A stretch of 64,000 bases of DNA from Paenibacillus sp. 37 (GTDB lineage: Bacteria > Bacillota > Bacilli > Paenibacillales > Paenibacillaceae). The notes under the pieces were generated by a model that saw only the letters and a program-made list of their open reading frames with translations, ran no database searches and was not told the origin of the DNA. Shown one piece after another: positions 1-64,000 of the stretch (positions are counted from its first letter, which is position 1; every line of letters starts with the position of its first letter). The stretch spans positions 3,410,001-3,474,000 of the forward strand of contig NZ_CP043761.1 of NCBI RefSeq assembly GCF_008386395.1, read 5' to 3'. Both the position numbers and the translations under genes were made by a program.

Positions 1-1
1 T

Positions 2-694
2 GCGAAAGGTCTCGGTTTCGGTAAACAAGATCCTGAAGTAGCGCAGCATTTGCGATCATTCGCAGAATACACGGCTCAGCTTGTGGCGAACAAACGAGTG
101 GAACCTTCCGATGACCTCATCAGTCAATTAATTGTGATCGAGGAGGAGGGGGATCGACTGAATGAAGATGAATTAATATCCATGATCACGTTATTAATAT
201 TTGCTGGACATGAGACAACGTCGAATCTGATTGCGACCGGCTCTTATCTACTTCTGACACATCCCGAACAACTGGAACAACTTAAACAAGATTTGAATCT
301 GGTTCCTTCTGCGGTGGAGGAGTTGTTACGATATAACGGCCCCGCGACTTCGTCAGGTCCTCGATATGCAACGCAGGACACGGAGCTGGATGGACAACGG
401 ATTAAAAAAGGAGATGTTGTGATTCCTCTTTTGAAATCAGCGAATCGGGACGAGTTACAGTTTAACCAACCTGAAGAACTGGATCTTGAGCGCAAAATAA
501 AACGGCATTTGGCCTTTGGCCATGGTATTCATATGTGTCTTGGTGCTCCACTTGCCCGTGTGGAGGGAGACGTAGCGTTTACTACGCTATTAAGTCGACT
601 TCCTGGTCTTCAGCTTCGTGTTCCTCCGGAAGAGATTCATTGGCACTACTCACTATTATCTGAGGGATTGGCATCATTACCAGTAAAATTTTAA
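2..694 (+). CDS. Cytochrome P450, C-terminal part (5' end outside window)
   Basis: The frame is open from base 2, so the N-terminal half lies upstream of the window; 230 residues are visible. The I-helix oxygen-binding motif AGHETT, the ExxR-region helix EELLRY and the heme loop FGHGIHMCLGAPLAR are all present. The cysteine at 536-538 is the axial heme ligand. The spacing and motifs fit soluble bacterial class I P450s of the CYP107 type, which are monooxygenases needing a ferredoxin or flavodoxin partner. No redox partner is seen in the window, so the substrate cannot be inferred. A hairpin terminator follows at 720-745. Confidence 0.93.
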   Translation, partial: AKGLGFGKQDPEVAQHLRSFAEYTAQLVANKRVEPSDDLISQLIVIEEEGDRLNEDELISMITLLIFAGHETTSNLIATGSYLLLTHPEQLEQLKQDLNLVPSAVEELLRYNGPATSSGPRYATQDTELDGQRIKKGDVVIPLLKSANRDELQFNQPEELDLERKIKRHLAFGHGIHMCLGAPLARVEGDVAFTTLLSRLPGLQLRVPPEEIHWHYSLLSEGLASLPVKF

Positions 695-719
695 TAGATA
701 AATTTAGTGTGTCTCACTG

Positions 720-752
720 GAGTATGACGAATTGTCGTCATACTCTTTATTT
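720..752 (+). terminator. Terminator after the P450 gene
   Basis: A perfect 10-bp stem (GAGTATGACG with CGTCATACTC) and a 6-nt loop are followed by a T-rich run, 25 bases after the P450 stop codon. Confidence 0.8.
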
Positions 753-858
753 ATAATGATGATAGAACGGTATGAACAAGAAGCATTCCAATGGAGTGAA
801 CATGCTAATGCAAAAACATAAAATTGAGTACATAAATTTTGTTGTGGAGGTAAACTTT

Positions 859-1090
859 ATGAATAAAGATGAACTATTCATGCATAAAGCCATTGAGATT
901 GCTTTGCAAGCTCGCAAAGAAGGAAACGAACCATTCGGCCCATGATCAGTTAGCGGAAATTGCTGGCAGCAACATCATGATCGCGTGTGAAGAAGTGTTT
1001 GAGAAAAGTCCTCAAAAGCCTGAAGTAGTGGGGGAATTACTGAGCGCAGAAGGCTTGAAAGTATTCGAAGGATATCAATTTCTTTCTTAG
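859..1090 (+). pseudogene. Nucleoside (cytidine/guanine-type) deaminase remnant with internal deletion
   Basis: An ATG at 859 with a good ribosome site (GTGGAGG at 844-850) opens a frame whose first 27 residues (MNKDELFMHKAIEIAL, then KEGNEPFG) match the N-terminus of nucleoside deaminases. It hits a TGA at 943-945. From about 942 another frame continues to a TAG at 1088-1090 with a typical deaminase C-terminus (KPEVVGELLSAEGLKVFEGY). The central zinc-binding segments (HAE and PCxxC) are missing altogether. This is direct evidence for an internal deletion plus frame change, so the product cannot be an active deaminase. Family assignment is from recognisable ends only. Confidence 0.72.
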
Positions 1091-1183
1091 TCCTCGTTCG
1101 GACAAAAAAATAATTTTTAATTATTGCTTGATTTTTTTTTCAACGTCTGATAGTGTAAGACCTGTGATTTTGGGAAGTTAATT

Positions 1184-1429
1184 TATCAATATGAATTAGA
1201 GCTTTCCAGCAGATAATTTTGACCACTTCACCAGGAAGTTAAGGCCATACGGACAGCCGGGTCAAACGCCGATTGGCAACTTACGTTGCTTTATTGATTG
1301 AGTTCAAAGCTCAAATTTTATAAGTTGGTTACTTTACAACCAGTGCAATTGCACATCAACTTGTGAAACGGTCAATAAGAGTGGTAAAGGCGAATTATTT
1401 GCTATATAGACTCTGATCCAATATTGATA
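1184..1429 (+). ncRNA. Large multi-branched structured RNA (unassigned candidate riboswitch/leader RNA)
   Basis: Nested complementary segments build one closed fold. P1a is 1184-1192 with 1421-1429 (9 exact pairs). P1b is 1195-1201 with 1411-1417. P2 is 1208-1218 with 1393-1403 (11 pairs, one G-U). P3 is 1218-1224 with 1260-1266, enclosing hairpins 1225-1239 and 1243-1258. P4 is 1267-1270 with 1389-1392. Inside P4 lie a hairpin at 1276-1289, then P5 1291-1299 with 1370-1378, which encloses a small hairpin 1300-1312 and a branched domain 1322-1362 with hairpins 1327-1341 and 1343-1354. P3 and P4 abut P2 with almost no linker, as in compact three-way junctions. Terminator-like hairpins follow, as in a transcription attenuator. 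I cannot match it to T-box, SAM, lysine, cobalamin, M-box or other classes I know. Confidence 0.7.
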
Positions 1430-1448
1430 TACATGAAGGAGCTTTCCG

Positions 1449-1476
1449 CCAAAGGAGTTCTTGTGAACTTTTTTGG
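1449..1476 (+). terminator. Hairpin with T-run in the leader
   Basis: A 12-bp stem pairs 1449-1460 with 1465-1476 around a TTGT loop; the 3' arm contains six T. It also buries an AAAGGAG sequence. It lies 20 bases after the folded RNA and may be a terminator or an expression platform. Confidence 0.5.
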
Positions 1477-1516
1477 TCATGGAGACTTCACGTCTTTTTT
1501 ATGATGTATATCGATA

Positions 1517-1566
1517 AGCAAGTGTGATGGTGCGCGATTGCGGGCATTTTTCACCTTGCTTTTTTT
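1517..1566 (+). terminator. Leader terminator (attenuator candidate)
   Basis: AGCAA (1517-1521) plus GGTG (1529-1532) pair with CACC plus TTGCT (1552-1560), a 9-bp stem with a 7-nt bulge. A small CGC/GCG hairpin sits in the loop and a T run follows. It ends 78 bases before the start codon of the polyamine gene, so read-through would be needed for expression from any promoter further upstream. Confidence 0.6.
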
Positions 1567-1643
1567 GTTGTCTTGTTGTCGTTACTGTATCAAACAAATT
1601 AAACCAATTAAAAAAAATACATATTGGGATAGGAGAATGTAAA

Positions 1644-2882
1644 ATGGGAAAAGCACTAATCATCGGCGCCGGCGGCGTTGCTTCCGTGGCAGTACACAAA
1701 TGCGTTCAAAACAGTGAAGTTTTTGAGGAAATCTGCATCGCGAGTCGTACAAAATCCAAATGTGATGAACTCAAAGCCAAGCTGGACGGCGGAAAAACAA
1801 AAATTACAACAGCACAAGTAGATGCTGACAATGTTGACGAACTGATCGCTCTGATCAACGAAGTTAAACCGGATATCGTTATGAACCTTGCTTTGCCGTA
1901 TCAAGATCTGACAATCATGGATGCTTGCCTTGCAACTAAAACAAATTACATGGACACAGCGAACTATGAGCCACATGATACAGCGAAGTTCGAATACAGC
2001 TGGCAATGGGATTACAAAGAGCGTTTTGAACAAGCAGGCATCACTGCATTGCTCGGTAGTGGATTTGATCCAGGCGTGACAGGCGTATTCTCCGCTTATG
2101 CCCTGAAGCACTACTTCGACGAAATTGAGTACATCGACATTCTGGACTGCAATGGCGGCGACCACGGCTATCCGTTCGCAACCAACTTCAACCCTGAGAT
2201 CAACATTCGCGAAGTATCTGCCAACGGTAGATACTGGGAAAATGGTGAATGGATCGAAACGAAGCCGATGGAAATCAAACGTGTCTACGACTTCAAAGAA
2301 GTTGGCGAGAAAGACATGTACCTGTTGTACCATGAGGAATTGGAATCTTTGGCAAAAAACATGCCAGGTCTGAAACGTATCCGTTTCTTCATGACATTTG
2401 GTCAAAGCTACCTGACTCACTTGAAAGCTCTTGAAAATGTAGGCATGACTTCAATCGAGCCTATTGAATATGAAGGTAAACAAATTATTCCACTGCAGTT
2501 CCTGAAAGCAGTACTGCCTGATCCAGCATCCCTTGGACCACGTACTGTAGGTAAAACAAATATCGGTTGTATTTTCAAAGGTAAAAAAGATGGTCAAGAC
2601 AAAACATATTATGTTTACAATATCTGTGATCACCAAGAGTGTTACAAAGAAGTGGGTTCCCAAGCGATCTCTTACACAACAGGCGTTCCAGCTATGATTG
2701 GTGCAGCAATGGTCATGACAGGCAAATGGAACAAACCAGGCGTATACAATGTAGAAGAGTTCAACCCGGATCCATTCATGGAAGAGTTGAACAAATGGGG
2801 CCTCCCATGGGTAGAAGACTTCAACCCGGTACTCGTTGATGAGCTGCCAGAAGAAGTTAAAGAATCGGAGCTAGTTCGTTAA
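1644..2882 (+). CDS. Carboxynorspermidine synthase (saccharopine dehydrogenase family)
   Basis: Expected to condense aspartate semialdehyde with a diamine and reduce the product with NADPH to carboxy(nor)spermidine, in the cytoplasm. The 412-residue protein opens with a Rossmann nucleotide motif (ALIIGAGGVASV) and has the saccharopine-dehydrogenase features MNLALPYQD and GFDPGVTGVFSAY. The ATG at 1644 is chosen because AGGAG sits 8 bases upstream and the Rossmann strand follows at once; the frame is open further upstream but without a ribosome site. The stop is one base before the nspC start, so the two form an operon for the aspartate-semialdehyde-dependent polyamine route. A lysine-pathway saccharopine dehydrogenase is less likely given that partner. 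Expression may depend on the structured leader. Confidence 0.92.
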   Translation: MGKALIIGAGGVASVAVHKCVQNSEVFEEICIASRTKSKCDELKAKLDGGKTKITTAQVDADNVDELIALINEVKPDIVMNLALPYQDLTIMDACLATKTNYMDTANYEPHDTAKFEYSWQWDYKERFEQAGITALLGSGFDPGVTGVFSAYALKHYFDEIEYIDILDCNGGDHGYPFATNFNPEINIREVSANGRYWENGEWIETKPMEIKRVYDFKEVGEKDMYLLYHEELESLAKNMPGLKRIRFFMTFGQSYLTHLKALENVGMTSIEPIEYEGKQIIPLQFLKAVLPDPASLGPRTVGKTNIGCIFKGKKDGQDKTYYVYNICDHQECYKEVGSQAISYTTGVPAMIGAAMVMTGKWNKPGVYNVEEFNPDPFMEELNKWGLPWVEDFNPVLVDELPEEVKESELVR

Positions 2883-2883
2883 A

Positions 2884-4011
2884 ATGCGGTTCGAGCAATT
2901 ACCGACACCATGTTTTGTTGTTGACGAGGCGCTTATCGAGAGAAACCTGAAAATCCTGAACGGTGTTATGCAACGTACAGGTGCCAAAATCGTGCTCGCT
3001 CAAAAAGCATTTTCCATGACTGCGATGTACCCGCTGATTGGAGAATACCTGAGCGGAGCTACGGCGAGTGGTTTGTATGAAGCACGCCTGGGCCACGAGG
3101 AAATGGGCAAAGAGAATCATGTCTTTGCTCCGGCATACCGCGCAGAAGAGATCGACGAGATTCTCTCCATCTGCGACCACATTATTTTCAATTCTTTTTC
3201 ACAGCTTGCAAAATTTAAGGATAAGGCGCTTCAGGCTGGCCGTAAGGTCGGCTTGCGCGTCAATCCAGAATGCTCTACCCAAGAAGGACACGAGATCTAC
3301 GATCCGTGTTCTCCGGGTTCGCGTTTTGGCGCGAAACAAGAAGATTTCCAAGCAGATCTGTTGGAAGGTGTCTCCGGACTACACTTCCACACACTGTGTC
3401 AGCAAAATTCAGATGATCTGGAGACTACGCTGAACGCAGTTGTTGAGAAGTTCGGACAATGGCTGCCACAAATGGAATGGATCAACTTCGGTGGTGGACA
3501 CCATATCACACGTGAAGATTATGATATTCCAAGACTGGAAGCATGCATCAAGCGTATGCAGAACGATTATGGCCTGGAAGTATATCTGGAGCCGGGAGAA
3601 GCTGTTGCGCTGAACGCGGGTTATCTGGTGACCTCTGTGCTGGACTTCCATAAAAACGGTATGGACATCGCTATTCTGGATACTTCAGCTACGTGTCATA
3701 TGCCGGATGTGCTGGAAATGCCATATCGCCCGCCGCTGATCGGTTCGGGAGAAGTGGGTGAGAAGGCTCATCTGTATCGCCTAGGTGGACAAACCTGTCT
3801 GTCTGGTGACGTGATTGGGGATTATTCATTCGATCAGCCTTTGCAAGAAGGCGACCGTCTGGTATTCGAAGACATGGCGATTTACTCCATGGTGAAAACC
3901 AACACGTTCAACGGCATGCCGCTTCCAGCGATTGCTGTTAAAAGAAAAGACGGCGATTGCGAAGTTGTCCGCGAATTCGGATATCAGGATTTCAAAATGA
4001 GGCTGGCATAA
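2884..4011 (+). CDS. nspC: Carboxynorspermidine decarboxylase
   Basis: PLP-dependent decarboxylase of the alanine racemase/ornithine decarboxylase fold (fold III), 375 residues, a normal full length. The PLP lysine is in IVLAQKAFSM near residue 40; the glycine-rich phosphate-binding strand WINFGGGHH and the C-terminal substrate motif around GDVIGDYSF with the dimer-interface cysteine in TSATCHMPD are visible. It removes CO2 from carboxyspermidine or carboxynorspermidine made by the upstream gene. The ATG is one base after the upstream stop, indicating translational coupling. A strong terminator follows. Which chain length is the true substrate cannot be told from sequence. Confidence 0.95.
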   Translation: MRFEQLPTPCFVVDEALIERNLKILNGVMQRTGAKIVLAQKAFSMTAMYPLIGEYLSGATASGLYEARLGHEEMGKENHVFAPAYRAEEIDEILSICDHIIFNSFSQLAKFKDKALQAGRKVGLRVNPECSTQEGHEIYDPCSPGSRFGAKQEDFQADLLEGVSGLHFHTLCQQNSDDLETTLNAVVEKFGQWLPQMEWINFGGGHHITREDYDIPRLEACIKRMQNDYGLEVYLEPGEAVALNAGYLVTSVLDFHKNGMDIAILDTSATCHMPDVLEMPYRPPLIGSGEVGEKAHLYRLGGQTCLSGDVIGDYSFDQPLQEGDRLVFEDMAIYSMVKTNTFNGMPLPAIAVKRKDGDCEVVREFGYQDFKMRLA

Positions 4012-4051
4012 TTACTTCATTATATAGTAAGCATTGAATATAAATACAAAG

Positions 4052-4080
4052 AAGGGAACCTGGAGACAGGTTCCCTTTTT
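4052..4080 (+). terminator. Terminator after nspC
   Basis: Perfect 11-bp stem AAGGGAACCTG / CAGGTTCCCTT with a GAGA loop and a T run; it ends the polyamine operon and also faces the convergent SDR gene. Confidence 0.92.
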
Positions 4081-4095
4081 AACGTTAACTAATGT

Positions 4096-4851
4096 TTAAC
4101 GTCTTGAAGCGTATGAAAAGATCGGTTCTCTTAGTTCAAAGTCATACGTCAACCCGTCCACAATGCCGACTACACTTTCACTGTCATACAACTCCAGCAA
4201 AAATCCAGCCATTTGTTCCGCCGTATGGAACTTGGGAACTCTGCCTTCATACTCAAACTCGTCTACATTAAAGGAATGTTTCGCAAACTCGGTCTCGGTT
4301 GCAGCCGGAGCGAGAACTTTGGCTTGCATTGCTGCGTTCTTGCCCTTTAACTCTTGCGCAAGCCCTTCCGTAAAGGCACTTACATAGAACTTAGTTGCGC
4401 AGTAGGTTACTGCATCGGCTACAATCGTATATCCTCCACCAGAGGAAATATTAATGATCTGTGTGCCATCAACGTTTGCATAATCACGTACATACAGGGA
4501 AGAAAGAATCGTAAGAGCTTCTATATTAAGATGAAGCATCTGCTCAATCTTGGGCAGGTGTTGTTCGCCAACGGAAGCAAAATTCCCGAATCCTGCATTG
4601 TTAATCCACGTCTCAATGGAGTAAGCCTGAAGACTCTCATAGAATTCATGCACATTAGCGGCAATGGACAGATCCACTGTACGAATGACAATATCCAGAT
4701 CAGGATTGATTTCAGCTACTTTTGCTTTTAATTTGTCCAATTCATCGGTTCTGCGTGCTGCCAGGATTATATTTTTGCCACGAGCTGCAAAAGCTAAAGC
4801 CGCTTCATATCCAATGCCTGAACTGGCACCGGTAATCACTGTGTATTTCAT
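4096..4851 (-). CDS. Short-chain dehydrogenase/reductase (SDR)
   Basis: Classical SDR of 251 residues. Visible are the cofactor loop TGASSGIG, the NNAG motif (NNAGFG), the catalytic serine strand INISSGGG and the YxxxK pair (YCATK). The absence of an acidic residue right after the second strand and the presence of AARRTDE suggest NADP(H) preference. The ATG at 4851 is preferred over an in-frame ATG 27 bases upstream because an AGGAGG lies directly before it. A MerR-type promoter at 4906-4936 drives it, and the MerR gene is divergent, so it is probably induced by the signal that regulator senses, such as reactive aldehydes or electrophiles. Substrate unknown. Confidence 0.9.
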   Translation of the reverse strand: MKYTVITGASSGIGYEAALAFAARGKNIILAARRTDELDKLKAKVAEINPDLDIVIRTVDLSIAANVHEFYESLQAYSIETWINNAGFGNFASVGEQHLPKIEQMLHLNIEALTILSSLYVRDYANVDGTQIINISSGGGYTIVADAVTYCATKFYVSAFTEGLAQELKGKNAAMQAKVLAPAATETEFAKHSFNVDEFEYEGRVPKFHTAEQMAGFLLELYDSESVVGIVDGLTYDFELREPIFSYASRR

Positions 4852-4905
4852 GGGAATTCCTCCTGGATCTGATTTCATTATTTATTGTGATGTGACCACG
4901 AGTTG

Positions 4906-4936
4906 ATTATACTGATTAGAGCTTACTCTAAGTCAA
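4906..4936 (-). promoter_or_regulatory. MerR-type promoter/operator for the SDR gene
   Basis: On the minus strand a TTGACT -35 (4936-4931) and a perfect TATAAT -10 (4911-4906) are separated by 19 bases, the overlong spacing that MerR proteins correct by DNA distortion. The spacer contains the perfect palindrome TTAGAG-CTTA-CTCTAA at 4916-4931. The MerR gene starts 27 bases beyond on the other strand. Confidence 0.85.
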
Positions 4937-4962
4937 GCGGGAAAATGGAGGGGAGGTTAACC

Positions 4963-5319
4963 ATGCATACCATTGGTGAAGTGGCAGAATTACTCCATAT
5001 CAGTGCACATACGTTGCGTTATTATGAGAAGGAACAGATTGTAACTCCTCTCCGAGATGCGAGTGGAGACAGGCGGTACAACGAGTCACACCTGAAATGG
5101 CTACAATTTGTAATTAAATTAAAAGAGACTCAGATGCCCATTGCTACCATTAAGAAGTATGCGTCCTTGTTTCAGGAAGGGGAGCATACGGCGGCGGATC
5201 GTTTGAAGCTACTGGAGGAGCATAAAGAGTCGATTCAAAAACAGATGCACATCCTTAACACAGCAGATGAGATGCTTGAGCATAAAATTTCGACGTATCG
5301 AACGCTCATCGGACAATGA
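4963..5319 (+). CDS. MerR family transcriptional regulator
   Basis: 118 residues: N-terminal winged helix (IGEVAELLHISAHTLRYYEKEQI, DRRY wing) followed by a long coiled-coil dimerisation helix from about residue 75. No cysteine-rich effector domain is visible, so it is not a metal sensor of the MerR/CueR type; it resembles the AdhR/NmlR-like small regulators. The ATG at 4963 is chosen for its GGGGAGG ribosome site and because the HTH begins right after; an in-frame extension upstream would cover its own operator. It is divergent from the SDR gene and shares a short control region, so it most likely controls that gene and itself. Confidence 0.9.
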   Translation: MHTIGEVAELLHISAHTLRYYEKEQIVTPLRDASGDRRYNESHLKWLQFVIKLKETQMPIATIKKYASLFQEGEHTAADRLKLLEEHKESIQKQMHILNTADEMLEHKISTYRTLIGQ

Positions 5320-5409
5320 ACTAACACACACAAATGACGATCTATTGCCAAAACAGTGATTTTTATTATAGACTGTTTTTTATCGGTTGTTCATCAAGGG
5401 GGAAATGCA

Positions 5410-6282
5410 ATGCATCAAATCAGGAAACAAAAGTCAAATAAGTTAAAGATTCTCTCCAAAGTATTATTGATTATCATTGGGGGATTTATAACGGCATATG
5501 GTCTCGAAGCCATATTGATCCCGAATAATGTCTCAGATGGTGGTGTCACAGGTCTGAGTATCGTAGGATCACAACTGTTCGGATTACCACTGGGGATACT
5601 CATCGGGATTATTAACATTCCATTTGTGTGGCTAGGGTACAAGCAAATCGGAAAAAGCTTTGCGTTATATTCGATCATCGGTATTGCTTCACTCGCAATC
5701 AGCACCAGTCTGATGCACCATGTACCAACCATCATTGAAGGTGATACCTTGCTTGTTACGGTTGTCGGCGGGATTATTATCGGTTTTGGTATGGGACTTG
5801 CATTACGTAATGGTGGCGCATTGGATGGCATAGATATGCTGGCTGTACTCCTTTCGCGAAAAGTCCCTTTTGGAACCAGTGATCTCATTCTGTTCCTCAA
5901 CATGTTTGTATTTATTGTCGTTTCTACCGTGTTTGGTCTGCAAGGTGCGATCTTGTCAGGACTTGCGTATTTCATTGCTTCTAAAGTAATACATATTGTT
6001 GAAGAGGGCTTGAGCGGCTCCAAAACGTTTAAAATTATTACGAATCAACCTGAGATTATGGTTGAAACCATTCGGGACCGCTTAGGCCGTGGAGCAACAT
6101 ATACCGAGGCTTACGGTGGCTATTCTAATGAGCAATTCAAAGAAATTACTTGTGTCATTAACCGGATGGAAGAGAGTAAAATTAAAGATATCATTCACGA
6201 AATTGACCCAACTGCTTTTGTAGTCGTATATGATGTAGCAGAAGTCAGAGGCGGCAATTTCAAAAAGAAAGATATACACTAA
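5410..6282 (+). CDS. YitT family membrane protein (DUF161/DUF2179)
   Basis: 290 residues. About five or six hydrophobic segments fill residues 20-200, including the family motif around IPNNVSDGGVTGLS; a soluble DUF2179 domain forms the C-terminal third (KIITNQPEIMVETIRDRLGRG). The start is the ATG with GGGGGAAA upstream; an earlier in-frame start lacks a good site. Function of the family is not established. The gene stands alone between a MerR gene and a strong terminator. Confidence 0.9.
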   Translation: MHQIRKQKSNKLKILSKVLLIIIGGFITAYGLEAILIPNNVSDGGVTGLSIVGSQLFGLPLGILIGIINIPFVWLGYKQIGKSFALYSIIGIASLAISTSLMHHVPTIIEGDTLLVTVVGGIIIGFGMGLALRNGGALDGIDMLAVLLSRKVPFGTSDLILFLNMFVFIVVSTVFGLQGAILSGLAYFIASKVIHIVEEGLSGSKTFKIITNQPEIMVETIRDRLGRGATYTEAYGGYSNEQFKEITCVINRMEESKIKDIIHEIDPTAFVVVYDVAEVRGGNFKKKDIH

Positions 6283-6287
6283 CATAC

Positions 6288-6331
6288 AAAAACGCGCTGA
6301 CAGGAGAAATACTCTTGCCAGCGCGTTTTTG
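6288..6331. terminator. Bidirectional terminator between YitT and cyclase genes
   Basis: AAAAACGCGCTG pairs with CAGCGCGTTTTT (12 bp) around an 19-nt loop; the A/T flanks serve both the YitT gene and the convergent cyclase gene. Confidence 0.88.
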
Positions 6332-6356
6332 TTTTACCATATGTGTATAAAAAAAA

Positions 6357-7028
6357 TCAAGCTTCAGTAAAAACTGTACTGAAGCTACTGTCAACACCTT
6401 CAATATATAATGGAACAGCATATACCTTTTCAATTCCAGATAAGTCATGGTTTAAATTCATATCCTCTATAAGTAGAATGAACTTGCCATCAACCCGACC
6501 TTTCCCAAGCATAATCTGATGAAAAGTGATAGCCTCATCCACATGAATCACAGAGCCAGAAGAGATCATATCCATTCCAACTGCTCTCAATGAATCAAAA
6601 ACCATCAAGTAACTTGCAGCATCTGCTGCAAACCCTGGGTTATGATCACTATAACGAACAGGGTCAGATGACCGAAACTTTCCAAAACCTGTACGTATGA
6701 GCAGAAGATCAGAGCCAGCGATCTGGTGTTCATACGGCTCCAGGTCAGCTTTTGTAATAAGTTCATCGTCACCTTTGGGAATATCGAGGATTGTTGGATG
6801 AGTAAAGATAAAGTAGTCTATGGGAATCTCGCTTATTTTTAGACCTTGCGGATTGAAATGCCAAGGCCCGTCAATATGAGTTCCATTATGGTTGAGAGAT
6901 GTGATAATAAATTGGTTATACAGATCTCCTTGATCTATGCTGGACTGCTGCTGAATCTCAACAGGAGGATTATCTTTATAAACGGGAGTATTTACACTAA
7001 GAGGGTAGGACAAGAGGATCCGCTTCAT
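6357..7028 (-). CDS. Cyclase family protein (kynurenine formamidase-like, metal-dependent hydrolase)
   Basis: 223 residues of the PF04199 cyclase/arylformamidase family. The diagnostic metal-binding motif HNGTHIDGPWHF is present near residue 50, with the usual GSDLLLIRTGFGKF strand and a C-terminal histidine-containing DEAITFHQIML. Members hydrolyse amides or lactones such as N-formylkynurenine. The ATG at 7028 has an AAAGGAGAG site. No kynurenine-pathway neighbours are present, so the substrate is open. Confidence 0.9.
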   Translation of the reverse strand: MKRILLSYPLSVNTPVYKDNPPVEIQQQSSIDQGDLYNQFIITSLNHNGTHIDGPWHFNPQGLKISEIPIDYFIFTHPTILDIPKGDDELITKADLEPYEHQIAGSDLLLIRTGFGKFRSSDPVRYSDHNPGFAADAASYLMVFDSLRAVGMDMISSGSVIHVDEAITFHQIMLGKGRVDGKFILLIEDMNLNHDLSGIEKVYAVPLYIEGVDSSFSTVFTEA

Positions 7029-7190
7029 CTGTTGTTCTCTCCTTTATGTCACACAGGTTCTATATCATGATTGGTGAATGTATGGACTCATATTATGAAA
7101 GGAATCGGTATTTCATGCATAAGCACAGCTCTATTATGGAAAACTTCTGTAGTGTGATTAAAAAGCATGATTCTATGGGAGGTTAGCATA

Positions 7191-7385
7191 GTGACAAAAC
7201 AGGACCCGCAAGAGCTTTTGAAGCAAAAACATGAACTGGATGAACAAAAAAGACAGTTCACTAATTTTTCCCGAAATATTTCAGGTCATGGTGAGGTTGA
7301 AGCTGGTCAAGAGTTCAGTGTTGACCGAGTGCCAGATGACCAAAATCGTATGAAATCGGTTGAGAACAGACGCGGCGAAGTCTAA
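7191..7385 (+). CDS. Small hydrophilic protein, unknown function
   Basis: 64 residues from a GTG at 7191, with TGGGAGG eight bases upstream. The composition is highly charged, with a predicted helix rich in K/E/Q (LLKQKHELDEQKRQF) and no membrane segment. The good ribosome site supports a real gene, but I do not recognise the family. It lies alone before the iron-regulated locus. Confidence 0.6.
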   Translation: MTKQDPQELLKQKHELDEQKRQFTNFSRNISGHGEVEAGQEFSVDRVPDDQNRMKSVENRRGEV

Positions 7386-7469
7386 AACGTTACAACATAA
7401 GCTGATCCTTTATTGGATCGGCTTATTCGTGCGAAGCATTTTATTGAAGAGAAAGATATATGTTGTGGT

Positions 7470-7484
7470 TGAGAATGATTATCG
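7470..7484 (+). promoter_or_regulatory. Fur box upstream of the AraC/lipoprotein gene
   Basis: TGAGAAT-G-ATTATCG matches the 7-1-7 Fur consensus (TGATAAT-N-ATTATCA) at 12 of 14 arm positions, about 80 bases before the start codon. It implies iron repression. Confidence 0.7.
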
Positions 7485-7566
7485 ATAGAATGTAGAAAAG
7501 TGAAAATATCTGCTGATTTTGCGGATGTTTTGCTAACTTAATGGGTTGTGGAAGGTGAAGGAAGAG

Positions 7567-9534
7567 ATGCACGTAGAAGAGCATGTGAAGTTATGGAATC
7601 TAGCCACCATTAAAATATGGGATGTGCGTCACGTCGTAGTGGGCGCTGACGAATCAATCTATGCCTACCGATTTCCGGTTAGCGGTTTTATATACACCGT
7701 AAGAGGCAATGCAACGATTAAGCTGGATGACACGATGTACGTGATTGATCAGATGCAAGTCTTGCATGGAGGCAAAGGGGTATGGATGAATATCTCCCTG
7801 AACGAGGATTCATTTGAATTTTATTTGATATTTTATCGGGCTAATTTGTCGTTATCCAATACTCGTGAGAATCAAGCTCTGCTCAGGCAACATGTCCCGT
7901 TTCATCTGCAATATGCTTTCGCCCCAGGCTATCCCATGGACTTATATGATAAAGTCCAAAGAATAGAGCAACATTGGGAACGGACGGATGTGTTCTCGAA
8001 ATTTCAGGTAAAGACGTTATTTTATCAATTTATTAATGAATTAATGAGGCAGTTAAGTGCACAAGGGATTGAGACTGCCAAGCCCGATCTGGTAGCTCAA
8101 GCCGTTCGTTATCTTCAAGAGAACTACATGTTGCCCGTTATGGTCGATCCGCTCGCAGAACTTCTGGATTGCAGTGCAGGGCATCTGTCGAGAACGTTCA
8201 AGAAAGAGACAGGCAGCAGTCTGATTACCTATTTAACTCGGATACGGATGTACAAAGCCAAGGAGCTGCTGTTGCACACAGATGCATCTCTTCAGAAGAT
8301 TGCCGAGGCAATCGGCATTCCGGATGTGATCTATTTTAATCGTTTATTTAAAAAGCATGTTGGCCTTTCACCAGGTCGGTTCAAACAAAAATGTATCGCC
8401 CTGCCAACCGGTCAGAATAATGCTATCAAAGAATCAGAATTGTCCATTGTCAGTCCTATGCATCGCGGTTATGATCCTATTGATGATAATTATTATCAAT
8501 ACAAACCCAAAGGAGAATCACTTACATCTATGAGATCGAGAAAACCCGTTGCATTGCTTTTGATGCTCAGTCTTACATTATTAATATCAGCCTGTTCCCC
8601 TTCTCAGGGCAGTTCAGCAACAAGCAGTGATGGAACAAGCGGTAACAATGCTCCAACTACCGAAGTCGCGCAATCCACTGAATCAGCAGTACAGGAGCGT
8701 GTTGTTAAACATCCCTGGGGAGAAACGGTCATCAAAGGTGATCCTGAGCATATTATTTCGTTGTTCCCGGCTGCAACTGACTATTTGTTAGCACTCGGTA
8801 TTGTACCCCAGGCAGCATCCAGTAATGAGGAGGGGAGTGATCAGTTTCCTACCTACCTGTCCGATCAACTACAAGGAAAAGAAAATCTGGGCTGGCAGGT
8901 TGATCCCAACTACGAAAGCATATTGGCGGCAGAGCCAGACCTGATTATCGGTCAGGATTTCATGAGTGATGCCTATGACAGCCTCAGCAAAATTTCGCCT
9001 ACCTTGCTGGCAGAGAAGCTGCAGGACGAGCAAGGTATTATTCGTATGAAGACAAGCCTGTTACATATGGGAGATATGTTAGGGAAGACGGATCAGGCCA
9101 AACAGGTCATTGAAGAATACGAAAAGAAGGCTGCAGAAGCCCGTGAGAAAATCAAGCAATCCATCGGAGACGAGACCGTGATGTTCCTGCGTTTATCCGA
9201 CAAAGAAGTGCGTTATTACAGTAAAAGAAACTATGAGGTTCTGTACGACGATCTAGGCCTGACACCTCCTATATCCATACCTGACCCGACAGATTCAATG
9301 AAAGTAATCTCCATGGAGTCGTTACCATCGATTAATCCGGATCATATTTTCCTGTTGTCATCAGACGAGAATGAAACGACAGAATTGCAAAAAACAGCAG
9401 TGTGGAAAAGCCTGAATGCTGTTAAAAACAACAATGTCTACATCGTTGACTACGGTTTGTGGTTCCAAGGTCCGGGAGGACCCATTGGACAGAGCAAGAT
9501 TATAGAAGAAGCGGTGAGTTTCCTTACCCAATAA
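7567..9534 (+). CDS. AraC-type regulator fused in frame to an iron-siderophore-binding lipoprotein (Btr-like)
   Basis: One uninterrupted frame of 655 codons. Residues 1-165 form a cupin-like sensor region; about 175-275 are a complete AraC double HTH (CSAGHLSRTFKKETG and FNRLFKKHVGLSPGRF). At residue 322 there is an internal ATG (8530) that starts a perfect lipoprotein signal peptide (MRSRKPVALLLML, then LLISAC), and 390-650 are a periplasmic-binding-protein fold for Fe-siderophores (IISLFPAATDYLLALGI). B. subtilis Btr fuses AraC to a binding domain but has no signal peptide there. Here an internal promoter with a Fur box (8447-8498) and AAAGGAG at 8509-8515 suggest the lipoprotein is also, or only, made separately from 8530. 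The ATG at 7567 has AAGGTGA upstream; a TTG at 7546 is an alternative start. Confidence 0.85.
   Translation: MHVEEHVKLWNLATIKIWDVRHVVVGADESIYAYRFPVSGFIYTVRGNATIKLDDTMYVIDQMQVLHGGKGVWMNISLNEDSFEFYLIFYRANLSLSNTRENQALLRQHVPFHLQYAFAPGYPMDLYDKVQRIEQHWERTDVFSKFQVKTLFYQFINELMRQLSAQGIETAKPDLVAQAVRYLQENYMLPVMVDPLAELLDCSAGHLSRTFKKETGSSLITYLTRIRMYKAKELLLHTDASLQKIAEAIGIPDVIYFNRLFKKHVGLSPGRFKQKCIALPTGQNNAIKESELSIVSPMHRGYDPIDDNYYQYKPKGESLTSMRSRKPVALLLMLSLTLLISACSPSQGSSATSSDGTSGNNAPTTEVAQSTESAVQERVVKHPWGETVIKGDPEHIISLFPAATDYLLALGIVPQAASSNEEGSDQFPTYLSDQLQGKENLGWQVDPNYESILAAEPDLIIGQDFMSDAYDSLSKISPTLLAEKLQDEQGIIRMKTSLLHMGDMLGKTDQAKQVIEEYEKKAAEAREKIKQSIGDETVMFLRLSDKEVRYYSKRNYEVLYDDLGLTPPISIPDPTDSMKVISMESLPSINPDHIFLLSSDENETTELQKTAVWKSLNAVKNNNVYIVDYGLWFQGPGGPIGQSKIIEEAVSFLTQ
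8447..8498 (+). promoter_or_regulatory. Intragenic promoter with a perfect Fur box for the lipoprotein part
   Basis: Inside the coding frame, TTGTCA (8447-8452) and TATGAT (8470-8475) are 17 bases apart. Just downstream lies TGATAAT-T-ATTATCA (8484-8498), an exact 7-1-7 Fur palindrome placed over the expected start of transcription. The lipoprotein ATG is 31 bases further on at 8530. Confidence 0.72.
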
Positions 9535-9559
9535 GAAAACAAGACAGGAGGATCCCCTT

Positions 9560-10144
9560 TTGGAAACGTCTGTAATGGAAAAGATTATTCGTGAACGAAG
9601 AACCATTCGTCAGTTCAACGGCAAACCGCTGGCGAAAGAAACGATCATGCACTTGCTGGAAGCGGCCGTGTGGGCACCTGTTCATTCCCGCAAAGAGCCA
9701 TGGCGCTTCATATTATTTGTAGAGGAAGGTCGGAAGCAATTTGCTGATGCAGTGCTACATACGTTTTCCAAAGATGAGCGGGAGCGTTGGACAGAGAAGC
9801 TGCAAAAAGACTACTGTGAGTCTATCCAAGCCCATCTGCTGGTTGTAATTGAGGCTGATCCGAGACAACGGGTATGGGAAGATGCTGTGGGTGCTAGTGC
9901 TGCCCTTATTCAAAATATTCAACTCCTGGCATGGGAGCAGGAGATCGGCGTAGTGTGGAAGACGAATGAATATAATTTTGACCCTGATTTCTACGCCAAG
10001 ACAGGTGTAAAAGCAGGGGAGAGAATCATTGGCACACTTCATCTGGGGTATTTTGATACAAACAAGGTTCCAAAACCTCGTCCTCGCACACCCGTAGAAG
10101 AATTGATGACCTTTGTCTCCACGGCAATAGCAGAAGTACAGTAG
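9560..10144 (+). CDS. Nitroreductase family flavoprotein
   Basis: 194 residues with the nitroreductase FMN-binding N-terminus (IRERRTIRQFNGKPL, WAPVHSRKEPWRF) and the C-terminal segment GERIIGTLHLGYF. Members reduce nitro groups, quinones or other substrates with NAD(P)H. The TTG at 9560 is chosen because ACAGGAGG is eight bases upstream; the ATG at 9575 is too far from it. It follows the lipoprotein gene by 25 bases and is likely in the same iron-controlled transcript; a role in iron release from siderophores is possible but is only inferred from position. Confidence 0.88.
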   Translation: METSVMEKIIRERRTIRQFNGKPLAKETIMHLLEAAVWAPVHSRKEPWRFILFVEEGRKQFADAVLHTFSKDERERWTEKLQKDYCESIQAHLLVVIEADPRQRVWEDAVGASAALIQNIQLLAWEQEIGVVWKTNEYNFDPDFYAKTGVKAGERIIGTLHLGYFDTNKVPKPRPRTPVEELMTFVSTAIAEVQ

Positions 10145-10375
10145 TAAGACATTGAGGAGTTCAAACTGTTTCTGATTAATGTTATCTCACACTGCCTGCC
10201 AAATCATGAACGAAGTGAAATACAAATTCGGCGGTCAATAAATGGATGGTTGAGGCCATTTAGGTGGTGGTCAATCGTTGTAAAAGGTCGTATATTATTA
10301 CTATGTCGATTGTGGGATTGAATATGGACCACATCGCAATATGATAAACGATTTTACATAGAAGGACGGGAAAAA

Positions 10376-11509
10376 ATGGACTTTAAACCGCTTGCTTCAT
10401 TTATCGACCGCATTACATCCTGGCGTATACCGTGGGCAGAGGTGCTGGTGATGCATCGAAATGATACCGTTTTCCATTATCGTAATGGATACGCCAATCT
10501 GGAAGAGAAAACACCTATCGGTGATGGAGCGATCTTCAATCTATACTCCATGACCAAAATCATGACTTGCGTGGCAGGGCTGCAACTGGTGGAGAAAGGG
10601 GAAATGCTGTTAAGCGATCCCTTGTCTGATTATCTGCCAGAGTACGCTGAGATGACGGTGAAAAAAACGATGGCGAACGGGGAGATCCGACTGGAAAAGG
10701 CGACAAGAGCCATTACAGTACGTGATTTGTTCACCATGACTGCCGGGTTCTCGTATAACGTTGATTGTCCAAGCATCCAAGAAGCTGTAAAAAGCACCGA
10801 TGGAACATTGCCAACACGCGACTTCGCGAGAGCGCTTGCGAAAGAACCGTTGTTATTTGAACCAGGGACACACTGGAATTACAGCATGTGCCATGATGTG
10901 CTGGGAGCCTTGGTGGAAGTGGTAAGTGGCAAACGCTTTGGTACCTATCTGCGGGACGAAATCACCGGACCCCTTGGCATGAACGATACAGCATTCAATC
11001 TGAACGATGAGCAGCAGAAGCGCCTGATTCCACAGTATGCTTACAACGATGAGCTTGAAAAGGCTGTACGTATGGATGGTAATGGATTCCGAGTAGGTAC
11101 GGAGCTGGAAAGCGGTGGTGCAGGATTATTGTCAACCGTTAGCGATTATGCACGTTTTCTGAACGCGCTTACTGGGCATGGTACGAGTCCCGAAGGCGTG
11201 CGCATTCTGTCACAAGCTTCAGTGGAACTGATGCGAACGGACCACCTGAACGAGATGACTCGTGCTGATTATTCGTGGGATCATATGTATGGATACGGCT
11301 ATGGATTGGGTGTTCGCACACATATCTCCAAAGCAGGAAGCGGCTCACTGAGTCCAATTGGCGAATTTGGATGGAGCGGCGCTGCTGGCTGTATGGCTAT
11401 TATTGATCCGGATTCAGAGCTTACAGTCATGTATGCACAGCACCTGCTGAATAGTCAGGAACCATACGTTCAACGACGCTTACGTAATGTGGTTTACTCC
11501 TGTCTATAA
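10376..11509 (+). CDS. Serine hydrolase, class C beta-lactamase/esterase family
   Basis: 377 residues with the beta-lactamase fold. The catalytic SxxK is S58-M-T-K61 (LYSMTKIM); the second motif is the Tyr in HWNYSMCHD near residue 165; a glycine-rich GWSGAAGC near residue 330 replaces the KTG triad, as in EstB-type esterases. There is no signal peptide, so it is probably cytoplasmic and an esterase or peptidase rather than a resistance enzyme. The ATG has GAAGGACGGG upstream. It is monocistronic with a terminator right after. Confidence 0.9.
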   Translation: MDFKPLASFIDRITSWRIPWAEVLVMHRNDTVFHYRNGYANLEEKTPIGDGAIFNLYSMTKIMTCVAGLQLVEKGEMLLSDPLSDYLPEYAEMTVKKTMANGEIRLEKATRAITVRDLFTMTAGFSYNVDCPSIQEAVKSTDGTLPTRDFARALAKEPLLFEPGTHWNYSMCHDVLGALVEVVSGKRFGTYLRDEITGPLGMNDTAFNLNDEQQKRLIPQYAYNDELEKAVRMDGNGFRVGTELESGGAGLLSTVSDYARFLNALTGHGTSPEGVRILSQASVELMRTDHLNEMTRADYSWDHMYGYGYGLGVRTHISKAGSGSLSPIGEFGWSGAAGCMAIIDPDSELTVMYAQHLLNSQEPYVQRRLRNVVYSCL

Positions 11510-11536
11510 ATCATATCGTATTCGAAGTTACTTGAA

Positions 11537-11559
11537 GAGCCGCTAAATAGCGGCTTTTT
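11537..11559 (+). terminator. Terminator, GCCGCTA/TAGCGGC type
   Basis: GCCGCTA and TAGCGGC face each other across a two-base centre and are followed by five T. Confidence 0.85.
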
Positions 11560-11803
11560 ATGTTATATGATTCGAAATCTATTAATTAGATTGTTATTTC
11601 TTTATTGGAAAGGGTATGTTATCATTCTTAGGAAAATAGTACTAGCAGGAGGATATGCTTATTGAATATAAACCTATATTAATTACATAGTTTGATCAAA
11701 AGTACACTCTAGCAAGATCTATTAAAATGTTGAGATTATGCACGATTCAAAATTAGAAATGAGCTTTTAGATGTTTATTTTTTTATTCAAAGGAGAGTCA
11801 TCA

Positions 11804-12946
11804 ATGATACACCCTAAGCACCAATCAAAATGGGCTTCTCTGGCCCTACTAACCTTAATCGGCTATGTTCTGAGCGCATTGCTTCTGTTACCACCCAATG
11901 CTGCTGCCAAAGGAGAGCAAATCTCCGCCAAACAGCTCGAAAGTATGAGCCGGCTTTCATTTACGCTTCGTGATGCCAAACAAACGGCTTACACCGTTTA
12001 TATTTTCGCTTATGATGAACAGAAGAGAACACTGACCGAAGAAAATGGTTGGACCAACAATAAAAAAGGCGATAAGAGCTATTCAGGTACGTATCGTGCG
12101 GCCTTGCTGAAAAAAGGTGCAGCATACGGAACTGTTCAGGCAGCAAAACTGGATCTGAATACGATTATTTTGCCTCAAACCTGGAACTTTGTTGTGAAAA
12201 GCAAAGAGGCTAGTACACCAGACATGCTGATGATCACCGATTGGGGAACTTCTAATTTCAATGAGGTGAAAACGTATATTGTTCGTTCCGGGGAATTGCG
12301 CCGTGTAACATATGTCGATAATAAGGGAAAAAAAATAGACGATTCCTACTCTGCAAGCAGAGATGATGGAATCCGTACTCTTTCAGGTGCCCGAGTGCAG
12401 TTCAAAAATTACAACAACCTTCAATTTGTCTATGGAGTTGATACGTTTAAGCTGAATGTGAACAAATTGGTATTGCAGTTGGAAGATACACGTAACCTCC
12501 GTTCAGATGCTTGGCCGAACTCGGGTGTTGGCGATCGCGCTTACCTGAAAAGCCTAAAGGAAGCCGCTTTAAAGGGTGTATTGCCAGGTCGGACGGACAT
12601 CAAGATTGGCATGACGCTTCAAAATGCGCAAAAAAAGTTGGGGAAACCAAATTCTCGTTCAAACGGGGAATGGGGAGCGTACTATTTTTATTCTAAATTC
12701 GGCGTCGGATTTGATTCATACATGCACGAGCTTACCAATAAATCACGTATTGCCGTTTTTGATTTGTACAATGAAAAGCAGAATCTTTCACCACGGAATG
12801 TGAAAATATGGATGGGAAAACCTTCCTCAGAATATTACAATGAAGTCGTGGTTGGTTATGAGATGGTATACCAATTGGGTAATCACGCCATTGTATTCAC
12901 TTATGAGGAAGAAGAGGACTTGATTGATTTTACGAGTATATATTAA
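11804..12946 (+). CDS. Exported protein with C-terminal DUF4309 (YjgB-like) domain
   Basis: 380 residues. A signal peptide covers about residues 1-33 (hydrophobic LALLTLIGYVLSALLLL, then NAAAKG). The middle part is a beta-rich region I do not recognise; the last 130 residues resemble the DUF4309 domain of B. subtilis YjgB (SLKEAALKGVLPG, VFTYEEEEDLIDF). The ATG at 11804 has AAAGGAGAG; an upstream in-frame ATG has none. The function is unknown; DUF4309 proteins are secreted or cell-wall associated and stress-linked. Confidence 0.78.
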   Translation: MIHPKHQSKWASLALLTLIGYVLSALLLLPPNAAAKGEQISAKQLESMSRLSFTLRDAKQTAYTVYIFAYDEQKRTLTEENGWTNNKKGDKSYSGTYRAALLKKGAAYGTVQAAKLDLNTIILPQTWNFVVKSKEASTPDMLMITDWGTSNFNEVKTYIVRSGELRRVTYVDNKGKKIDDSYSASRDDGIRTLSGARVQFKNYNNLQFVYGVDTFKLNVNKLVLQLEDTRNLRSDAWPNSGVGDRAYLKSLKEAALKGVLPGRTDIKIGMTLQNAQKKLGKPNSRSNGEWGAYYFYSKFGVGFDSYMHELTNKSRIAVFDLYNEKQNLSPRNVKIWMGKPSSEYYNEVVVGYEMVYQLGNHAIVFTYEEEEDLIDFTSIY

Positions 12947-12991
12947 GGTATAACATCGTAAAAACAAAAAGTATATCGTATTGGTATGTAC

Positions 12992-13021
12992 AAAAAAAGC
13001 CGCTAATTAGCGGCTTTTTTT
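12992..13021. terminator. Bidirectional terminator, GCCGCTA type
   Basis: A perfect palindrome, GCCGCTAATTAGCGGC, is flanked by seven A and seven T; it lies between convergent genes and can act on both strands. Confidence 0.9.
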
Positions 13022-13048
13022 GTTATCTATGAAATTGGGACGCGTAGT

Positions 13049-14029
13049 CTATTTTATTGGAGTGTTATTAGAGGTTTGCACAGAACGTACACGATTGACT
13101 AAATAAATGCCAACGGATACAAACAGCAATGCGGCCAGATTTTTCAGTTCCAAGATCGTTTCCCCGAGGAATAACGCTGATAACAATGCGCCAAACACAG
13201 GAATTAGGAAGTTGTATACAGACACTCTTCCGACCTTGTTATACTTGAGAAGCATATTCCATAGACAAAATGCGACGGAGGACAGCAAAGCCAGGTAGAT
13301 CAAGTTACTGGTGGATTCCAGGGTGAAATGGGTGACTCGACCGCCGAGTGATAGACCTAACAGCGTAAGCACCAGTCCCCCGACGAATAAGCTGACACCT
13401 GTTATGATCAGAACATCGATGGTGGCGGTGAGACGTTTTGCGTAAAGGGCTGTAACGGAAAAAACAAGTGCCGCTATAATAACGAAGCCTTCGCCTGTGA
13501 ATGAAAAGGAAAAAGCAAGCAGATCCGTATGGAAGTTTACGATAATGACGCCAACGAATCCGAGCAAGCAGCCAACGATTTTATTTCTGCTTAATTTGTC
13601 GTTCTTATAGATGAAATGGGCCAGAACAACACTGAAAAAGGTTGTCGTTGCATTCATAATGGAGCCTTTGACACCCGTTGTATTGGCTACGCCAACGTAG
13701 AAAAACATATATTGCAAACCGGTTTGCAATATACCTAACATGATAAGGCTTGTCCACTGAGGCCGGGACAATTGAAGCTTCTCTTTTCTAACGATACGAG
13801 ACAGGAGCAATAGCAGCAAGCCCGCCAGTGTGAATCGATATCCGGCAAATACATATTTGGAAGCAATGTCTTCCGGCAGAATGTTAAATGCGATATATCC
13901 AAGTTTGATGGACGGGTACGCACTTCCCCATAACAAGCAACACAGGCTTGCGACGAGCATGACAAAAATGGGATCACTAAATTTACTCGGTTTTTGATTT
14001 TCAAGGGTATTTCTCTCTATCACTCTCAA
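13049..14029 (-). CDS. EamA/DMT superfamily transporter
   Basis: 326 residues with ten hydrophobic segments arranged as two EamA repeats (first repeat begins LLWGSAYPSIKLGY, second around SFTGEGFVIIAALVFSV). Such proteins export metabolites, often amino acids or bases. A TTG start at 14029 is supported by GAGGAGAAGA five bases upstream. It is divergent from the ribose operon and monocistronic. The substrate cannot be read from sequence. Confidence 0.9.
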   Translation of the reverse strand: MRVIERNTLENQKPSKFSDPIFVMLVASLCCLLWGSAYPSIKLGYIAFNILPEDIASKYVFAGYRFTLAGLLLLLLSRIVRKEKLQLSRPQWTSLIMLGILQTGLQYMFFYVGVANTTGVKGSIMNATTTFFSVVLAHFIYKNDKLSRNKIVGCLLGFVGVIIVNFHTDLLAFSFSFTGEGFVIIAALVFSVTALYAKRLTATIDVLIITGVSLFVGGLVLTLLGLSLGGRVTHFTLESTSNLIYLALLSSVAFCLWNMLLKYNKVGRVSVYNFLIPVFGALLSALFLGETILELKNLAALLFVSVGIYLVNRVRSVQTSNNTPIK

Positions 14030-14219
14030 TCTTCTCCTCGCATTTCATGCACATATGTATGTACGAATCTACTATCCTCACTGACCATATCACATATCGC
14101 TAATATTTGTAATGATAATTAACTCCTTAATATAGCTGAGAAGACTGAATAAGACGGAAGAAGCCAGGTTACAGATGAATTTCAATGTACTTTCATGTTT
14201 ACTTGGAGAAATTTCCAGA

Positions 14220-14235
14220 ATGAAAACGCTTGTCA
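14220..14235 (+). promoter_or_regulatory. cre box (CcpA site) of the ribose operon
   Basis: The 16-mer starting ATGAAAACGCTTGTCA matches the cre consensus WTGNAARCGYTTWNCA at 15 positions. It lies 62 bases before rbsR and overlaps a possible TTGTCA -35, fitting catabolite repression. Confidence 0.78.
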
Positions 14236-14264
14236 AATTAAAAATAATATGATAATTTAATGTC

Positions 14265-14278
14265 TGTAACCGGTTACA
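14265..14278 (+). promoter_or_regulatory. RbsR operator
   Basis: Perfect 14-bp palindrome TGTAACCGGTTACA, 18 bases before the rbsR start codon. The central CpG in a palindrome is typical of LacI-family operators, and placement just downstream of the -10 region suits repression. Confidence 0.82.
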
Positions 14279-14296
14279 CATAGAGGAGAGCAACTT

Positions 14297-15286
14297 ATGA
14301 AAACAATTAAAGACGTAGCTCAACTGGCTGGCGTATCTGTTGCCACCGTATCCAGAGTCATTAATGATAGAGGTTATGTTCATGCCGACACACGCAAGAA
14401 AGTGGAAGATGCTGTGAAGGCGCTTAATTTTTCGCCAAATGAAGTGGCCCGCTCATTATATAAACGCAAGTCCAAACTGATTGGCCTGTTGTTGCCGGAT
14501 ATTGCCAACCCTTACTTCCCGCAGTTGGCCCGCGGCGTAGAGGACCGGATGCAAGAGCAGGATTATAGACTGATATTTGGAAATAGTGATGAGGATGAAC
14601 GGAAGGAGCAGGATTACATCCAGACGTTTATCCAGAACAACGTGGTCGGTGTGATCTCTTCAACGAACTACCCTCATTCTTCAATATATGAAAACCTGAA
14701 GATTCCCGTTGTGTTTCTGGACAGAACATCACTCGATCGTCCATCCGTGTATGCGGACGGCAGGGAAGGTGGAAGACTAGCTGCAAGGGAGATAATCAAA
14801 CGCGGCAGTCGCCGGATCACAGTTATGCAGGGACCGTCACAGATCAGACCCGCTCAAGATCGCTTTGAAGGAGCGATTGAAATCATCCGTGATGCTGGGT
14901 TAGACTACCGGGTGATCCAGACGACCTCATTTTCAATTAACGAGGCAGGTGTATGGGCTGAAGAATTATTCAGGAAGTATGGGGACACAGACGGGGTCAT
15001 TGCCAGCAATGACATTGCAGCCATGGCAGTACTGCATGAGGCAGCACGAGTTGGAAGAAAAGTTCCCGATGACGTACAAGTGATCGGTTTCGATGATATT
15101 CCAATGAGCAGCCTGTTGTCGCCAGCGCTGTCGACTATCCATCAGCCAGCATACGAGATGGGAAGAGAAGCGGCGGGATTACTTATCCAGCTTGTGGAAC
15201 AAGCTGCAGTAGAGAACAAAAACATACAGTTACCCGTAAGTTTCATCGAACGGGGCACTACGAGAAAGGTGAAATCAGATGGCTAA
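14297..15286 (+). CDS. rbsR: Ribose operon repressor, LacI family
   Basis: 329 residues: N-terminal LacI HTH (MKTIKDVAQLAGVSVATVSR) with hinge helix, then a periplasmic-binding-like sensor domain (residues 60-325) with the typical DFIDDIPMSS-like strand IGFDDIPMSSLLSP. It heads the rbs operon and its reading frame overlaps rbsK by eight bases, so it is cotranscribed with its targets. It should bind the palindrome at 14265 and possibly the one inside rbsK, releasing them on ribose or a ribose phosphate. Ribosome site GAGGAG. Confidence 0.95.
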   Translation: MKTIKDVAQLAGVSVATVSRVINDRGYVHADTRKKVEDAVKALNFSPNEVARSLYKRKSKLIGLLLPDIANPYFPQLARGVEDRMQEQDYRLIFGNSDEDERKEQDYIQTFIQNNVVGVISSTNYPHSSIYENLKIPVVFLDRTSLDRPSVYADGREGGRLAAREIIKRGSRRITVMQGPSQIRPAQDRFEGAIEIIRDAGLDYRVIQTTSFSINEAGVWAEELFRKYGDTDGVIASNDIAAMAVLHEAARVGRKVPDDVQVIGFDDIPMSSLLSPALSTIHQPAYEMGREAAGLLIQLVEQAAVENKNIQLPVSFIERGTTRKVKSDG

Positions 15287-16157
15287 AATATGTGTAATAG
15301 GAAGCAGTTCAATGGATCTGGTTGTTACTTCGTCAAGACGGCCGGGGGCGGGTGAAACCGTTCTTGGCGACAGCTTCAAAACGGTTCCGGGTGGCAAAGG
15401 AGCCAATCAGGCTGTTGCCGCTGCACGACTGGGTGCCGAGGTTGCGATGATCGGCCGGGTAGGCGACGATGCTTTTGGCAAAGATATTGTAGAGAACTTT
15501 AGAGCAAATGCTGTAAATACGCAAAATGTGAAACCGGTTACACATTTAGAAAGTGGAACGGCTCATATCATTCTGGCAGAAGGTGATAATAGTATCGTAG
15601 TGGTTGAAGCGGCGAATCGTGAAGTCACTCCTGCATATGTCGATGAAGCAGCTGAAGTGATCCGCGGTGCAGATATCGTATTAATTCAGCAAGAAATTCC
15701 GGAGGAAACGGTTGTGCATGTGAGTGCATTGTGTGCAGAATTCGGAACACCCCTGCTGCTTAATCCCGCTCCGGCGAGAACATTACCGCAACAAGTGATC
15801 GACAATGCCGCATATATCACGCCGAACGAGCATGAAGCTGAGATTTTGTTTCAGGGCATGAGTCCGGCACAGGCATTACGTCAGTATCCAAACAAGTTGT
15901 TCATCACGGAGGGCAGTAAAGGTGTACGTTACTTTGATGGCACTGAGGAAATTCTAGTCCCAACTTATAAAGTTGAGGCTGTTGATACTACTGGGGCAGG
16001 GGATACGTTCAACGCCGCATTTGCAGTTGCTTTGGCTGAAGGAAAAGCGTTGCAAGAGAGTATACGCTTCGCCAATCGGGCTGCATCGTTGTCCGTCACC
16101 AAGTTCGGAGCGCAGGGCGGCATGCCGACGCGTGATGAAGTAGAGGAGAGCTTGTAA
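15279..16157 (+). CDS. rbsK: Ribokinase
   Basis: 292 residues of the PfkB family. Seen are the sugar-binding N-terminal glycine motif ([15 protein letters not shown], near residue 40) and the C-terminal ATP/anion-hole signature [13 protein letters not shown] with the catalytic Asp. It phosphorylates ribose to ribose 5-phosphate in the cytoplasm. The gene overlaps rbsR by eight bases and touches rbsD by one base (TAATG), so the three are translationally coupled. A 24-bp operator-like palindrome lies inside the gene at 15524-15547. Confidence 0.96.
15524..15547 (+). promoter_or_regulatory. RbsR-like palindrome inside rbsK
   Basis: AAATGTG and CACATTT arms flank AAACCGGTTA: 24 bases that form a palindrome broken only at one symmetric base pair. 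The core AACCGGTT is identical to that of the operator at 14265-14278, 1.26 kb upstream. It may be an auxiliary operator. Confidence 0.6.
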
Positions 16158-16558
16158 TGAAAAGAAATGGCATGTTAAATAGTCACATCTCCAAGATTCT
16201 GTCTGATCTGGGCCATACGGACTTGATTGTGATTGCGGATGCAGGTCTGCCAGTACCGGACGGGGTGCTCAAAATAGATCTGGCCCTCAAGCTGGGAACA
16301 CCAAGTTTTCGCGAAGTGGTAGAAGCGATTGCAGAAGATATGGTCATTGAGAAAGTCATTGTGGCTGAAGAGATTCGCGAAGGCAATCCCGTAGCCATGC
16401 AATTCATCAAGGAGAAATTCGGGGAAGAAGCAATCGATGCTTCCGTCAGCCACGAACAATTCAAAGCATTAACACGGCAAGTGAAAGCTGTTATCCGCAC
16501 AGGTGAAGCCACACCCTATGCCAATTGCATTTTACAATCGGGAGTCCATTTCGGTTAA
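16157..16558 (+). CDS. rbsD: D-ribose pyranase
   Basis: 133 residues. The conserved [17 protein letters not shown] segment near residue 20 carries the catalytic His and Asp of the RbsD/FucU fold, and the C-terminal [12 protein letters not shown] loop is intact. The enzyme interconverts pyranose and furanose forms of ribose for the kinase. It starts inside the stop codon of rbsK and lies 14 bases before rbsA. Confidence 0.95.
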
Positions 16559-16572
16559 AAGGAGGTTGCGTA

Positions 16573-18054
16573 ATGCACATTCAGATGCAAGACATTCATA
16601 AAGCGTTTGGCACCAACCAGGTGCTGAGCGGAGTGGATTTTGAATTAAAAGATGGTGAAGTTCATGCCTTAATGGGGGAGAATGGAGCCGGTAAATCCAC
16701 ACTGATGAACATTCTGATTGGTCTCCATGAGCGAGATCAGGGAACCATCACGATAGACGGAGAAGAAAACTATTTTGCAAGTCCGAAGGAAGCCGAGAAA
16801 CTAGGTATCACCTTTATCCATCAGGAGCTGAATGTATGGCCTGAAATGACGGTGCTGGATAATCTATTTATTGGTAAGGAAATGACATCATCCATCGGGT
16901 TGCTTAATACAAGACAAATGAGAGCGCTTGCCAAAGAACAGTTTGCCAAGCTTTCCGTAGACATACCACTGGAACGTCCTGCGGGAGAATGCTCTGTCGG
17001 GCAGCAGCAGATGATTGAAATCGCCAAAGCACTTATGACAGATGCCAAGGTTATCATTATGGACGAGCCAACAGCGGCACTCACGGAGCGCGAGATACAG
17101 AAACTGTTTGGTGTAATCAGCTCACTGAAGAAGGACGGAGTATCCATCGTGTATATTTCTCACCGCATGGAGGAGATATTCACGATCTGTGACCGGATTA
17201 CCATTATGCGTGACGGCAGAACGGTAGACACTCAGCCAATTCCACAGACAAGCTTTGATGAAGTGGTGCGGAAAATGGTAGGTCGTGAACTTACAGAGCG
17301 TTATCCTGTCCGGAATCCTTCTTATGGTGAAGTTGTTCTGGAAGTAAGGAATGCAAGCAGTAAAGGGTTGTTCGAGAATATTAACTTCACTGTGAGAGCG
17401 GGAGAAATACTTGGTTTCTCAGGACTTATGGGTTCTGGACGAACCGAGATTATGCGAACAATCTTCGGTTTGGATACGTTGGATAGCGGTGAAATCTTCA
17501 TCCGCGGCAAAAAAGCGAACATTCGTAAACCGGCAGATGCAGTGAAACATGGAATCGGGTTTATTACAGAAGACCGCAAGGATGAAGGGCTGGTATTAGA
17601 CTTCTCTATTCGCGAGAATATGGCGTTGACGAATCTGTTCAGTTTCTCAAACAAAGGTTTCATCTCAGCTCCAAAAGAACAAGATTTCGTAGATACATTG
17701 ATCAAACGTCTACAGATCAAAACGCAATCCTCGGAGACGGCGGCAAGGAATCTATCCGGGGGTAACCAGCAGAAGGTGGTTATCGCGAAATGGGTTGGGA
17801 TCGGACCAAGCGTGCTTATCCTGGATGAACCTACCCGCGGAGTGGATGTCGGGGCGAAGCGCGAAATCTATGAATTGATGAATGAACTGACTGACCGCGG
17901 CGTTGCAATCATCATGGTATCGTCGGAGCTACCTGAAGTGCTTGGCATGAGCGACCGGATCGCAGTTGTGCATGAAGGACACATCAGTGGAGAGGTTGCA
18001 AGGGAAGTAGCAACACAAGAACACATTATGACATTGGCCACAGGGGGACAGTGA
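16573..18054 (+). CDS. rbsA: Ribose ABC transporter ATP-binding protein
   Basis: 493 residues with two tandem ABC domains. The first has Walker [10 protein letters not shown], signature SVGQQQ and Walker [12 protein letters not shown]; the second has a degenerate Walker A (GLMGSGRTE), signature LSGGNQQK and Walker [15 protein letters not shown], exactly as in RbsA/MglA proteins. The ATG at 16573 follows AAAGGAGG; an upstream in-frame start would overlap rbsD without a site. It energises RbsC at the membrane. Confidence 0.96.
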
Positions 18055-18055
18055 T

Positions 18056-19027
18056 ATGACATCAATGCAGGAAAACAAAACGGCTAAAAGCGGCTTCCGT
18101 TTCTCAAGCGTGATACAAAAATTGGGACCGCTGCTTGGCTTAATCATTCTTATTCTCATCGTATCGGTGTTGAATCCAAGTTTCTTGGAACCGCTTAATA
18201 TCTTGAATTTATTGCGTCAAGTCTCGATTAATGCGCTGATTGCCTTCGGTATGACGTTTGTGATCCTAACGGGTGGAATTGATCTGTCGGTCGGCTCAAT
18301 CCTGGCTTTATCCAGTGCTTTTGTAGCAAATATGATGTTGTCTGGCCTCGATCCGATCTTGTCCATCATTATCGGTGTAGCACTCGGTGGTGTCATGGGT
18401 ATGGTGAACGGACTGATGATTACCAAAGGTAAAATGGCTCCGTTTATCGCCACACTCGCTACCATGACGATATTCAGAGGACTGACATTGGTGTACACAA
18501 ATGGTAACCCAATTACAGGCCTCGGGGATAACCTGTTGTTCCAACTGTTTGGCCGCGGTTACCTGCTGGGTATTCCGGTACCTGCAATTACGATGCTGAT
18601 TACCTTCATGATTCTGTGGATTGTTTTGCATAAAACGGCTTTTGGCCGTAAAACGTACGCTATCGGTGGTAATGAGAAAGCCTCCATTATCTCGGGTATC
18701 AAAGTTAATCGCGTGAAAATTATGATTTACTCCCTGACAGGTATGCTCGCTGCTCTGGCAGGTGCAATTCTGACATCGCGTTTGAATTCAGCGCAACCAA
18801 CGGCAGGTACATCCTACGAGCTGGATGCAATCGCAGCAGTTGTATTGGGTGGTACAAGTCTGGCTGGAGGACGTGGACGCATCGTTGGTACATTGATCGG
18901 TGTTCTGATTATCGGCGTATTGAATAATGGATTGAACTTGCTTGAAGTAAACTCATTTTATCAAATGGTTGTAAAAGGTATCGTCATTGCCATTGCCGTC
19001 CTGCTGGACCGCAAGAAAACAGCATAA
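18056..19027 (+). CDS. rbsC: Ribose ABC transporter permease
   Basis: 323 residues, about ten hydrophobic segments, of the BPD_transp_2 family. The motif GMTFVILTGGIDLSVGSIL and the later VVLGGTSLAGGRGRI loop that contacts the ATPase are diagnostic. It starts one base after the rbsA stop codon and forms the membrane channel of the ribose importer. Confidence 0.96.
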   Translation: MTSMQENKTAKSGFRFSSVIQKLGPLLGLIILILIVSVLNPSFLEPLNILNLLRQVSINALIAFGMTFVILTGGIDLSVGSILALSSAFVANMMLSGLDPILSIIIGVALGGVMGMVNGLMITKGKMAPFIATLATMTIFRGLTLVYTNGNPITGLGDNLLFQLFGRGYLLGIPVPAITMLITFMILWIVLHKTAFGRKTYAIGGNEKASIISGIKVNRVKIMIYSLTGMLAALAGAILTSRLNSAQPTAGTSYELDAIAAVVLGGTSLAGGRGRIVGTLIGVLIIGVLNNGLNLLEVNSFYQMVVKGIVIAIAVLLDRKKTA

Positions 19028-19041
19028 GGAGAGAAGCGAAT

Positions 19042-19974
19042 ATGAAAAAGTGGACTGTAACACTCATAAGTATGCTGATGATCATCGTTCTGGCCGGGTG
19101 CTCTCTGGAGCCACCGGAATGGGCGAAACCTAACCCAAACAAAAGTAACGGACAGAAGAAAATAGGTTTGTCGATATCTACATTAAACAATCCATTCTTT
19201 GTATCACTGAAGGACGGGGTCATGGCTGAAGCCAAAAAACAGGGAATACAGGTCATCGTGGTGGATGCGCAGAACGATTCGGCCAAACAAACCAATGATG
19301 TGGATGATCTCATTCAGCAAGGCGTTAGTGCACTTCTGATTAACCCCGCGGACTCTGCAGCTATCTCCACAGCGGTTCAATCCGCTAATAGTGTTGGCAT
19401 TCCCGTGATCACGCTGGATCGCTCCGCAGATAAAGGCGAAGTGGCGGCACTAGTGGCATCTGATAACGTTAAAGGTGGACGCATGGCAGCTGAATATTTT
19501 GTGGAACAACTGGGTGAGGGAGCAAAAGTCATTGAACTTGAGGGTGTACCTGGCGCTTCCGCAACAAGAGAACGGGGTAAAGGTTTCCATGAAGTGGCTG
19601 ACAAGCAACTCGATGTGGTTTCCAAACAATCTGCTGATTTTGATCGGTCCAAAGGATTAAATGTCATGGAGAATCTGCTTCAGGGTAATCCTGACGTGCA
19701 GGCCGTATTTGCCCATAATGACGAGATGGCACTGGGTGCGATTGAAGCGATTCAAAGCTCAGGTAAAGACATTCCGGTCATCGGATTCGATGGCAATGAT
19801 GATGCAATCAAATCCATTCAGGATGGGAAATTGACTGCAACAGTCGCTCAGCAGCCTATACTGATTGGCCAACTGGCGCTGCAAGCAGCTCTGGATGTGC
19901 TCAGTGGCAAGCAGGTGGAGCCATCGATTCCGGCTGAATTGAAGCTGGTAACCAAGGAAAATGTGAACGAGTAA
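19042..19974 (+). CDS. rbsB: Ribose ABC transporter substrate-binding lipoprotein
   Basis: 310 residues. A lipoprotein signal peptide ends at the lipobox VLAGC (Cys near residue 20). The type I periplasmic-binding fold follows, starting IGLSISTLNNPFFVSLKDG, with the binding-site segment FAHNDEMALGAIEA and IGFDGNDDA. Ribosome site GGAGAGAAG. It is last in the operon, before a terminator. Confidence 0.96.
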   Translation: MKKWTVTLISMLMIIVLAGCSLEPPEWAKPNPNKSNGQKKIGLSISTLNNPFFVSLKDGVMAEAKKQGIQVIVVDAQNDSAKQTNDVDDLIQQGVSALLINPADSAAISTAVQSANSVGIPVITLDRSADKGEVAALVASDNVKGGRMAAEYFVEQLGEGAKVIELEGVPGASATRERGKGFHEVADKQLDVVSKQSADFDRSKGLNVMENLLQGNPDVQAVFAHNDEMALGAIEAIQSSGKDIPVIGFDGNDDAIKSIQDGKLTATVAQQPILIGQLALQAALDVLSGKQVEPSIPAELKLVTKENVNE

Positions 19975-20027
19975 ATCATCATGTAACATGTTTCTCGTCT
20001 TGTGGAGAAGAGCATAGGAATATAACC

Positions 20028-20052
20028 AAGCCGCTAATTTAGCGGCTTTTTT
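20028..20052 (+). terminator. Terminator of the ribose operon
   Basis: AAGCCGCTA and TAGCGGCTT pair around an ATT loop, followed by T residues; same core as several other terminators in the window. Confidence 0.9.
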
Positions 20053-20171
20053 CATTTGTAATGTGAGGGCATCACATCAATCAGATTATTGACTTTTAAT
20101 AGCATATTAAAGGTGCCCCAATTGAATTAATGTCCACTTTTGTATCTTTGGATTGCTCAAAAATAGCTTTT

Positions 20172-20207
20172 TTGGATATGTATATCCAATCCATGCGTTG
20201 CTATACT
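20172..20207 (+). promoter_or_regulatory. Operator-like palindrome and promoter of the yggS-benE-glyA operon
   Basis: TTGGATAT-GT-ATATCCAA at 20172-20189 is a perfect inverted repeat with 8-bp arms. A TATACT -10 lies at 20202-20207, which places the palindrome over the -35 region. The protein that binds it is unknown; the MocR regulator 4 kb away is a candidate. Confidence 0.55.
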
Positions 20208-20297
20208 AGCATGACGTTCCACACAGTCTTCACAATACATAGGAGGAGCTAATCTCAATTATTCATTCCTGTTTGGAATAGAAAGAAGGTAGCTGAC

Positions 20298-21041
20298 ATG
20301 AAACATCTAGTAGGAGAAAATCTTCAAACTGTAAGACAGCAAATGGCACTGGCCTGCCAGGCTTCCGGTCGCAACTTAGAGGAAATTCAGTTGTTGCTCG
20401 CGACCAAAACGGTACCGCTTGAGAAACTAGAGGTAGCGATTCAAGCAGGTGAGGTTCTATTCGGAGAAAACAAAGCTCAGGAACTTCGGGACAAATTTCC
20501 GCTTATGCAGCAACACGAACAGGTGGAATGGCATTTTATCGGACATCTGCAAACGAATAAAGTAAAAGACGTTGTTAAATATGTTACGCTCATCCATTCC
20601 GTAGATCGTCTGAAACTGGGTCAGGCGTTACATAACCAGCTTGTCAAAGAGAATAAGACCTTAGACATTCTTGTGCAAATTAATACGTCCTACGAAGAAA
20701 GTAAATTTGGCGCATCTCCAGAAACAGCCGTTGAGCTTGTAGAACAGTTGTCTCAATTCGAGACATTAAATGTGAAAGGTTTAATGACCATTGGAAAACT
20801 GAATGCGACGAACGAAGAAACACGACATTGTTTTCGATTGTTAAACCAGATCCGTACACAGATTAAAGAGAAAAATATTCCACGCGTAGAAATGGATATT
20901 TTATCGATGGGTATGTCTGGTGACTTCCAAGTCGCCATTGAAGAAGGAGCTACAATGATCCGGGTAGGGACAAGTGTATTTGGTCAACGCTACTTACCGG
21001 ACGAGTATTACTGGAATGAAAACACACGCATCGATGATTAA
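20298..21041 (+). CDS. YggS/YlmE family PLP-binding protein
   Basis: 247 residues of the fold III alanine-racemase N-terminal family (PLP homeostasis protein). The PLP lysine lies in LLATKTVPLEK near residue 36; the phosphate-binding SMGMSGDFQVAIEEGATMIRVG segment and the C-terminal FGQR are intact. These proteins bind PLP but have no proven reaction; they buffer PLP and affect amino-acid pools. It heads an operon with a transporter and a second PLP enzyme, suggesting it serves that pathway. A separate ylmE copy near cell-division genes would be expected elsewhere. Confidence 0.9.
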   Translation: MKHLVGENLQTVRQQMALACQASGRNLEEIQLLLATKTVPLEKLEVAIQAGEVLFGENKAQELRDKFPLMQQHEQVEWHFIGHLQTNKVKDVVKYVTLIHSVDRLKLGQALHNQLVKENKTLDILVQINTSYEESKFGASPETAVELVEQLSQFETLNVKGLMTIGKLNATNEETRHCFRLLNQIRTQIKEKNIPRVEMDILSMGMSGDFQVAIEEGATMIRVGTSVFGQRYLPDEYYWNENTRIDD

Positions 21042-21060
21042 GTGAGAGGTAGTGTTAAAT

Positions 21061-22266
21061 ATGAAGACAGCATCCCCTTCGTTACGTGGCCGTGATTTGA
21101 TATCGCCTATGATCGCCGCTTTAATATCCGTAATTGTGAATTACGGGGGTACGTTTATTCTTGTTTTTCAAGCTGCAAAAGTGGCTGGTTTAAGCCCGGA
21201 AATGACCGCTTCCTGGATTTGGTCCATCTCGATTGGGGTAGGAGTGACAGGAATTTGGCTCAGTTATCGGTACAAGGAACCGATTATTACAGCCTGGTCT
21301 ACACCGGGTGTGGCGTTTCTCGTTTCAGCATTAGCGGTAACCCCTTATCCAGAAGCTATTGGCGCTTACATGATTTCAGCAGTCGGATTTATTATTTTAG
21401 GTTTGTCAGGCATGTTTGAACGTTTCGTTCGACTTATTCCCCCAGGCATCGCTTCCGGATTGTTAGCTGGCATTTTACTACAGTTTGGTATTTCGGCCTT
21501 TGGAGGGGCGAAGGTAGATCCTTTGCTTGTGATTGTACTGTTTGCAGGCTATATCGTGCTAAGAAGGTTTACTTCCCGTTACGCCATTGTTGGCATATTG
21601 GCAATAGGTTTGATTTATTTGATATGTATGGGGAAAACAGACTTCAGTACGATCCAATTGGCTGTAGCATCGCCTGTATTTGTTGTTCCAGCATTTTCGT
21701 TAAATGCTTTACTTGGCGTTGCGTTACCGCTGTTCATTATTACCTTGACAGGGCAGTATATGCCCGGAATGCTTGTTCTGCGTAATGATGGATTCAAGAC
21801 AAGTGCCAATCCTATTTTAGCTGTAACAGGTTTGGGTTCGCTTCTTGCAGCCCCATTCGGATCACATGCTTTTAATGTGGCAGCTATTACAGCAGCGATT
21901 TGTACAGGGAAAGATGCACATGAGGATTCAACGAAGCGGTATATTGCAGGTATTGCTTGTGGTGTTTTTTATATTTTTGTCGGCATTTTTGGCGTAACAT
22001 TGGCTGCTCTGTTTTTGATTCTTCCTGCTACTTTTATTGCAACATTAGCGGGATTGGCCTTACTTGGAACCATCGGTGGCAGTCTTGCCAATGCATTAAC
22101 GGACCCTAAGGGACGTGAAACTGCATTGATTACGTTTTTGGCGACAGCAGCGAATGTGACTTTGCTTGGTGTGGGTGGTGCATTTTGGGGACTGTTTGCA
22201 GGAATGATGGCACATCTACTGATGAATAGTAAATTTCCCAAAAAACAATTTGGAACGAATAAATAA
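21061..22266 (+). CDS. BenE family membrane transporter
   Basis: 401 residues, about eleven or twelve hydrophobic segments, of the benzoate/H+ symporter (BenE) family. The N-terminal [23 protein letters not shown] and the central [12 protein letters not shown] and [16 protein letters not shown] segments are family-like. The ATG at 21061 follows GAGAGGT; a GTG nine bases earlier is too close to it. Benzoate itself is unlikely as substrate, because the neighbours are PLP/one-carbon enzymes; an amino acid or related compound is more plausible, by inference only. Confidence 0.88.
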
Positions 22267-22291
22267 CCGTAATATTGAGAGGAAGATGTTC

Positions 22292-23536
22292 ATGAAACAT
22301 TTGGAGAAGCAAGACAAAGTAATAGGAATGGCTGTCCAGCAAGAGCTTGGAAGGCAGCAGGATACGATAGAACTGATTGCATCAGAGAATTTTGTAAGTC
22401 AAGCTGTGATGGAAGCAACCGGTTCGGTATTGACCAATAAATATGCGGAGGGGTATCCGGGCAGAAGGTATTATGGCGGATGTGAGCAAGTCGATACAGT
22501 CGAAGAGATAGCAAATAGTCGCCTTAAAGCACTTTTTGGCGCTGAACATGCGAATGTGCAGCCTCACTCCGGTTCTCAGGCTAACATGGCAGTATATTTT
22601 GCCTCGGTTGAGATTGGGGACACAATACTTGGCATGAATCTATCCCAAGGTGGTCATCTAACACACGGAAGTACTGTTAATTTTTCAGGTAGGTTTTACA
22701 ATTTTGTTCCATATGGTGTTGATGCACAGACGGGCCGCATTGACTTTGACGAAGTACGTAAACTTGCTTATAAGTATCGTCCACGCATGATTGTTGCAGG
22801 TGGAAGTGCATACCCGCGGACCATTGAGTTTGAATTATTTGCCCAGATTGCCGCCGAAGTGGGAGCTCTTTTCTTTGTAGATATGGCACATATAGCCGGA
22901 ATAGTCGCAGCGGGTTTGCATCCTAATCCGGTACCGCATGCTCATTTTGTCTCAACCACCACGCACAAGACTTTGCGAGGTCCACGAGGGGGAGCCATTT
23001 TGTGCCGGGAATCGTGGGCACAAGCGATCGACAAAGCTGTATTCCCGGGGACTCAGGGCGGGCCATTCATGCACGTTATCGCGGGGAAAGCGGTGGCATT
23101 AGGTGAGGCATTGCAATCCGAGTTCACAACATATATTGAAGGTGTTCTGAATAACGCCAACGTATTGGCAGAAACTTTAATGAATGAAGGGCTCACCCTT
23201 GTATCGGGTGGAACAGATAATCATATTGTGTTGGTTGACTTACGAACTATGGGCCTTACAGGCAAAGAAGCCGAAGCTTTACTGGATGGAGTAGGGATTA
23301 CGGCGAATAAAAATGCAATCCCTCACGATACGGCAAGTCCTTTGATTACAAGCGGTATTCGTTTTGGAACTCCGGCTATGACTTCAAGAGGGCTTGGAGC
23401 CAGGGAAATGAAAGAAATTGCTCAGCTGATAGGGCTTGCTTTCAAAAATCCAAAGAGTTCGAAGGTGAAAAATCAGATATTAGGCAGTGTCCGCGAAATC
23501 ACTTCGCAATTCCCTCTATATGAAGGACTTAAATAG
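22292..23536 (+). CDS. glyA: Serine hydroxymethyltransferase (probably a second copy)
   Basis: 414 residues, full length. Diagnostic: [25 protein letters not shown], and the PLP lysine in [15 protein letters not shown] near residue 230. It converts serine and tetrahydrofolate to glycine and methylene-tetrahydrofolate, and SHMTs also cleave allo-threonine-type beta-hydroxy amino acids. Its position in an operon with a PLP-binding protein and a BenE transporter, not beside upp or the usual housekeeping genes, suggests a specialised paralogue. The ATG at 22292 is used (GAGAGGA eight bases upstream); 22286 is an alternative. Confidence 0.9.
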
Positions 23537-23556
23537 CTCAACAGCAGACACAAATA

Positions 23557-23596
23557 GAGCCTGCAATTGTTCCTAATGGATAACAGTTGCAGGCTC
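23557..23596 (+). other. Stable hairpin after glyA
   Basis: GAGCCTGCAA and TTGCAGGCTC form ten pairs with further pairing inside. No T run follows on either strand, so it may be a weak or factor-dependent terminator or an mRNA 3'-end stabiliser. Confidence 0.6.
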
Positions 23597-23671
23597 GAAA
23601 ATTGCCTGTTTATATTGAAACTTACTTTTTTGAACGAAGAGATATACCTTAATTGAGATTTAGGAGACACC

Positions 23672-24292
23672 CTAGTAGGCTATGCCTACACGTGACTGTA
23701 CATACTCATCAGACATTAATTGTTGATAAGCAAACTCTGCCGTATCGATTACAGATATTGAAGTTCCACCGTCAGGCAAGTAGTCGCGCTCAACCCGGTA
23801 CTTACCGAGGGATTCTCCATCAAATAAGTAGGTAGGACACACGATGGTCCATTCTAACTTTGAAGCTTTGAGAATGTTGTACATCTCCAGATGCTCTTCA
23901 GCTGCTCGCGTGGACTTACGTTTGGACTCAGGGGATTGAAAACGAAACAAGCCAGGATCCGTTCGACTTTCCAATATTCCTGCTGTACCAATGGTAATGA
24001 TTCTTTTGATACGCTCCTGAGCCATAGCTTCAACAATATGTCCCATGGATTGCGATAATGTAGTCGTTCCATCGGTACTTAAGGAACTAACAACGAGATC
24101 AACACTCTGTATGGCGTGATGAATATCCTCTTTGACTAAAGCGTTTCCTTGATGCAGAACGAAATTGTCATCGCTGATTTGTAGCTTTTCCGGGCTTCTA
24201 ACCAGTGCAGTTACATGATGATTGGAACGTAGGGCATTAGAGACGAAATGACTTCCAACCCGTCCGGTGGCTCCTAACACTAAAATTTTCAT
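23672..24292 (-). CDS. NAD(P)-binding NmrA/atypical SDR protein
   Basis: 206 residues. N-terminal Rossmann loop MKILVLGATGRVGSHFVSNA, then a strand with HQGNALVKEDI typical of NAD(P)H-binding proteins of the NmrA/YtfG class. There is no YxxxK catalytic pair, so it may be a redox sensor or quinone oxidoreductase-like. The ATG at 24292 is used; the ribosome site AAAGGA is 11 bases upstream. It follows the MocR gene on the same strand by 45 bases and is likely cotranscribed with it. Confidence 0.85.
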   Translation of the reverse strand: MKILVLGATGRVGSHFVSNALRSNHHVTALVRSPEKLQISDDNFVLHQGNALVKEDIHHAIQSVDLVVSSLSTDGTTTLSQSMGHIVEAMAQERIKRIITIGTAGILESRTDPGLFRFQSPESKRKSTRAAEEHLEMYNILKASKLEWTIVCPTYLFDGESLGKYRVERDYLPDGGTSISVIDTAEFAYQQLMSDEYVQSRVGIAY

Positions 24293-24337
24293 TACAAAAA
24301 ACATCCTTTCGAATCCGATTGGAGAGCATGTTCTCCA

Positions 24338-25789
24338 TCATAATACAATCTTTGCAAGCCGGCGTATGCCGTCCTCAATCTGCTCCTCATCCACTTTCGC
24401 AAAACCTAATATCCATCCTTTTCGATGACTCTCCAAGCAATACCTACTAAGTGGATACACGCGTACACCTTGATCAAGGGCGGCATTCGTCAGCGCTTCT
24501 TCGTCAAATGACGTTTCAGATTCTAGAAGCATATGTAATCCCGTCTCCACACCACTTAATGTAAATCGTGAGCCTAGCCCTGAAGCAACAATGGCTTTGG
24601 TCATGACTTCGTGTCTACGTCGATATATATTCCGAACTCTTCTCATATGGCGCATAAAATGACCACGCTCAATAAAATGAGTTAGCGTTAATTGTTCCAT
24701 AATCGGCAGATGACGATAGGTTAATTCATGAACTTGGGTAAGGCGATTGATGGCTATTTTGGGACCGATGATAGCGGATAGTCGAATGCCTGGTGCAACC
24801 ATTTTGGAAAAACTCATCATATAAAGCGTATTCTGAGGTTGTTGACTAAATATAGTTGGAAGTGGATCTCCACGGTACCTAAATTCGCTATCGTAGTCAT
24901 CCTCAACAATCCAATATCGATGATGAGCTGCCAAGTGCATCAATTGTTGCCTGCGTGGCTCCGACATAATAACACCAACGGCGCATTGATGAGAAGGTGT
25001 GACAAATACAAGTTTCGTCTGTGGGTGAATATGATCTACACTTAATCCATACTCATCGACTGGAATGGGATCCACATGCATCCTGCGGTATTTCATCGCC
25101 ATCCAAGCGGCAGGGAAGCCGGGATCTTCTACGGAAACTCTGTCTCCCTCACTTAAGAGTGCCTGGGCAATTAAATCAATGCTATGTTGAGCACCTGAGG
25201 TTAACAAGATTTGATCAACATCGATATGAATGCCTCGTTCAAGTGACAAATAACGCTGAATCTGTTCTCTTAACGCCAGTAATCCTCTGGCATCGCCATA
25301 AGCCCATATATCCAGATTGGGTTCAGTGGAAGCTTGTAAAAAGGATTGCCTCCAGGCTTTAGTGAAACTTTCATCCAGATAAGGCTCGTGAGGATTAAAA
25401 TCAATTTCTATTTTGCGATTGTCTCTATTGCCAAACCAACTATGCAGATGACCAATCGATTCGTTTAGTGTAGGTAGTTCGGGCGGAATAGGTCCTTGCA
25501 TCGTGACGTCTTCTGATGAACGAGGTGCATAAGTCCAATCACTAACCCTTGTCCCGGCTCGTCGGGAGGTTACCGTATACCCTCGGCTGAATAATTCCTC
25601 GTATACAATCTGTATGGTTGAGCGTGAAACACCAATTAATTGAGCAAGTTCGCGTGAGGGGAGTAGCAATTCGCCTGGTTGCCATTTCCCGGTTGTAATA
25701 TTATGAATCGCTTGATCCAGAAGTTGCTGCCAGATCGGGCGTTGGTCATTCCGATTAACTTTTAGCATTGCTTCAACTCCATTACTCAT
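24338..25789 (-). CDS. MocR/PdxR-type GntR regulator with aminotransferase domain
   Basis: 483 residues. N-terminal GntR winged helix (RPIWQQLLDQAI to LIGVSRSTIQIVYEELFSRGYTV), then a type I aminotransferase-like domain from about residue 120 with the PLP lysine in MSFSKMVAPGIRLS and EDDYDSEFRY. Such regulators sense PLP or PLP-amino-acid adducts. It may start at the internal ATG seven codons later. It leads a two-gene unit with the NmrA-type gene and is divergent from a serine hydrolase. It could also act on the nearby PLP-related operon at 20-23.5 kb. Confidence 0.92.
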   Translation of the reverse strand: MSNGVEAMLKVNRNDQRPIWQQLLDQAIHNITTGKWQPGELLLPSRELAQLIGVSRSTIQIVYEELFSRGYTVTSRRAGTRVSDWTYAPRSSEDVTMQGPIPPELPTLNESIGHLHSWFGNRDNRKIEIDFNPHEPYLDESFTKAWRQSFLQASTEPNLDIWAYGDARGLLALREQIQRYLSLERGIHIDVDQILLTSGAQHSIDLIAQALLSEGDRVSVEDPGFPAAWMAMKYRRMHVDPIPVDEYGLSVDHIHPQTKLVFVTPSHQCAVGVIMSEPRRQQLMHLAAHHRYWIVEDDYDSEFRYRGDPLPTIFSQQPQNTLYMMSFSKMVAPGIRLSAIIGPKIAINRLTQVHELTYRHLPIMEQLTLTHFIERGHFMRHMRRVRNIYRRRHEVMTKAIVASGLGSRFTLSGVETGLHMLLESETSFDEEALTNAALDQGVRVYPLSRYCLESHRKGWILGFAKVDEEQIEDGIRRLAKIVL

Positions 25790-26039
25790 GCTGAATTATG
25801 GATTGCATTTATTTATGTACTTAGCCATGTTATTGGCACTCCATTGATTGATATACCATTATAACAAAAGTTTAATTTGTAAACAAAACAAAAGCTGGAC
25901 TAAAGCGATTTATACCGTGTGTCCAAGCTATTTGGGTTGCTCCTGCTTGGTTCATACTCGATTCATATTCAAGCCACAGACAGTTCATCTTCTTCGGTTA
26001 CACTACGGGAGTACTAACACAGAGATTCCTAATCCATAG

Positions 26040-28160
<2,121 letters not shown>

Positions 28161-28185
28161 TAGATGATAAAAAAACTGTACAACA

Positions 28186-28212
28186 AAAAGTCGCGGAAAT
28201 CGCGGCTTTTTT
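28186..28212 (+). terminator. Terminator after the secreted serine hydrolase
   Basis: GTCGCG / CGCGGC stem with a GAAAT loop followed by six T; variant of the recurrent GCCGC-type hairpin. Confidence 0.85.
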
Positions 28213-28503
28213 GAGTTTTAAATTTTAAATAATACGTTTTAAAGTAAATGCACTTTTTTCAGATTCGCGATGTAATATTGGGTTTCGTAAAGCTTACCTA
28301 AAGGGTAAGTATGAAGAGGGCTTTTACTGGTTGGAAAAAAATGATGGAGGAAAATGTTGCAAGTGGAAAGGCAAAGCATTGATTGTTAATATACAGTAAA
28401 TAATAACAATCAAATATGTAGAAGATCGACAAAAAGTTTAATAGAAATACCGATTCCAAAGAAAATAATGATTATTCGGACAACACCGAGACGGGGAGGA
28501 CAC
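28213..28503 (+). other. Non-coding control region before the amino-acid transporter
   Basis: No credible gene. It contains CTTACC-5 bases-GGTAAG (28293-28309) and a larger inverted repeat at 28379-28413. The ribosome site GGGGAGG for the next gene is at 28493-28499. Confidence 0.6.
28379..28413. repeat. Inverted repeat, possible operator
   Basis: TTGATTGTTA (28379-28388) and TAACAATCAA (28404-28413) are perfect 10-bp arms separated by 15 A/T-rich bases, about 90 bases before the transporter start codon. It could be a regulator site; no T run follows, so it is not a terminator. Confidence 0.55.
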
Positions 28504-29949
28504 ATGAAAACAACGAAGATTTCATTTTTTATTCTTTCACTGATGCTGCTCCTGGTGAGCGGTCTATCAGGGTGGGCGGGGGAAGCCGCTGCAACATCCA
28601 ATTCCAGTAAGACCTATGTTATTGGAACTGATGTCACATTTGCTCCATTCGAATATGAAGATGAGAATGGTGATTTTGTTGGTATCGATATGGACTTACT
28701 GGATGCCATCGCTAAAGATCAAAATTTTAAGTATCAAATCAAAGCTCTGGGTTTTAATGCAGCTGTACAGGCACTTGAAGCCAATCAGGTTGATGGTGTC
28801 ATTGCAGGGATGAGTATTACGGATGAAAGAAAAGCAAAATTTGATTTTTCAGAGCCATATTATGATTCAGGCGTTGTTATGGGGATTAGTTCCAATAATG
28901 ATACCATTAAAAGTTACGAAGATCTTCGTGGTAAAAAGGTCGCTGTAAAAACGGGAACAGAAGGGTACAGCTTTGCTGAGTCCATCGCCTCAAAATATGG
29001 CTTTACCGTTGTCCCATTCGATGAATCATATCAAATGTATGATGATGTAAAGACCGGTAATTCGGTGGCCTGTTTTGAAGATGAACCCGTTCTAAGGTAT
29101 GGGGTAAAGCAGAATAATGGTTTAAAAATCGTTACCGCCAAAGAAGACGGGGCTTCCTACGGATTTGCGGTAAGTAAGGGTAAAAATCAGGAACTTCTGG
29201 AGATGTTCAATGCTGGTCTTGTGAATATTAAAGCTAACGGTGAGTACAAGCGCATTATCGAAGAATATGTTGGAGAGAATGCCCAAGTCGCAAATCTGGG
29301 GCGTTGGGAGTTAATCCAGAAATCTCTTCCTGCACTTTTTAAAGGTCTGGGAAAAACACTTTTATACACGATTGTGTCCCTGTTCTTCGCGTTTATCATC
29401 GGTCTGATTTTCGGATTTATGAAAGTGGGACAGAATAAATTCCTTCGTGGTGTTGCCACCGTATTTGTGGATATCTTCCGTGGTATTCCGCTGATCGTCC
29501 TGGCATTCTTTATCTATTTCGGGATTCCACAGGCGATGGGTTTCACAATGCCATTGTTCCTGGCGGCTATTCTGACACTTAGTCTGAATGCAGGGGCGTA
29601 TGTAACCGAAATTATCCGAGGCGGGATTCAATCGATTGATCGTGGTCAGATGGAAGCTGCCCGTTCATTGGGACTTCCTTATCGCAAAGCAATGATTAAG
29701 ATTGTCATTCCGCAAGCAGTGCGTGTTATGATTCCGTCCTTCATTAACCAGATGGTTATCACGCTGAAGGATACGTCAATCTTATCCGTTATTGGTCTCG
29801 TAGAGCTGACACAATCGGGTAAAATTGTAATTGCAAGAACGTTCTCCTCTTTTGACATTTGGTTAACGGTTGCTGTTATGTATCTGATTGTTATCATCAC
29901 ACTGACCAAAATTGCTGATTATCTGGAGGTGAAGGTTCGTCGTGGCTAA
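28504..29949 (+). CDS. Amino-acid ABC transporter, binding protein fused to permease
   Basis: 481 residues. A signal sequence (about residues 1-28) is followed by a type II polar-amino-acid binding domain (residues 35-265: [30 protein letters not shown]). Five or so membrane segments follow (285-475) with the permease EAA-type loop ([14 protein letters not shown]). Such fusions import glutamine, arginine or similar. The ATG at 28504 follows GGGGAGGA; an upstream ATG in frame has no site. It overlaps the ATPase gene by eight bases. Confidence 0.93.
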
Positions 29950-30670
29950 AATTAAAGTTGAAGGTTTGAAAAAAAGTTTCGGCACAAATCAGGTTCTTAA
30001 GGGAATTGATGTGGCTGTCAGCGAAGGTGAAGTGGTCTGTGTCATCGGGCCTTCCGGTTCAGGAAAAAGTACTTTCTTGCGCTGCATCAACCAATTGGAA
30101 GATATCACAGCTGGTCGAGTTATCGTGGATGATCAGGATCTCAATGATCCTAAAACCAACATTAATAAAGCACGTGAAAATATCGGCATGGTGTTTCAAC
30201 ATTTTAACTTATTCCCTCATTTTAACGTCTTGAAAAATATAACGTTTGCGCCAAGAGAATTAGGGGTTTTAAACGCAGAAGAGGCTCGAAAAACGGGCCT
30301 TAGCCTACTCGATCGTGTCGGGTTGTCTGATAAAGCGGATAGTTTCCCCAGTCAACTCTCGGGTGGGCAAAAACAACGTGTTGCTATCGCTCGTGCGCTT
30401 GCCATGAACCCGGATGTCATGTTATTTGATGAACCGACCTCGGCGCTTGACCCAGAGATGGTAGGCGAAGTTTTGGGGGTTATGAAAGATCTTGCGAGCG
30501 AGGGCATGACGATGATTATTGTTACTCATGAGATGGGTTTTGCACGTGAAGTAGCTGATCGTGTCATCTTCATGGACGGTGGTTATATTGTAGAGCAGGG
30601 TACCCCTGAACAGATATTTGGAAATCCGAAGAATGAACGGACGATCAGCTTTTTGGAAAAGGTACTCTAG
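29942..30670 (+). CDS. Amino-acid ABC transporter ATP-binding protein (GlnQ-like)
   Basis: 242 residues. Walker [11 protein letters not shown]-loop [11 protein letters not shown], signature LSGGQKQR, Walker [15 protein letters not shown] and the H-loop VTHEMGFA are all intact. The length and the FPHFNVLKN segment are typical for polar-amino-acid uptake ATPases. A GTG start inside the upstream gene's last codons couples translation with the fused binding protein/permease, so the two proteins make a complete importer. Confidence 0.95.
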
Positions 30671-30701
30671 AACTGATCAAGACTATACAGTTATCACATT
30701 G

Positions 30702-30729
30702 AAAGTCGCTAGTTTTAGCGGCTTTTTTT
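30702..30729 (+). terminator. Terminator after the amino-acid transporter
   Basis: AAAGTCGCTA / TAGCGGCTTT stem (with a G-T pair) and a T run; recurrent core. Confidence 0.88.
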
Positions 30730-30802
30730 GTTATATTTATGAGGTGATTTAATTTAATATATTTGAATACCAAATAAAGCAAGAGAGAGAGGTTAGCACG
30801 CT

Positions 30803-31177
30803 ATGGAAAATGTGTCACAGGAAGACAAACTGGAATCCATCAAAGCCTTTCAATCAACCATCCGCAAATCGGAGAATGCTTTAGTGAATATGACTCAGAA
30901 AAGTACTAACACAACATTGCTACAGAAACGTCTTCAAGCTTTTTACATTGGTCTAGCACTGTTGGATAAACAGTGGAATCAAAAAGCTCATTCATACACC
31001 AAGGAAGATATAGCAGAAGCCCGACTTGTCTTAATTGGATTGTTTCCATCCCTTGAGAGCATGTATGCCAAGGCCAAAGAAGGTAGCCCTCAAAAGACTC
31101 TTCTTGAAAGAAGGATTAAAGCATTTCATCTGGCCGTTCAAGCCATGGATACATATCGACTATCGAATGGAAACTGA
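30803..31177 (+). CDS. Helical protein of unknown function with a duplicated motif
   Basis: 124 residues, hydrophilic, without a signal or membrane segment. Two related helices recur: TTLLQKRLQAFYIGLALLD near residue 40 and KTLLERRIKAFHLAVQAMD near 98, 57 residues apart, which points to an internal duplication. Ribosome site GAGAGAGG at 30785-30792, 10 bases before the ATG. It stands alone between terminators. I do not recognise the family. Confidence 0.72.
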   Translation: MENVSQEDKLESIKAFQSTIRKSENALVNMTQKSTNTTLLQKRLQAFYIGLALLDKQWNQKAHSYTKEDIAEARLVLIGLFPSLESMYAKAKEGSPQKTLLERRIKAFHLAVQAMDTYRLSNGN

Positions 31178-31211
31178 ATGCAATCCATTCTAGCGATGAA
31201 CATGAAATGAG

Positions 31212-31250
31212 AGAGAGGTCTGTCTAATGAACGACGGACCTCTCTTTTTC
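31212..31250. terminator. Terminator between the small protein and GH27 genes
   Basis: AGAGAGGTC-T-GTC pairs with GAC-G-GACCTCTCT (12 pairs, one mismatch), then five T. Ten bases separate it from the convergent GH27 stop codon. Confidence 0.85.
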
Positions 31251-31260
31251 TTTTGCAAGC

Positions 31261-32541
31261 TTAGGAAAAGCGATAAAGACGCACACCATGTGATGGCACA
31301 GTCGTAACTAAGGAATTCTCTGTAAATTCAGCTGCTTCTCCGCTCCACAACTCCGTACCTTCGGTAATGCCGGACAGTCCGACCTTATCAAAAGACAGAT
31401 CAACGGGAAGAGATTTCTCTCCTGTGTTAAATACAGCGACGTAAGAGGAACCATCCGCATGCTGGGCAGTCCACACAATAAGATCGTCTTTGCGTAAGGC
31501 TTCTTTGGCTCCATAACTCTCGCGATGCATTCGCAGAACCTCACGATTGGTTAACAGGGATAGTGTCCAGTCATCGTTATCTCGCAGTTCACCACCAAAA
31601 ATGAGCGGGGAACGGAAGATGCTCCACAGTGACATCATCGTCAACTGCTCGTCAGGTGTGAACCGAGTCCAGCGATCTGCTCCACCACCGTCTACAGAAC
31701 GGATACCGATATGACCCAAAGGCAACATATCACAGTCTGGCCAGCAGCCTGCTTGGGAAACGCCCTGCCACGTCCGGCAGCGGTCGAACATATCCAATAA
31801 CAGCGGCCAAAGGTCCCAGAAATCGTCCGTGACACGCCACATGTTGGCATGATCAGCCAAGAATTCTGAGTATTCTACTGGAGCAGGGCCAGGAGAGAGA
31901 CTTAGTACCATGGGCCGACCGGAGCGCTCAATCGCTTTGGATATCATTTCGATCTCAGGCTGATGGGTATCGTAGAGCCTGGAAGCAGCAATATCGTCTA
32001 CTTTCACCAAGTCAACGCCCCATTGTGCATACAGTTCAAACAGCGAATCGTAATAGGCCTGCGCGCCTTCTTTTGAGCTATCGACACCGTACATATCTGT
32101 GTTCCATGGACAGATGGAGTTTGGATGAGCAATGTCGCGCGCAGTGGAGGTTGAACCCAGGATCGGAGTAGCCGCATGTGCAGCTTGACGTGGAATACCA
32201 CGCATGATGTGAATCCCGAATTGCAGTCCAAGACTATGAACGTAGTCGGCTAACGGCTTAAATCCCTGTCCACCTGCAGCGGAGGGAAACCGATTCTCAG
32301 CAGGCATAAGCCGTGAATATTCATCCATGATTAGTGGAACGAATGGACGATATTGCGAAGAATTGGCCAAAGGTTCGTACCATTGAATGTCGACCGTAAT
32401 ATAGGTCCAGCCGAAGTCTTTAAGATGTTCTGCCATGTACTCCGCGTTGCCACGAATTTCGTCTTCCGTAACGGCCGCGCCGTAACAATCCCAACTGTTC
32501 CAGCCAAGCGGTGGAGTTGATGCTGCAAGCGTATGATTCAT
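31261..32541 (-). CDS. Glycoside hydrolase family 27 (alpha-galactosidase-like)
   Basis: 426 residues, cytoplasmic (no signal). The family start PPLGWNSWDCYG, the nucleophile strand DLVKVDDIA near residue 180 and the acid/base region MWRVTDDFWDLW near 235 are present, with a C-terminal beta-sandwich. It should hydrolyse alpha-galactosides, or related alpha-linked pyranosides such as beta-L-arabinopyranosides, which GH27 members also accept. Ribosome site AGAGGAG. The AraC regulator directly upstream on the same strand is probably its activator. Confidence 0.93.
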   Translation of the reverse strand: MNHTLAASTPPLGWNSWDCYGAAVTEDEIRGNAEYMAEHLKDFGWTYITVDIQWYEPLANSSQYRPFVPLIMDEYSRLMPAENRFPSAAGGQGFKPLADYVHSLGLQFGIHIMRGIPRQAAHAATPILGSTSTARDIAHPNSICPWNTDMYGVDSSKEGAQAYYDSLFELYAQWGVDLVKVDDIAASRLYDTHQPEIEMISKAIERSGRPMVLSLSPGPAPVEYSEFLADHANMWRVTDDFWDLWPLLLDMFDRCRTWQGVSQAGCWPDCDMLPLGHIGIRSVDGGGADRWTRFTPDEQLTMMSLWSIFRSPLIFGGELRDNDDWTLSLLTNREVLRMHRESYGAKEALRKDDLIVWTAQHADGSSYVAVFNTGEKSLPVDLSFDKVGLSGITEGTELWSGEAAEFTENSLVTTVPSHGVRLYRFS

Positions 32542-32649
32542 GGGAATACTCCTCTACTGATTAATTATTGCTCTCGCTAAATTCATCATAATAAAGGATT
32601 TTATTAATATCTACAGTAATGTTGAGTGTGTAATAGCAAAATATTGCGG

Positions 32650-33531
32650 TTAGTCGAAGAATAATTTACGGTATACAAGGCTTTCACCGCCGCTTCGAAA
32701 TTCACCTGGCGTAACCCCAGTTATACTGCGAAAAGCTTTGATAAAATAACTTCCACTGGAATAACCAACTTGTTCGGCGATGACTTCAATGCTAAGAGTA
32801 GTTCCGCGCAGCAGTTCGAAAGCTTTCTCGGTACGTACACGGGTCAGATAAGCACCTGGAGTCAAGCCTGTACTGGAGGAAAAGCGACGTATAAAGTGAT
32901 ATTTGGAAAGGGAAACATACTCGGCAAGGTGATCAATACTGATCATCTTGGAGTAATTGTTCTCTATGTATTCAACGGCTATTTGAATGTTTTCAGACCA
33001 ATTCTCCCTGTTGCGTAATGTTGTTTTCTGTAAGCGGGTCAATTCTGTCATGAACTGATATACGCTGGATGATGCGATCAGAGGATCAGTGATCCTGCCT
33101 GCCGCCGCATCAGTCACGATCATCCGCAACAATCGGATGGGTGTACAATCAGCGGGAAGATAGGGAACTTCTCCCGCTTCCTGAAGGAATTTTCGCCAAT
33201 GGGACAGAATAAGAGTGGGCCTGAACAACAGGAACAGAAACTCCCAAGGTTCTTTTGATGCTGAATCATAGTAATAGCGATGTGCGCCTGGAATTTCTGC
33301 CAAAAAAGCTTGTCCTGCGGAAACATGGTGTATGCAATTATTTGACTCAAATACACCTTCACCCGAAGTTGTATATTGGAATAACAGGAGAGGCCCGTCC
33401 GAACGTTCGAGTCCATCCCAATGATAAGAAGGTTCGGTTATTGAATCACTTCCAGCTGCATAGAGTACACACAGTTGGAGCTCTTTGTCTTCGGCGAATC
33501 GAAACCCATAAGTTCCTCTGGGGATATTCAT
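32650..33531 (-). CDS. AraC family regulator of the GH27 gene
   Basis: 293 residues: N-terminal cupin-like sugar-sensing domain (residues 1-165) and C-terminal double HTH (ISIDHLAEYVSLSKYHFIRR and EVIAEQVGYSSGSYFIKAFRS). The ATG at 33531 follows AAGGAGAG and begins MNIPRGTYGF; a longer frame upstream has no ribosome site. It lies 108 bases upstream of the GH27 gene in the same direction, so it likely activates alpha-galactoside use. Confidence 0.92.
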   Translation of the reverse strand: MNIPRGTYGFRFAEDKELQLCVLYAAGSDSITEPSYHWDGLERSDGPLLLFQYTTSGEGVFESNNCIHHVSAGQAFLAEIPGAHRYYYDSASKEPWEFLFLLFRPTLILSHWRKFLQEAGEVPYLPADCTPIRLLRMIVTDAAAGRITDPLIASSSVYQFMTELTRLQKTTLRNRENWSENIQIAVEYIENNYSKMISIDHLAEYVSLSKYHFIRRFSSSTGLTPGAYLTRVRTEKAFELLRGTTLSIEVIAEQVGYSSGSYFIKAFRSITGVTPGEFRSGGESLVYRKLFFD

Positions 33532-33565
33532 GTCAGCTCTCCTTGTTGCCCCAAATTTTGCGCAT

Positions 33566-34366
33566 TTATGCGTTATACCAATACATTGGTTGCTCCTCGA
33601 TCTTATCAAAACAAAGCTTGTTTGCCATATGTAATGATTCAATGTTATCGGCGTGACAGCACCAGTTCGGTACTAATCCTTTGTGTATGCACTCTCGAAT
33701 AAACCGAACACCGACAGCTGTAGCCAATCCTTGCATCTTATGTTCCTCAAGTGTGATGATATCGATCTCCGCATAACCACCACCTACATACGGAGAAGAG
33801 CAGACGCTAACAATTTCACTATCTCGAGTAATAAAATGCGCAATACCATTAGCAATAAAATGCAGTACAGAGTCCCATACAATTGAATAGTAGGAGTAAA
33901 AATCATTAATGTACTTCGTTGCGATGGATGGATTTAATTCTACGAGGTTAAAGTGTTTACCTAAAGTGAGAGTATTTCCTTGGTATCTCTCGGTAAACTT
34001 CATCTTATTGAAAGAAAAATATGTGCGTTTGATTTTCTTTGCGTTCGGTAATTCATAGTTATCAAGTAAATCGGTCCATTCTTCCGAAAATAGTGCCAGT
34101 GCATAAAAATCTATTTTATGATTCTCTTTGTTTATTAAAAACCGAATGACCTCATCATTAAATTTTCGATTGCTTGCTGTCCCCAATAAACAGTAAAAAC
34201 CACCACAGCTTGTGATCAGGGCTGAAGTTATGTTGTGCTTGTTATTTACGAATACAGTTCCTTGTTGTCTTTGCTCAAGTACGGAATACACAAATACAGC
34301 TTTATTCTTGATCTCTATGAGAAGAGGAAGTATCAAATGAACCTCTTGCCATGTTAGAATTTCCAA
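33566..34366 (-). CDS. GNAT family N-acetyltransferase (GNAT_acetyltran/ZmaR-like)
   Basis: 266 residues. The C-terminal half has GNAT features: a strand GGGYAEIDIITLEEHKMQGLATAVG holding the acetyl-CoA loop (QGLATA), and the end PNWCCHADNIESLHMANKLCF typical of the PF12746 subfamily, some of which modify antibiotics or unusual amines. A TTG start at 34366 is chosen for its AAAGGAAGG site seven bases away; the ATG at 34393 lacks one. It lies 29 bases after the TetR gene and probably shares its transcript. Confidence 0.85.
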   Translation of the reverse strand: MEILTWQEVHLILPLLIEIKNKAVFVYSVLEQRQQGTVFVNNKHNITSALITSCGGFYCLLGTASNRKFNDEVIRFLINKENHKIDFYALALFSEEWTDLLDNYELPNAKKIKRTYFSFNKMKFTERYQGNTLTLGKHFNLVELNPSIATKYINDFYSYYSIVWDSVLHFIANGIAHFITRDSEIVSVCSSPYVGGGYAEIDIITLEEHKMQGLATAVGVRFIRECIHKGLVPNWCCHADNIESLHMANKLCFDKIEEQPMYWYNA

Positions 34367-34395
34367 AACTACACCTTCCTTTGCGTTTATCATGC

Positions 34396-35031
34396 TTATA
34401 TAGGGTAGAATTTCTCGTCTCGAGCAGCTCCGCGAATGAAAATTTCTACTAGCTTTTGGCCCAATGAAAGATTGGAACCATATTTATGCAGGTTATCTTC
34501 CCGATTACCCATTAACATCAATGTCGAGAAGGTCTCTGCAAGGAAAAATGGATCGTCCGTTCGCAGTCTGTTTTCATCCATTGCCCGTTGGAAATGGGAG
34601 GCTAACACTTCGTGAATCAGATGCTCCGCGTTGCGTATATCCTGAATTTGAGCTGGTTCAAGAAAAGGTTCAGCTTCTCTCAGCATGGTTTCAATCTCCG
34701 CATGTGGATTGGCCAGTCTGGCCTCTGCCAAACGCACAAGCCCCGACTCCAGACTCTCGGCTTGATCGAGCATATGCGAGGTTAATCGGCTCACATTTTG
34801 TAACATCGTTGTAAAGGCAACCTTAAAAAGCTCTGGTTTGCTGGTGAAATGATAATAAATGGTTGGTTTTGACACGTTACATGTTTTACCAATTTGCTGA
34901 AGTGTGACTGTTTCGTAGCCGTACTCCATGAATAGCTTTGAAGCTGTATGAATAATCGTTTGCTGAACTGAGATATCGTCATCGCCATGTTTGGGTCTTC
35001 CAGGCAAACGTTTGTGTGATTTTTCTGTCAT
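34396..35031 (-). CDS. TetR family regulator
   Basis: 211 residues. N-terminal HTH (ETVTLQQIGKTCNVSKPTIYYHF, residues 40-62) with a basic leader (KSHKRLPGRPKHG), then a helical ligand domain. The ATG at 35031 follows GGAGGGAAG; an extension upstream has no site. It is divergent from an alpha/beta hydrolase gene, and a perfect 28-bp palindrome between them is its likely operator. It is followed by the GNAT gene. Confidence 0.92.
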   Translation of the reverse strand: MTEKSHKRLPGRPKHGDDDISVQQTIIHTASKLFMEYGYETVTLQQIGKTCNVSKPTIYYHFTSKPELFKVAFTTMLQNVSRLTSHMLDQAESLESGLVRLAEARLANPHAEIETMLREAEPFLEPAQIQDIRNAEHLIHEVLASHFQRAMDENRLRTDDPFFLAETFSTLMLMGNREDNLHKYGSNLSLGQKLVEIFIRGAARDEKFYPI

Positions 35032-35088
35032 TGGACTTCCCTCCATGAATAGTTTATGACAAATAACGATGGTTAGCAAAATCATCTT

Positions 35089-35119
35089 GTAATTATACTT
35101 ACCGGTAAGTATAATTATG
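35089..35119 (+). promoter_or_regulatory. TetR operator (perfect 28-bp palindrome) over the hydrolase promoter
   Basis: 35092-35119 is a perfect inverted repeat with 14-base arms centred on TTACCGGTAA. On the plus strand TTGTAA (35089-35094) and TATAAT (35112-35117) are 17 bases apart, so the palindrome occupies the promoter of the hydrolase gene. On the minus strand a TATAAT also lies in the repeat and could serve tetR. Confidence 0.85.
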
Positions 35120-35169
35120 AAGAGTTAAAAAAGACATATCATTATCCTCATACTAAGGTGGTTTTAAGG

Positions 35170-35931
35170 TTGAAAACAGCACAACGTACAAACAAATTGA
35201 AAAAGATAATCATGTGGACGATCTTGTCCATCGTGATCATTGTGGCTGGAGTGTTCGTATATCTCAATTCGGTTACGTATAGTCCTTCTGAACGAGCTGA
35301 AGCGGCAATAACAAGTGACGCTCAGGTTACTGTCACCAAGTTGAAGGACGGTTACCGGTTTGAACCCGTGAATACAAAGTTAACCGAACCGAATATTATT
35401 TTTTATCCAGGAGGTCTAGTCAAACCTGAAAGTTATTCTCCACTTGCTAGAGAAATGGCAGAACAGGGACACCGCGTTTATATCGCTATCATGCCAATGA
35501 ACTTGGCGATTTTCGGTCAGAACAAGGCAGATTCGTTTATCGAGGAACATCCTAACGAAGCTTTTGTAATTGGCGGACATTCATTGGGAGGGTCATTCGC
35601 AGCACGGTATGCTGCGGAGCACAATGAAAAGCTGGCAGGCGTCTTTTTCCTGGCTTCCTATGCAGATGATGGGGGGAGCTTAAAGAATACGAACTTGTCT
35701 ATTTTACAGATTACAGGCTCGAATGATGGGGTGCTTAACAGGGAATCCTGGGAGAGCGCCAAAGCAAACCTTCCAGAAGACACGACTTATGTAAGTATTG
35801 AAGGTGGAAATCATGGTCAATTTGGCTCATACGGTATGCAAAAAGGAGATAATCAGCCTAAAGTTACAGAAGAGAAGCAGTTAGAAGAGGTTGTTGTAGC
35901 GTTGGAGAACTGGATGGATCGATTCAAATAA
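35170..35931 (+). CDS. Membrane-anchored alpha/beta hydrolase
   Basis: 253 residues. One N-terminal membrane segment (MWTILSIVIIVAGVFVYL, about residues 15-33) is followed by an extracytoplasmic alpha/beta hydrolase domain with the nucleophile elbow GGHSLGGSFAA near residue 135, an Asp region (ITGSNDGV) and a C-terminal His (GGNHGQFG). This matches the PF12695 group. A TTG start at 35170 with AAGGTGG eight bases upstream is preferred over the GTG at 35158 inside that site. It is probably repressed by the divergent TetR protein. Confidence 0.88.
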   Translation: MKTAQRTNKLKKIIMWTILSIVIIVAGVFVYLNSVTYSPSERAEAAITSDAQVTVTKLKDGYRFEPVNTKLTEPNIIFYPGGLVKPESYSPLAREMAEQGHRVYIAIMPMNLAIFGQNKADSFIEEHPNEAFVIGGHSLGGSFAARYAAEHNEKLAGVFFLASYADDGGSLKNTNLSILQITGSNDGVLNRESWESAKANLPEDTTYVSIEGGNHGQFGSYGMQKGDNQPKVTEEKQLEEVVVALENWMDRFK

Positions 35932-35977
35932 GATCATAAATGAATGTGTTGAATGGTAATGATCCGTGGTACGATTA

Positions 35978-36003
35978 AAGTCGCTATTTTAGCGGCTTTT
36001 TTT
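35978..36003 (+). terminator. Terminator after the hydrolase gene
   Basis: AAAGTCGCTA / TAGCGGCTTT stem with TTT loop and T run; recurrent core. Confidence 0.88.
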
Positions 36004-36130
36004 AGTTGAAGGATATGGTTGTGCCTCAATGGAGAAGGGCTAACTTCTTATATTGATTGAATTTCGGTTCAATGATAGGCTTAAAAACGAAGACACAGCA
36101 AGAGCAAGAACATTCAAAGGAGAAAAGATT

Positions 36131-36565
36131 ATGTTTTTCAGAAAATTTGTTTACACGTTAGTGATTGTCCTCGCTGCATTAATGTTCTCGGGTTGTACAT
36201 CAGAGTCTGTGCTGGATATCGGATCACCTCAAGTATCAGAGGATATGGGATTTGATGAAGTTGCCAATTATATCTCGGAGCATCATGAACTCCCACCGAA
36301 TTACATTACCAAGAAAGAGGCCAGGGAATTGGGCTGGGAGCCAAGTGAAGGGAATCTACATGAAGTCGCTCCAGGCAAAAGCATCGGCGGCGATGTGTTT
36401 GGTAACCGGGAAGGGCTACTCCCCAGCAAAAAAGGCCGGATATGGTATGAAGCTGATATCAATTACTCAGGAGGACGGCGCGGAAGCGACCGAATTCTAT
36501 ACTCGAATGACGGTTTAATCTACCAGACAACAGATCATTACAAGTCATTTGAACAGTTAAAATAA
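36131..36565 (+). CDS. Barnase-type ribonuclease, predicted lipoprotein
   Basis: 144 residues. A lipoprotein signal ends in the lipobox MFSGC (Cys near residue 21). The remainder is a complete barnase domain: the catalytic Glu in WYEADINY, the two Arg in GGRRGSDR and the catalytic His in TDHYKSFEQ are all present, as is the N-terminal GFDEVANYI helix. It cleaves RNA. B. amyloliquefaciens barnase is freely secreted; this one looks lipid-anchored. The ATG at 36131 follows AAAGGAGAAAA. The barstar gene follows 14 bases later. Confidence 0.92.
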   Translation: MFFRKFVYTLVIVLAALMFSGCTSESVLDIGSPQVSEDMGFDEVANYISEHHELPPNYITKKEARELGWEPSEGNLHEVAPGKSIGGDVFGNREGLLPSKKGRIWYEADINYSGGRRGSDRILYSNDGLIYQTTDHYKSFEQLK

Positions 36566-36579
36566 ACGGAGGTCATGAT

Positions 36580-36855
36580 ATGAGCAATATTCAAATTGAC
36601 GGATACCACATTCACAGCAAGGAAGAGTTGCATCAAGTACTTCAGAACCAGCTTGAGTTAGACGAGAACTACGGAGGCAATTTGGACGCGCTGTGGGATG
36701 TCTTGACTGGGGCTGTAAGCATGCCGCTTACTGTTCAATGGCTTGGTTTCGAGAAAAGTAAAGAAACTCTTGGTGATTACGCAGATCAAGTCATGGAATT
36801 GTTGCGAGATGTGGAAGCGGAAATCCAAGGTTTTACGTTGGAATTATATTACTGA
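36580..36855 (+). CDS. Barstar family ribonuclease inhibitor
   Basis: 91 residues, the normal barstar length. The inhibitory helix and loop YGGNLDALWDVLTG carry the Tyr, Asp and Asp that plug the barnase active site; the terminal FTLELYY is family-like. It binds barnase in the cytoplasm and protects the producer. Ribosome site ACGGAGG. It lies 14 bases after the barnase gene and before a terminator, so the two are a toxin/immunity unit. Confidence 0.94.
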   Translation: MSNIQIDGYHIHSKEELHQVLQNQLELDENYGGNLDALWDVLTGAVSMPLTVQWLGFEKSKETLGDYADQVMELLRDVEAEIQGFTLELYY

Positions 36856-36877
36856 AAAGGATGTTAGATGTTATGAG

Positions 36878-36901
36878 GCGATGGGCAACCATCGCTTTTT
36901 T
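36878..36901 (+). terminator. Terminator after barstar
   Basis: GCGATGG-GCAA-CCATCGC stem-loop followed by six T. Confidence 0.92.
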
Positions 36902-37043
36902 GGTCTTCACATTTTACTGAGATTCATGTCTAGATCATGCTATTTTCATGGCTTAATAATCAAGGTTGGGGTTATTAGACTTCCTTATACTTTAAGCATG
37001 GAATAGGTTAGGCAGGAGTGTAGTCGTACATTACCGATTGAAT

Positions 37044-37059
37044 ATGTAAGCGTATACCA
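37044..37059 (+). promoter_or_regulatory. cre box upstream of the solute-binding protein gene
   Basis: ATGTAAGCGTATACCA matches the cre consensus at 15 of 16 positions and lies 71 bases before the start codon, implying CcpA control. Confidence 0.7.
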
Positions 37060-37130
37060 CTTCTGAACGAACCATCTTTAATGTCTGGATTGGTTATTAC
37101 GACTAACACCATTTAGGGGGCAGAAAAATA

Positions 37131-38825
37131 ATGAGAGCCGTTTCAAAAGTGCTAGGAGCATGTCTCGTAACAAGTGTTGTACTGGTTTCCGCCGGTTGCG
37201 GAAACGCTACAGAGAATTCAGAATCGAATACCAGTGACCCTAACAGCCCGATCACGTTTACCTTCTTCGGTGCGGATGCAAGTCCCAACTGGAACAATAT
37301 GCAGGATGCTGTAGGGAAGAAAATTACGGAAGAAACGGGTGTAACCATCAATGCAGAATTCGATATCTCAAGCGGGGGAGGAAACGACCGTATATCCCTT
37401 ATGGCCGCAAGCGGTGATTACCCGGATCTGATCTTTCCTAAAGGCAACTTAAGCAGACTTGTTGATGCTGGTGCAATGATTGATCTGACGGATCTGATCG
37501 AAGAACATGCACCCAATTTGAAAAAGATATACGGTGAGCATTTTAATCGCTTGAAATATAGCAATGAAGACCCATCCATATACTGGATTCCAACGAATGG
37601 TGCGATCGATCAAGAAAGCTTCGATGCGACAAATGGTGCTGCTATTCAGCATCGTGTCGTTAAAGAGCTTGGGTACCCTGAGATCAAAACCTTGGAAGAT
37701 TATGAAAATGTCCTCCGAGAGTATTACAAGAATAATCCAACGACAGATGATGGCCAACCGACAATCCCGCTGACACTCAGTGCAGATGGATGGCGCCGTA
37801 TGATTACCGTAACTGATCCGGCAGTCATGGCTACGGGAGGACCTGGGGATGGTGAATATTTCATTAACCCTGACACATATGAAGCTGTTCTTCATTATAA
37901 GCGTCCTGAAGAGAGGGAATATTTCCGTTGGTTAAACAAAATGTATAATGAAGGTCTAGTGGATAAAGACAGTTTTGTTCAAAAAGATGATCAATATAAA
38001 TCCAAGATCGCCAGCGGACGTGTTCTATCCGTACTTGATCCGCTTTGGGGATTTAGCGATGCGGAAAATGCGTTGAAAAGTGCAGGCAAGGACGATATGA
38101 CTTATGGCTTCTATCCGGTAACGCTGAACGACAACTTCCAGCGCAAAGATTTTCAGGATATCGGCTTTGATGGATATGGTATCGGCATAACTGTTGATGC
38201 TGAAGACCCGGTTCGGGCCATCAAATTCCTGGATTGGCTTTCTTCTGAGGAAGGTCAAGTGTTGAGAAATTGGGGTATCGAAGGAGAACATTACGTTGTG
38301 GAAGACGGAGTTCGCAAAATACCGGCAGATATTCAGGAACGTAAAAACAAAGACAATAGTACATTCAGCAAAGAAACCGGTATCAACTTATACACCATTT
38401 TTGGCGCTCATTATGGAGACGGTGTCAAAGATTCAACGGACAACTATTATACAACCAACTATCCTGAGCAGATCCAGGAAGGTTATTCTGATATAGAAAA
38501 AGAAACTCTGAAAGGGTACGGTATTACAACCTGGAAGGAGTTATTCCCTAACGGAGATGAGTTCCCGGTGAAAGAGTGGGGCGCAGCTTATAATATGCCG
38601 ATTCCTACGGATAGCGGAGACTATAATGTGGTGTATCAGAAGACACAGGATATTATCCAGAAACGGATCGCGGAAGCAATTACATCCTCTCCAGCTGCCT
38701 TTGAAGACATATATGATAATATGATTGCAGAACTTGATGCTGCGGGCGCTGTAGCCATGGAAGAGCAGTATACAAAGTGGATTAAAGAACGTGTTAGTCT
38801 GTGGTCTGGCAAAGAGATCAATTAA
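37131..38825 (+). CDS. Extracellular solute-binding lipoprotein (LipO/LplA-like), no adjacent permease
   Basis: 564 residues. Lipoprotein signal peptide with the lipobox VSAGC (Cys near residue 23), then a family 1 sugar-binding fold (ITFTFFGADASPNWNN, PTNGAIDQESFDATNG, GIGITVDAEDPVRAIKFLDWLSSEEG). It resembles the long YtcQ/LplA group for oligosaccharides. The ribosome site is TTAGGGGGC. No permease gene lies next to it, so partner genes are elsewhere or it acts in sensing. A cre box precedes it, and a terminator and a convergent AraC regulator follow. Confidence 0.9.
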   Translation: MRAVSKVLGACLVTSVVLVSAGCGNATENSESNTSDPNSPITFTFFGADASPNWNNMQDAVGKKITEETGVTINAEFDISSGGGNDRISLMAASGDYPDLIFPKGNLSRLVDAGAMIDLTDLIEEHAPNLKKIYGEHFNRLKYSNEDPSIYWIPTNGAIDQESFDATNGAAIQHRVVKELGYPEIKTLEDYENVLREYYKNNPTTDDGQPTIPLTLSADGWRRMITVTDPAVMATGGPGDGEYFINPDTYEAVLHYKRPEEREYFRWLNKMYNEGLVDKDSFVQKDDQYKSKIASGRVLSVLDPLWGFSDAENALKSAGKDDMTYGFYPVTLNDNFQRKDFQDIGFDGYGIGITVDAEDPVRAIKFLDWLSSEEGQVLRNWGIEGEHYVVEDGVRKIPADIQERKNKDNSTFSKETGINLYTIFGAHYGDGVKDSTDNYYTTNYPEQIQEGYSDIEKETLKGYGITTWKELFPNGDEFPVKEWGAAYNMPIPTDSGDYNVVYQKTQDIIQKRIAEAITSSPAAFEDIYDNMIAELDAAGAVAMEEQYTKWIKERVSLWSGKEIN

Positions 38826-38893
38826 CGGTTGGACATGATCTCGTTAACAGTTTAATACAGATTAAATATGTATACCAAGCAAATGAAGAAAAA

Positions 38894-38932
38894 GAAAAAC
38901 ATCGAGCCATCCTGCATGGCTTGATGTTTTTT
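38894..38932. terminator. Bidirectional terminator between binding protein and AraC genes
   Basis: AAAAACATC-GA-GCCAT pairs with ATGGC-TT-GATGTTTTT around a CCTGC loop, with A and T tracts on the two sides. Confidence 0.9.
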
Positions 38933-38962
38933 GCTTTTTGTTGCATTATCTTGTCGTTATCA

Positions 38963-39826
38963 TCATAATATTTCGAGTGCATCACGTCGTTGTTTGCTAT
39001 ATTTGCCTGGAGAAGTGCCGACCATTTTGGTAAAACTGCGAATGAAGTTAGCATAGTCACTAAAGCCAGATTGAAAGCAAGCATCCGTAATACTCATTCC
39101 TTCAGACAGGTGGAATTTGGCCCGTTCAATCCGACGACCCAAAATGTAGGAACGAATCGTCAATCCGGTATGCTTTTTGAATTGTCTGCTGATGTATGTG
39201 CTGTTCATATAGAACACTTCGGCAAGTTTGCGAAGTGTAATGTCTTGATTTAGATGTGTTTCAATATAATCCATGGTTTCACGAACCAGTTCAGGCATAA
39301 TATCATTGGGAACAAAGGAATTGTTATGAAACCAGACGTTAATCATGACCAACAATTGGGCTACGGCTGCATTTATTTTGATATCGGTGCCATAAGCATC
39401 GGAAGCAAGCAATCTTTCCAGTTCGTTCGTACATTGCAGCATCTGCTTCAAGTTATACTCGTCTAGATGCACGATGTTGCCTGTTCCTTTGGGGCGATGA
39501 TCAAAACATGATGATAGATTGGTTGATGGTGTGGAAAGCTGAAATAGATATGTTTTTTTGAGATTGATTGTAATTCGCTCATACTCAGATTCATCCAGAA
39601 TAAAGGCTCGGTGCATCTCCTCGGGTGACATCACTAGCAAATCCCCCCGCTGCAGATGATAACATCGATTTTCTACATAAAAGTGAACGTTGCCACGAAG
39701 AAACAGGTAGATCTCGTATGCATTATGGCGATGATAGATCGTTTCCAGCTTATACGTTGTTACGCGGTGCAGATATAAGAGCTCAGGCTGGATGGGATCA
39801 TAAAAACATTCAGAGGATCCACTCAT
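38963..39826 (-). CDS. AraC family regulator
   Basis: 287 residues: N-terminal cupin domain (residues 20-150, with YHRHNAYEIYLFLRG and MSPEEMHRAF) and C-terminal double HTH (ITLRKLAEVFYMNSTYISRQ, ITDACFQSGFSDYANFIRSF). The ATG has GGGAGGT upstream. It is divergent from the two GH43 genes, with 163 bases between, so it most likely controls them in response to a plant sugar. Confidence 0.93.
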   Translation of the reverse strand: MSGSSECFYDPIQPELLYLHRVTTYKLETIYHRHNAYEIYLFLRGNVHFYVENRCYHLQRGDLLVMSPEEMHRAFILDESEYERITINLKKTYLFQLSTPSTNLSSCFDHRPKGTGNIVHLDEYNLKQMLQCTNELERLLASDAYGTDIKINAAVAQLLVMINVWFHNNSFVPNDIMPELVRETMDYIETHLNQDITLRKLAEVFYMNSTYISRQFKKHTGLTIRSYILGRRIERAKFHLSEGMSITDACFQSGFSDYANFIRSFTKMVGTSPGKYSKQRRDALEIL

Positions 39827-39926
39827 GAAGTACCTCCCGTCATTTCACGCAATAAATAGAGCGGTTAACGCAATGAAATTGTACTCAGCTTACCTTAAAA
39901 TGTAATCATCCTATCATGATACCTTT

Positions 39927-39954
39927 TGTATTGCAAACGCTTTCTCTTTATAAA
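39927..39954 (+). promoter_or_regulatory. Promoter with overlapping cre-like site for the GH43 operon
   Basis: TTGTAT (39927-39932) and TATAAA (39949-39954) are 16 bases apart. Between them, 39931-39946 (TTGCAAACGCTTTCTC) matches the cre consensus at 14 of 16 positions. Confidence 0.6.
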
Positions 39955-39989
39955 GTACAACTAAAAACGATTATAGGGGGATTTTTTCG

Positions 39990-41507
39990 ATGAATCATCA
40001 TTCTACACCACATGCTGGTGAGCAAAAGCAAACCCAAGCTGCCAATCTGGAGAGTATTCCAGGGGAGATTGGAAAGCTTCATCCCAACGGTAACCCTCTG
40101 GTGGCCCACAAATTCGGAGCCGATCCCTATGCTTTGGTATTTAACAATCGAGTCTACTTATACATGACTAGTGATAAGCTGGAATATGATAAGGACGGTC
40201 TTCCTCAGAAAAACAGTTACAGTTCAATCAACAAGATTACGGTCATTTCTTCGGATGACTTAATCAACTGGACCGATCATGGGGAGATCAGAGTTGCTGG
40301 ACCTCAAGGCGCTGCAACATGGGCTTCGCAATCCTGGGCGCCGGCAGCTGCTCATCGAACCTTGGATGGCAAGGACTGTTTCTTTCTTTATTTCGCCAAC
40401 AATGCCAGTGGAATTGGTGTATTGTCTGCACCAACACCTATTGGTCCATGGATAGATCCGATAGGCAAAGCACTTATTACAAGAGAAACTCCGGGAGTGG
40501 AGGAAGTAACCTGGTTGTTCGATCCGGCTGTAATCGTAGATGATGATCATCAGGCCTATATATACTTCGGTGGTGGTATTCCGCAGGGGAAACCAGAAAG
40601 ACCTGATACGGCAAGAGTTATGCGATTGGGAGACGATATGACCAGCGTTGTTGGTATAGCAAAGGTGATTCAGGCGCCTTATATGTTTGAAGATGCAGGG
40701 ATACATAAATATAATAATAGTTACTACTTTACGTATTGTTCCAATTTTATTGAGGGTGATCGGCCAGAGGGCAGTCCACCACCCGGTGAAATTGCATATA
40801 TGACCAGTGTTCAGCCGATGGGGCCATGGACATATCAGGGAACGTTGCTCCAGAATCCGGGCCACTTTTTTAATGTTGGCGGCAATAACCATCATGCTAT
40901 ATTCCAACTGGCCGATCAGTGGTACATTGCCTATCATGCTCAGACTTTAAGCCAGGCTATGAATATTCCCGATGGTTACCGTTCAACACATCTGAATCGA
41001 GTCGAGCATGATGAGGCCACGGGTAAGATCCAGAAGGTACATGCAGATTATCAGGGCGTAGATCAAATCAAGTGCTTCAATCCTTATGAATGGGTAAGCG
41101 GTTCGACGATTGGATGGAGCAGCAGAGTAACAACAGAGCAATATCTTGACGCTGCTGAGATATCTGCATCCGATTCGAATATCATGTCCGCTAAGCTGCA
41201 AAACGACAGTTGGATAGCTATATCCAAGGTCGACTTTGAAAGTGAAGGACCCACAACCTTTACAGCCATTATTGCGAATCAAGGAAGCGAAGGCACGTTG
41301 GAACTTCGGCTTGATCGTGCAGACGGACCGTTAATTGCCGAAATCATTGTTCCGCCTGCGACCGGAACTCTTCAATGGATGGAACTAACAACGAAAGTTA
41401 CGGGTGCAAAAGGTGTGCAAGATTTGTATATTAAGCTTAAGAATTCAACCGACAGCTCCATCATCCTTTTAAGAGAATGGAAGTTTAACAGAAAAAATGA
41501 GGTGTAA
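39990..41507 (+). CDS. Glycoside hydrolase family 43 with C-terminal CBM6-like module
   Basis: 505 residues. Five-bladed propeller domain (about residues 25-335) with the general base Asp in GADPYALVF, the pKa-setting Asp in WLFDPAVIV and the acid Glu in MFEDAGIHK. Residues 365-505 form a carbohydrate-binding module of the CBM6/36 type (DSWIAISKVDFESEG). The set is typical of arabinoxylan arabinofuranohydrolases. No signal peptide is seen, so it is apparently cytoplasmic, acting on imported oligosaccharides. It lies seven bases before a second GH43 gene. Confidence 0.92.
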   Translation: MNHHSTPHAGEQKQTQAANLESIPGEIGKLHPNGNPLVAHKFGADPYALVFNNRVYLYMTSDKLEYDKDGLPQKNSYSSINKITVISSDDLINWTDHGEIRVAGPQGAATWASQSWAPAAAHRTLDGKDCFFLYFANNASGIGVLSAPTPIGPWIDPIGKALITRETPGVEEVTWLFDPAVIVDDDHQAYIYFGGGIPQGKPERPDTARVMRLGDDMTSVVGIAKVIQAPYMFEDAGIHKYNNSYYFTYCSNFIEGDRPEGSPPPGEIAYMTSVQPMGPWTYQGTLLQNPGHFFNVGGNNHHAIFQLADQWYIAYHAQTLSQAMNIPDGYRSTHLNRVEHDEATGKIQKVHADYQGVDQIKCFNPYEWVSGSTIGWSSRVTTEQYLDAAEISASDSNIMSAKLQNDSWIAISKVDFESEGPTTFTAIIANQGSEGTLELRLDRADGPLIAEIIVPPATGTLQWMELTTKVTGAKGVQDLYIKLKNSTDSSIILLREWKFNRKNEV

Positions 41508-41514
41508 TTGAAAC

Positions 41515-43065
41515 ATGTATCCAAATCCGATTATTTGGGCTGATTACCCGGATCTTGACGTTATTCGTGTAGAGGACACATATTATATGGTTAGTACGAC
41601 CATGCATATGATGCCGGGATGTGTCATCCTGCGTTCATATGACCTGATCCATTGGGAAGTAGCGACATATGTATACGACACATTGGACGATACACCTGCA
41701 CAGCGGCTGGTGGATGGTCAGCACATTTATAGCAAAGGCATGTGGGCTGCATCGCTCCGCTATCATCAAGGGATGTTCTATGTGATCTTTGTGGCGAATG
41801 ATACCCGAAAAACATACTTGTACACGTCACCCACCATCTCGGGAGTGTGGAAGAAACAAGTAGTCGAAGGGTTTTACCATGATTGCTCCTTATTTTTCGA
41901 CGATGATGAACGAGCATATCTTGTCTACGGGAATACCGAGATCTATCTGACCGAATTAAGCTCTGATCTGTCCGGGCCGAAACCTGGCGGAGTGCATCGC
42001 TTGATTGTAAAAGACGAGCAGTCTCATCACCTTGGTTATGAAGGAGCACATTTCTACAAGATTAATGGGAAATATGTTGTATTCCTGATTCATATAACGA
42101 AAGCTACCGGACGGAGAACGCAGGCGTGTTATACGGCAGACTCTCTGGAAGATGTCTTCACTGGCGGAGAAGTATTTAATGACGATATGGATTATTTCAA
42201 TTCAGGTGTGGCTCAGGGTGGCATCGTGGATACACCGAATGGGGACTGGTATGCAATGCTGTTTCAGGATCATGGGGCTGTAGGCCGGATTCCTGTTTTG
42301 GTTCCGCTCCATTTTGATCAAGGTATTCCGGTATTTGCAAGCAAAGCTCCAAAACAGATTCATATTCCGAGCACGAGACCAGAGCACCGTTATAACCCGT
42401 TAGTAGGTAGCGACAGTTTCAATTATGCAGCTGAAGAAGATGGAAGAATACGCCTCCGCGATTTTTGGCAGTGGAATCATACACCTAATCATGAACTTTG
42501 GTCCGTCACAGAGAAACGAGGAGTTTATCGTGTTCGAACTGGACAGATCAGCCCAAATCTGACGTTTGCGGTAAATACTCTAACCCAGCGTTCCATGGGG
42601 CCCGCTTGCGAAGCAATAGTTATGCTTGACGGCAGTCGTCTGAATGATGGGGATTATGCTGGGTTGTGCTTTCTGATTGGTTCATACGGTATGATCGCTC
42701 TTACGAAGCAGGATAGCAAGTTTTACTTGGTCATGCATGCTAGAAATAGTGAGGACTCAACCATATTTGGTAATCTTATTGACCAGGAGCCAGCCACTGA
42801 ACATGAACGTATCCCGGTATCAGATCCAGTCGTTAAACTGAAAGCATTCGGAAATTTTGAGAATAATCTGGATGAATGCTCTTTTGCCTATTTCGATGGG
42901 GTGGAATGGAGAGATATCGGGATTATCCATAAAATGGTATATAAACTTGATCATTTTATGGGTTGCCGAACGGGGTTGTTTGCATATTCAACTCAAATGG
43001 TTGGCGGAACAGCTGACTTTTCGAATTTTGAATATCGTGTGATTAATCCTGATGAGAAACAATGA
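41515..43065 (+). CDS. Glycoside hydrolase family 43 (xylosidase/arabinosidase type)
   Basis: 516 residues. Propeller domain with base Asp in DYPDLDVIRVEDTYYM, Asp in FYHDCSLFF and acid Glu in GYEGAHFYK; a C-terminal beta-sandwich (about 320-510, LRDFWQWNHTPNHELW) is the usual GH43 C2/DUF1349-like module. No signal peptide. It follows the first GH43 gene by seven bases and ends before a terminator; together they would trim arabinoxylo-oligosaccharides inside the cell. Confidence 0.92.
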   Translation: MYPNPIIWADYPDLDVIRVEDTYYMVSTTMHMMPGCVILRSYDLIHWEVATYVYDTLDDTPAQRLVDGQHIYSKGMWAASLRYHQGMFYVIFVANDTRKTYLYTSPTISGVWKKQVVEGFYHDCSLFFDDDERAYLVYGNTEIYLTELSSDLSGPKPGGVHRLIVKDEQSHHLGYEGAHFYKINGKYVVFLIHITKATGRRTQACYTADSLEDVFTGGEVFNDDMDYFNSGVAQGGIVDTPNGDWYAMLFQDHGAVGRIPVLVPLHFDQGIPVFASKAPKQIHIPSTRPEHRYNPLVGSDSFNYAAEEDGRIRLRDFWQWNHTPNHELWSVTEKRGVYRVRTGQISPNLTFAVNTLTQRSMGPACEAIVMLDGSRLNDGDYAGLCFLIGSYGMIALTKQDSKFYLVMHARNSEDSTIFGNLIDQEPATEHERIPVSDPVVKLKAFGNFENNLDECSFAYFDGVEWRDIGIIHKMVYKLDHFMGCRTGLFAYSTQMVGGTADFSNFEYRVINPDEKQ

Positions 43066-43072
43066 AATATGT

Positions 43073-43096
43073 AAAAGCCGCCCAACGGCGGCTTTT
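43073..43096 (+). terminator. Terminator after the GH43 operon
   Basis: Perfect 10-bp stem AAAAGCCGCC / GGCGGCTTTT with a CAAC loop. Confidence 0.88.
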
Positions 43097-43190
43097 CGTA
43101 TTCAATGATTACAAGTTGTTGTACAATGATATGGATTCATAATGGACAGAGAGAAGACAGTTGTTTAAACCGAACTGGGGGCATGTCGTC

Positions 43191-44870
43191 ATGTATAAGA
43201 GATGTCTGGACATAACAAAATGGACTTTTATTCTGTTCCTAGCTGTGTCGATACCAGCAGGTCATACCGAAGGAAATTCCAAACAACCTCATCCGCAGCC
43301 AGATGGGCAACAGATGAAACTTCCCGCTACGTTTGAGAGGTATTCTCCTCCTATTGTGGTCTCTTTTGTCAGGGAAACCGGAGATGACCTCGAGCGCATG
43401 ATTAGCCAGTTGCCTGGTGAGACGATGCTGGATAATCGCTGGACTCGTTTGTACGAGAAAGAGTTAGGTATTCAAATTCACTATGACTGGATTGCTAATG
43501 GAGATGTATACAATCAGAAGCTGGGTGTATCTCTTGCTGCAGGACGTTTCCCGGATGTGGTAAAAGTAAATCCATATCAACTTAGACAACTGAGTAACGC
43601 TGGAATGATCGAAGATTTAACCCATGTGTACCAAGAGCATGCTTCACCACTTACGAAGAGCATATTAGAGGCAGAGGGCAGAGGAGCGTTTGATGCGGCA
43701 ACCATAGACGGCCAACTCATGGCTATTCCTGAATCCTCTTCCTCCATTGAGACTGCGCAGTACCTGTGGATTAGAACCGATTGGTTGGAGAATCTGGGAC
43801 TACGGCCGCCTGAAACGATGGAAGAGCTTCTTCAAGTTTCGAAAGCGTTTACAGATGGAGACCCCGACGGGAATGGAGAGCAGGATACGTACGGACTTGC
43901 GCTAACCAACCATTTATGGGATCCAGTTATGGGAGCTGCGGGATTGATTTCTGGCTACGGTGCCTACCCTAATATATGGGTTAAAGATGCAGAAGGAAAT
44001 CTCACTTATGGAGGTATACAGCCTGAAGTTCGCGAGGCTCTGAAAGCACTGCAAACATTGTATCGTGAAGGCCAACTTGACCCGGATTTCGGCTATAAAA
44101 GTGGAAGCAAGGCGTTTCGTCTGGTTAAGGACGGAAAAATAGGGATGCTCTACGGAGAACAGTGGACACCCTTTATGCTCCAGACCACCCGTGACACAGA
44201 TACAGATGTAGAATGGCAGGCATACCCCATTGTTGCCAAGTCAGACCGGAGTCTGTTCGTACCGCTACGTTCCAATACCGGGCAATACTTTGCTGTAAAA
44301 AAGGGATTCGCTCATCCGGAGGTGGTTGTAAAGCTGATGAATCTGCATCTGGACATCAACTGGGGCGATCAGGCACAGTACGAAACATACTATAATGACG
44401 ACTCCCGAGCTGTATGGATGCTTTCACCGGTGACTCCATTTCCCGGTAATAAAAACATAGATGCATACAAACAAATTCGTGATGCCAGAAGCACAGGAGA
44501 CTTCTCGGCTCTGGAGAATGAAGCTCTCGCCATTCACAAGCGCATTGTGGCCTATGAATTGGAAGATGTAGAGAGCGGCTGGGGCTGGAAACAAACCTAT
44601 GGTCCTTCGGGTGCTTTTAGCATTGCAGATGCGTACGAGAAGAACGGTCAACTTCTCTATGATGAGTTCACTGGCGGCATTACAGACACCATGGTTGATC
44701 GACAAATTATTCTTCGAGATCTTCAGCTTGAAGCCTATATGAACATTATTCTAGGCAGGCCGATAGAAGAGTTTGATCAATTCGTAGAGAATTGGCGCAA
44801 GCTGGGGGGAGATCAGATCACATCGGAAGTTAACGCGTGGTTTCGCACCAGCAAGCCAAAGGAGCACTAA
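43191..44870 (+). CDS. Extracellular solute-binding protein preceding a two-component system
   Basis: 559 residues from the ATG at 43191 (GGGGGC upstream; a TTG ten codons earlier is an alternative). The N-terminus has one hydrophobic segment (WTFILFLAVSIPAG) but no lipobox cysteine, so it is secreted or held by an uncleaved anchor. The body is a family 1 sugar-binding fold (GVSLAAGRFPDVVKVNPYQLRQL, KDGKIGMLYGEQWTPF). It is followed 57 bases later by a sensor kinase and regulator, with no permease, which suggests a role in sensing. Confidence 0.88.
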   Translation: MYKRCLDITKWTFILFLAVSIPAGHTEGNSKQPHPQPDGQQMKLPATFERYSPPIVVSFVRETGDDLERMISQLPGETMLDNRWTRLYEKELGIQIHYDWIANGDVYNQKLGVSLAAGRFPDVVKVNPYQLRQLSNAGMIEDLTHVYQEHASPLTKSILEAEGRGAFDAATIDGQLMAIPESSSSIETAQYLWIRTDWLENLGLRPPETMEELLQVSKAFTDGDPDGNGEQDTYGLALTNHLWDPVMGAAGLISGYGAYPNIWVKDAEGNLTYGGIQPEVREALKALQTLYREGQLDPDFGYKSGSKAFRLVKDGKIGMLYGEQWTPFMLQTTRDTDTDVEWQAYPIVAKSDRSLFVPLRSNTGQYFAVKKGFAHPEVVVKLMNLHLDINWGDQAQYETYYNDDSRAVWMLSPVTPFPGNKNIDAYKQIRDARSTGDFSALENEALAIHKRIVAYELEDVESGWGWKQTYGPSGAFSIADAYEKNGQLLYDEFTGGITDTMVDRQIILRDLQLEAYMNIILGRPIEEFDQFVENWRKLGGDQITSEVNAWFRTSKPKEH

Positions 44871-44927
44871 TGTTCACTTTATTCATACAAGGAACCCACT
44901 CAGCCTTTGGCATTGGAGGTGAATGCA

Positions 44928-46685
44928 TTGATCAAGATCCCTGCTAAATCATGGTTTAACAGTATATTTGCGCGATTAATAATCACCTATCTGGTATTTG
45001 TGCTCCCCCTGATTCTCCTTGGAGTGTATCTGTATCATTGGAGTTATGACAATGCAAGCCAGGAAATATCATTGTCAACAGAGAGACGGTTGAACCAATA
45101 TGTCTTGGAATTGAACAGAGAGATGGAATGGATGGAATTACAGCAGTTTGATATCGTTGAGGATCGCAAATTGAATCGTCTGGCTATTCTCTGGGATATG
45201 ATGGATCAGGTTGAGCGACGGGATACATTAAATTATCTGACTGAACGACTCGCTTCATTCAAGAATAGCACGGCTTATATCAAAAACGTATATGTACATA
45301 TCCCTTCAGTTGGCAAAAGTATATCCGCGATCCAAGGTATCGATGATTTTGATAAAAGTTCATATGTATACTTCAGTTCAGGCATGCAAGGAAAAGGTAC
45401 ACGTTTCACGGTGAAAGAGGACACCCTGAACCACAGTGCCGTCAGACTGACGGGTACCAGAGGAGAGCCCCCGCTTTTTGTCATTCAAGTGGAGCTGAAT
45501 ACTGATCATTTTCAAAATGAACTTACACGACTTAATTTGTACCCGGAGAGTTCAACTTTCCTGATTGAGGACGTCACGGGGCATGCCATCACAGATAACC
45601 ATCAAGCAAGTGTTATTCTCGCAAATTATCGTGAGAACAGTGTGAAAGGTACACTTGATGGCTTTCGGATGAAGGTGGGGGACACCATGTATCATGTTAG
45701 TCAGTTGCATATGGATTCTCTGGGCTTATCCGTAGCTACATATCTACCCGAGGCCATTGTCACCAAACCGCTTAGCAAGTTCTATCATTGGGCTTGGCTG
45801 TTTGCAATTACATCATTTGTTGCCATCACGGCGTATCTCTATTCAAGTTACAAGTTGATTCATATCCCGTTACTGTTGTTGGTGAAAAGATTCAAAAAAA
45901 TGGAGGGAGGCATGCTTGATGTCCCCATTGCACATAACCGAAAGGATGAATTCGGCTTCCTCTACACCCGTTTTAATCTAATGATTGAAAATCTTCAATC
46001 CCTTATCGATCGAGATTTTAAGAAAACACTGATGATGCAACGGGCCGAGTTGAAACAGCTCCAATCGCAAATTAATCCTCATTTTCTGTATAATAGCTTC
46101 TTTATTCTGAATTCACTGGCAAGGACAGGAGAAACCGAACGTATTGAGCAATTCACGAACATGCTTGGAGAGTATTTCAGGTTCATTACCCGGAATGAAA
46201 CAGATCATGTGAAGTTGAAGGTGGAAGTTGAGCATTCACGAATCTATACAGAGATTCAACAATTACGATTCTCCAGACGAATCAAAGTTGATTTTGGGTC
46301 ACTACCTGCTGAGATGGAACACATCAAAGTTCCCAGACTCATTATTCAACCCATTATTGAGAATGCCTACGAGCACAGCCTTGAAAAGAATTCGGACTCC
46401 GGTCTTCTAATTATTGGGTTTAATATGGAAGAGTCATATGCCGAGATCACCATAGAGGATAATGGTAATGAGTTGGAAGAGCAACACATTCAATCTCTTC
46501 AACAACGCTTGCATAAGGACGGAGGTACAGACGAAATGACCGCGTTAATAAATATTCATCGACGTCTGGTCCTGACGTATGGAGAAGGAAGTGGCCTTTT
46601 CCTAACCAGAAGTGAACTGCAAGGGTTAAAAGTCACAATTCGAATCCAGTGGAAAGAGGGGGAAAACGAATGTATCGACTTTTGA
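44928..46685 (+). CDS. Sensor histidine kinase, YesM/LytS type
   Basis: 585 residues. Two membrane segments (about 12-35 and 280-305) flank a 245-residue extracellular sensor domain; a HAMP domain (IPLLLLVKRFKKMEGG) and a His_kinase domain follow with the phospho-accepting His in LQSQINPHFLYNSF, then an HATPase with PRLIIQPIIENAYEHS. A TTG start at 44928 is chosen because GGAGGTG lies seven bases upstream. The gene overlaps the response regulator by 16 bases. Confidence 0.92.
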   Translation: MIKIPAKSWFNSIFARLIITYLVFVLPLILLGVYLYHWSYDNASQEISLSTERRLNQYVLELNREMEWMELQQFDIVEDRKLNRLAILWDMMDQVERRDTLNYLTERLASFKNSTAYIKNVYVHIPSVGKSISAIQGIDDFDKSSYVYFSSGMQGKGTRFTVKEDTLNHSAVRLTGTRGEPPLFVIQVELNTDHFQNELTRLNLYPESSTFLIEDVTGHAITDNHQASVILANYRENSVKGTLDGFRMKVGDTMYHVSQLHMDSLGLSVATYLPEAIVTKPLSKFYHWAWLFAITSFVAITAYLYSSYKLIHIPLLLLVKRFKKMEGGMLDVPIAHNRKDEFGFLYTRFNLMIENLQSLIDRDFKKTLMMQRAELKQLQSQINPHFLYNSFFILNSLARTGETERIEQFTNMLGEYFRFITRNETDHVKLKVEVEHSRIYTEIQQLRFSRRIKVDFGSLPAEMEHIKVPRLIIQPIIENAYEHSLEKNSDSGLLIIGFNMEESYAEITIEDNGNELEEQHIQSLQQRLHKDGGTDEMTALINIHRRLVLTYGEGSGLFLTRSELQGLKVTIRIQWKEGENECIDF

Positions 46686-48295
46686 TTGTAGATGACGAGG
46701 AGATTATTACGGATAGTCTCTATGAAACGTTCGCCAGACATATACCCGACCAGCTTGATGTATGTAAAGCCTACTCTGCAACAGAAGCATTGTCCTGGAT
46801 GCAACGGTCGAGAATTGACATTGTTCTAACGGACATCCGTATGCCGGGCATGAGTGGGTTGGAACTGACAGAGCGGATTCAAGCCAGTTGGCCGAATTGT
46901 CGCGTCATTTTTCTGACAGGACATAGCGATTTTGATTATGCATATCAAGCTTTTCAGATGGCTAATGTGCGTTACTTGCTCAAAACGGAAGGTTATGACA
47001 AGGTGATGTCAGTTGTAGAAGATGTGATGGAAGAGATCCGTCGAAGTTACAGCATGATTGAGTTGTTGGAACATTCTCATAAAGTCAATTCGCAGCTTGC
47101 ACTGATTCAGCAAAAAGAGTATTTACGGAAGTTACTTCAAGACTGTACAGCGGTTATAGATTCTACCATGGATATGCAGGACGAATTATCCAAACGAGAT
47201 ATAAGATTACAGATCAACTCGCCTGTTTATCTCATACTGGGTCGGTTCAATAATCTGCCAGAAAAAGGTTCGGACCTCACACAAGTCCAGGAATCTGTTC
47301 GCATTATCGGCTCTTCTCTGATGAATGAGCGTACAGTGTGTGCAAGTGTAACGGACCATTATGGGGATACGATCTGGCTGCTTCAGCCGAAGCAGGAGGA
47401 AGAGATGACTAATGATAAACTTGTGCGATTTCTAGAAGGTACGCTGGAACTGGTACAGGAAGCATGCATGGTCTCACTCGGCGTATCCATTGCTTTTTCA
47501 TTAAGTAGTCGAAGCTGTAATTGGTCCGAATTAACCAAACAATATGAACGTCTGAGATTACTCCAGTGGATGAAAATTGGGGATGGTGTATCCATGGTAC
47601 TCACGGATCATCGTAATGATCTCTCATCTGATGTACCCAAAGAATCCATGCGGATCTCAAACCGGATCGAGATTATGTCAGGATATTTGGAAACGGGAAG
47701 AATTCAGCCATTTTACGATATATTTGAGGAGCTTGCAGGAGAACTGCTGCAACAGGAAATTACGATGGAACGTGCCATGGAGACATACTACAATCTGGCC
47801 TTATTATTGCATTCAACGATCAATCGTTGGGGTCTTCAACAGAAAATCCCGGATCAACGAAGCTTGCTGCACTTAGGGGAGTATACATGCATGAAGGATG
47901 CAGTACAATTTCTATATCGTGCTGCCGATGAACTAGTACGCTACAAAAGATCAAATGAACAGGAACGCGCTAACGTTGTCATTCATTCCTTATGCAGTTA
48001 CGTCAAGGAGAACCTTGAGAAAGATCTTTCTCTGGTGAGACTGGCAGAACTTCATCATTTTAATCCATCCTATCTGTCCCGATTCTTTAAGCAGGAAATG
48101 GGAATAAACGTGTCAGAGTTTATTGACGACTGCCGAATACGGAAAGCCAAAGAAATGCTTCAGAACACAAATCTTATGGTGCGTGAGGTCGCACTTCAAG
48201 TGGGGTACGAGGCTGCCCATTCATTTACCCGACTTTTTAAGAAAATAACGGGAATGACTCCCCAAGAATACCGGGAATCCCTTTTGGTACGTTAA
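46670..48295 (+). CDS. Response regulator, YesN type (receiver plus AraC HTH)
   Basis: 541 residues. The receiver (residues 1-120) has the acidic pair in LLIVDDEEI, the phospho-accepting Asp in VLTDIRMPGMSG and the Lys in YLLKTEG. A 290-residue linker follows, then a C-terminal AraC double HTH (LSLVRLAELHHFNPSYLSRF and VREVALQVGYEAAHSFTRLF). The ATG at 46670 follows GAGGGGGAAAA inside the kinase gene. It pairs with the upstream kinase and likely controls the polysaccharide-uptake genes downstream. Confidence 0.93.
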   Translation: MYRLLIVDDEEIITDSLYETFARHIPDQLDVCKAYSATEALSWMQRSRIDIVLTDIRMPGMSGLELTERIQASWPNCRVIFLTGHSDFDYAYQAFQMANVRYLLKTEGYDKVMSVVEDVMEEIRRSYSMIELLEHSHKVNSQLALIQQKEYLRKLLQDCTAVIDSTMDMQDELSKRDIRLQINSPVYLILGRFNNLPEKGSDLTQVQESVRIIGSSLMNERTVCASVTDHYGDTIWLLQPKQEEEMTNDKLVRFLEGTLELVQEACMVSLGVSIAFSLSSRSCNWSELTKQYERLRLLQWMKIGDGVSMVLTDHRNDLSSDVPKESMRISNRIEIMSGYLETGRIQPFYDIFEELAGELLQQEITMERAMETYYNLALLLHSTINRWGLQQKIPDQRSLLHLGEYTCMKDAVQFLYRAADELVRYKRSNEQERANVVIHSLCSYVKENLEKDLSLVRLAELHHFNPSYLSRFFKQEMGINVSEFIDDCRIRKAKEMLQNTNLMVREVALQVGYEAAHSFTRLFKKITGMTPQEYRESLLVR

Positions 48296-48330
48296 TGGTG
48301 AATACTCTGGAATTGACCAAACCCAAACAA

Positions 48331-48377
48331 CTACAAAAAAACGCAGGAAGAAGAATACATCCTGCGTTTTTTTGTAG
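48331..48377. terminator. Strong bidirectional terminator
   Basis: An 18-bp perfect stem (48331-48348 with 48360-48377) with a seven-A and a seven-T tract; it separates the response regulator from the convergent AraC gene. Confidence 0.92.
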
Positions 48378-48419
48378 TTATTATCTAATCGATACACAAA
48401 CCGATTCGGCAATCCACCT

Positions 48420-49187
48420 TTAGGCCGTGTGGATTTTTTGTCTTCTATAAGCATTGGGACTTGATCCGGCATACGCTTTGAACTTTTTATAGAACCAATC
48501 AATATCCTTATAGCCTACCTCAATAGCAATCTCATATATTCGCAGATTCGTGGAAGACAACAACTGCTGTGCCTTTTCCATACGTTGCTGGAGCATATAA
48601 TCATTGAAAGACATTTTCTCTTCCAGCTTGAACTTCTGTCCGAGGTACGCACAGTTAAAATGAAGCATGTCAGAGATCTTCTTCAGCGTGATTTCATCAC
48701 TCAGATGATCCCGTACATAGGCCTTGACGATACGAATAACATGACTGGAGTGCATGGGTTTACCGTTCATTTGAACAGGTGTTTTGAAGAACGACGACGT
48801 TTTGTGTGCCGGGTCGGTTTCAAGATGGGATCTAAGTCCATGCAGACTGTTAAGTAAAGAAGAAGGACTAACTGGATACGGGAGATAATCATTTACCTGA
48901 TACGTCAGGGCTTTGCGTACGAACCTGAAGTGATCTCTTCCACCCATCAGGAGGATAGGTATCTGACTTTTTTTTCGAATGTCGTTGCATAACCAGAGCC
49001 CCGCGGTATCAAACCTCTCTGTATGTACCATAACAAGGGAAAAGTCTCGTTCTGACAATGCGGTCAAAGCCTCGGCCGATGAGAACACACAATTTGCGAT
49101 AGTATATTGAGCTTTGCTCCGTAGCAACATCTGTTGCAACTCCCCGCACAAACGACGGCTGAAATCCACAAGTAAAATATCATACAT
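48420..49187 (-). CDS. AraC-type regulator with a degenerate receiver domain
   Basis: 255 residues. The N-terminal 120 residues follow the receiver pattern (YDILLVDFSRRL, SLVMVHTERF, VNDYLPYPVSPSSLL) but the acidic pair is reduced to one Asp (VDFS) and the phospho-accepting Asp position is His (MVHTE), so phosphorylation in the usual way is not expected. The C-terminal 100 residues are an intact AraC double HTH (ITLKKISDMLHFNCAYLGQ, IYEIAIEVGYKDIDWFYKKF). The ATG at 49187 follows GTGAGG. It is divergent from the transport cassette and probably regulates it. Confidence 0.88.
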   Translation of the reverse strand: MYDILLVDFSRRLCGELQQMLLRSKAQYTIANCVFSSAEALTALSERDFSLVMVHTERFDTAGLWLCNDIRKKSQIPILLMGGRDHFRFVRKALTYQVNDYLPYPVSPSSLLNSLHGLRSHLETDPAHKTSSFFKTPVQMNGKPMHSSHVIRIVKAYVRDHLSDEITLKKISDMLHFNCAYLGQKFKLEEKMSFNDYMLQQRMEKAQQLLSSTNLRIYEIAIEVGYKDIDWFYKKFKAYAGSSPNAYRRQKIHTA

Positions 49188-49399
49188 GAAGCAATACCTC
49201 ACCTTCTGCTGAATTGTAATGCGCTAGATTAACTGAAATTTGACTTAATTTCATTATGGTAATAAAAGAAAGCGCATACAATGTGCATATTTTTGTAGAC
49301 AGTGCATTTCTTTACCAATTAAAACCTATAATGCACTTTGCTCGTGCAAAATTACGCGAATCTATATTCAGCCCGGGTAAACATCTGTATTTCGGCAGG

Positions 49400-49415
49400 T
49401 TGTTTGCGCTTTCAT
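49400..49415 (+). promoter_or_regulatory. Possible weak cre site before the transport cassette
   Basis: Read on the minus strand, ATGAAAGCGCAAACAA matches the cre consensus at 13 of 16 positions, 47 bases before the binding-protein gene. The rest of the 274-base gap between the divergent genes shows no clear palindrome. Confidence 0.35.
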
Positions 49416-49461
49416 TTGAACGATACACTGTGATAGCAAACGACAATCAGGGGGGAAGACG

Positions 49462-50814
49462 ATGAGAAAAAACAAGTTCATGCTACTGAGCCTGGTATTT
49501 GCGGTCTTGTTGGTGATTGCTGCGTGCAGTTCTGCACCTACCGCTCAACCTGAGCCGGAAAAGACAACACAGGAGGAACAAAAACCCGCGGAAACCGAGC
49601 CAAAGAATGAAAACTCCACGCCAGAAATGGACTTTGACATGGGTGGCAGAACCATCAAGGTTGTTGCTTGGTGGGACATGGAAATACAGGGGAACAACCC
49701 GGACAACATTCAACGCCTTGAGAATCTCGAAGCGCTGAAGAAAAAACACAACTTTAATATTGAATATGTTTCCATCGATTTCGGTGAATATCAGGAAAAA
49801 GTAGTTGCTTCCCTGATGGCTGGTGAACCGCTTGGCGATCTGGTGAGACTGGGCAAAAACTATGCCATTCCGGCATTGACCAAACAGGATCTGTTATGGC
49901 CGGTGGATGATTATATTAAAAACGACAAGGTATTCAACCAGAAAACAACCAAGGAATACATGCAGTATGAAGGCAAAGGTTACGGCTTTACCGAGGACCA
50001 GTCCTCGTTTATCAACGGAATTTTCTATAATCGCACACTCATGCAAGAGCTCGGCTTGAAGCCACTTCAGGAGTATGTGGATGCCGATGAATGGAACTGG
50101 GATACGTTCATCAGCGTTGCCAAGCAAGCGAACAAGGATCGAAACAATGATGGCAAGCTGGACACTTGGGGACTCGCGCAAACGGGCTTGCTGGAACCGA
50201 TTCTGTATTCCAACGAGGCTTCTCTGACCAAAGAGGATAAGCAGAACCTGGAAGATCCAAAAACGAAAGAAGCGTTGAACTTCCTGTCCAAACTGGCTAC
50301 CGAGAAGGTCGGCAGAGCTTCTGAGGGCGGCGATTGGACAGAGCCATCCACGTTCTTCCGTCAAGGCAACACCTTGATGTATTCAGGTGCCATGTACGAA
50401 GTCGAAGGTATTATGACGGATATGCAGGACTACGATATTGGTTTTGTACCGTTTCCAAAAGGTCCAAGTGCAACAGCGTATCACTCCGGTGAGTCACGTT
50501 ACCAAGCTATAACGATTCCAAAAGCGGTAGAGAATCCGGAACAACTGATGTACATCTGGGAGAAAATTAATGAGATCGAATCGATCTATGAATACCCGGG
50601 ACAATCCACACTGGAGACACATCTGACCGATGAAGCAGATATCAACAATGCCAGAGAGGTAGCGGAAGGTATGTTGGTTCTCGACCATAACACATTCCCG
50701 TCCTTGCCGTTCTGGGATTTTGATGGGGAACTCAAAGAAGGGGTATCCGTATCTACGCTGATCGAGAAATACAAGGCTCCTTTCCAGGCTGCGATTGATG
50801 AGGTTTACAAATAG
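49462..50814 (+). CDS. Sugar ABC transporter substrate-binding lipoprotein
   Basis: 450 residues. Signal peptide with lipobox VIAAC (Cys near residue 21), a Pro/Glu-rich linker, then a family 1 solute-binding fold (IKVVAWWDMEIQGNNPDN, GFTEDQSSFINGIFYN, GFVPFPKGPSATAY). It is the first gene of the long same-strand cassette. The ribosome site is AGGGGGGAAG. It probably delivers an oligosaccharide to one of the two permease pairs. A stem-loop follows it, as is common after highly expressed binding-protein genes. Confidence 0.93.
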   Translation: MRKNKFMLLSLVFAVLLVIAACSSAPTAQPEPEKTTQEEQKPAETEPKNENSTPEMDFDMGGRTIKVVAWWDMEIQGNNPDNIQRLENLEALKKKHNFNIEYVSIDFGEYQEKVVASLMAGEPLGDLVRLGKNYAIPALTKQDLLWPVDDYIKNDKVFNQKTTKEYMQYEGKGYGFTEDQSSFINGIFYNRTLMQELGLKPLQEYVDADEWNWDTFISVAKQANKDRNNDGKLDTWGLAQTGLLEPILYSNEASLTKEDKQNLEDPKTKEALNFLSKLATEKVGRASEGGDWTEPSTFFRQGNTLMYSGAMYEVEGIMTDMQDYDIGFVPFPKGPSATAYHSGESRYQAITIPKAVENPEQLMYIWEKINEIESIYEYPGQSTLETHLTDEADINNAREVAEGMLVLDHNTFPSLPFWDFDGELKEGVSVSTLIEKYKAPFQAAIDEVYK

Positions 50815-50828
50815 GTATCACGTTACAC

Positions 50829-50862
50829 GGGCAGAACGCACCAGTGAAGGTGCGGTCTGTCC
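50829..50862 (+). other. Intercistronic stem-loop after the binding-protein gene
   Basis: GGGCAGA-A-CGCACC pairs with GGTGCG-G-TCTGTCC (13 pairs, one mismatch) around AGTGAA. No T run follows. Such structures often stabilise the upstream message and lower expression of downstream genes. Confidence 0.65.
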
Positions 50863-50919
50863 GGGTTAGTCAATCGTTCAGTTCTCTCAACGCTTACAGG
50901 AAAGGGGATACAATCAAAC

Positions 50920-53817
50920 ATGCGGTCACGTAAGAAAAAGGGACTAATCCTGGTGCTTGTCCTGGCCTTGGTGCTCTCCATATGGACACTATATCCATCG
51001 CGGGATCGTAATCCGGGAACGGTACATGCGCTTGAGGACTTTGAGGCGGTATCGGGAACCGAGGATTCATTCAGTTATGAGCATTATCTGACTGCTCATG
51101 ACAATACGGCCAAACCGGATGAAATCGTACGCATCGAAGGCGAATCTTATGTTCAGGCAGAGGATGGGGAATTTGAGGTTGTGCAAGGGTACGCCGGATT
51201 AGACGAAAATGCCGTAATTACGCCGGAAACTGGAACCATTCGCTGGGATGTTCCCGTTCAAGTGAGCGGTTTGTACAACATTCGCATTCACTATTATCCC
51301 GTAGAAGGCAAAAGCTCCGGGATCGAACGCAAGCTTGAGCTTAATGGTAAGGTTCCCTTCAGAGGGGCCGATATTCTTTTGTTTGACAGGGTATGGGGGA
51401 ATCGCGAGGATAACGTCCGGCAGGACGATCGTGGCAATGAGCTTAGACCAAGACAAGTGGAGCAGCCCGAATGGCAACTGACTTCCTTCAAGGACAGTGC
51501 AGGGTACTTCGAGGAACCGTTTCAGTTTTATTTTGAAAAAGGCAGTCAGAAGTTATCGCTCACTTCATTAAGAGAAAGCATGGCGATCGATTATATCGAG
51601 CTGTACCAAGAAAGCGAAGTTCCTTCCTATGCAGAGCTGGAGCAGACCTATGCCTCACTCGGCTTGAAACAATCGGCTCCTGTCATGTTGAAAGTTCAGG
51701 GGGAGGAAGCTGTTAGCAAATCATCTCCTACACTTGCACCAATCTCAGACCGATCAAGTCCTTCACTCGAGCCTTATAATGTATCGAAAATTCGGATGAA
51801 CGCCATCGGGGGCATTAACTGGAAACTGCCGGGCGAATGGATTGAATGGGAAATTGACGTGCCGGAAGACGGACTATATCAACTGGCGCTTAAGGTGAAG
51901 CAGGATCAATTGCGTGGCATCTATGCCACCCGCAGTCTGACGATTAACGGTGAAGTGCCGTTTAAGGAAATGAAACGCATTCGATTTAATTACAGCCCGG
52001 CTTGGCAAACTCAGGTGTTGGGTTCGGGAGAGGATAAGCCATATCAGTTTCATCTTGAAAAAGGAAAACACCGAATTCGAATGACGGTTACACTTGGCGA
52101 CATCGCTCCGCTGCTGCGGACCGTGGAATCCAGCGTGCTGGAACTGAATGAGATGTATCGCAAAATATTAATGATCACCTCCAACAGTCCGGACCCACTG
52201 CGGGATTACCAACTGGAACGGCGTATCCCGGAGATGACGGAGGTGTTTGAACGACAAGCTGACACCTTGCGCTCCGTTGCAGATTACCTGGAAAAGGCCA
52301 CAGGTGAGCAAAGTGACAAAGTGGCCGTACTGCACGCCATGGTATTGCAGCTTGAAGATATGGCCGCCAGACCAGAGACGGTTCCCAAACGGCTGGATAC
52401 GTTCAAAATTAACGTAGGTGGTCTCGGCACATGGATTCTATCGGTACGTGAACAGCCGATTACGTTGGATTACCTTGTCGTATCTCCGCCGGGTGAATCG
52501 CTGCCAAAAGCGGAAGCGAGCACCGTCCAGCAGGTGAAGCACGAACTGGGCGCATATGTTGCCTCGTATACCGAAGATTACGACAGCATTGGTAACGTGG
52601 AACAAAAGAAGGATGCCATCACCGTATGGATCACGACCGGACGAGATCAGGCCCAAGTACTGAAAGGCATGATCGACGATTCGTTTACCCCGGATACGGA
52701 TGTGTCCGTGCAGTTACGTCTCGTTCCGCCTAATATTTTGCTGCCCGCAACACTCTCGGGGGAAGGACCGGATGTTGCCATGCAGATGGGCGAAGACATT
52801 CCGGTGAACTATGCGATGAGGAATGCAACGGCGGATCTAAGCCAGTTCCCCGATTTCGAGGAAATTTCGGGCAGGTTCCGTGAAAGCGGATTGACGCCTT
52901 ACCGCTACAACGACGGGGTATATGCCCTTCCGGAGCAGCAGCATTTTCCAATGCTCTTTTACCGCAAAGATATTCTGAATGAACTGGGCCTCGAACCACC
53001 GAAAACGTGGCAGGACGTATATAACGCCATCGCCGTGCTGCAGAAGCATAACATGGAGTTTTATCTGCCGATTGAGGATACGCTGAACAATGCCAACCTG
53101 GTTCCCAATTCAACCTTTGCGATGTTGTTATATCAGAATGACGGAACGTTCTACACCGAAGACCAGAAGAAAAGTGCACTGGATTCGGAGATTTCAATGG
53201 ACGCGTTCAAACGCTGGACGCAATTTTATACCAATTACAAGTTTCCGCTCAAAGCCGATTTTCCGAACCGCTTCCGTACCGGGGAAATGCCGATCGGAAT
53301 TGCTGATTACACCACGTATAACATGCTGACGGTTATGGCTCCGGAAATCCGCAATCTCTGGGACTTTACGATTGTTCCAGGTACACAGCTTCCGGATGGG
53401 TCCATACGGCATGAAGTGGCCAGCGCTACGAGCGCGGTGATGATGCTCGAAAATGCCGACAACAAGGAAGCGGCGTGGAAGTTCATGAAATGGTGGACTG
53501 CTGAGCAGACCCAGATTGAATACGGGAGAGAAATGGAAGGTCTTATGGGAGCGGCTGCCCGTTACCCGACGGCCAATATCGAAGCCTTGAAGCAATTGCC
53601 TTGGCCTGTGAAGGATTATCAAAATCTCGAGAAACAATGGGAATGGGTACAGGGAATCCCGCAGCTTCCTGGAGGTTATTTCACGGGACGACATCTGGAC
53701 AACGCCTTCCGCAAAGTGGTCAATGCAAATGAAAATCCGCGTGAAGCCTTATCAGACTATGTATTGTACATTGATGATGAAATAGAGTTGAAACGCAAAG
53801 AATTTAATCTGAAATAG
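50920..53817 (+). CDS. Membrane-anchored fusion of two carbohydrate-binding-like modules and a solute-binding protein
   Basis: 965 residues. An N-terminal membrane anchor (GLILVLVLALVLSIWTLY, residues 8-25) has no lipobox. Residues 75-235 and about 295-400 are two beta-sandwich modules of CBM35/CBM6 style (WDVPVQVSGLYNIRIHYY; WIEWEIDVPEDGLYQLALKV), each with an ELNGKVPF or TINGEVPF repeat. A helical stretch (400-510) leads to a complete family 1 solute-binding domain (565-940: AITVWITTGRDQAQVL, YALPEQQHFPMLFYRKDIL). It lies between a lipoprotein binding protein and two permease genes. The protein may hold polymer or long oligosaccharide at the cell surface for the transporter. Confidence 0.85.
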   Translation: MRSRKKKGLILVLVLALVLSIWTLYPSRDRNPGTVHALEDFEAVSGTEDSFSYEHYLTAHDNTAKPDEIVRIEGESYVQAEDGEFEVVQGYAGLDENAVITPETGTIRWDVPVQVSGLYNIRIHYYPVEGKSSGIERKLELNGKVPFRGADILLFDRVWGNREDNVRQDDRGNELRPRQVEQPEWQLTSFKDSAGYFEEPFQFYFEKGSQKLSLTSLRESMAIDYIELYQESEVPSYAELEQTYASLGLKQSAPVMLKVQGEEAVSKSSPTLAPISDRSSPSLEPYNVSKIRMNAIGGINWKLPGEWIEWEIDVPEDGLYQLALKVKQDQLRGIYATRSLTINGEVPFKEMKRIRFNYSPAWQTQVLGSGEDKPYQFHLEKGKHRIRMTVTLGDIAPLLRTVESSVLELNEMYRKILMITSNSPDPLRDYQLERRIPEMTEVFERQADTLRSVADYLEKATGEQSDKVAVLHAMVLQLEDMAARPETVPKRLDTFKINVGGLGTWILSVREQPITLDYLVVSPPGESLPKAEASTVQQVKHELGAYVASYTEDYDSIGNVEQKKDAITVWITTGRDQAQVLKGMIDDSFTPDTDVSVQLRLVPPNILLPATLSGEGPDVAMQMGEDIPVNYAMRNATADLSQFPDFEEISGRFRESGLTPYRYNDGVYALPEQQHFPMLFYRKDILNELGLEPPKTWQDVYNAIAVLQKHNMEFYLPIEDTLNNANLVPNSTFAMLLYQNDGTFYTEDQKKSALDSEISMDAFKRWTQFYTNYKFPLKADFPNRFRTGEMPIGIADYTTYNMLTVMAPEIRNLWDFTIVPGTQLPDGSIRHEVASATSAVMMLENADNKEAAWKFMKWWTAEQTQIEYGREMEGLMGAAARYPTANIEALKQLPWPVKDYQNLEKQWEWVQGIPQLPGGYFTGRHLDNAFRKVVNANENPREALSDYVLYIDDEIELKRKEFNLK

Positions 53818-53836
53818 AGGAAAGGGAGGGTAACGG

Positions 53837-54793
53837 TTGCAAGCTAAAACTACCAAGACAGCCGCCGCTCCTGCCGTCCATACCCGCCAGGTCGGCTGGT
53901 GGTCCCTATTGAAGCGGGATCTGTATCTTAGCAGGCATTATTATGTATTGATGGCACCGTTTATGCTGATTTTTTTCATGTTTACTGTCATTCCGGTCGG
54001 CATTTCACTCGGGCTCAGCTTTTTTCATTTCAATATGCTGGAGCTGCCGCGATTTGTCGGCTGGCAGAACTATTCCCGGCTTTTCCTGAACGATGACGTA
54101 TTTCTGATCGCGCTCAAAAACACGCTGCTTTTTGCCGTAATTACAGGCCCTCTCAGTTATATTGCCTGCTTTTTGTTTGCGTGGATCATCAATGAGCTGT
54201 CTCCTAAAATTCGAGCGGTCATGACGCTGGTTTTCTATGCCCCATCCATATCGGGCAACGTCTTTTTCATCTGGCTGATCATCTTCTCGGGTGACAGCTA
54301 CGGGTATATGAACGGATTTCTGATGCGCCTTGGCGTCGTACTGGAACCGATCCAATGGCTCGCAGACGAGAAGTATGTACTGGCAATCGTCATTATTGTA
54401 CAGCTGTGGCTGAGCCTGGGAACCAGCTTCCTGGCCTTTATTGCAGGACTGCAAACCATTGATCGTTCTCTGGTTGAAGCAGGAACCGTAGACGGGATCA
54501 AAAACCGCTGGCAGGAGCTCTGGTACATCACCTTGCCTTCGATGAGACCGCAGCTGATGTTTGGTGCGGTAATGCAGATTACTGCTTCCTTCGCCGTAGC
54601 TGAGATCTCCATCGCACTGGCAGGTTTCCCGAGCGTAAACTATGCGGCACACACAGTTGTCACGCATCTGATGGACTTTGGAACCATTCGTTTCGAGATG
54701 GGGTATGCCTCGGCCATCGCAACGGTTCTGTTTGCCCTGATGCTGGGTACAAACGTTTTCACGCAAAAAATGCTTAGAAAGATAGGTGAATGA
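53837..54793 (+). CDS. Sugar ABC transporter permease (MalF/LplB type)
   Basis: 318 residues, six membrane segments from about residue 35. The EAA loop that docks the ATPase is VEAGTVDGIKNRWQELWYITLPS. A TTG start at 53837 is used, with AAAGGGAGGG ahead. The final bases overlap the next permease (ATGA). No ATPase gene is near, as is usual for such systems that use a shared MsmX-type ATPase. Confidence 0.93.
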   Translation: MQAKTTKTAAAPAVHTRQVGWWSLLKRDLYLSRHYYVLMAPFMLIFFMFTVIPVGISLGLSFFHFNMLELPRFVGWQNYSRLFLNDDVFLIALKNTLLFAVITGPLSYIACFLFAWIINELSPKIRAVMTLVFYAPSISGNVFFIWLIIFSGDSYGYMNGFLMRLGVVLEPIQWLADEKYVLAIVIIVQLWLSLGTSFLAFIAGLQTIDRSLVEAGTVDGIKNRWQELWYITLPSMRPQLMFGAVMQITASFAVAEISIALAGFPSVNYAAHTVVTHLMDFGTIRFEMGYASAIATVLFALMLGTNVFTQKMLRKIGE

Positions 54794-55671
54794 CGATGAC
54801 CAGCAAAGTACGTGCCGTGTTTGGCATGCCAAAAAGGCTCAATCGGTCATTTACCGTCAGCCTGATGTTATTTGCATTGCTGGGCGTGTTCGGCTCCTTT
54901 ATGGTGCTTCCGCTCATCTATGCAGTCAACAATGCATTCAAGCCGCTGGATGAGCTGTTTATTTTCCCGCCGCGTTTCTGGGTGAACAATCCGACAACGG
55001 AGAATTTTGCCGATTTGATCAACCTCATGGGCAATTCGTGGGTGCCGTTATCCCGCTATATTGCCAACACATTGCTCATTACGATACTTGGCACAGCGGG
55101 GCACATCCTTCTTGCATCTGCAGCAGCTTATCCGCTGGCTAAGTATCGTTTTCCGGGTTCCAAAGTGTTGTTCACCATTGTCATTCTGTCCCTGATGTTC
55201 TCGCCGCATGTTACGGCGATTCCGAACTACATGGTGATGTCCTGGCTTGGCTGGATTAACACTCATGCGTCCATTATTGTGCCATCACTTGCGTTCTCGC
55301 TAGGACTTTTCCTGATGAAACAGTTCATGGAGCAGATTCCCGATGCTTTGCTGGAGGCAGCCAAAATCGACGGAGCCAATGAATACCGGATATTCTGGAG
55401 CATCGTGATGCCCAATGTGAAGCCGGCATGGCTCACGCTCATGATCCTGCAGTTTCCAGCGTTATGGGGAACGGATGGCGGAAGCTTCATTTACAGTGAA
55501 AATCTCAAAACGCTGCATTATGCGCTCAGTCAGATTGTGCAGGGAGGGATCGCAAGAGCCGGTGTAGGTGCGGCTGTTGCCTTGCTGCTGATGATTGTAC
55601 CGATCACTCTGTTTATTATCTCTCAGAGCAGTGTTATGCAGACGATGGCCACTTCGGGCATGAAAGAGTAG
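54790..55671 (+). CDS. Carbohydrate ABC transporter permease (MalG type)
   Basis: 293 residues, six membrane segments. EAA loop LLEAAKIDGANEYRIFWSIVMPNVKPA is intact. It starts within the stop codon region of the preceding permease (ATGA overlap), so the two form a heterodimer channel. The next gene begins 15 bases after it. Confidence 0.93.
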   Translation: MTMTSKVRAVFGMPKRLNRSFTVSLMLFALLGVFGSFMVLPLIYAVNNAFKPLDELFIFPPRFWVNNPTTENFADLINLMGNSWVPLSRYIANTLLITILGTAGHILLASAAAYPLAKYRFPGSKVLFTIVILSLMFSPHVTAIPNYMVMSWLGWINTHASIIVPSLAFSLGLFLMKQFMEQIPDALLEAAKIDGANEYRIFWSIVMPNVKPAWLTLMILQFPALWGTDGGSFIYSENLKTLHYALSQIVQGGIARAGVGAAVALLLMIVPITLFIISQSSVMQTMATSGMKE

Positions 55672-55686
55672 AAAGGAGGCAGCGAG

Positions 55687-57150
55687 GTGCGGAGAAGCAC
55701 ATGGAAAAAACGTAAATCGATCATCATGGGCATGATCTGCCTCCTGTTGTTCGTTCAAGAGGCGCCCTACGTGAATGCAGATGGTAAAACGGATGCGTAT
55801 CATTATTCCTTCTGGGGTGACGCAGTTCCTTCACCGGCGGCATATGAGGCAACAACCATTATCACCGGCAAGAAGCTGAACACAACTCCTATGAAAGAGC
55901 CAAGTGACATGCATGTTACCGCCAATCAGCACGTCTTTGTGCTCGATTCGGGCAATGGCCGCATCATTGAGATGGATCGCAACTTCAAGCTGGTACGGAC
56001 GATTGATTCATTTGAGCAGGAAGGCAAGGAAGATCATTTTAAAAATCCACAGGGATTGTACGTCACGGAAAAAGGTCATCTGCTGGTCGCTGATTCGGAT
56101 AATCACCGGGTGGTGCATCTGGATGAACAGGGGAAGCTGGTCAAGATTGTGTCTGAACCAAAATCGGATCTGCTAAAAGCAGACTTCCAGTTTAAACCGA
56201 TGCGGATTGTTATGGACAAAGGGGAGCGTATCTACGTCATGGCCGAAGGCGTATTTGATGGATTCATGGAGTTCAGCGCCGATGGTACGTTCTCTTCCTT
56301 CATTGGAGCGAACAGAGTTCAGGTGGACCCGGTGGAATATCTTTGGAAACGGTTTGCAACACGGGAGCAGCGCAGTCAGATGGTGATGTTCACTCCAACG
56401 GAATTTACCAATCTGGACATGGATGAAGAGGGATTTATCTACGCCACTAGCGGGGATCGCGGCAAAGATCCGGTCAAGAAGCTGAATGCCCAGGGGACAG
56501 ACATTTTGCGCAGAGAAGGCTATCAGACTCCGCAGGGGGATTTGCTGTATACCCAGGAAGCAGGGCCATCCCGCCTGATTGATGTGGATGTGGGTGACAG
56601 TGACATGTATTCCGTACTTGATTCCAGCAAGGGTCGAATCTTCACCTACAATGGAGACGGATATCTGCTCCATATTTATGGCGGTATCGGGAACCGGCTG
56701 GGCCAGTTTAATACACCTGTTGCCCTGGAACGTGCGGGAGACCGGATGTTAGTTCTGGATAAAGCGCTGGGTGAAATCACCGTCTTTCAAACAACTGAAT
56801 ACGGACGTACACTCCACGAAGCGGTGCGTAGCTACTATAACGGTGATGAAGATCAATCTTCGGTGCTGTTTGCCCAAGCTGCCGAGATGAACGCTAACTT
56901 GGAATATGCGTACGCGGGAATTGGCAAAGCATTGCTTCGTCAGAAGGAATACGCCGAGTCTGCAAAATATTTCAAGCGCAGCATGGAGCCTAAAGGGTAT
57001 TCCAAAGCTTTTCTTTTGTACCGCAAAGAGCTGATGCGTGAACATTTTTCATGGATGATGTCCGGTATATTCCTGGCTGTCGCTGCGATTGTCACCGTCA
57101 TCATCGTTCGCAGGCAGAAAAGGAGGACTACGAATGCAGGCATCAAGTAA
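55687..57150 (+). CDS. NHL-repeat beta-propeller protein with TPR segment and C-terminal membrane anchor
   Basis: 487 residues. Signal sequence (about 1-30), then NHL-type propeller repeats (residues 70-370: MKEPSDMHVTANQHVFVLDS, FKNPQGLYVTEKGHLLVADS with DNHRVV), a TPR-like helical pair (385-430: YAYAGIGKALLRQKEYAESA) and one C-terminal membrane helix (MSGIFLAVAAIVTVIIV). The topology puts the propeller outside. A GTG start with AAAGGAGG upstream is used. No enzyme motif is seen. Position between permeases and a Yip1 gene suggests a scaffold or sensor of the transport complex. Confidence 0.85.
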   Translation: MRRSTWKKRKSIIMGMICLLLFVQEAPYVNADGKTDAYHYSFWGDAVPSPAAYEATTIITGKKLNTTPMKEPSDMHVTANQHVFVLDSGNGRIIEMDRNFKLVRTIDSFEQEGKEDHFKNPQGLYVTEKGHLLVADSDNHRVVHLDEQGKLVKIVSEPKSDLLKADFQFKPMRIVMDKGERIYVMAEGVFDGFMEFSADGTFSSFIGANRVQVDPVEYLWKRFATREQRSQMVMFTPTEFTNLDMDEEGFIYATSGDRGKDPVKKLNAQGTDILRREGYQTPQGDLLYTQEAGPSRLIDVDVGDSDMYSVLDSSKGRIFTYNGDGYLLHIYGGIGNRLGQFNTPVALERAGDRMLVLDKALGEITVFQTTEYGRTLHEAVRSYYNGDEDQSSVLFAQAAEMNANLEYAYAGIGKALLRQKEYAESAKYFKRSMEPKGYSKAFLLYRKELMREHFSWMMSGIFLAVAAIVTVIIVRRQKRRTTNAGIK

Positions 57151-57769
57151 GCAACTATACCAGTACCCGCTGCATCTGATTTTTCATCCGTTTGACGGAT
57201 ACTGGGAATTGAAATATGAACGGAACCAGAGAAACTCACTGCTGATTGCTTTCATGATCCTGGTGCTTTTGGTCATCACCAAAATTTTGCATGCCCAGTA
57301 CAGCGGTTTTCTCATTAATCTCAGTAATCCAAAGTACCTGAACAGTCTGCTCGAAATGTTATATGTCATTATACCGGTACTGTTTTGGTGTGTGGCTAAC
57401 TGGTCGTTAACCACATTGATGGACGGGGAAGGCAAGTTCTCCGAAATTTTCATGTCAACGTGTTTTGCATTGGTACCGTTGTTACTCATTCATTTCCCAT
57501 GGATCTGGCTGAGTCTTGTGATCTCTGCGCAGGAAACTGCCTTTTATTATTTCTCCAATGCACTCGCCGTTGCATGGACGGTATATCTGTTATTTGTGGG
57601 GAATATGACGGTTCATCAGTACACACCAGCCAAAACGGTGCTCACCATGCTGCTGACACTTGTAGCGATGGCGTTTATGGCATTTCTGTGCCTGTTATTC
57701 TTTAGTCTTGTACAGCAGATTGTATCGTTTGTCGTAACCATCTATCAGGAATTAGTGCTTCGGGGCTAA
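57134..57769 (+). CDS. Yip1 family membrane protein
   Basis: 211 residues with five hydrophobic segments in the Yip1 arrangement (PFDGYWELKYERNQRNS at the N-terminus, VANWSLTTLMDGEGKFSEIF in the central loop). The ATG at 57134 follows AGGAGGACT and lies inside the last codons of the propeller gene, giving a 17-base overlap and tight coupling. Function is unknown; bacterial Yip1 proteins are membrane proteins often found with transporters. Confidence 0.88.
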   Translation: MQASSKQLYQYPLHLIFHPFDGYWELKYERNQRNSLLIAFMILVLLVITKILHAQYSGFLINLSNPKYLNSLLEMLYVIIPVLFWCVANWSLTTLMDGEGKFSEIFMSTCFALVPLLLIHFPWIWLSLVISAQETAFYYFSNALAVAWTVYLLFVGNMTVHQYTPAKTVLTMLLTLVAMAFMAFLCLLFFSLVQQIVSFVVTIYQELVLRG

Positions 57770-57786
57770 GGGAGGAGGAAATTGTT

Positions 57787-60363
57787 ATGAATTATACCGT
57801 AGCCAAAAAAATAACAGGAATGCTGCTCGCGGGAAGTCTGCTTCTTGGCGGTTGTCAATTCTCGCCAACACCGCTCGCTCACGAGACAGTGACTGCCGCA
57901 GATCCGACGGACTTTCCCTCCCTGCCTCCCGGAGAGAAACTGAAATCATCTTTCAGCGATGTCCGCCTTCCCGGCATGGTAGGCATTGCGCAGAATGCTG
58001 CGCTGCAGTTGTTCATTAACGAAGAGACTGCCGAGATTGCAGTGATTCACACGCAGAGCGCCCAGATCTGGCGCAGCAATCCTGCAAATCGTGAGCAGGA
58101 TGGGGTTGCAGCCGGGATAAACAAAGACCTTTTGTCATCACAAACGAAGCTCAGCTTCTTCAACAGCCTCGGACAGAGCAGCACCGTGAATTCTTTCACG
58201 GATAGTGTTGCACACAAGCAGATAAGCTACGAGGTGCTGCCAAGCGGCGTGCGGGTCCACTACCAGTTTGGAAGCACTGAGCGATCCATAGAAGACTTGC
58301 CGATGAAGATCAGCAAGGAGCGATTTGAACAAAAGCTGCTTGCACAGCTAGACAAGGCCGGGCAACGGGCCTTGAAGGTCGGTTATGCGGAAGACAAGGA
58401 TGAAGGCGCTTACGTCCGGATTGATAAGGCGATGCAAGGATTGCAATTGTCCCGAGCCTTGAAAGCTTTTGACACAGCCGGTTACACATCGGAGGATCTG
58501 GCTCAGGATCACGCCGAGTTTGGCATTGAAGAGGAACGAAGTGGACCACGGCTGTTTATGCTTACGATGGAATATGAGCTGGATGGAGAGGATCTGCTCG
58601 TGCGTGTTCCGTCCTCAGGCATTCATTTTCCGGAGGAATATCCGATCAACAGCATATCTGTAATGGATTATTTCGGGGCCGGGGGTTCAGAAGATGAGGG
58701 CTCCATACTGGTGCCGGACGGTTCGGGAGCGCTGATCCATTTTAACAATGGCAAACTGCAGTATCCTGCCTATCAACAAGACATATACGGACCGGATATG
58801 ACCATGAAACTGCGGGAAGCAAGTTCAAATGAAGCCAGAGCCAGGTTGCCGGTATTTGGACTGATTCGGAAAGAGGGGGCTTTCCTGGGCATTATTGAAC
58901 AAGGGGATGCCGTCGCAGTTGTGAATGCCGATATCAGCGGTAAGCTGAACAGCTACAACAACGTATATCCCAGCTTCTATGTAGTGAACAAGAGCGATGT
59001 GACGCTTCAGGCAAGTGATATGGTCCGTACACTTCCGAAATTCCAGAAGAAACCGACGGTGTCCGACTTTGTCGTTCGATATGCTTTTGTGGGGGCGGAT
59101 AAGGCCTCGTACTCAGGGCTTGCATCTCTCTATCGGGATTATCTGATGCAAAACGGCGGACTTCCCGAGTTGAACGCCAGCAAGGAGCAGAGTAACGTTC
59201 CCTTTTATCTGCAACTGTTCGGCGGCATGACAACAAGGCAGCATATGCTGGGCATACCGTATGATTCAACGGAGGCTTTGACCACGTTTGATGAAGCCAA
59301 AAACATTCTCTCCTCCTTGACGGAGAAGAAGGTATCCAATATTCAGGTGCGCTATGCGGGATGGCTTAACGGCGGACTTCATCATCGACTGCCGGATTCC
59401 ATCCAAGTAGACGGCGCCATAGGCGGGAAAAAGGGATTGCGGGAATTCAGCGCATACACACAAGAAGCGGGCATCGGTTTCTATCCCGATATCGCTCTGC
59501 TGAATGTGCAATCCAAAAAAGGGTTTAAACCGTCCAAAGAAGCTTCGCGCACATTAACTCAGGAACCGGCGGTCTTGTATCCGATGAACCAGGCCATCCA
59601 GAGGCGGGACCGGGATCGTTCACCATCCTATGTGCTTTCGCCCAACAAGCTGGAGGACGTGACGGCAGACATGTTAGATGAGCTGAGGTCCCTTCAAAAG
59701 GATGGACTGTCGCTAAGCCTGAATGATCTGGCAGCTCAGTTAAACAGCGATATGAATCCGAAAAAGCTGGTGGACCGAACACAAGCGCTTGGCTCCGTAA
59801 AGAAGGCACTTGAACAGATCGGGCAGCAGGCTGGCTCGCTTGTTGCTGAAGGTGGGAACGCTTATGCCCTGCCGTATGTAACTGGTCTGACAGATGCGCC
59901 GATGACCAGCAGTCGTTTCAAGCTGGAGGATGAAGAGATTCCGTTCTATCAGCTCGTTGTACACGGCAGCATCGGTTATACGGGGACGCCATACAATCTC
60001 TCCACATACACCAATGCAAGGCAATATGTGCTGAAGCTGATTGAATATGGAGCCAGTCCTTACTTTGCATGGTTCAATGCGCCAAACCATGTTGTGAAAG
60101 AAACGGATTATGATGATCTCTACGCGGCGAATTATGAACAATGGATCGATCTGGCTGCCGAGATCTACAACGAGGTGAACCAGGTGAACCAACCGTTTGC
60201 CGGACGTTCCATGATATCTCATGAATCCCTGGAGGAGGGCGTCTTCCGGACAACATATGAAGGTGGCGGGTTCGTAATCGTCAATTATAACGACTTCACT
60301 GTAGAAGTTGACAACGATACAGTGGAAGCCCAAAGCTATGTGACTGGTGGTGAGCAGCTCTGA
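57787..60363 (+). CDS. DUF5696-type lipoprotein of the transport cassette
   Basis: 858 residues. Lipobox LLLGGC (Cys near residue 23) and then a long extracellular chain. The middle has VPDGSGALIHFNNGK and YDSTEALTTFDEAKNI segments that I associate with DUF5696; the C-terminal part resembles a glycoside-hydrolase-like barrel (YASPYFAWFNAPN area) with no certain catalytic pair. Its enzymatic status is open. It is last before the second permease pair, and its stop codon TGA overlaps the probable CTG start of the next gene. Confidence 0.83.
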   Translation: MNYTVAKKITGMLLAGSLLLGGCQFSPTPLAHETVTAADPTDFPSLPPGEKLKSSFSDVRLPGMVGIAQNAALQLFINEETAEIAVIHTQSAQIWRSNPANREQDGVAAGINKDLLSSQTKLSFFNSLGQSSTVNSFTDSVAHKQISYEVLPSGVRVHYQFGSTERSIEDLPMKISKERFEQKLLAQLDKAGQRALKVGYAEDKDEGAYVRIDKAMQGLQLSRALKAFDTAGYTSEDLAQDHAEFGIEEERSGPRLFMLTMEYELDGEDLLVRVPSSGIHFPEEYPINSISVMDYFGAGGSEDEGSILVPDGSGALIHFNNGKLQYPAYQQDIYGPDMTMKLREASSNEARARLPVFGLIRKEGAFLGIIEQGDAVAVVNADISGKLNSYNNVYPSFYVVNKSDVTLQASDMVRTLPKFQKKPTVSDFVVRYAFVGADKASYSGLASLYRDYLMQNGGLPELNASKEQSNVPFYLQLFGGMTTRQHMLGIPYDSTEALTTFDEAKNILSSLTEKKVSNIQVRYAGWLNGGLHHRLPDSIQVDGAIGGKKGLREFSAYTQEAGIGFYPDIALLNVQSKKGFKPSKEASRTLTQEPAVLYPMNQAIQRRDRDRSPSYVLSPNKLEDVTADMLDELRSLQKDGLSLSLNDLAAQLNSDMNPKKLVDRTQALGSVKKALEQIGQQAGSLVAEGGNAYALPYVTGLTDAPMTSSRFKLEDEEIPFYQLVVHGSIGYTGTPYNLSTYTNARQYVLKLIEYGASPYFAWFNAPNHVVKETDYDDLYAANYEQWIDLAAEIYNEVNQVNQPFAGRSMISHESLEEGVFRTTYEGGGFVIVNYNDFTVEVDNDTVEAQSYVTGGEQL

Positions 60364-61262
60364 AGACGCTCCTGAAATGGAAATGGGGAAGTCGTACGTA
60401 TGCTCAGCAGAAAGCCATGTGGGGCGTAATCTACGTGCTTCCTTGGCTCATTGGTTTTGTGTTGTTTTTCTTCATTCCGCTGTTAGCCTCTCTGCGATAC
60501 AGCATGAGTACAATTCAAGCTAATGCTGAAGGCATAGCGATTCAGTTCAACGGTGTTGCCAATTACATTCAGGCGCTGACCGTCAATACAAGCTTTAACC
60601 GTGCGTTAATTGAGGCGATCACAGACGTACTCATCAACGTACCGCTTATCGTTATATTCAGTCTGTTCCTTGCCGTCATCCTGAATCAGAAGTTCAGGGG
60701 CCGGGCTGTAGCGCGGTCGATCTTTTTCCTGCCCGTTATTCTGGCATCGGGAGTGATTATGACACTGGAGAGCACCAGCCTGATTGACGCGGTTAATCAG
60801 AGCAGCACAGGTGGAAGCTCACTTGGGACATTTGAACTCGAAAATCTGATGGTTAACGCCGGAGTGAGCGATTGGATCGTCACATATCTGAGCAGCGCCG
60901 TAGATCGGATCTATCAGATCGTCAGTCAATCCGGTGTACAAATTTTGATCTTTTTGGCAGGGATCCAGACGATTTCCCCTCAACTGTATGAGGCTTCGAA
61001 GATGGAAGGGGCGACGGGTTATGAAGCCTTTTGGAAAATTACGTTCCCGATGGTCAGCCCGCTTATTTTTGTCAATGCGATCTATACCATCATTGATTCA
61101 TTTGCCAATAACGCCATGACGGAACTGATCCGGGATACCGGCTTCGTCAAATTTGACTTTGGATTAAGTTCTGCCATGGCATGGGTCTACTTTCTGGCCA
61201 TTGCCATCATTCTGGTTATCGTAAACATCATTTTCTCGAAGCGAGTCTTCTATCAAGATTAG
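60360..61262 (+). CDS. Sugar ABC transporter permease (second pair, MalF type), probable CTG start
   Basis: 300 residues if started at CTG 60360; the first ATG in frame is at 60417, but that would remove the basic leader (LKWKWGSRTYAQQKA) that relatives carry before the first membrane segment (IYVLPWLIGFVLFFFIPLL). The CTG overlaps the TGA of the preceding gene (CTGA) with GGTGGTGAG upstream. Six membrane segments and the EAA loop LYEASKMEGATGYEAFWKITFP are present. It pairs with the following permease. Confidence 0.85.
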   Translation: MKTLLKWKWGSRTYAQQKAMWGVIYVLPWLIGFVLFFFIPLLASLRYSMSTIQANAEGIAIQFNGVANYIQALTVNTSFNRALIEAITDVLINVPLIVIFSLFLAVILNQKFRGRAVARSIFFLPVILASGVIMTLESTSLIDAVNQSSTGGSSLGTFELENLMVNAGVSDWIVTYLSSAVDRIYQIVSQSGVQILIFLAGIQTISPQLYEASKMEGATGYEAFWKITFPMVSPLIFVNAIYTIIDSFANNAMTELIRDTGFVKFDFGLSSAMAWVYFLAIAIILVIVNIIFSKRVFYQD

Positions 61263-61279
61263 AAAGGAGGGTGTCCCAC

Positions 61280-62227
61280 GTGACAACATCACGATTATTA
61301 TCGCTGGAGCATTGGAAAGGCTGGCTGTGGGCCATGATCCGATTCGTTCTGATTACCGGGCTTTCCTTCGTTATCCTGTTTCCCATATTTCAGAAGGTTT
61401 CCACATCCATCAAAGCTAAAGGTGATCTGTATTCGGCAGTGGTGGTATGGATTCCACAGAACTTCTCCATCGACAATTTCAAAGAGGCGATACGCGTAAT
61501 GGATTACTGGGCAACGCTGTTCAATACGTTTGCCCTGTCTGCAACGACTACACTGCTGACTACAGCATCCTGTGCACTTGCAGGATACGGATTCGCCAGA
61601 CTGAAATTCAGGGGAAGCAACTGGCTGTTTGCTGGTGTAATTCTGACGATTCTTGTGCCGCCAACGACCATTCTCATTCCGGTATACCTGAATCTGAAAA
61701 GCTTTGACCTGATGGGGCTTATGACGCTTATAGCCGGAAAACCTGTTAATTTGCTTAATACCTATTGGCCGTTTATTCTGACGGCGATTACGGCCAATTC
61801 ACTTAAAGCCGGTTTGTATATCTTTATCTTCCGGCAATTCTTCAGAGGTATTCCGAAGGAAGTGGAGGAGGCGGCCTATGTGGACGGCGCGGGCATCGGG
61901 CGAACATTTTCAAGAATCATGCTGCCCAATGCCATTCCGTCCATGGTAACAGTCATGCTGTTTTCCTTCGTATGGCAGTGGAACGACAGCTTCTATACGA
62001 CGACTTATCTGACTTCAAGTAAAGTCATGTCGACTCAGTTATCGTCCCTTCCGTATAATCTGGCCCAGCAGGTTACTGACGGTGCAGCTTCCCAGGCCGA
62101 TCCGTTCTATCTGAGCATGATCCAGGATACAGGAATTCTTCTTGCCATTCTGCCTTTGATCGTCATCTATTTGTTTGTTCAACGATATTTCGTAGAGAGT
62201 GTGGAGCGTACGGGAATCGTCGGTTAA
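61280..62227 (+). CDS. Carbohydrate ABC transporter permease (second pair, MalG type)
   Basis: 315 residues, six membrane segments, EAA loop VEEAAYVDGAGIGRTFSRIMLPN. A GTG start at 61280 is chosen because AAAGGAGGGTG stands before it; a longer in-frame reading upstream lies inside the previous gene. It completes the second permease pair of the cassette. Its binding protein could be the lipoprotein at 49462 or the fusion at 50920. Confidence 0.92.
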   Translation: MTTSRLLSLEHWKGWLWAMIRFVLITGLSFVILFPIFQKVSTSIKAKGDLYSAVVVWIPQNFSIDNFKEAIRVMDYWATLFNTFALSATTTLLTTASCALAGYGFARLKFRGSNWLFAGVILTILVPPTTILIPVYLNLKSFDLMGLMTLIAGKPVNLLNTYWPFILTAITANSLKAGLYIFIFRQFFRGIPKEVEEAAYVDGAGIGRTFSRIMLPNAIPSMVTVMLFSFVWQWNDSFYTTTYLTSSKVMSTQLSSLPYNLAQQVTDGAASQADPFYLSMIQDTGILLAILPLIVIYLFVQRYFVESVERTGIVG

Positions 62228-62285
62228 GTTAAGTTCTTATGTACGTTTGGAGTGGGATCAGACTGGAAGAGGGAGGAGGAACATC

Positions 62286-62503
62286 ATGCAACATTCCATC
62301 TGTGAAAAGGGGGCATGTAACGATCTCATGAACGTCTGCTCACAGCAGAACCGCGATCCTTCCCTGCGCAGGATCCCCCTGCTGGTGTGGAACGGGCTGC
62401 GGGAGCGGGCGCCGACCTGAGCGATCTGTTTAATCAGAGACACTCTGACGGAGCTTACCTCGCGTTATTGCAAGGCAATATATCAGATCAGGAGGAATTA
62501 TAG
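62286..62503 (+). pseudogene. Small gene with a probable frameshift before the GH5 gene
   Basis: An ATG at 62286 with a very strong GGGAGGAGG site gives only 44 residues (MQHSICEKGACNDLMNV start) and stops at 62420. A second frame, shifted by two bases and open from about 62306, reads through AGADLSDLFNQRHSDGAYL and ALLQGNISDQEEL to a TAG at 62501-62503 that overlaps the GTG of the GH5 gene. The protein-like look of that end and its coupling to the next gene suggest one gene of about 70 codons broken by a frameshift. The family is not recognised. Confidence 0.5.
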
Positions 62504-64000
62504 TGAAGAAGTTCATGATATCTTGTAAACTTGTACTCATTCTCGCTTTATTGATCACAATTGCTCCATGGGGAGGCAGCCGCGCCGAAGCATGGGTAGG
62601 CATGCCGATGGGCAAGCTGCACGTAAACGGCAAAAACCTGGTGAACAGCAACAACCAGCCTGTGCTACTGAACGGTTGGCATCAACCTTCAGGTGCCTAC
62701 TGGACATATCAGGACAGCAATTATTATCTCAATCTGCACGGTAATAACCGTCATGCAGCTACACTGGCTTATCTGAAAGACATTACCGATACTTTTGCGG
62801 ACACCAGCGCGAAGTACGGAAGCAATCATGGCTGGAATATGAATCAGGTACGTCTGTTCATCGATCGTCAGGACATGGGAGATGTGGCTGCTGGTACATA
62901 TAACTTTGCCGGTGTGCAGACCGTTACGCAAAATGTAATTATTCCGTACATTCAATATGCTAAAACAAAAGGTGTCTATGTTGTCCTGGGACTGGACTTC
63001 ACATTGAAGGATGATCAGGCAACAACCCCTGCCAACCTGCAAAAATTCAACGAAATCTGGGGTTATCTCGCTTCACGTCCGGAGATCAAAAGTGCAGACA
63101 ACGTTCACTTCGAACTGATCAACGAACCGGTGAAATCCTATGCCAATGGACATTGGGGTGGATACAACGGGGAAAATGACTTTGTGGATCACTGGAATGA
63201 CTTGCGTAATTTCCAAAATTCCATGATTTCAACAATTCGCAGCAAAGGTGCGGACAATGTCATCTGGGCGGCAGGTCTGGGATACAACCAATTTTACAGC
63301 TTGACGGCAAGCCATCCATTGACTGATCCGCTCAATAACTATGGATATGCGGTTCACTGGTACCCTGGTTATGGCGCATATGACAACTTCTCTATCCTGC
63401 AAGACCAGTGGAATACCAACGTGAAGGCAGCCGCTGACAAATATCCGATTAATATTACCGAGGTAACCTGGTTCAAAAACAAACCTGGCGATTCGGCCTA
63501 TTGGAACTTGTTTAATGGCAGCAATGAAGGGTTTGGCACCAATACCAAAACGATTTTCAACGCAGCAGGCAATGTCAGCATTGCAGCTCATATGAACGGA
63601 TTCATTCTAAGTGAAGGACCACGAAGCTCCTTTGCCGACCCAACGGCTGGACTGAAATGGGATGGGGATGCTTCACGGAGTGCCATGGGACGATTCCTGT
63701 TCAACTGGTACCATGAACGTGCCCAGACTTATCCGGGCAGTGGACAAGGTGGCGGACCGACAACGGGTCTTGTATCCGGTGCAACTTATAAAATCGTAGC
63801 CCGGCATTCCAACAAAGTTGTTGATGTTCCTGGTGGTCAAAATGAAAATAATCTTCAGCTCCAACAGTGGAGCGATCTGGGCGGTAACCCTCAGAAGTGG
63901 GTTCTGACTTCGATCGGTAACGGCAACTATACACTGACAAGTGTGAACTCGCCGGACAAAGTCATCGACATTCGCAACGGTACCCTCACCAATGGGGAAG
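62503..64000 (+). CDS. Secreted glycoside hydrolase family 5 enzyme with ricin-type lectin module (3' end outside window)
   Basis: The frame is open to the window end (499 codons seen). A GTG start at 62503 follows AGGAGGAA. Signal peptide residues 1-29 (KLVLILALLITIAPWGG). The catalytic barrel spans about 35-400 with the acid/base Glu near residue 208 (HFELINEPV) and a likely nucleophile Glu near 320 (INITEVTW). A Gly/Pro linker (PGSGQGGGPTTG) leads to a CBM13/RicinB domain (YKIVARHSNKVVDVPGG, LQLQQWSDLGGNPQKW) that is cut off. It should attack beta-glucan or mannan outside the cell and feed the transport cassette upstream. Confidence 0.92.
   Translation, partial: MKKFMISCKLVLILALLITIAPWGGSRAEAWVGMPMGKLHVNGKNLVNSNNQPVLLNGWHQPSGAYWTYQDSNYYLNLHGNNRHAATLAYLKDITDTFADTSAKYGSNHGWNMNQVRLFIDRQDMGDVAAGTYNFAGVQTVTQNVIIPYIQYAKTKGVYVVLGLDFTLKDDQATTPANLQKFNEIWGYLASRPEIKSADNVHFELINEPVKSYANGHWGGYNGENDFVDHWNDLRNFQNSMISTIRSKGADNVIWAAGLGYNQFYSLTASHPLTDPLNNYGYAVHWYPGYGAYDNFSILQDQWNTNVKAAADKYPINITEVTWFKNKPGDSAYWNLFNGSNEGFGTNTKTIFNAAGNVSIAAHMNGFILSEGPRSSFADPTAGLKWDGDASRSAMGRFLFNWYHERAQTYPGSGQGGGPTTGLVSGATYKIVARHSNKVVDVPGGQNENNLQLQQWSDLGGNPQKWVLTSIGNGNYTLTSVNSPDKVIDIRNGTLTNGE

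Follow-up and report, generated by a model that had tools for sequence, protein, structure and literature searches.

Riboswitches for polyamines have long been expected, and the validated spermidine class is narrowly distributed (PMC10853860; Salvail et al. 2023). According to the available part of PMC10853860, this variant of the SAM-I riboswitch targets ldcC, speE and speB in Gram-positive hosts and acts as an OFF switch by polyamine-driven transcription termination, in which it would resemble the RNA described below; the same account holds that additional polyamine riboswitch classes are still to be discovered. Two other candidate cis-regulatory RNAs are likewise found near polyamine genes in the part of PMC8632094 that describes them: the potE motif, which comes from Veillonella and environmental samples only and shows no good covariation, and the odc1 motif, an alphaproteobacterial hairpin with a uORF. 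A further line of work concerns a transcript of Streptococcus pneumoniae: SN20 was placed at 869478-869791, between SP0915 and SP0916 (PMC2887815), and equated with F59 and srn235 (PMC3395615), the sizes given being 318 nt for SN20 and 82 nt for F59 (PMC2887815, PMC3395615). SP_0916 is titled an arginine decarboxylase (PMC7531197), and in 2025 srn235/F59/Spd_sr49 was reported as a putative sRNA in 385 strains (PMC12323649).

Here we analyze a leader RNA in the window, a stretch of 64,000 nucleotides of Paenibacillus sp. 37 to whose forward strand all coordinates below refer. Judged from the comparison of homologous sequences, the leader is a real, conserved cis-regulatory RNA. We consider it quite likely that it functions as a cis-acting transcription-attenuation riboswitch, specifically an OFF switch, for a polyamine, most likely spermidine.

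Locus and fold of the leader

The leader (1160-1620) adjoins a two-gene polyamine operon. The first gene (1644-2882) codes for a carboxynorspermidine/carboxyspermidine dehydrogenase (CANSDH) with the saccharopine-dehydrogenase fold, for which PF16653 and PF03435 score above cut-off and NF043000 reaches 419.7 bits, under its curated cut-off of 800; the second, nspC (2884-4011), codes for the carboxynorspermidine/carboxyspermidine decarboxylase NspC (CANSDC; TIGR01047, 486 bits versus a cut-off of 409). The genome from which the window derives has a single match to the leader. A simple scan recovered no forward consensus sigma-70 promoter in the window; across 77 leaders, a sigma-70 promoter score of at least 10/12 is observed in 41, versus 6 of the 77 after one shuffling. 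Immediately upstream of the leader is a short reading frame (869-1090) with no Pfam match that resembles a gene remnant, and a frame at 50-694, with a TTG start, matches positions 238-431 of the 462 in profile PF00067 and hence the C-terminal portion of a cytochrome P450, which is either incomplete or cut by the window edge.

The conserved domain is a putative aptamer of 207 nt (1208-1414), which extends from helix P1 to a probable pseudoknot and scores 225.8 bits with our covariance model R1, the window's copy being among the source sequences of that model. The original prediction had drawn three long-range helices in this region and all of them are present: the outer helix P0 (1184-1192/1421-1429), an exact 9-bp match; P1 (1208-1218/1393-1403), with 11 bp including one G-U; and a helix of nine pairs, two of them G-U (1291-1299/1370-1378), whose conserved part, P4, spans 1292-1298/1371-1377. 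Inside P1 are P2 (1220-1224/1260-1264), which surrounds the hairpin P2a (1225-1229/1235-1239) and a possible CGG/CCG stem (1250-1252/1257-1259), so that the whole occupies 1220-1264; the hairpin P3 (1275-1290), which reads GGCAAC/GUUGCU in the window; P4 with the hairpin P4a (1299-1313); and P5 (1316-1326/1358-1368) with the hairpins P5a (1327-1341; GGUU/AACC) and P5b (1343-1354; GUGC/GCAC). P2, P3 and P4 had further been thought to join with almost no linker. In our helix names, from which the earlier numbering may differ, P3 and P4 do abut with a 1-nt linker, whereas P2 and P3 are 10 bases apart. Two features were absent from that first description, namely the likely pseudoknot between 1378-1382 and 1410-1414 and an antiterminator pairing of 1352-1365 with 1516-1536.

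The energy of the window's copy is low for its composition: z = -3.65 for 1208-1414, with none of 200 shuffles as low, and z = -6.08 for 1160-1580, with none of 100 as low. Its individual helices are less distinctive. The longest long-range helix is unremarkable in a single sequence, being equalled in 5 of 60 mononucleotide shuffles, and enforcing the consensus helices yields -125.4 kcal/mol versus a minimum of -131.4, a cost of 6 kcal/mol, which means that the minimum-energy fold is not the consensus. Hence, helices drawn from the single sequence are unconvincing alone, and it is the comparative data that settle the reality of the fold.

For this comparison, 128 leaders were extracted with their flanks, of which 81 remained below 90% identity and 77 had a 3' end that could be found; 50 of these entered alignment A1 and 46 the MAFFT alignment A2, from which R1 was built (210 positions, 61 pairs). 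A third alignment, A3, comprises 82 loci aligned to R1 and is hence fitted to the model; for both A2 and A3 the shuffle figures serve as references and are not probabilities. In A2 with the pseudoknot included, standard pairs fill 94.8% of the pair cells and both-side changes occur at 19 of 66 pairs, versus a shuffled mean of 13.5. In A3, the values are 95.3% of pair cells and 32 of 61 pairs, with 334 cells of both-side change where shuffles give 99.5 and slid controls 20-82. The two alignments agree in the picture of covariation that they give: this is a conserved, structured putative aptamer with compensatory changes across homologous leaders, and the fold that had been proposed is borne out as real.

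Pairs with both-side changes in A3 occur in P1, where they are strong (7 of the 9 pairs of the main block), in P2, whose outer pair is U-A in 49, G-C in 27 and C-G in 4 of the 82 rows, in P2a (5/5), P3 (5/6), P4a (3/5), P5a (2/4, with 99.0% of cells paired) and P5b (4/4); the last of these differs in register between clades, leaving 72.5% of its cells paired. The possible CGG/CCG stem shows none. P4 and P5 are nearly invariant: six of the seven P4 pairs are unchanged with 99.8% of cells paired, and P5 has 98.0% of cells paired and no pair with both-side changes, which places both helices out of reach of a proof by covariation. An independent view comes from pairing energies in the 77 leaders. 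The two strands of P1 pair with a mean of -10.0 kcal/mol within their own leader versus -7.5 when permuted among leaders, and the 5' and 3' flanks that form the outer helix with -19.1 versus -14.7 kcal/mol; in neither case does any of 500 permutations reach the own pairing. Conservation is at least 97% at 62 of the 207 positions, and a high share of such near-invariant positions is typical of metabolite aptamers.

The exact segments AGAGU (1378-1382) and ACUCU (1410-1414) are shared by 70 of 82 rows; they would form a pseudoknot with P1 if both pair, and they are too invariant for a covariation test. As a separate observation, 29 of 81 leaders also have AGAGUC or GAGUCU upstream of P1, at a distance of some 12-45 nt from the GACC of P2, while 0.5 are expected from shuffles; pairing of this upstream AGAGUC with the 3' AGACUCU is possibly a competing state, alternative to the pseudoknot.

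Relatives, distribution and gene context

The original prediction could not place the RNA in a known class. As regards a switch this stands, in that no description of it as a polyamine riboswitch was found in the open-access PMC literature, in which PMC2864571, PMC6429828, PMC12826042 and PMC4387999 were covered in part and two queries by the best 20 of 35 and the best 15 of 4,884 matches. It does not hold for a 54-nt piece of the RNA, which belongs to a streptococcal sRNA family. This piece (1220-1272), matched by RF02440 (SpF59_sRNA) at 67.9 bits versus a gathering threshold of 37.2, is the sole Rfam match in the window and comprises the 5' subdomain P2/P2a. The RF02440 model has 54 positions with the pairs of P2 and P2a only and is filed as gene/sRNA rather than as a cis-regulator; the element described here has about 207 conserved positions, of which RF02440 covers 54, and a terminator, and across the aligned loci conservation extends well past the Rfam model, which accordingly does not describe the whole RNA. 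Among 14 control genomes, that of Lactococcus lactis matches RF02440 too, as do at least 27 of 59 relatives and at least 18 of 398 genomes of the phylum (the window's genome counted). A scan of 15 further loci at gathering thresholds recovered RF02440 in 11, along with one TPP riboswitch elsewhere in the sequence of L056. Rfam 15 holds no second family that matches this RNA.

The described polyamine RNAs are set apart in different ways. The spermidine riboswitch keeps the four-stem SAM-I aptamer (in the available part of PMC10853860), whereas SAM, FMN and other riboswitch models gave no match in 1080-1680 at E-values up to 5; a SAM-I variant was accordingly rejected. An FMN switch, once suggested for SN20 from a short shared motif (in the relevant part of PMC2887815), was likewise rejected, as no FMN match is seen in the window at gathering and the controlled genes are not flavin genes. 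The architectures of the potE and odc1 motifs are unlike that of the present RNA, a distinction drawn from their published description (PMC8632094, in part) rather than from sequence.

Searches for further members were blind to gene context. A DNA-pattern scan of named genomes returned at least 120 stretches; among the matches listed, 91 passed a second motif filter, and 29 loci with neither of two extra motifs, mostly actinobacterial and proteobacterial by title, were dropped as chance. Overall, the filter retained 132 of 162 loci; one true member that it lost (L041, 112.9 bits) was restored for A3 and for the gene tally. Among the matches listed, the loci that passed include, by title, members of Paenibacillus, Bacillus, Neobacillus, Lederbergia, Robertmurraya, Pullulanibacillus, Acetobacterium, Sporobacter, Lachnospiraceae, Oscillospiraceae and Lactococcus, and the pattern and covariance-model searches together place the full RNA in both Bacilli and Clostridia. 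Surveys of more than 40 genomes ran with stricter filters that lose weak matches, so that their counts are lower bounds: R1 matches at least 25 of 398 genomes of the phylum (18 of 266 genera) and at least 66 of 147 genomes in the family of the Lactococcus carrying L085, presumably the Streptococcaceae, with two matches each in G549 and G555. The exact pattern of the 3' core had no match in the viral collection.

Within the window's own genus the leader is present in at least 47 of 60 genomes and the CANSDH gene in 59. Twelve genomes (G004, G006, G007, G013, G014, G020, G031, G032, G034, G455, G458 and G463) have a CANSDH that is 76-77% identical and no leader match; hence, the switch is dispensable. 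In three of these leaderless loci, Rfam gave no match and the best R1 match without filters (8.3 bits, E = 0.054) was not credible, and by eye the regions upstream in L176 and L178 contain just an ordinary-looking promoter and a short leader. From the sequences, such genomes would represent independent loss or replacement of the control.

To record the gene context, nine polyamine proteins and one methylenetetrahydrofolate reductase were used as tblastn queries against the downstream DNA; seven loci with short downstream sequence were excluded, and some loci are counted twice as they occur in two collections. The reference proteins for SpeD, SpeE and agmatinase score above their NCBIfam cut-offs and that for CANSDH below; PotA is above the TIGR01187 cut-off in L104 and just under it in L085; and the decarboxylase reference has only a weak match (80 bits) to the known models for decarboxylases, such that the label "Orn/Lys/Arg type" sets no substrate. 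With these queries, all 130 loci whose downstream sequence is long enough have a polyamine gene that starts no more than about 800 nt away, namely CANSDH in 67, the Orn/Lys/Arg-decarboxylase type in 30, SpeD (AdoMet decarboxylase) in 29 and PotA in 4; agmatinase genes are also frequent in the controlled operons, beside those for SpeD and the decarboxylase type. The context persists in 79 of 79 leaders after removal of those more than 90% identical. It is equally found in a context-blind draw from the phylum, where a polyamine gene is next in 25 of 25 matches including those at 27.9-44.5 bits, and in the family of L085, where 19 of 20 loci retrieved precede a decarboxylase-type or potA gene. 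The RNA is thus a cis leader to genes of one pathway. In the remaining locus of that family (L216), the gene behind the leader is not a polyamine gene but one for a transposase, identified by eye as IS200/IS605-like. L086 is the sole case seen in which speD is followed by a methylenetetrahydrofolate-reductase-like gene, again named by eye.

A search for second copies in 13 genomes gave a second match in three. Two of these are the Lactococcus that carries L085 and the Lachnospiraceae genome that carries L104, each with a copy before potA and another before a decarboxylase-SpeE-SpeB-CANSDH operon; the third (L204; 23 bits, E = 0.0023) has none of the polyamine genes sought beside it and was taken as chance.

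Terminator and antiterminator

By a loose criterion, a hairpin with a T run is found 3' of the fold in 81 of 81 leaders, some of these hairpins being within coding DNA. Of these, 79 also have an anchor in P5 and a tail that passes a stricter criterion; L085 lacks the anchor and L146 a qualifying terminator. In the window, two hairpins with T runs had been noted before the gene. The second of these is an intrinsic terminator (1516-1566, -22.4 kcal/mol), which a consensus scan requiring a short loop (3-8) did not list, whereas the first (1449-1476) is an accessory 12-bp hairpin of the predicted fold whose T run is inside the stem and which is not a typical terminator; similar hairpins are seen in L011 and L016. 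When the aptamer helices are enforced in the window, the terminator is intact in the predicted fold.

The 5' arm of the terminator has an alternative partner inside the aptamer. Over the 79 leaders, its best average partner is a 14-nt segment on the 3' side of P5b/P5, which corresponds in the window to 1352-1365; there it pairs with 1516-1536, the terminator arm that doubles as the antiterminator strand, in a duplex of -12.1 kcal/mol. The mean for leaders paired with their own arms is -12.2 kcal/mol, versus a median of -5.1 over all such segments, -10.0 with arms permuted among leaders (reached by none of 300 permutations) and -4.9 with shuffled arms. Within single gene classes, the own pairing is again unmatched in any of 1000 permutations for CANSDH (26 leaders), the decarboxylase type (26) and SpeD (22), and since no permutation reaches it inside any class, the role of shared ancestry is limited. 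The segment reaches -8 kcal/mol in 70 of the 79 leaders and falls short in nine; in L011, L016 and L060 the hairpin of best energy, and hence the one chosen as the terminator, was a different one. If the best segment of the whole aptamer is taken leader by leader, it falls at the expected offset of -14 to 0 in only 50, while 10 leaders have it at -15 to -19 and the other 19 at some other place.

The aptamer and the antiterminator are mutually exclusive, as are the antiterminator and the terminator, and this is the standard layout of an OFF switch. That the expression platform excludes the aptamer accordingly holds by computation, with exceptions among the leaders, and the matched pairing of terminator and antiterminator supports attenuation as the probable mode of control. 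In the proposed mechanism, RNA polymerase would make an aptamer of about 210 nt in which P1 closes a multibranched array of P2/P2a, P3, P4/P4a and P5/P5a/P5b, probably with the AGAGU/ACUCU pseudoknot. With ample polyamine bound, P5 and P5b would be kept, the terminator at 1516-1566 would fold and transcription would stop before the CANSDH and CANSDC genes (OFF). When polyamine is low, the 3' strands of P5b and P5 (1352-1365) would instead pair with 1516-1536 as an antiterminator and the genes would be read (ON). Protection by the ligand would be expected at the P4-P5 junction and in the 3' AGUAAAAGU region.

Probable ligand, rival explanations and variant members

The original prediction of a structured leader controlling polyamine synthesis is strongly supported by the gene context, the covariation and the matched terminator and antiterminator, its sensing part being putative. 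The gene contexts point to spermidine as the favored ligand, since it is the only compound that each controlled system either makes or, in the case of the importer, takes up. The same architecture might serve another ligand, such as putrescine, agmatine, cadaverine, decarboxylated SAM or a basic amino acid, and the frequency of SpeD, Orn/Lys/Arg-decarboxylase-type and agmatinase genes in the controlled operons is in keeping with this; however, many leaders precede CANSDH, on a route that consumes putrescine (whether or not CANSDC is seen in the sequence examined), and some precede a potA operon, so that spermidine alone would appear common to all. Repression by putrescine of the very enzyme that consumes it would be odd, which disfavors that compound in particular, and we judge a ligand from this group to be unlikely. 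A somewhat smaller chance attaches to an attenuator run by an RNA-binding protein or another factor reporting the polyamine status, with the same terminator and antiterminator and no direct binding of a small molecule. The terminator and antiterminator data would indeed suit any trigger that stabilizes P5/P5b. Against such a factor stand the size and branching of the element, the long stretches of invariant sequence inside it and its spread over Bacilli and Clostridia, all in the manner of metabolite aptamers, whereas protein-binding sites on RNA are usually small hairpins.

The alternative named in the original prediction was an independent ncRNA with its 3' end at the hairpins; such a molecule, acting in trans as a small RNA, is what the pneumococcal catalogs (SN20/F59/srn235) and the Rfam type 'sRNA' imply. 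Discrete transcripts have been reported between SP0915 and SP0916 (in parts of PMC2887815 and PMC3395615), and srn235 retains its synteny in 385 strains (PMC12323649, in part). A terminated leader would, however, give like transcripts; same-strand polyamine genes are found in nearly every locus examined, and these are different genes in different species; and the 5' arm of the terminator is matched to the aptamer strand of its own leader. With the gene association and an arm tuned to its own leader, we hold this reading to be quite improbable. Even less can be said for attenuation by a leader peptide through ribosome arrest. Proteobacterial speF leaders are leader-peptide attenuators of polyamine genes, and a short ORF with a Shine-Dalgarno-like sequence does occur in 18 of 77 leaders, that of the window included. 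Yet these ORFs are at no common position, a few start with MQIF merely by reading the conserved P1 sequence, and what is conserved is RNA structure; a conserved translated uORF is thus absent from the 77 leaders, and the peptide mechanism was rejected as extremely improbable.

The F59 name shared with the Rfam family and the place before SP0916 suggest that the pneumococcal transcript is the streptococcal member. More broadly, we think it probable that these RNAs constitute a large, widespread class of polyamine riboswitches, for which no relation to the spermidine riboswitch derived from SAM-I was detected and which controls both synthesis (the SpeD/decarboxylase/SpeE and carboxyspermidine routes) and import (PotABCD) across Bacilli and Clostridia, and that it was overlooked because its only part in Rfam is a dispensable 5' subdomain, entered there as an sRNA of streptococci. 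In this way, a cis-regulator can be concealed by a truncated family model. If so, a far larger and wider-spread polyamine sensor would have been in view for more than a decade as an unexplained sRNA, and the way in which Bacilli, Clostridia and streptococci control their synthesis and uptake of spermidine would become directly testable. The value of 0.05 that a screen lists for the lung fitness of mutants in srn235 and SN20 (in the pertinent part of PMC3395615) could then reflect a mis-controlled polyamine operon and not the loss of a trans-acting sRNA.

Some members depart from the common architecture at one end or the other. The AGAGU/ACUCU 3' module is altered or missing in L146, L148, L135, L085 and L046, and hence is not essential in all lineages. 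As other members (L172-L175) are without the 5' domain, the two groups together do not leave a defined ligand-binding core. L172 precedes a decarboxylase-type gene and L173-L175 precede speD, and none of the four has any Rfam match at gathering, RF02440 included. In these loci, and in L190 from the genus of L175, little or nothing of the RF02440 5' domain is present, and the 3' part, CUUGUGAA..GGUCAAUAAGAGU.. or close variants, lies immediately upstream of speD or of a gene of the decarboxylase type; L175 represents a natural minimal version of the element.
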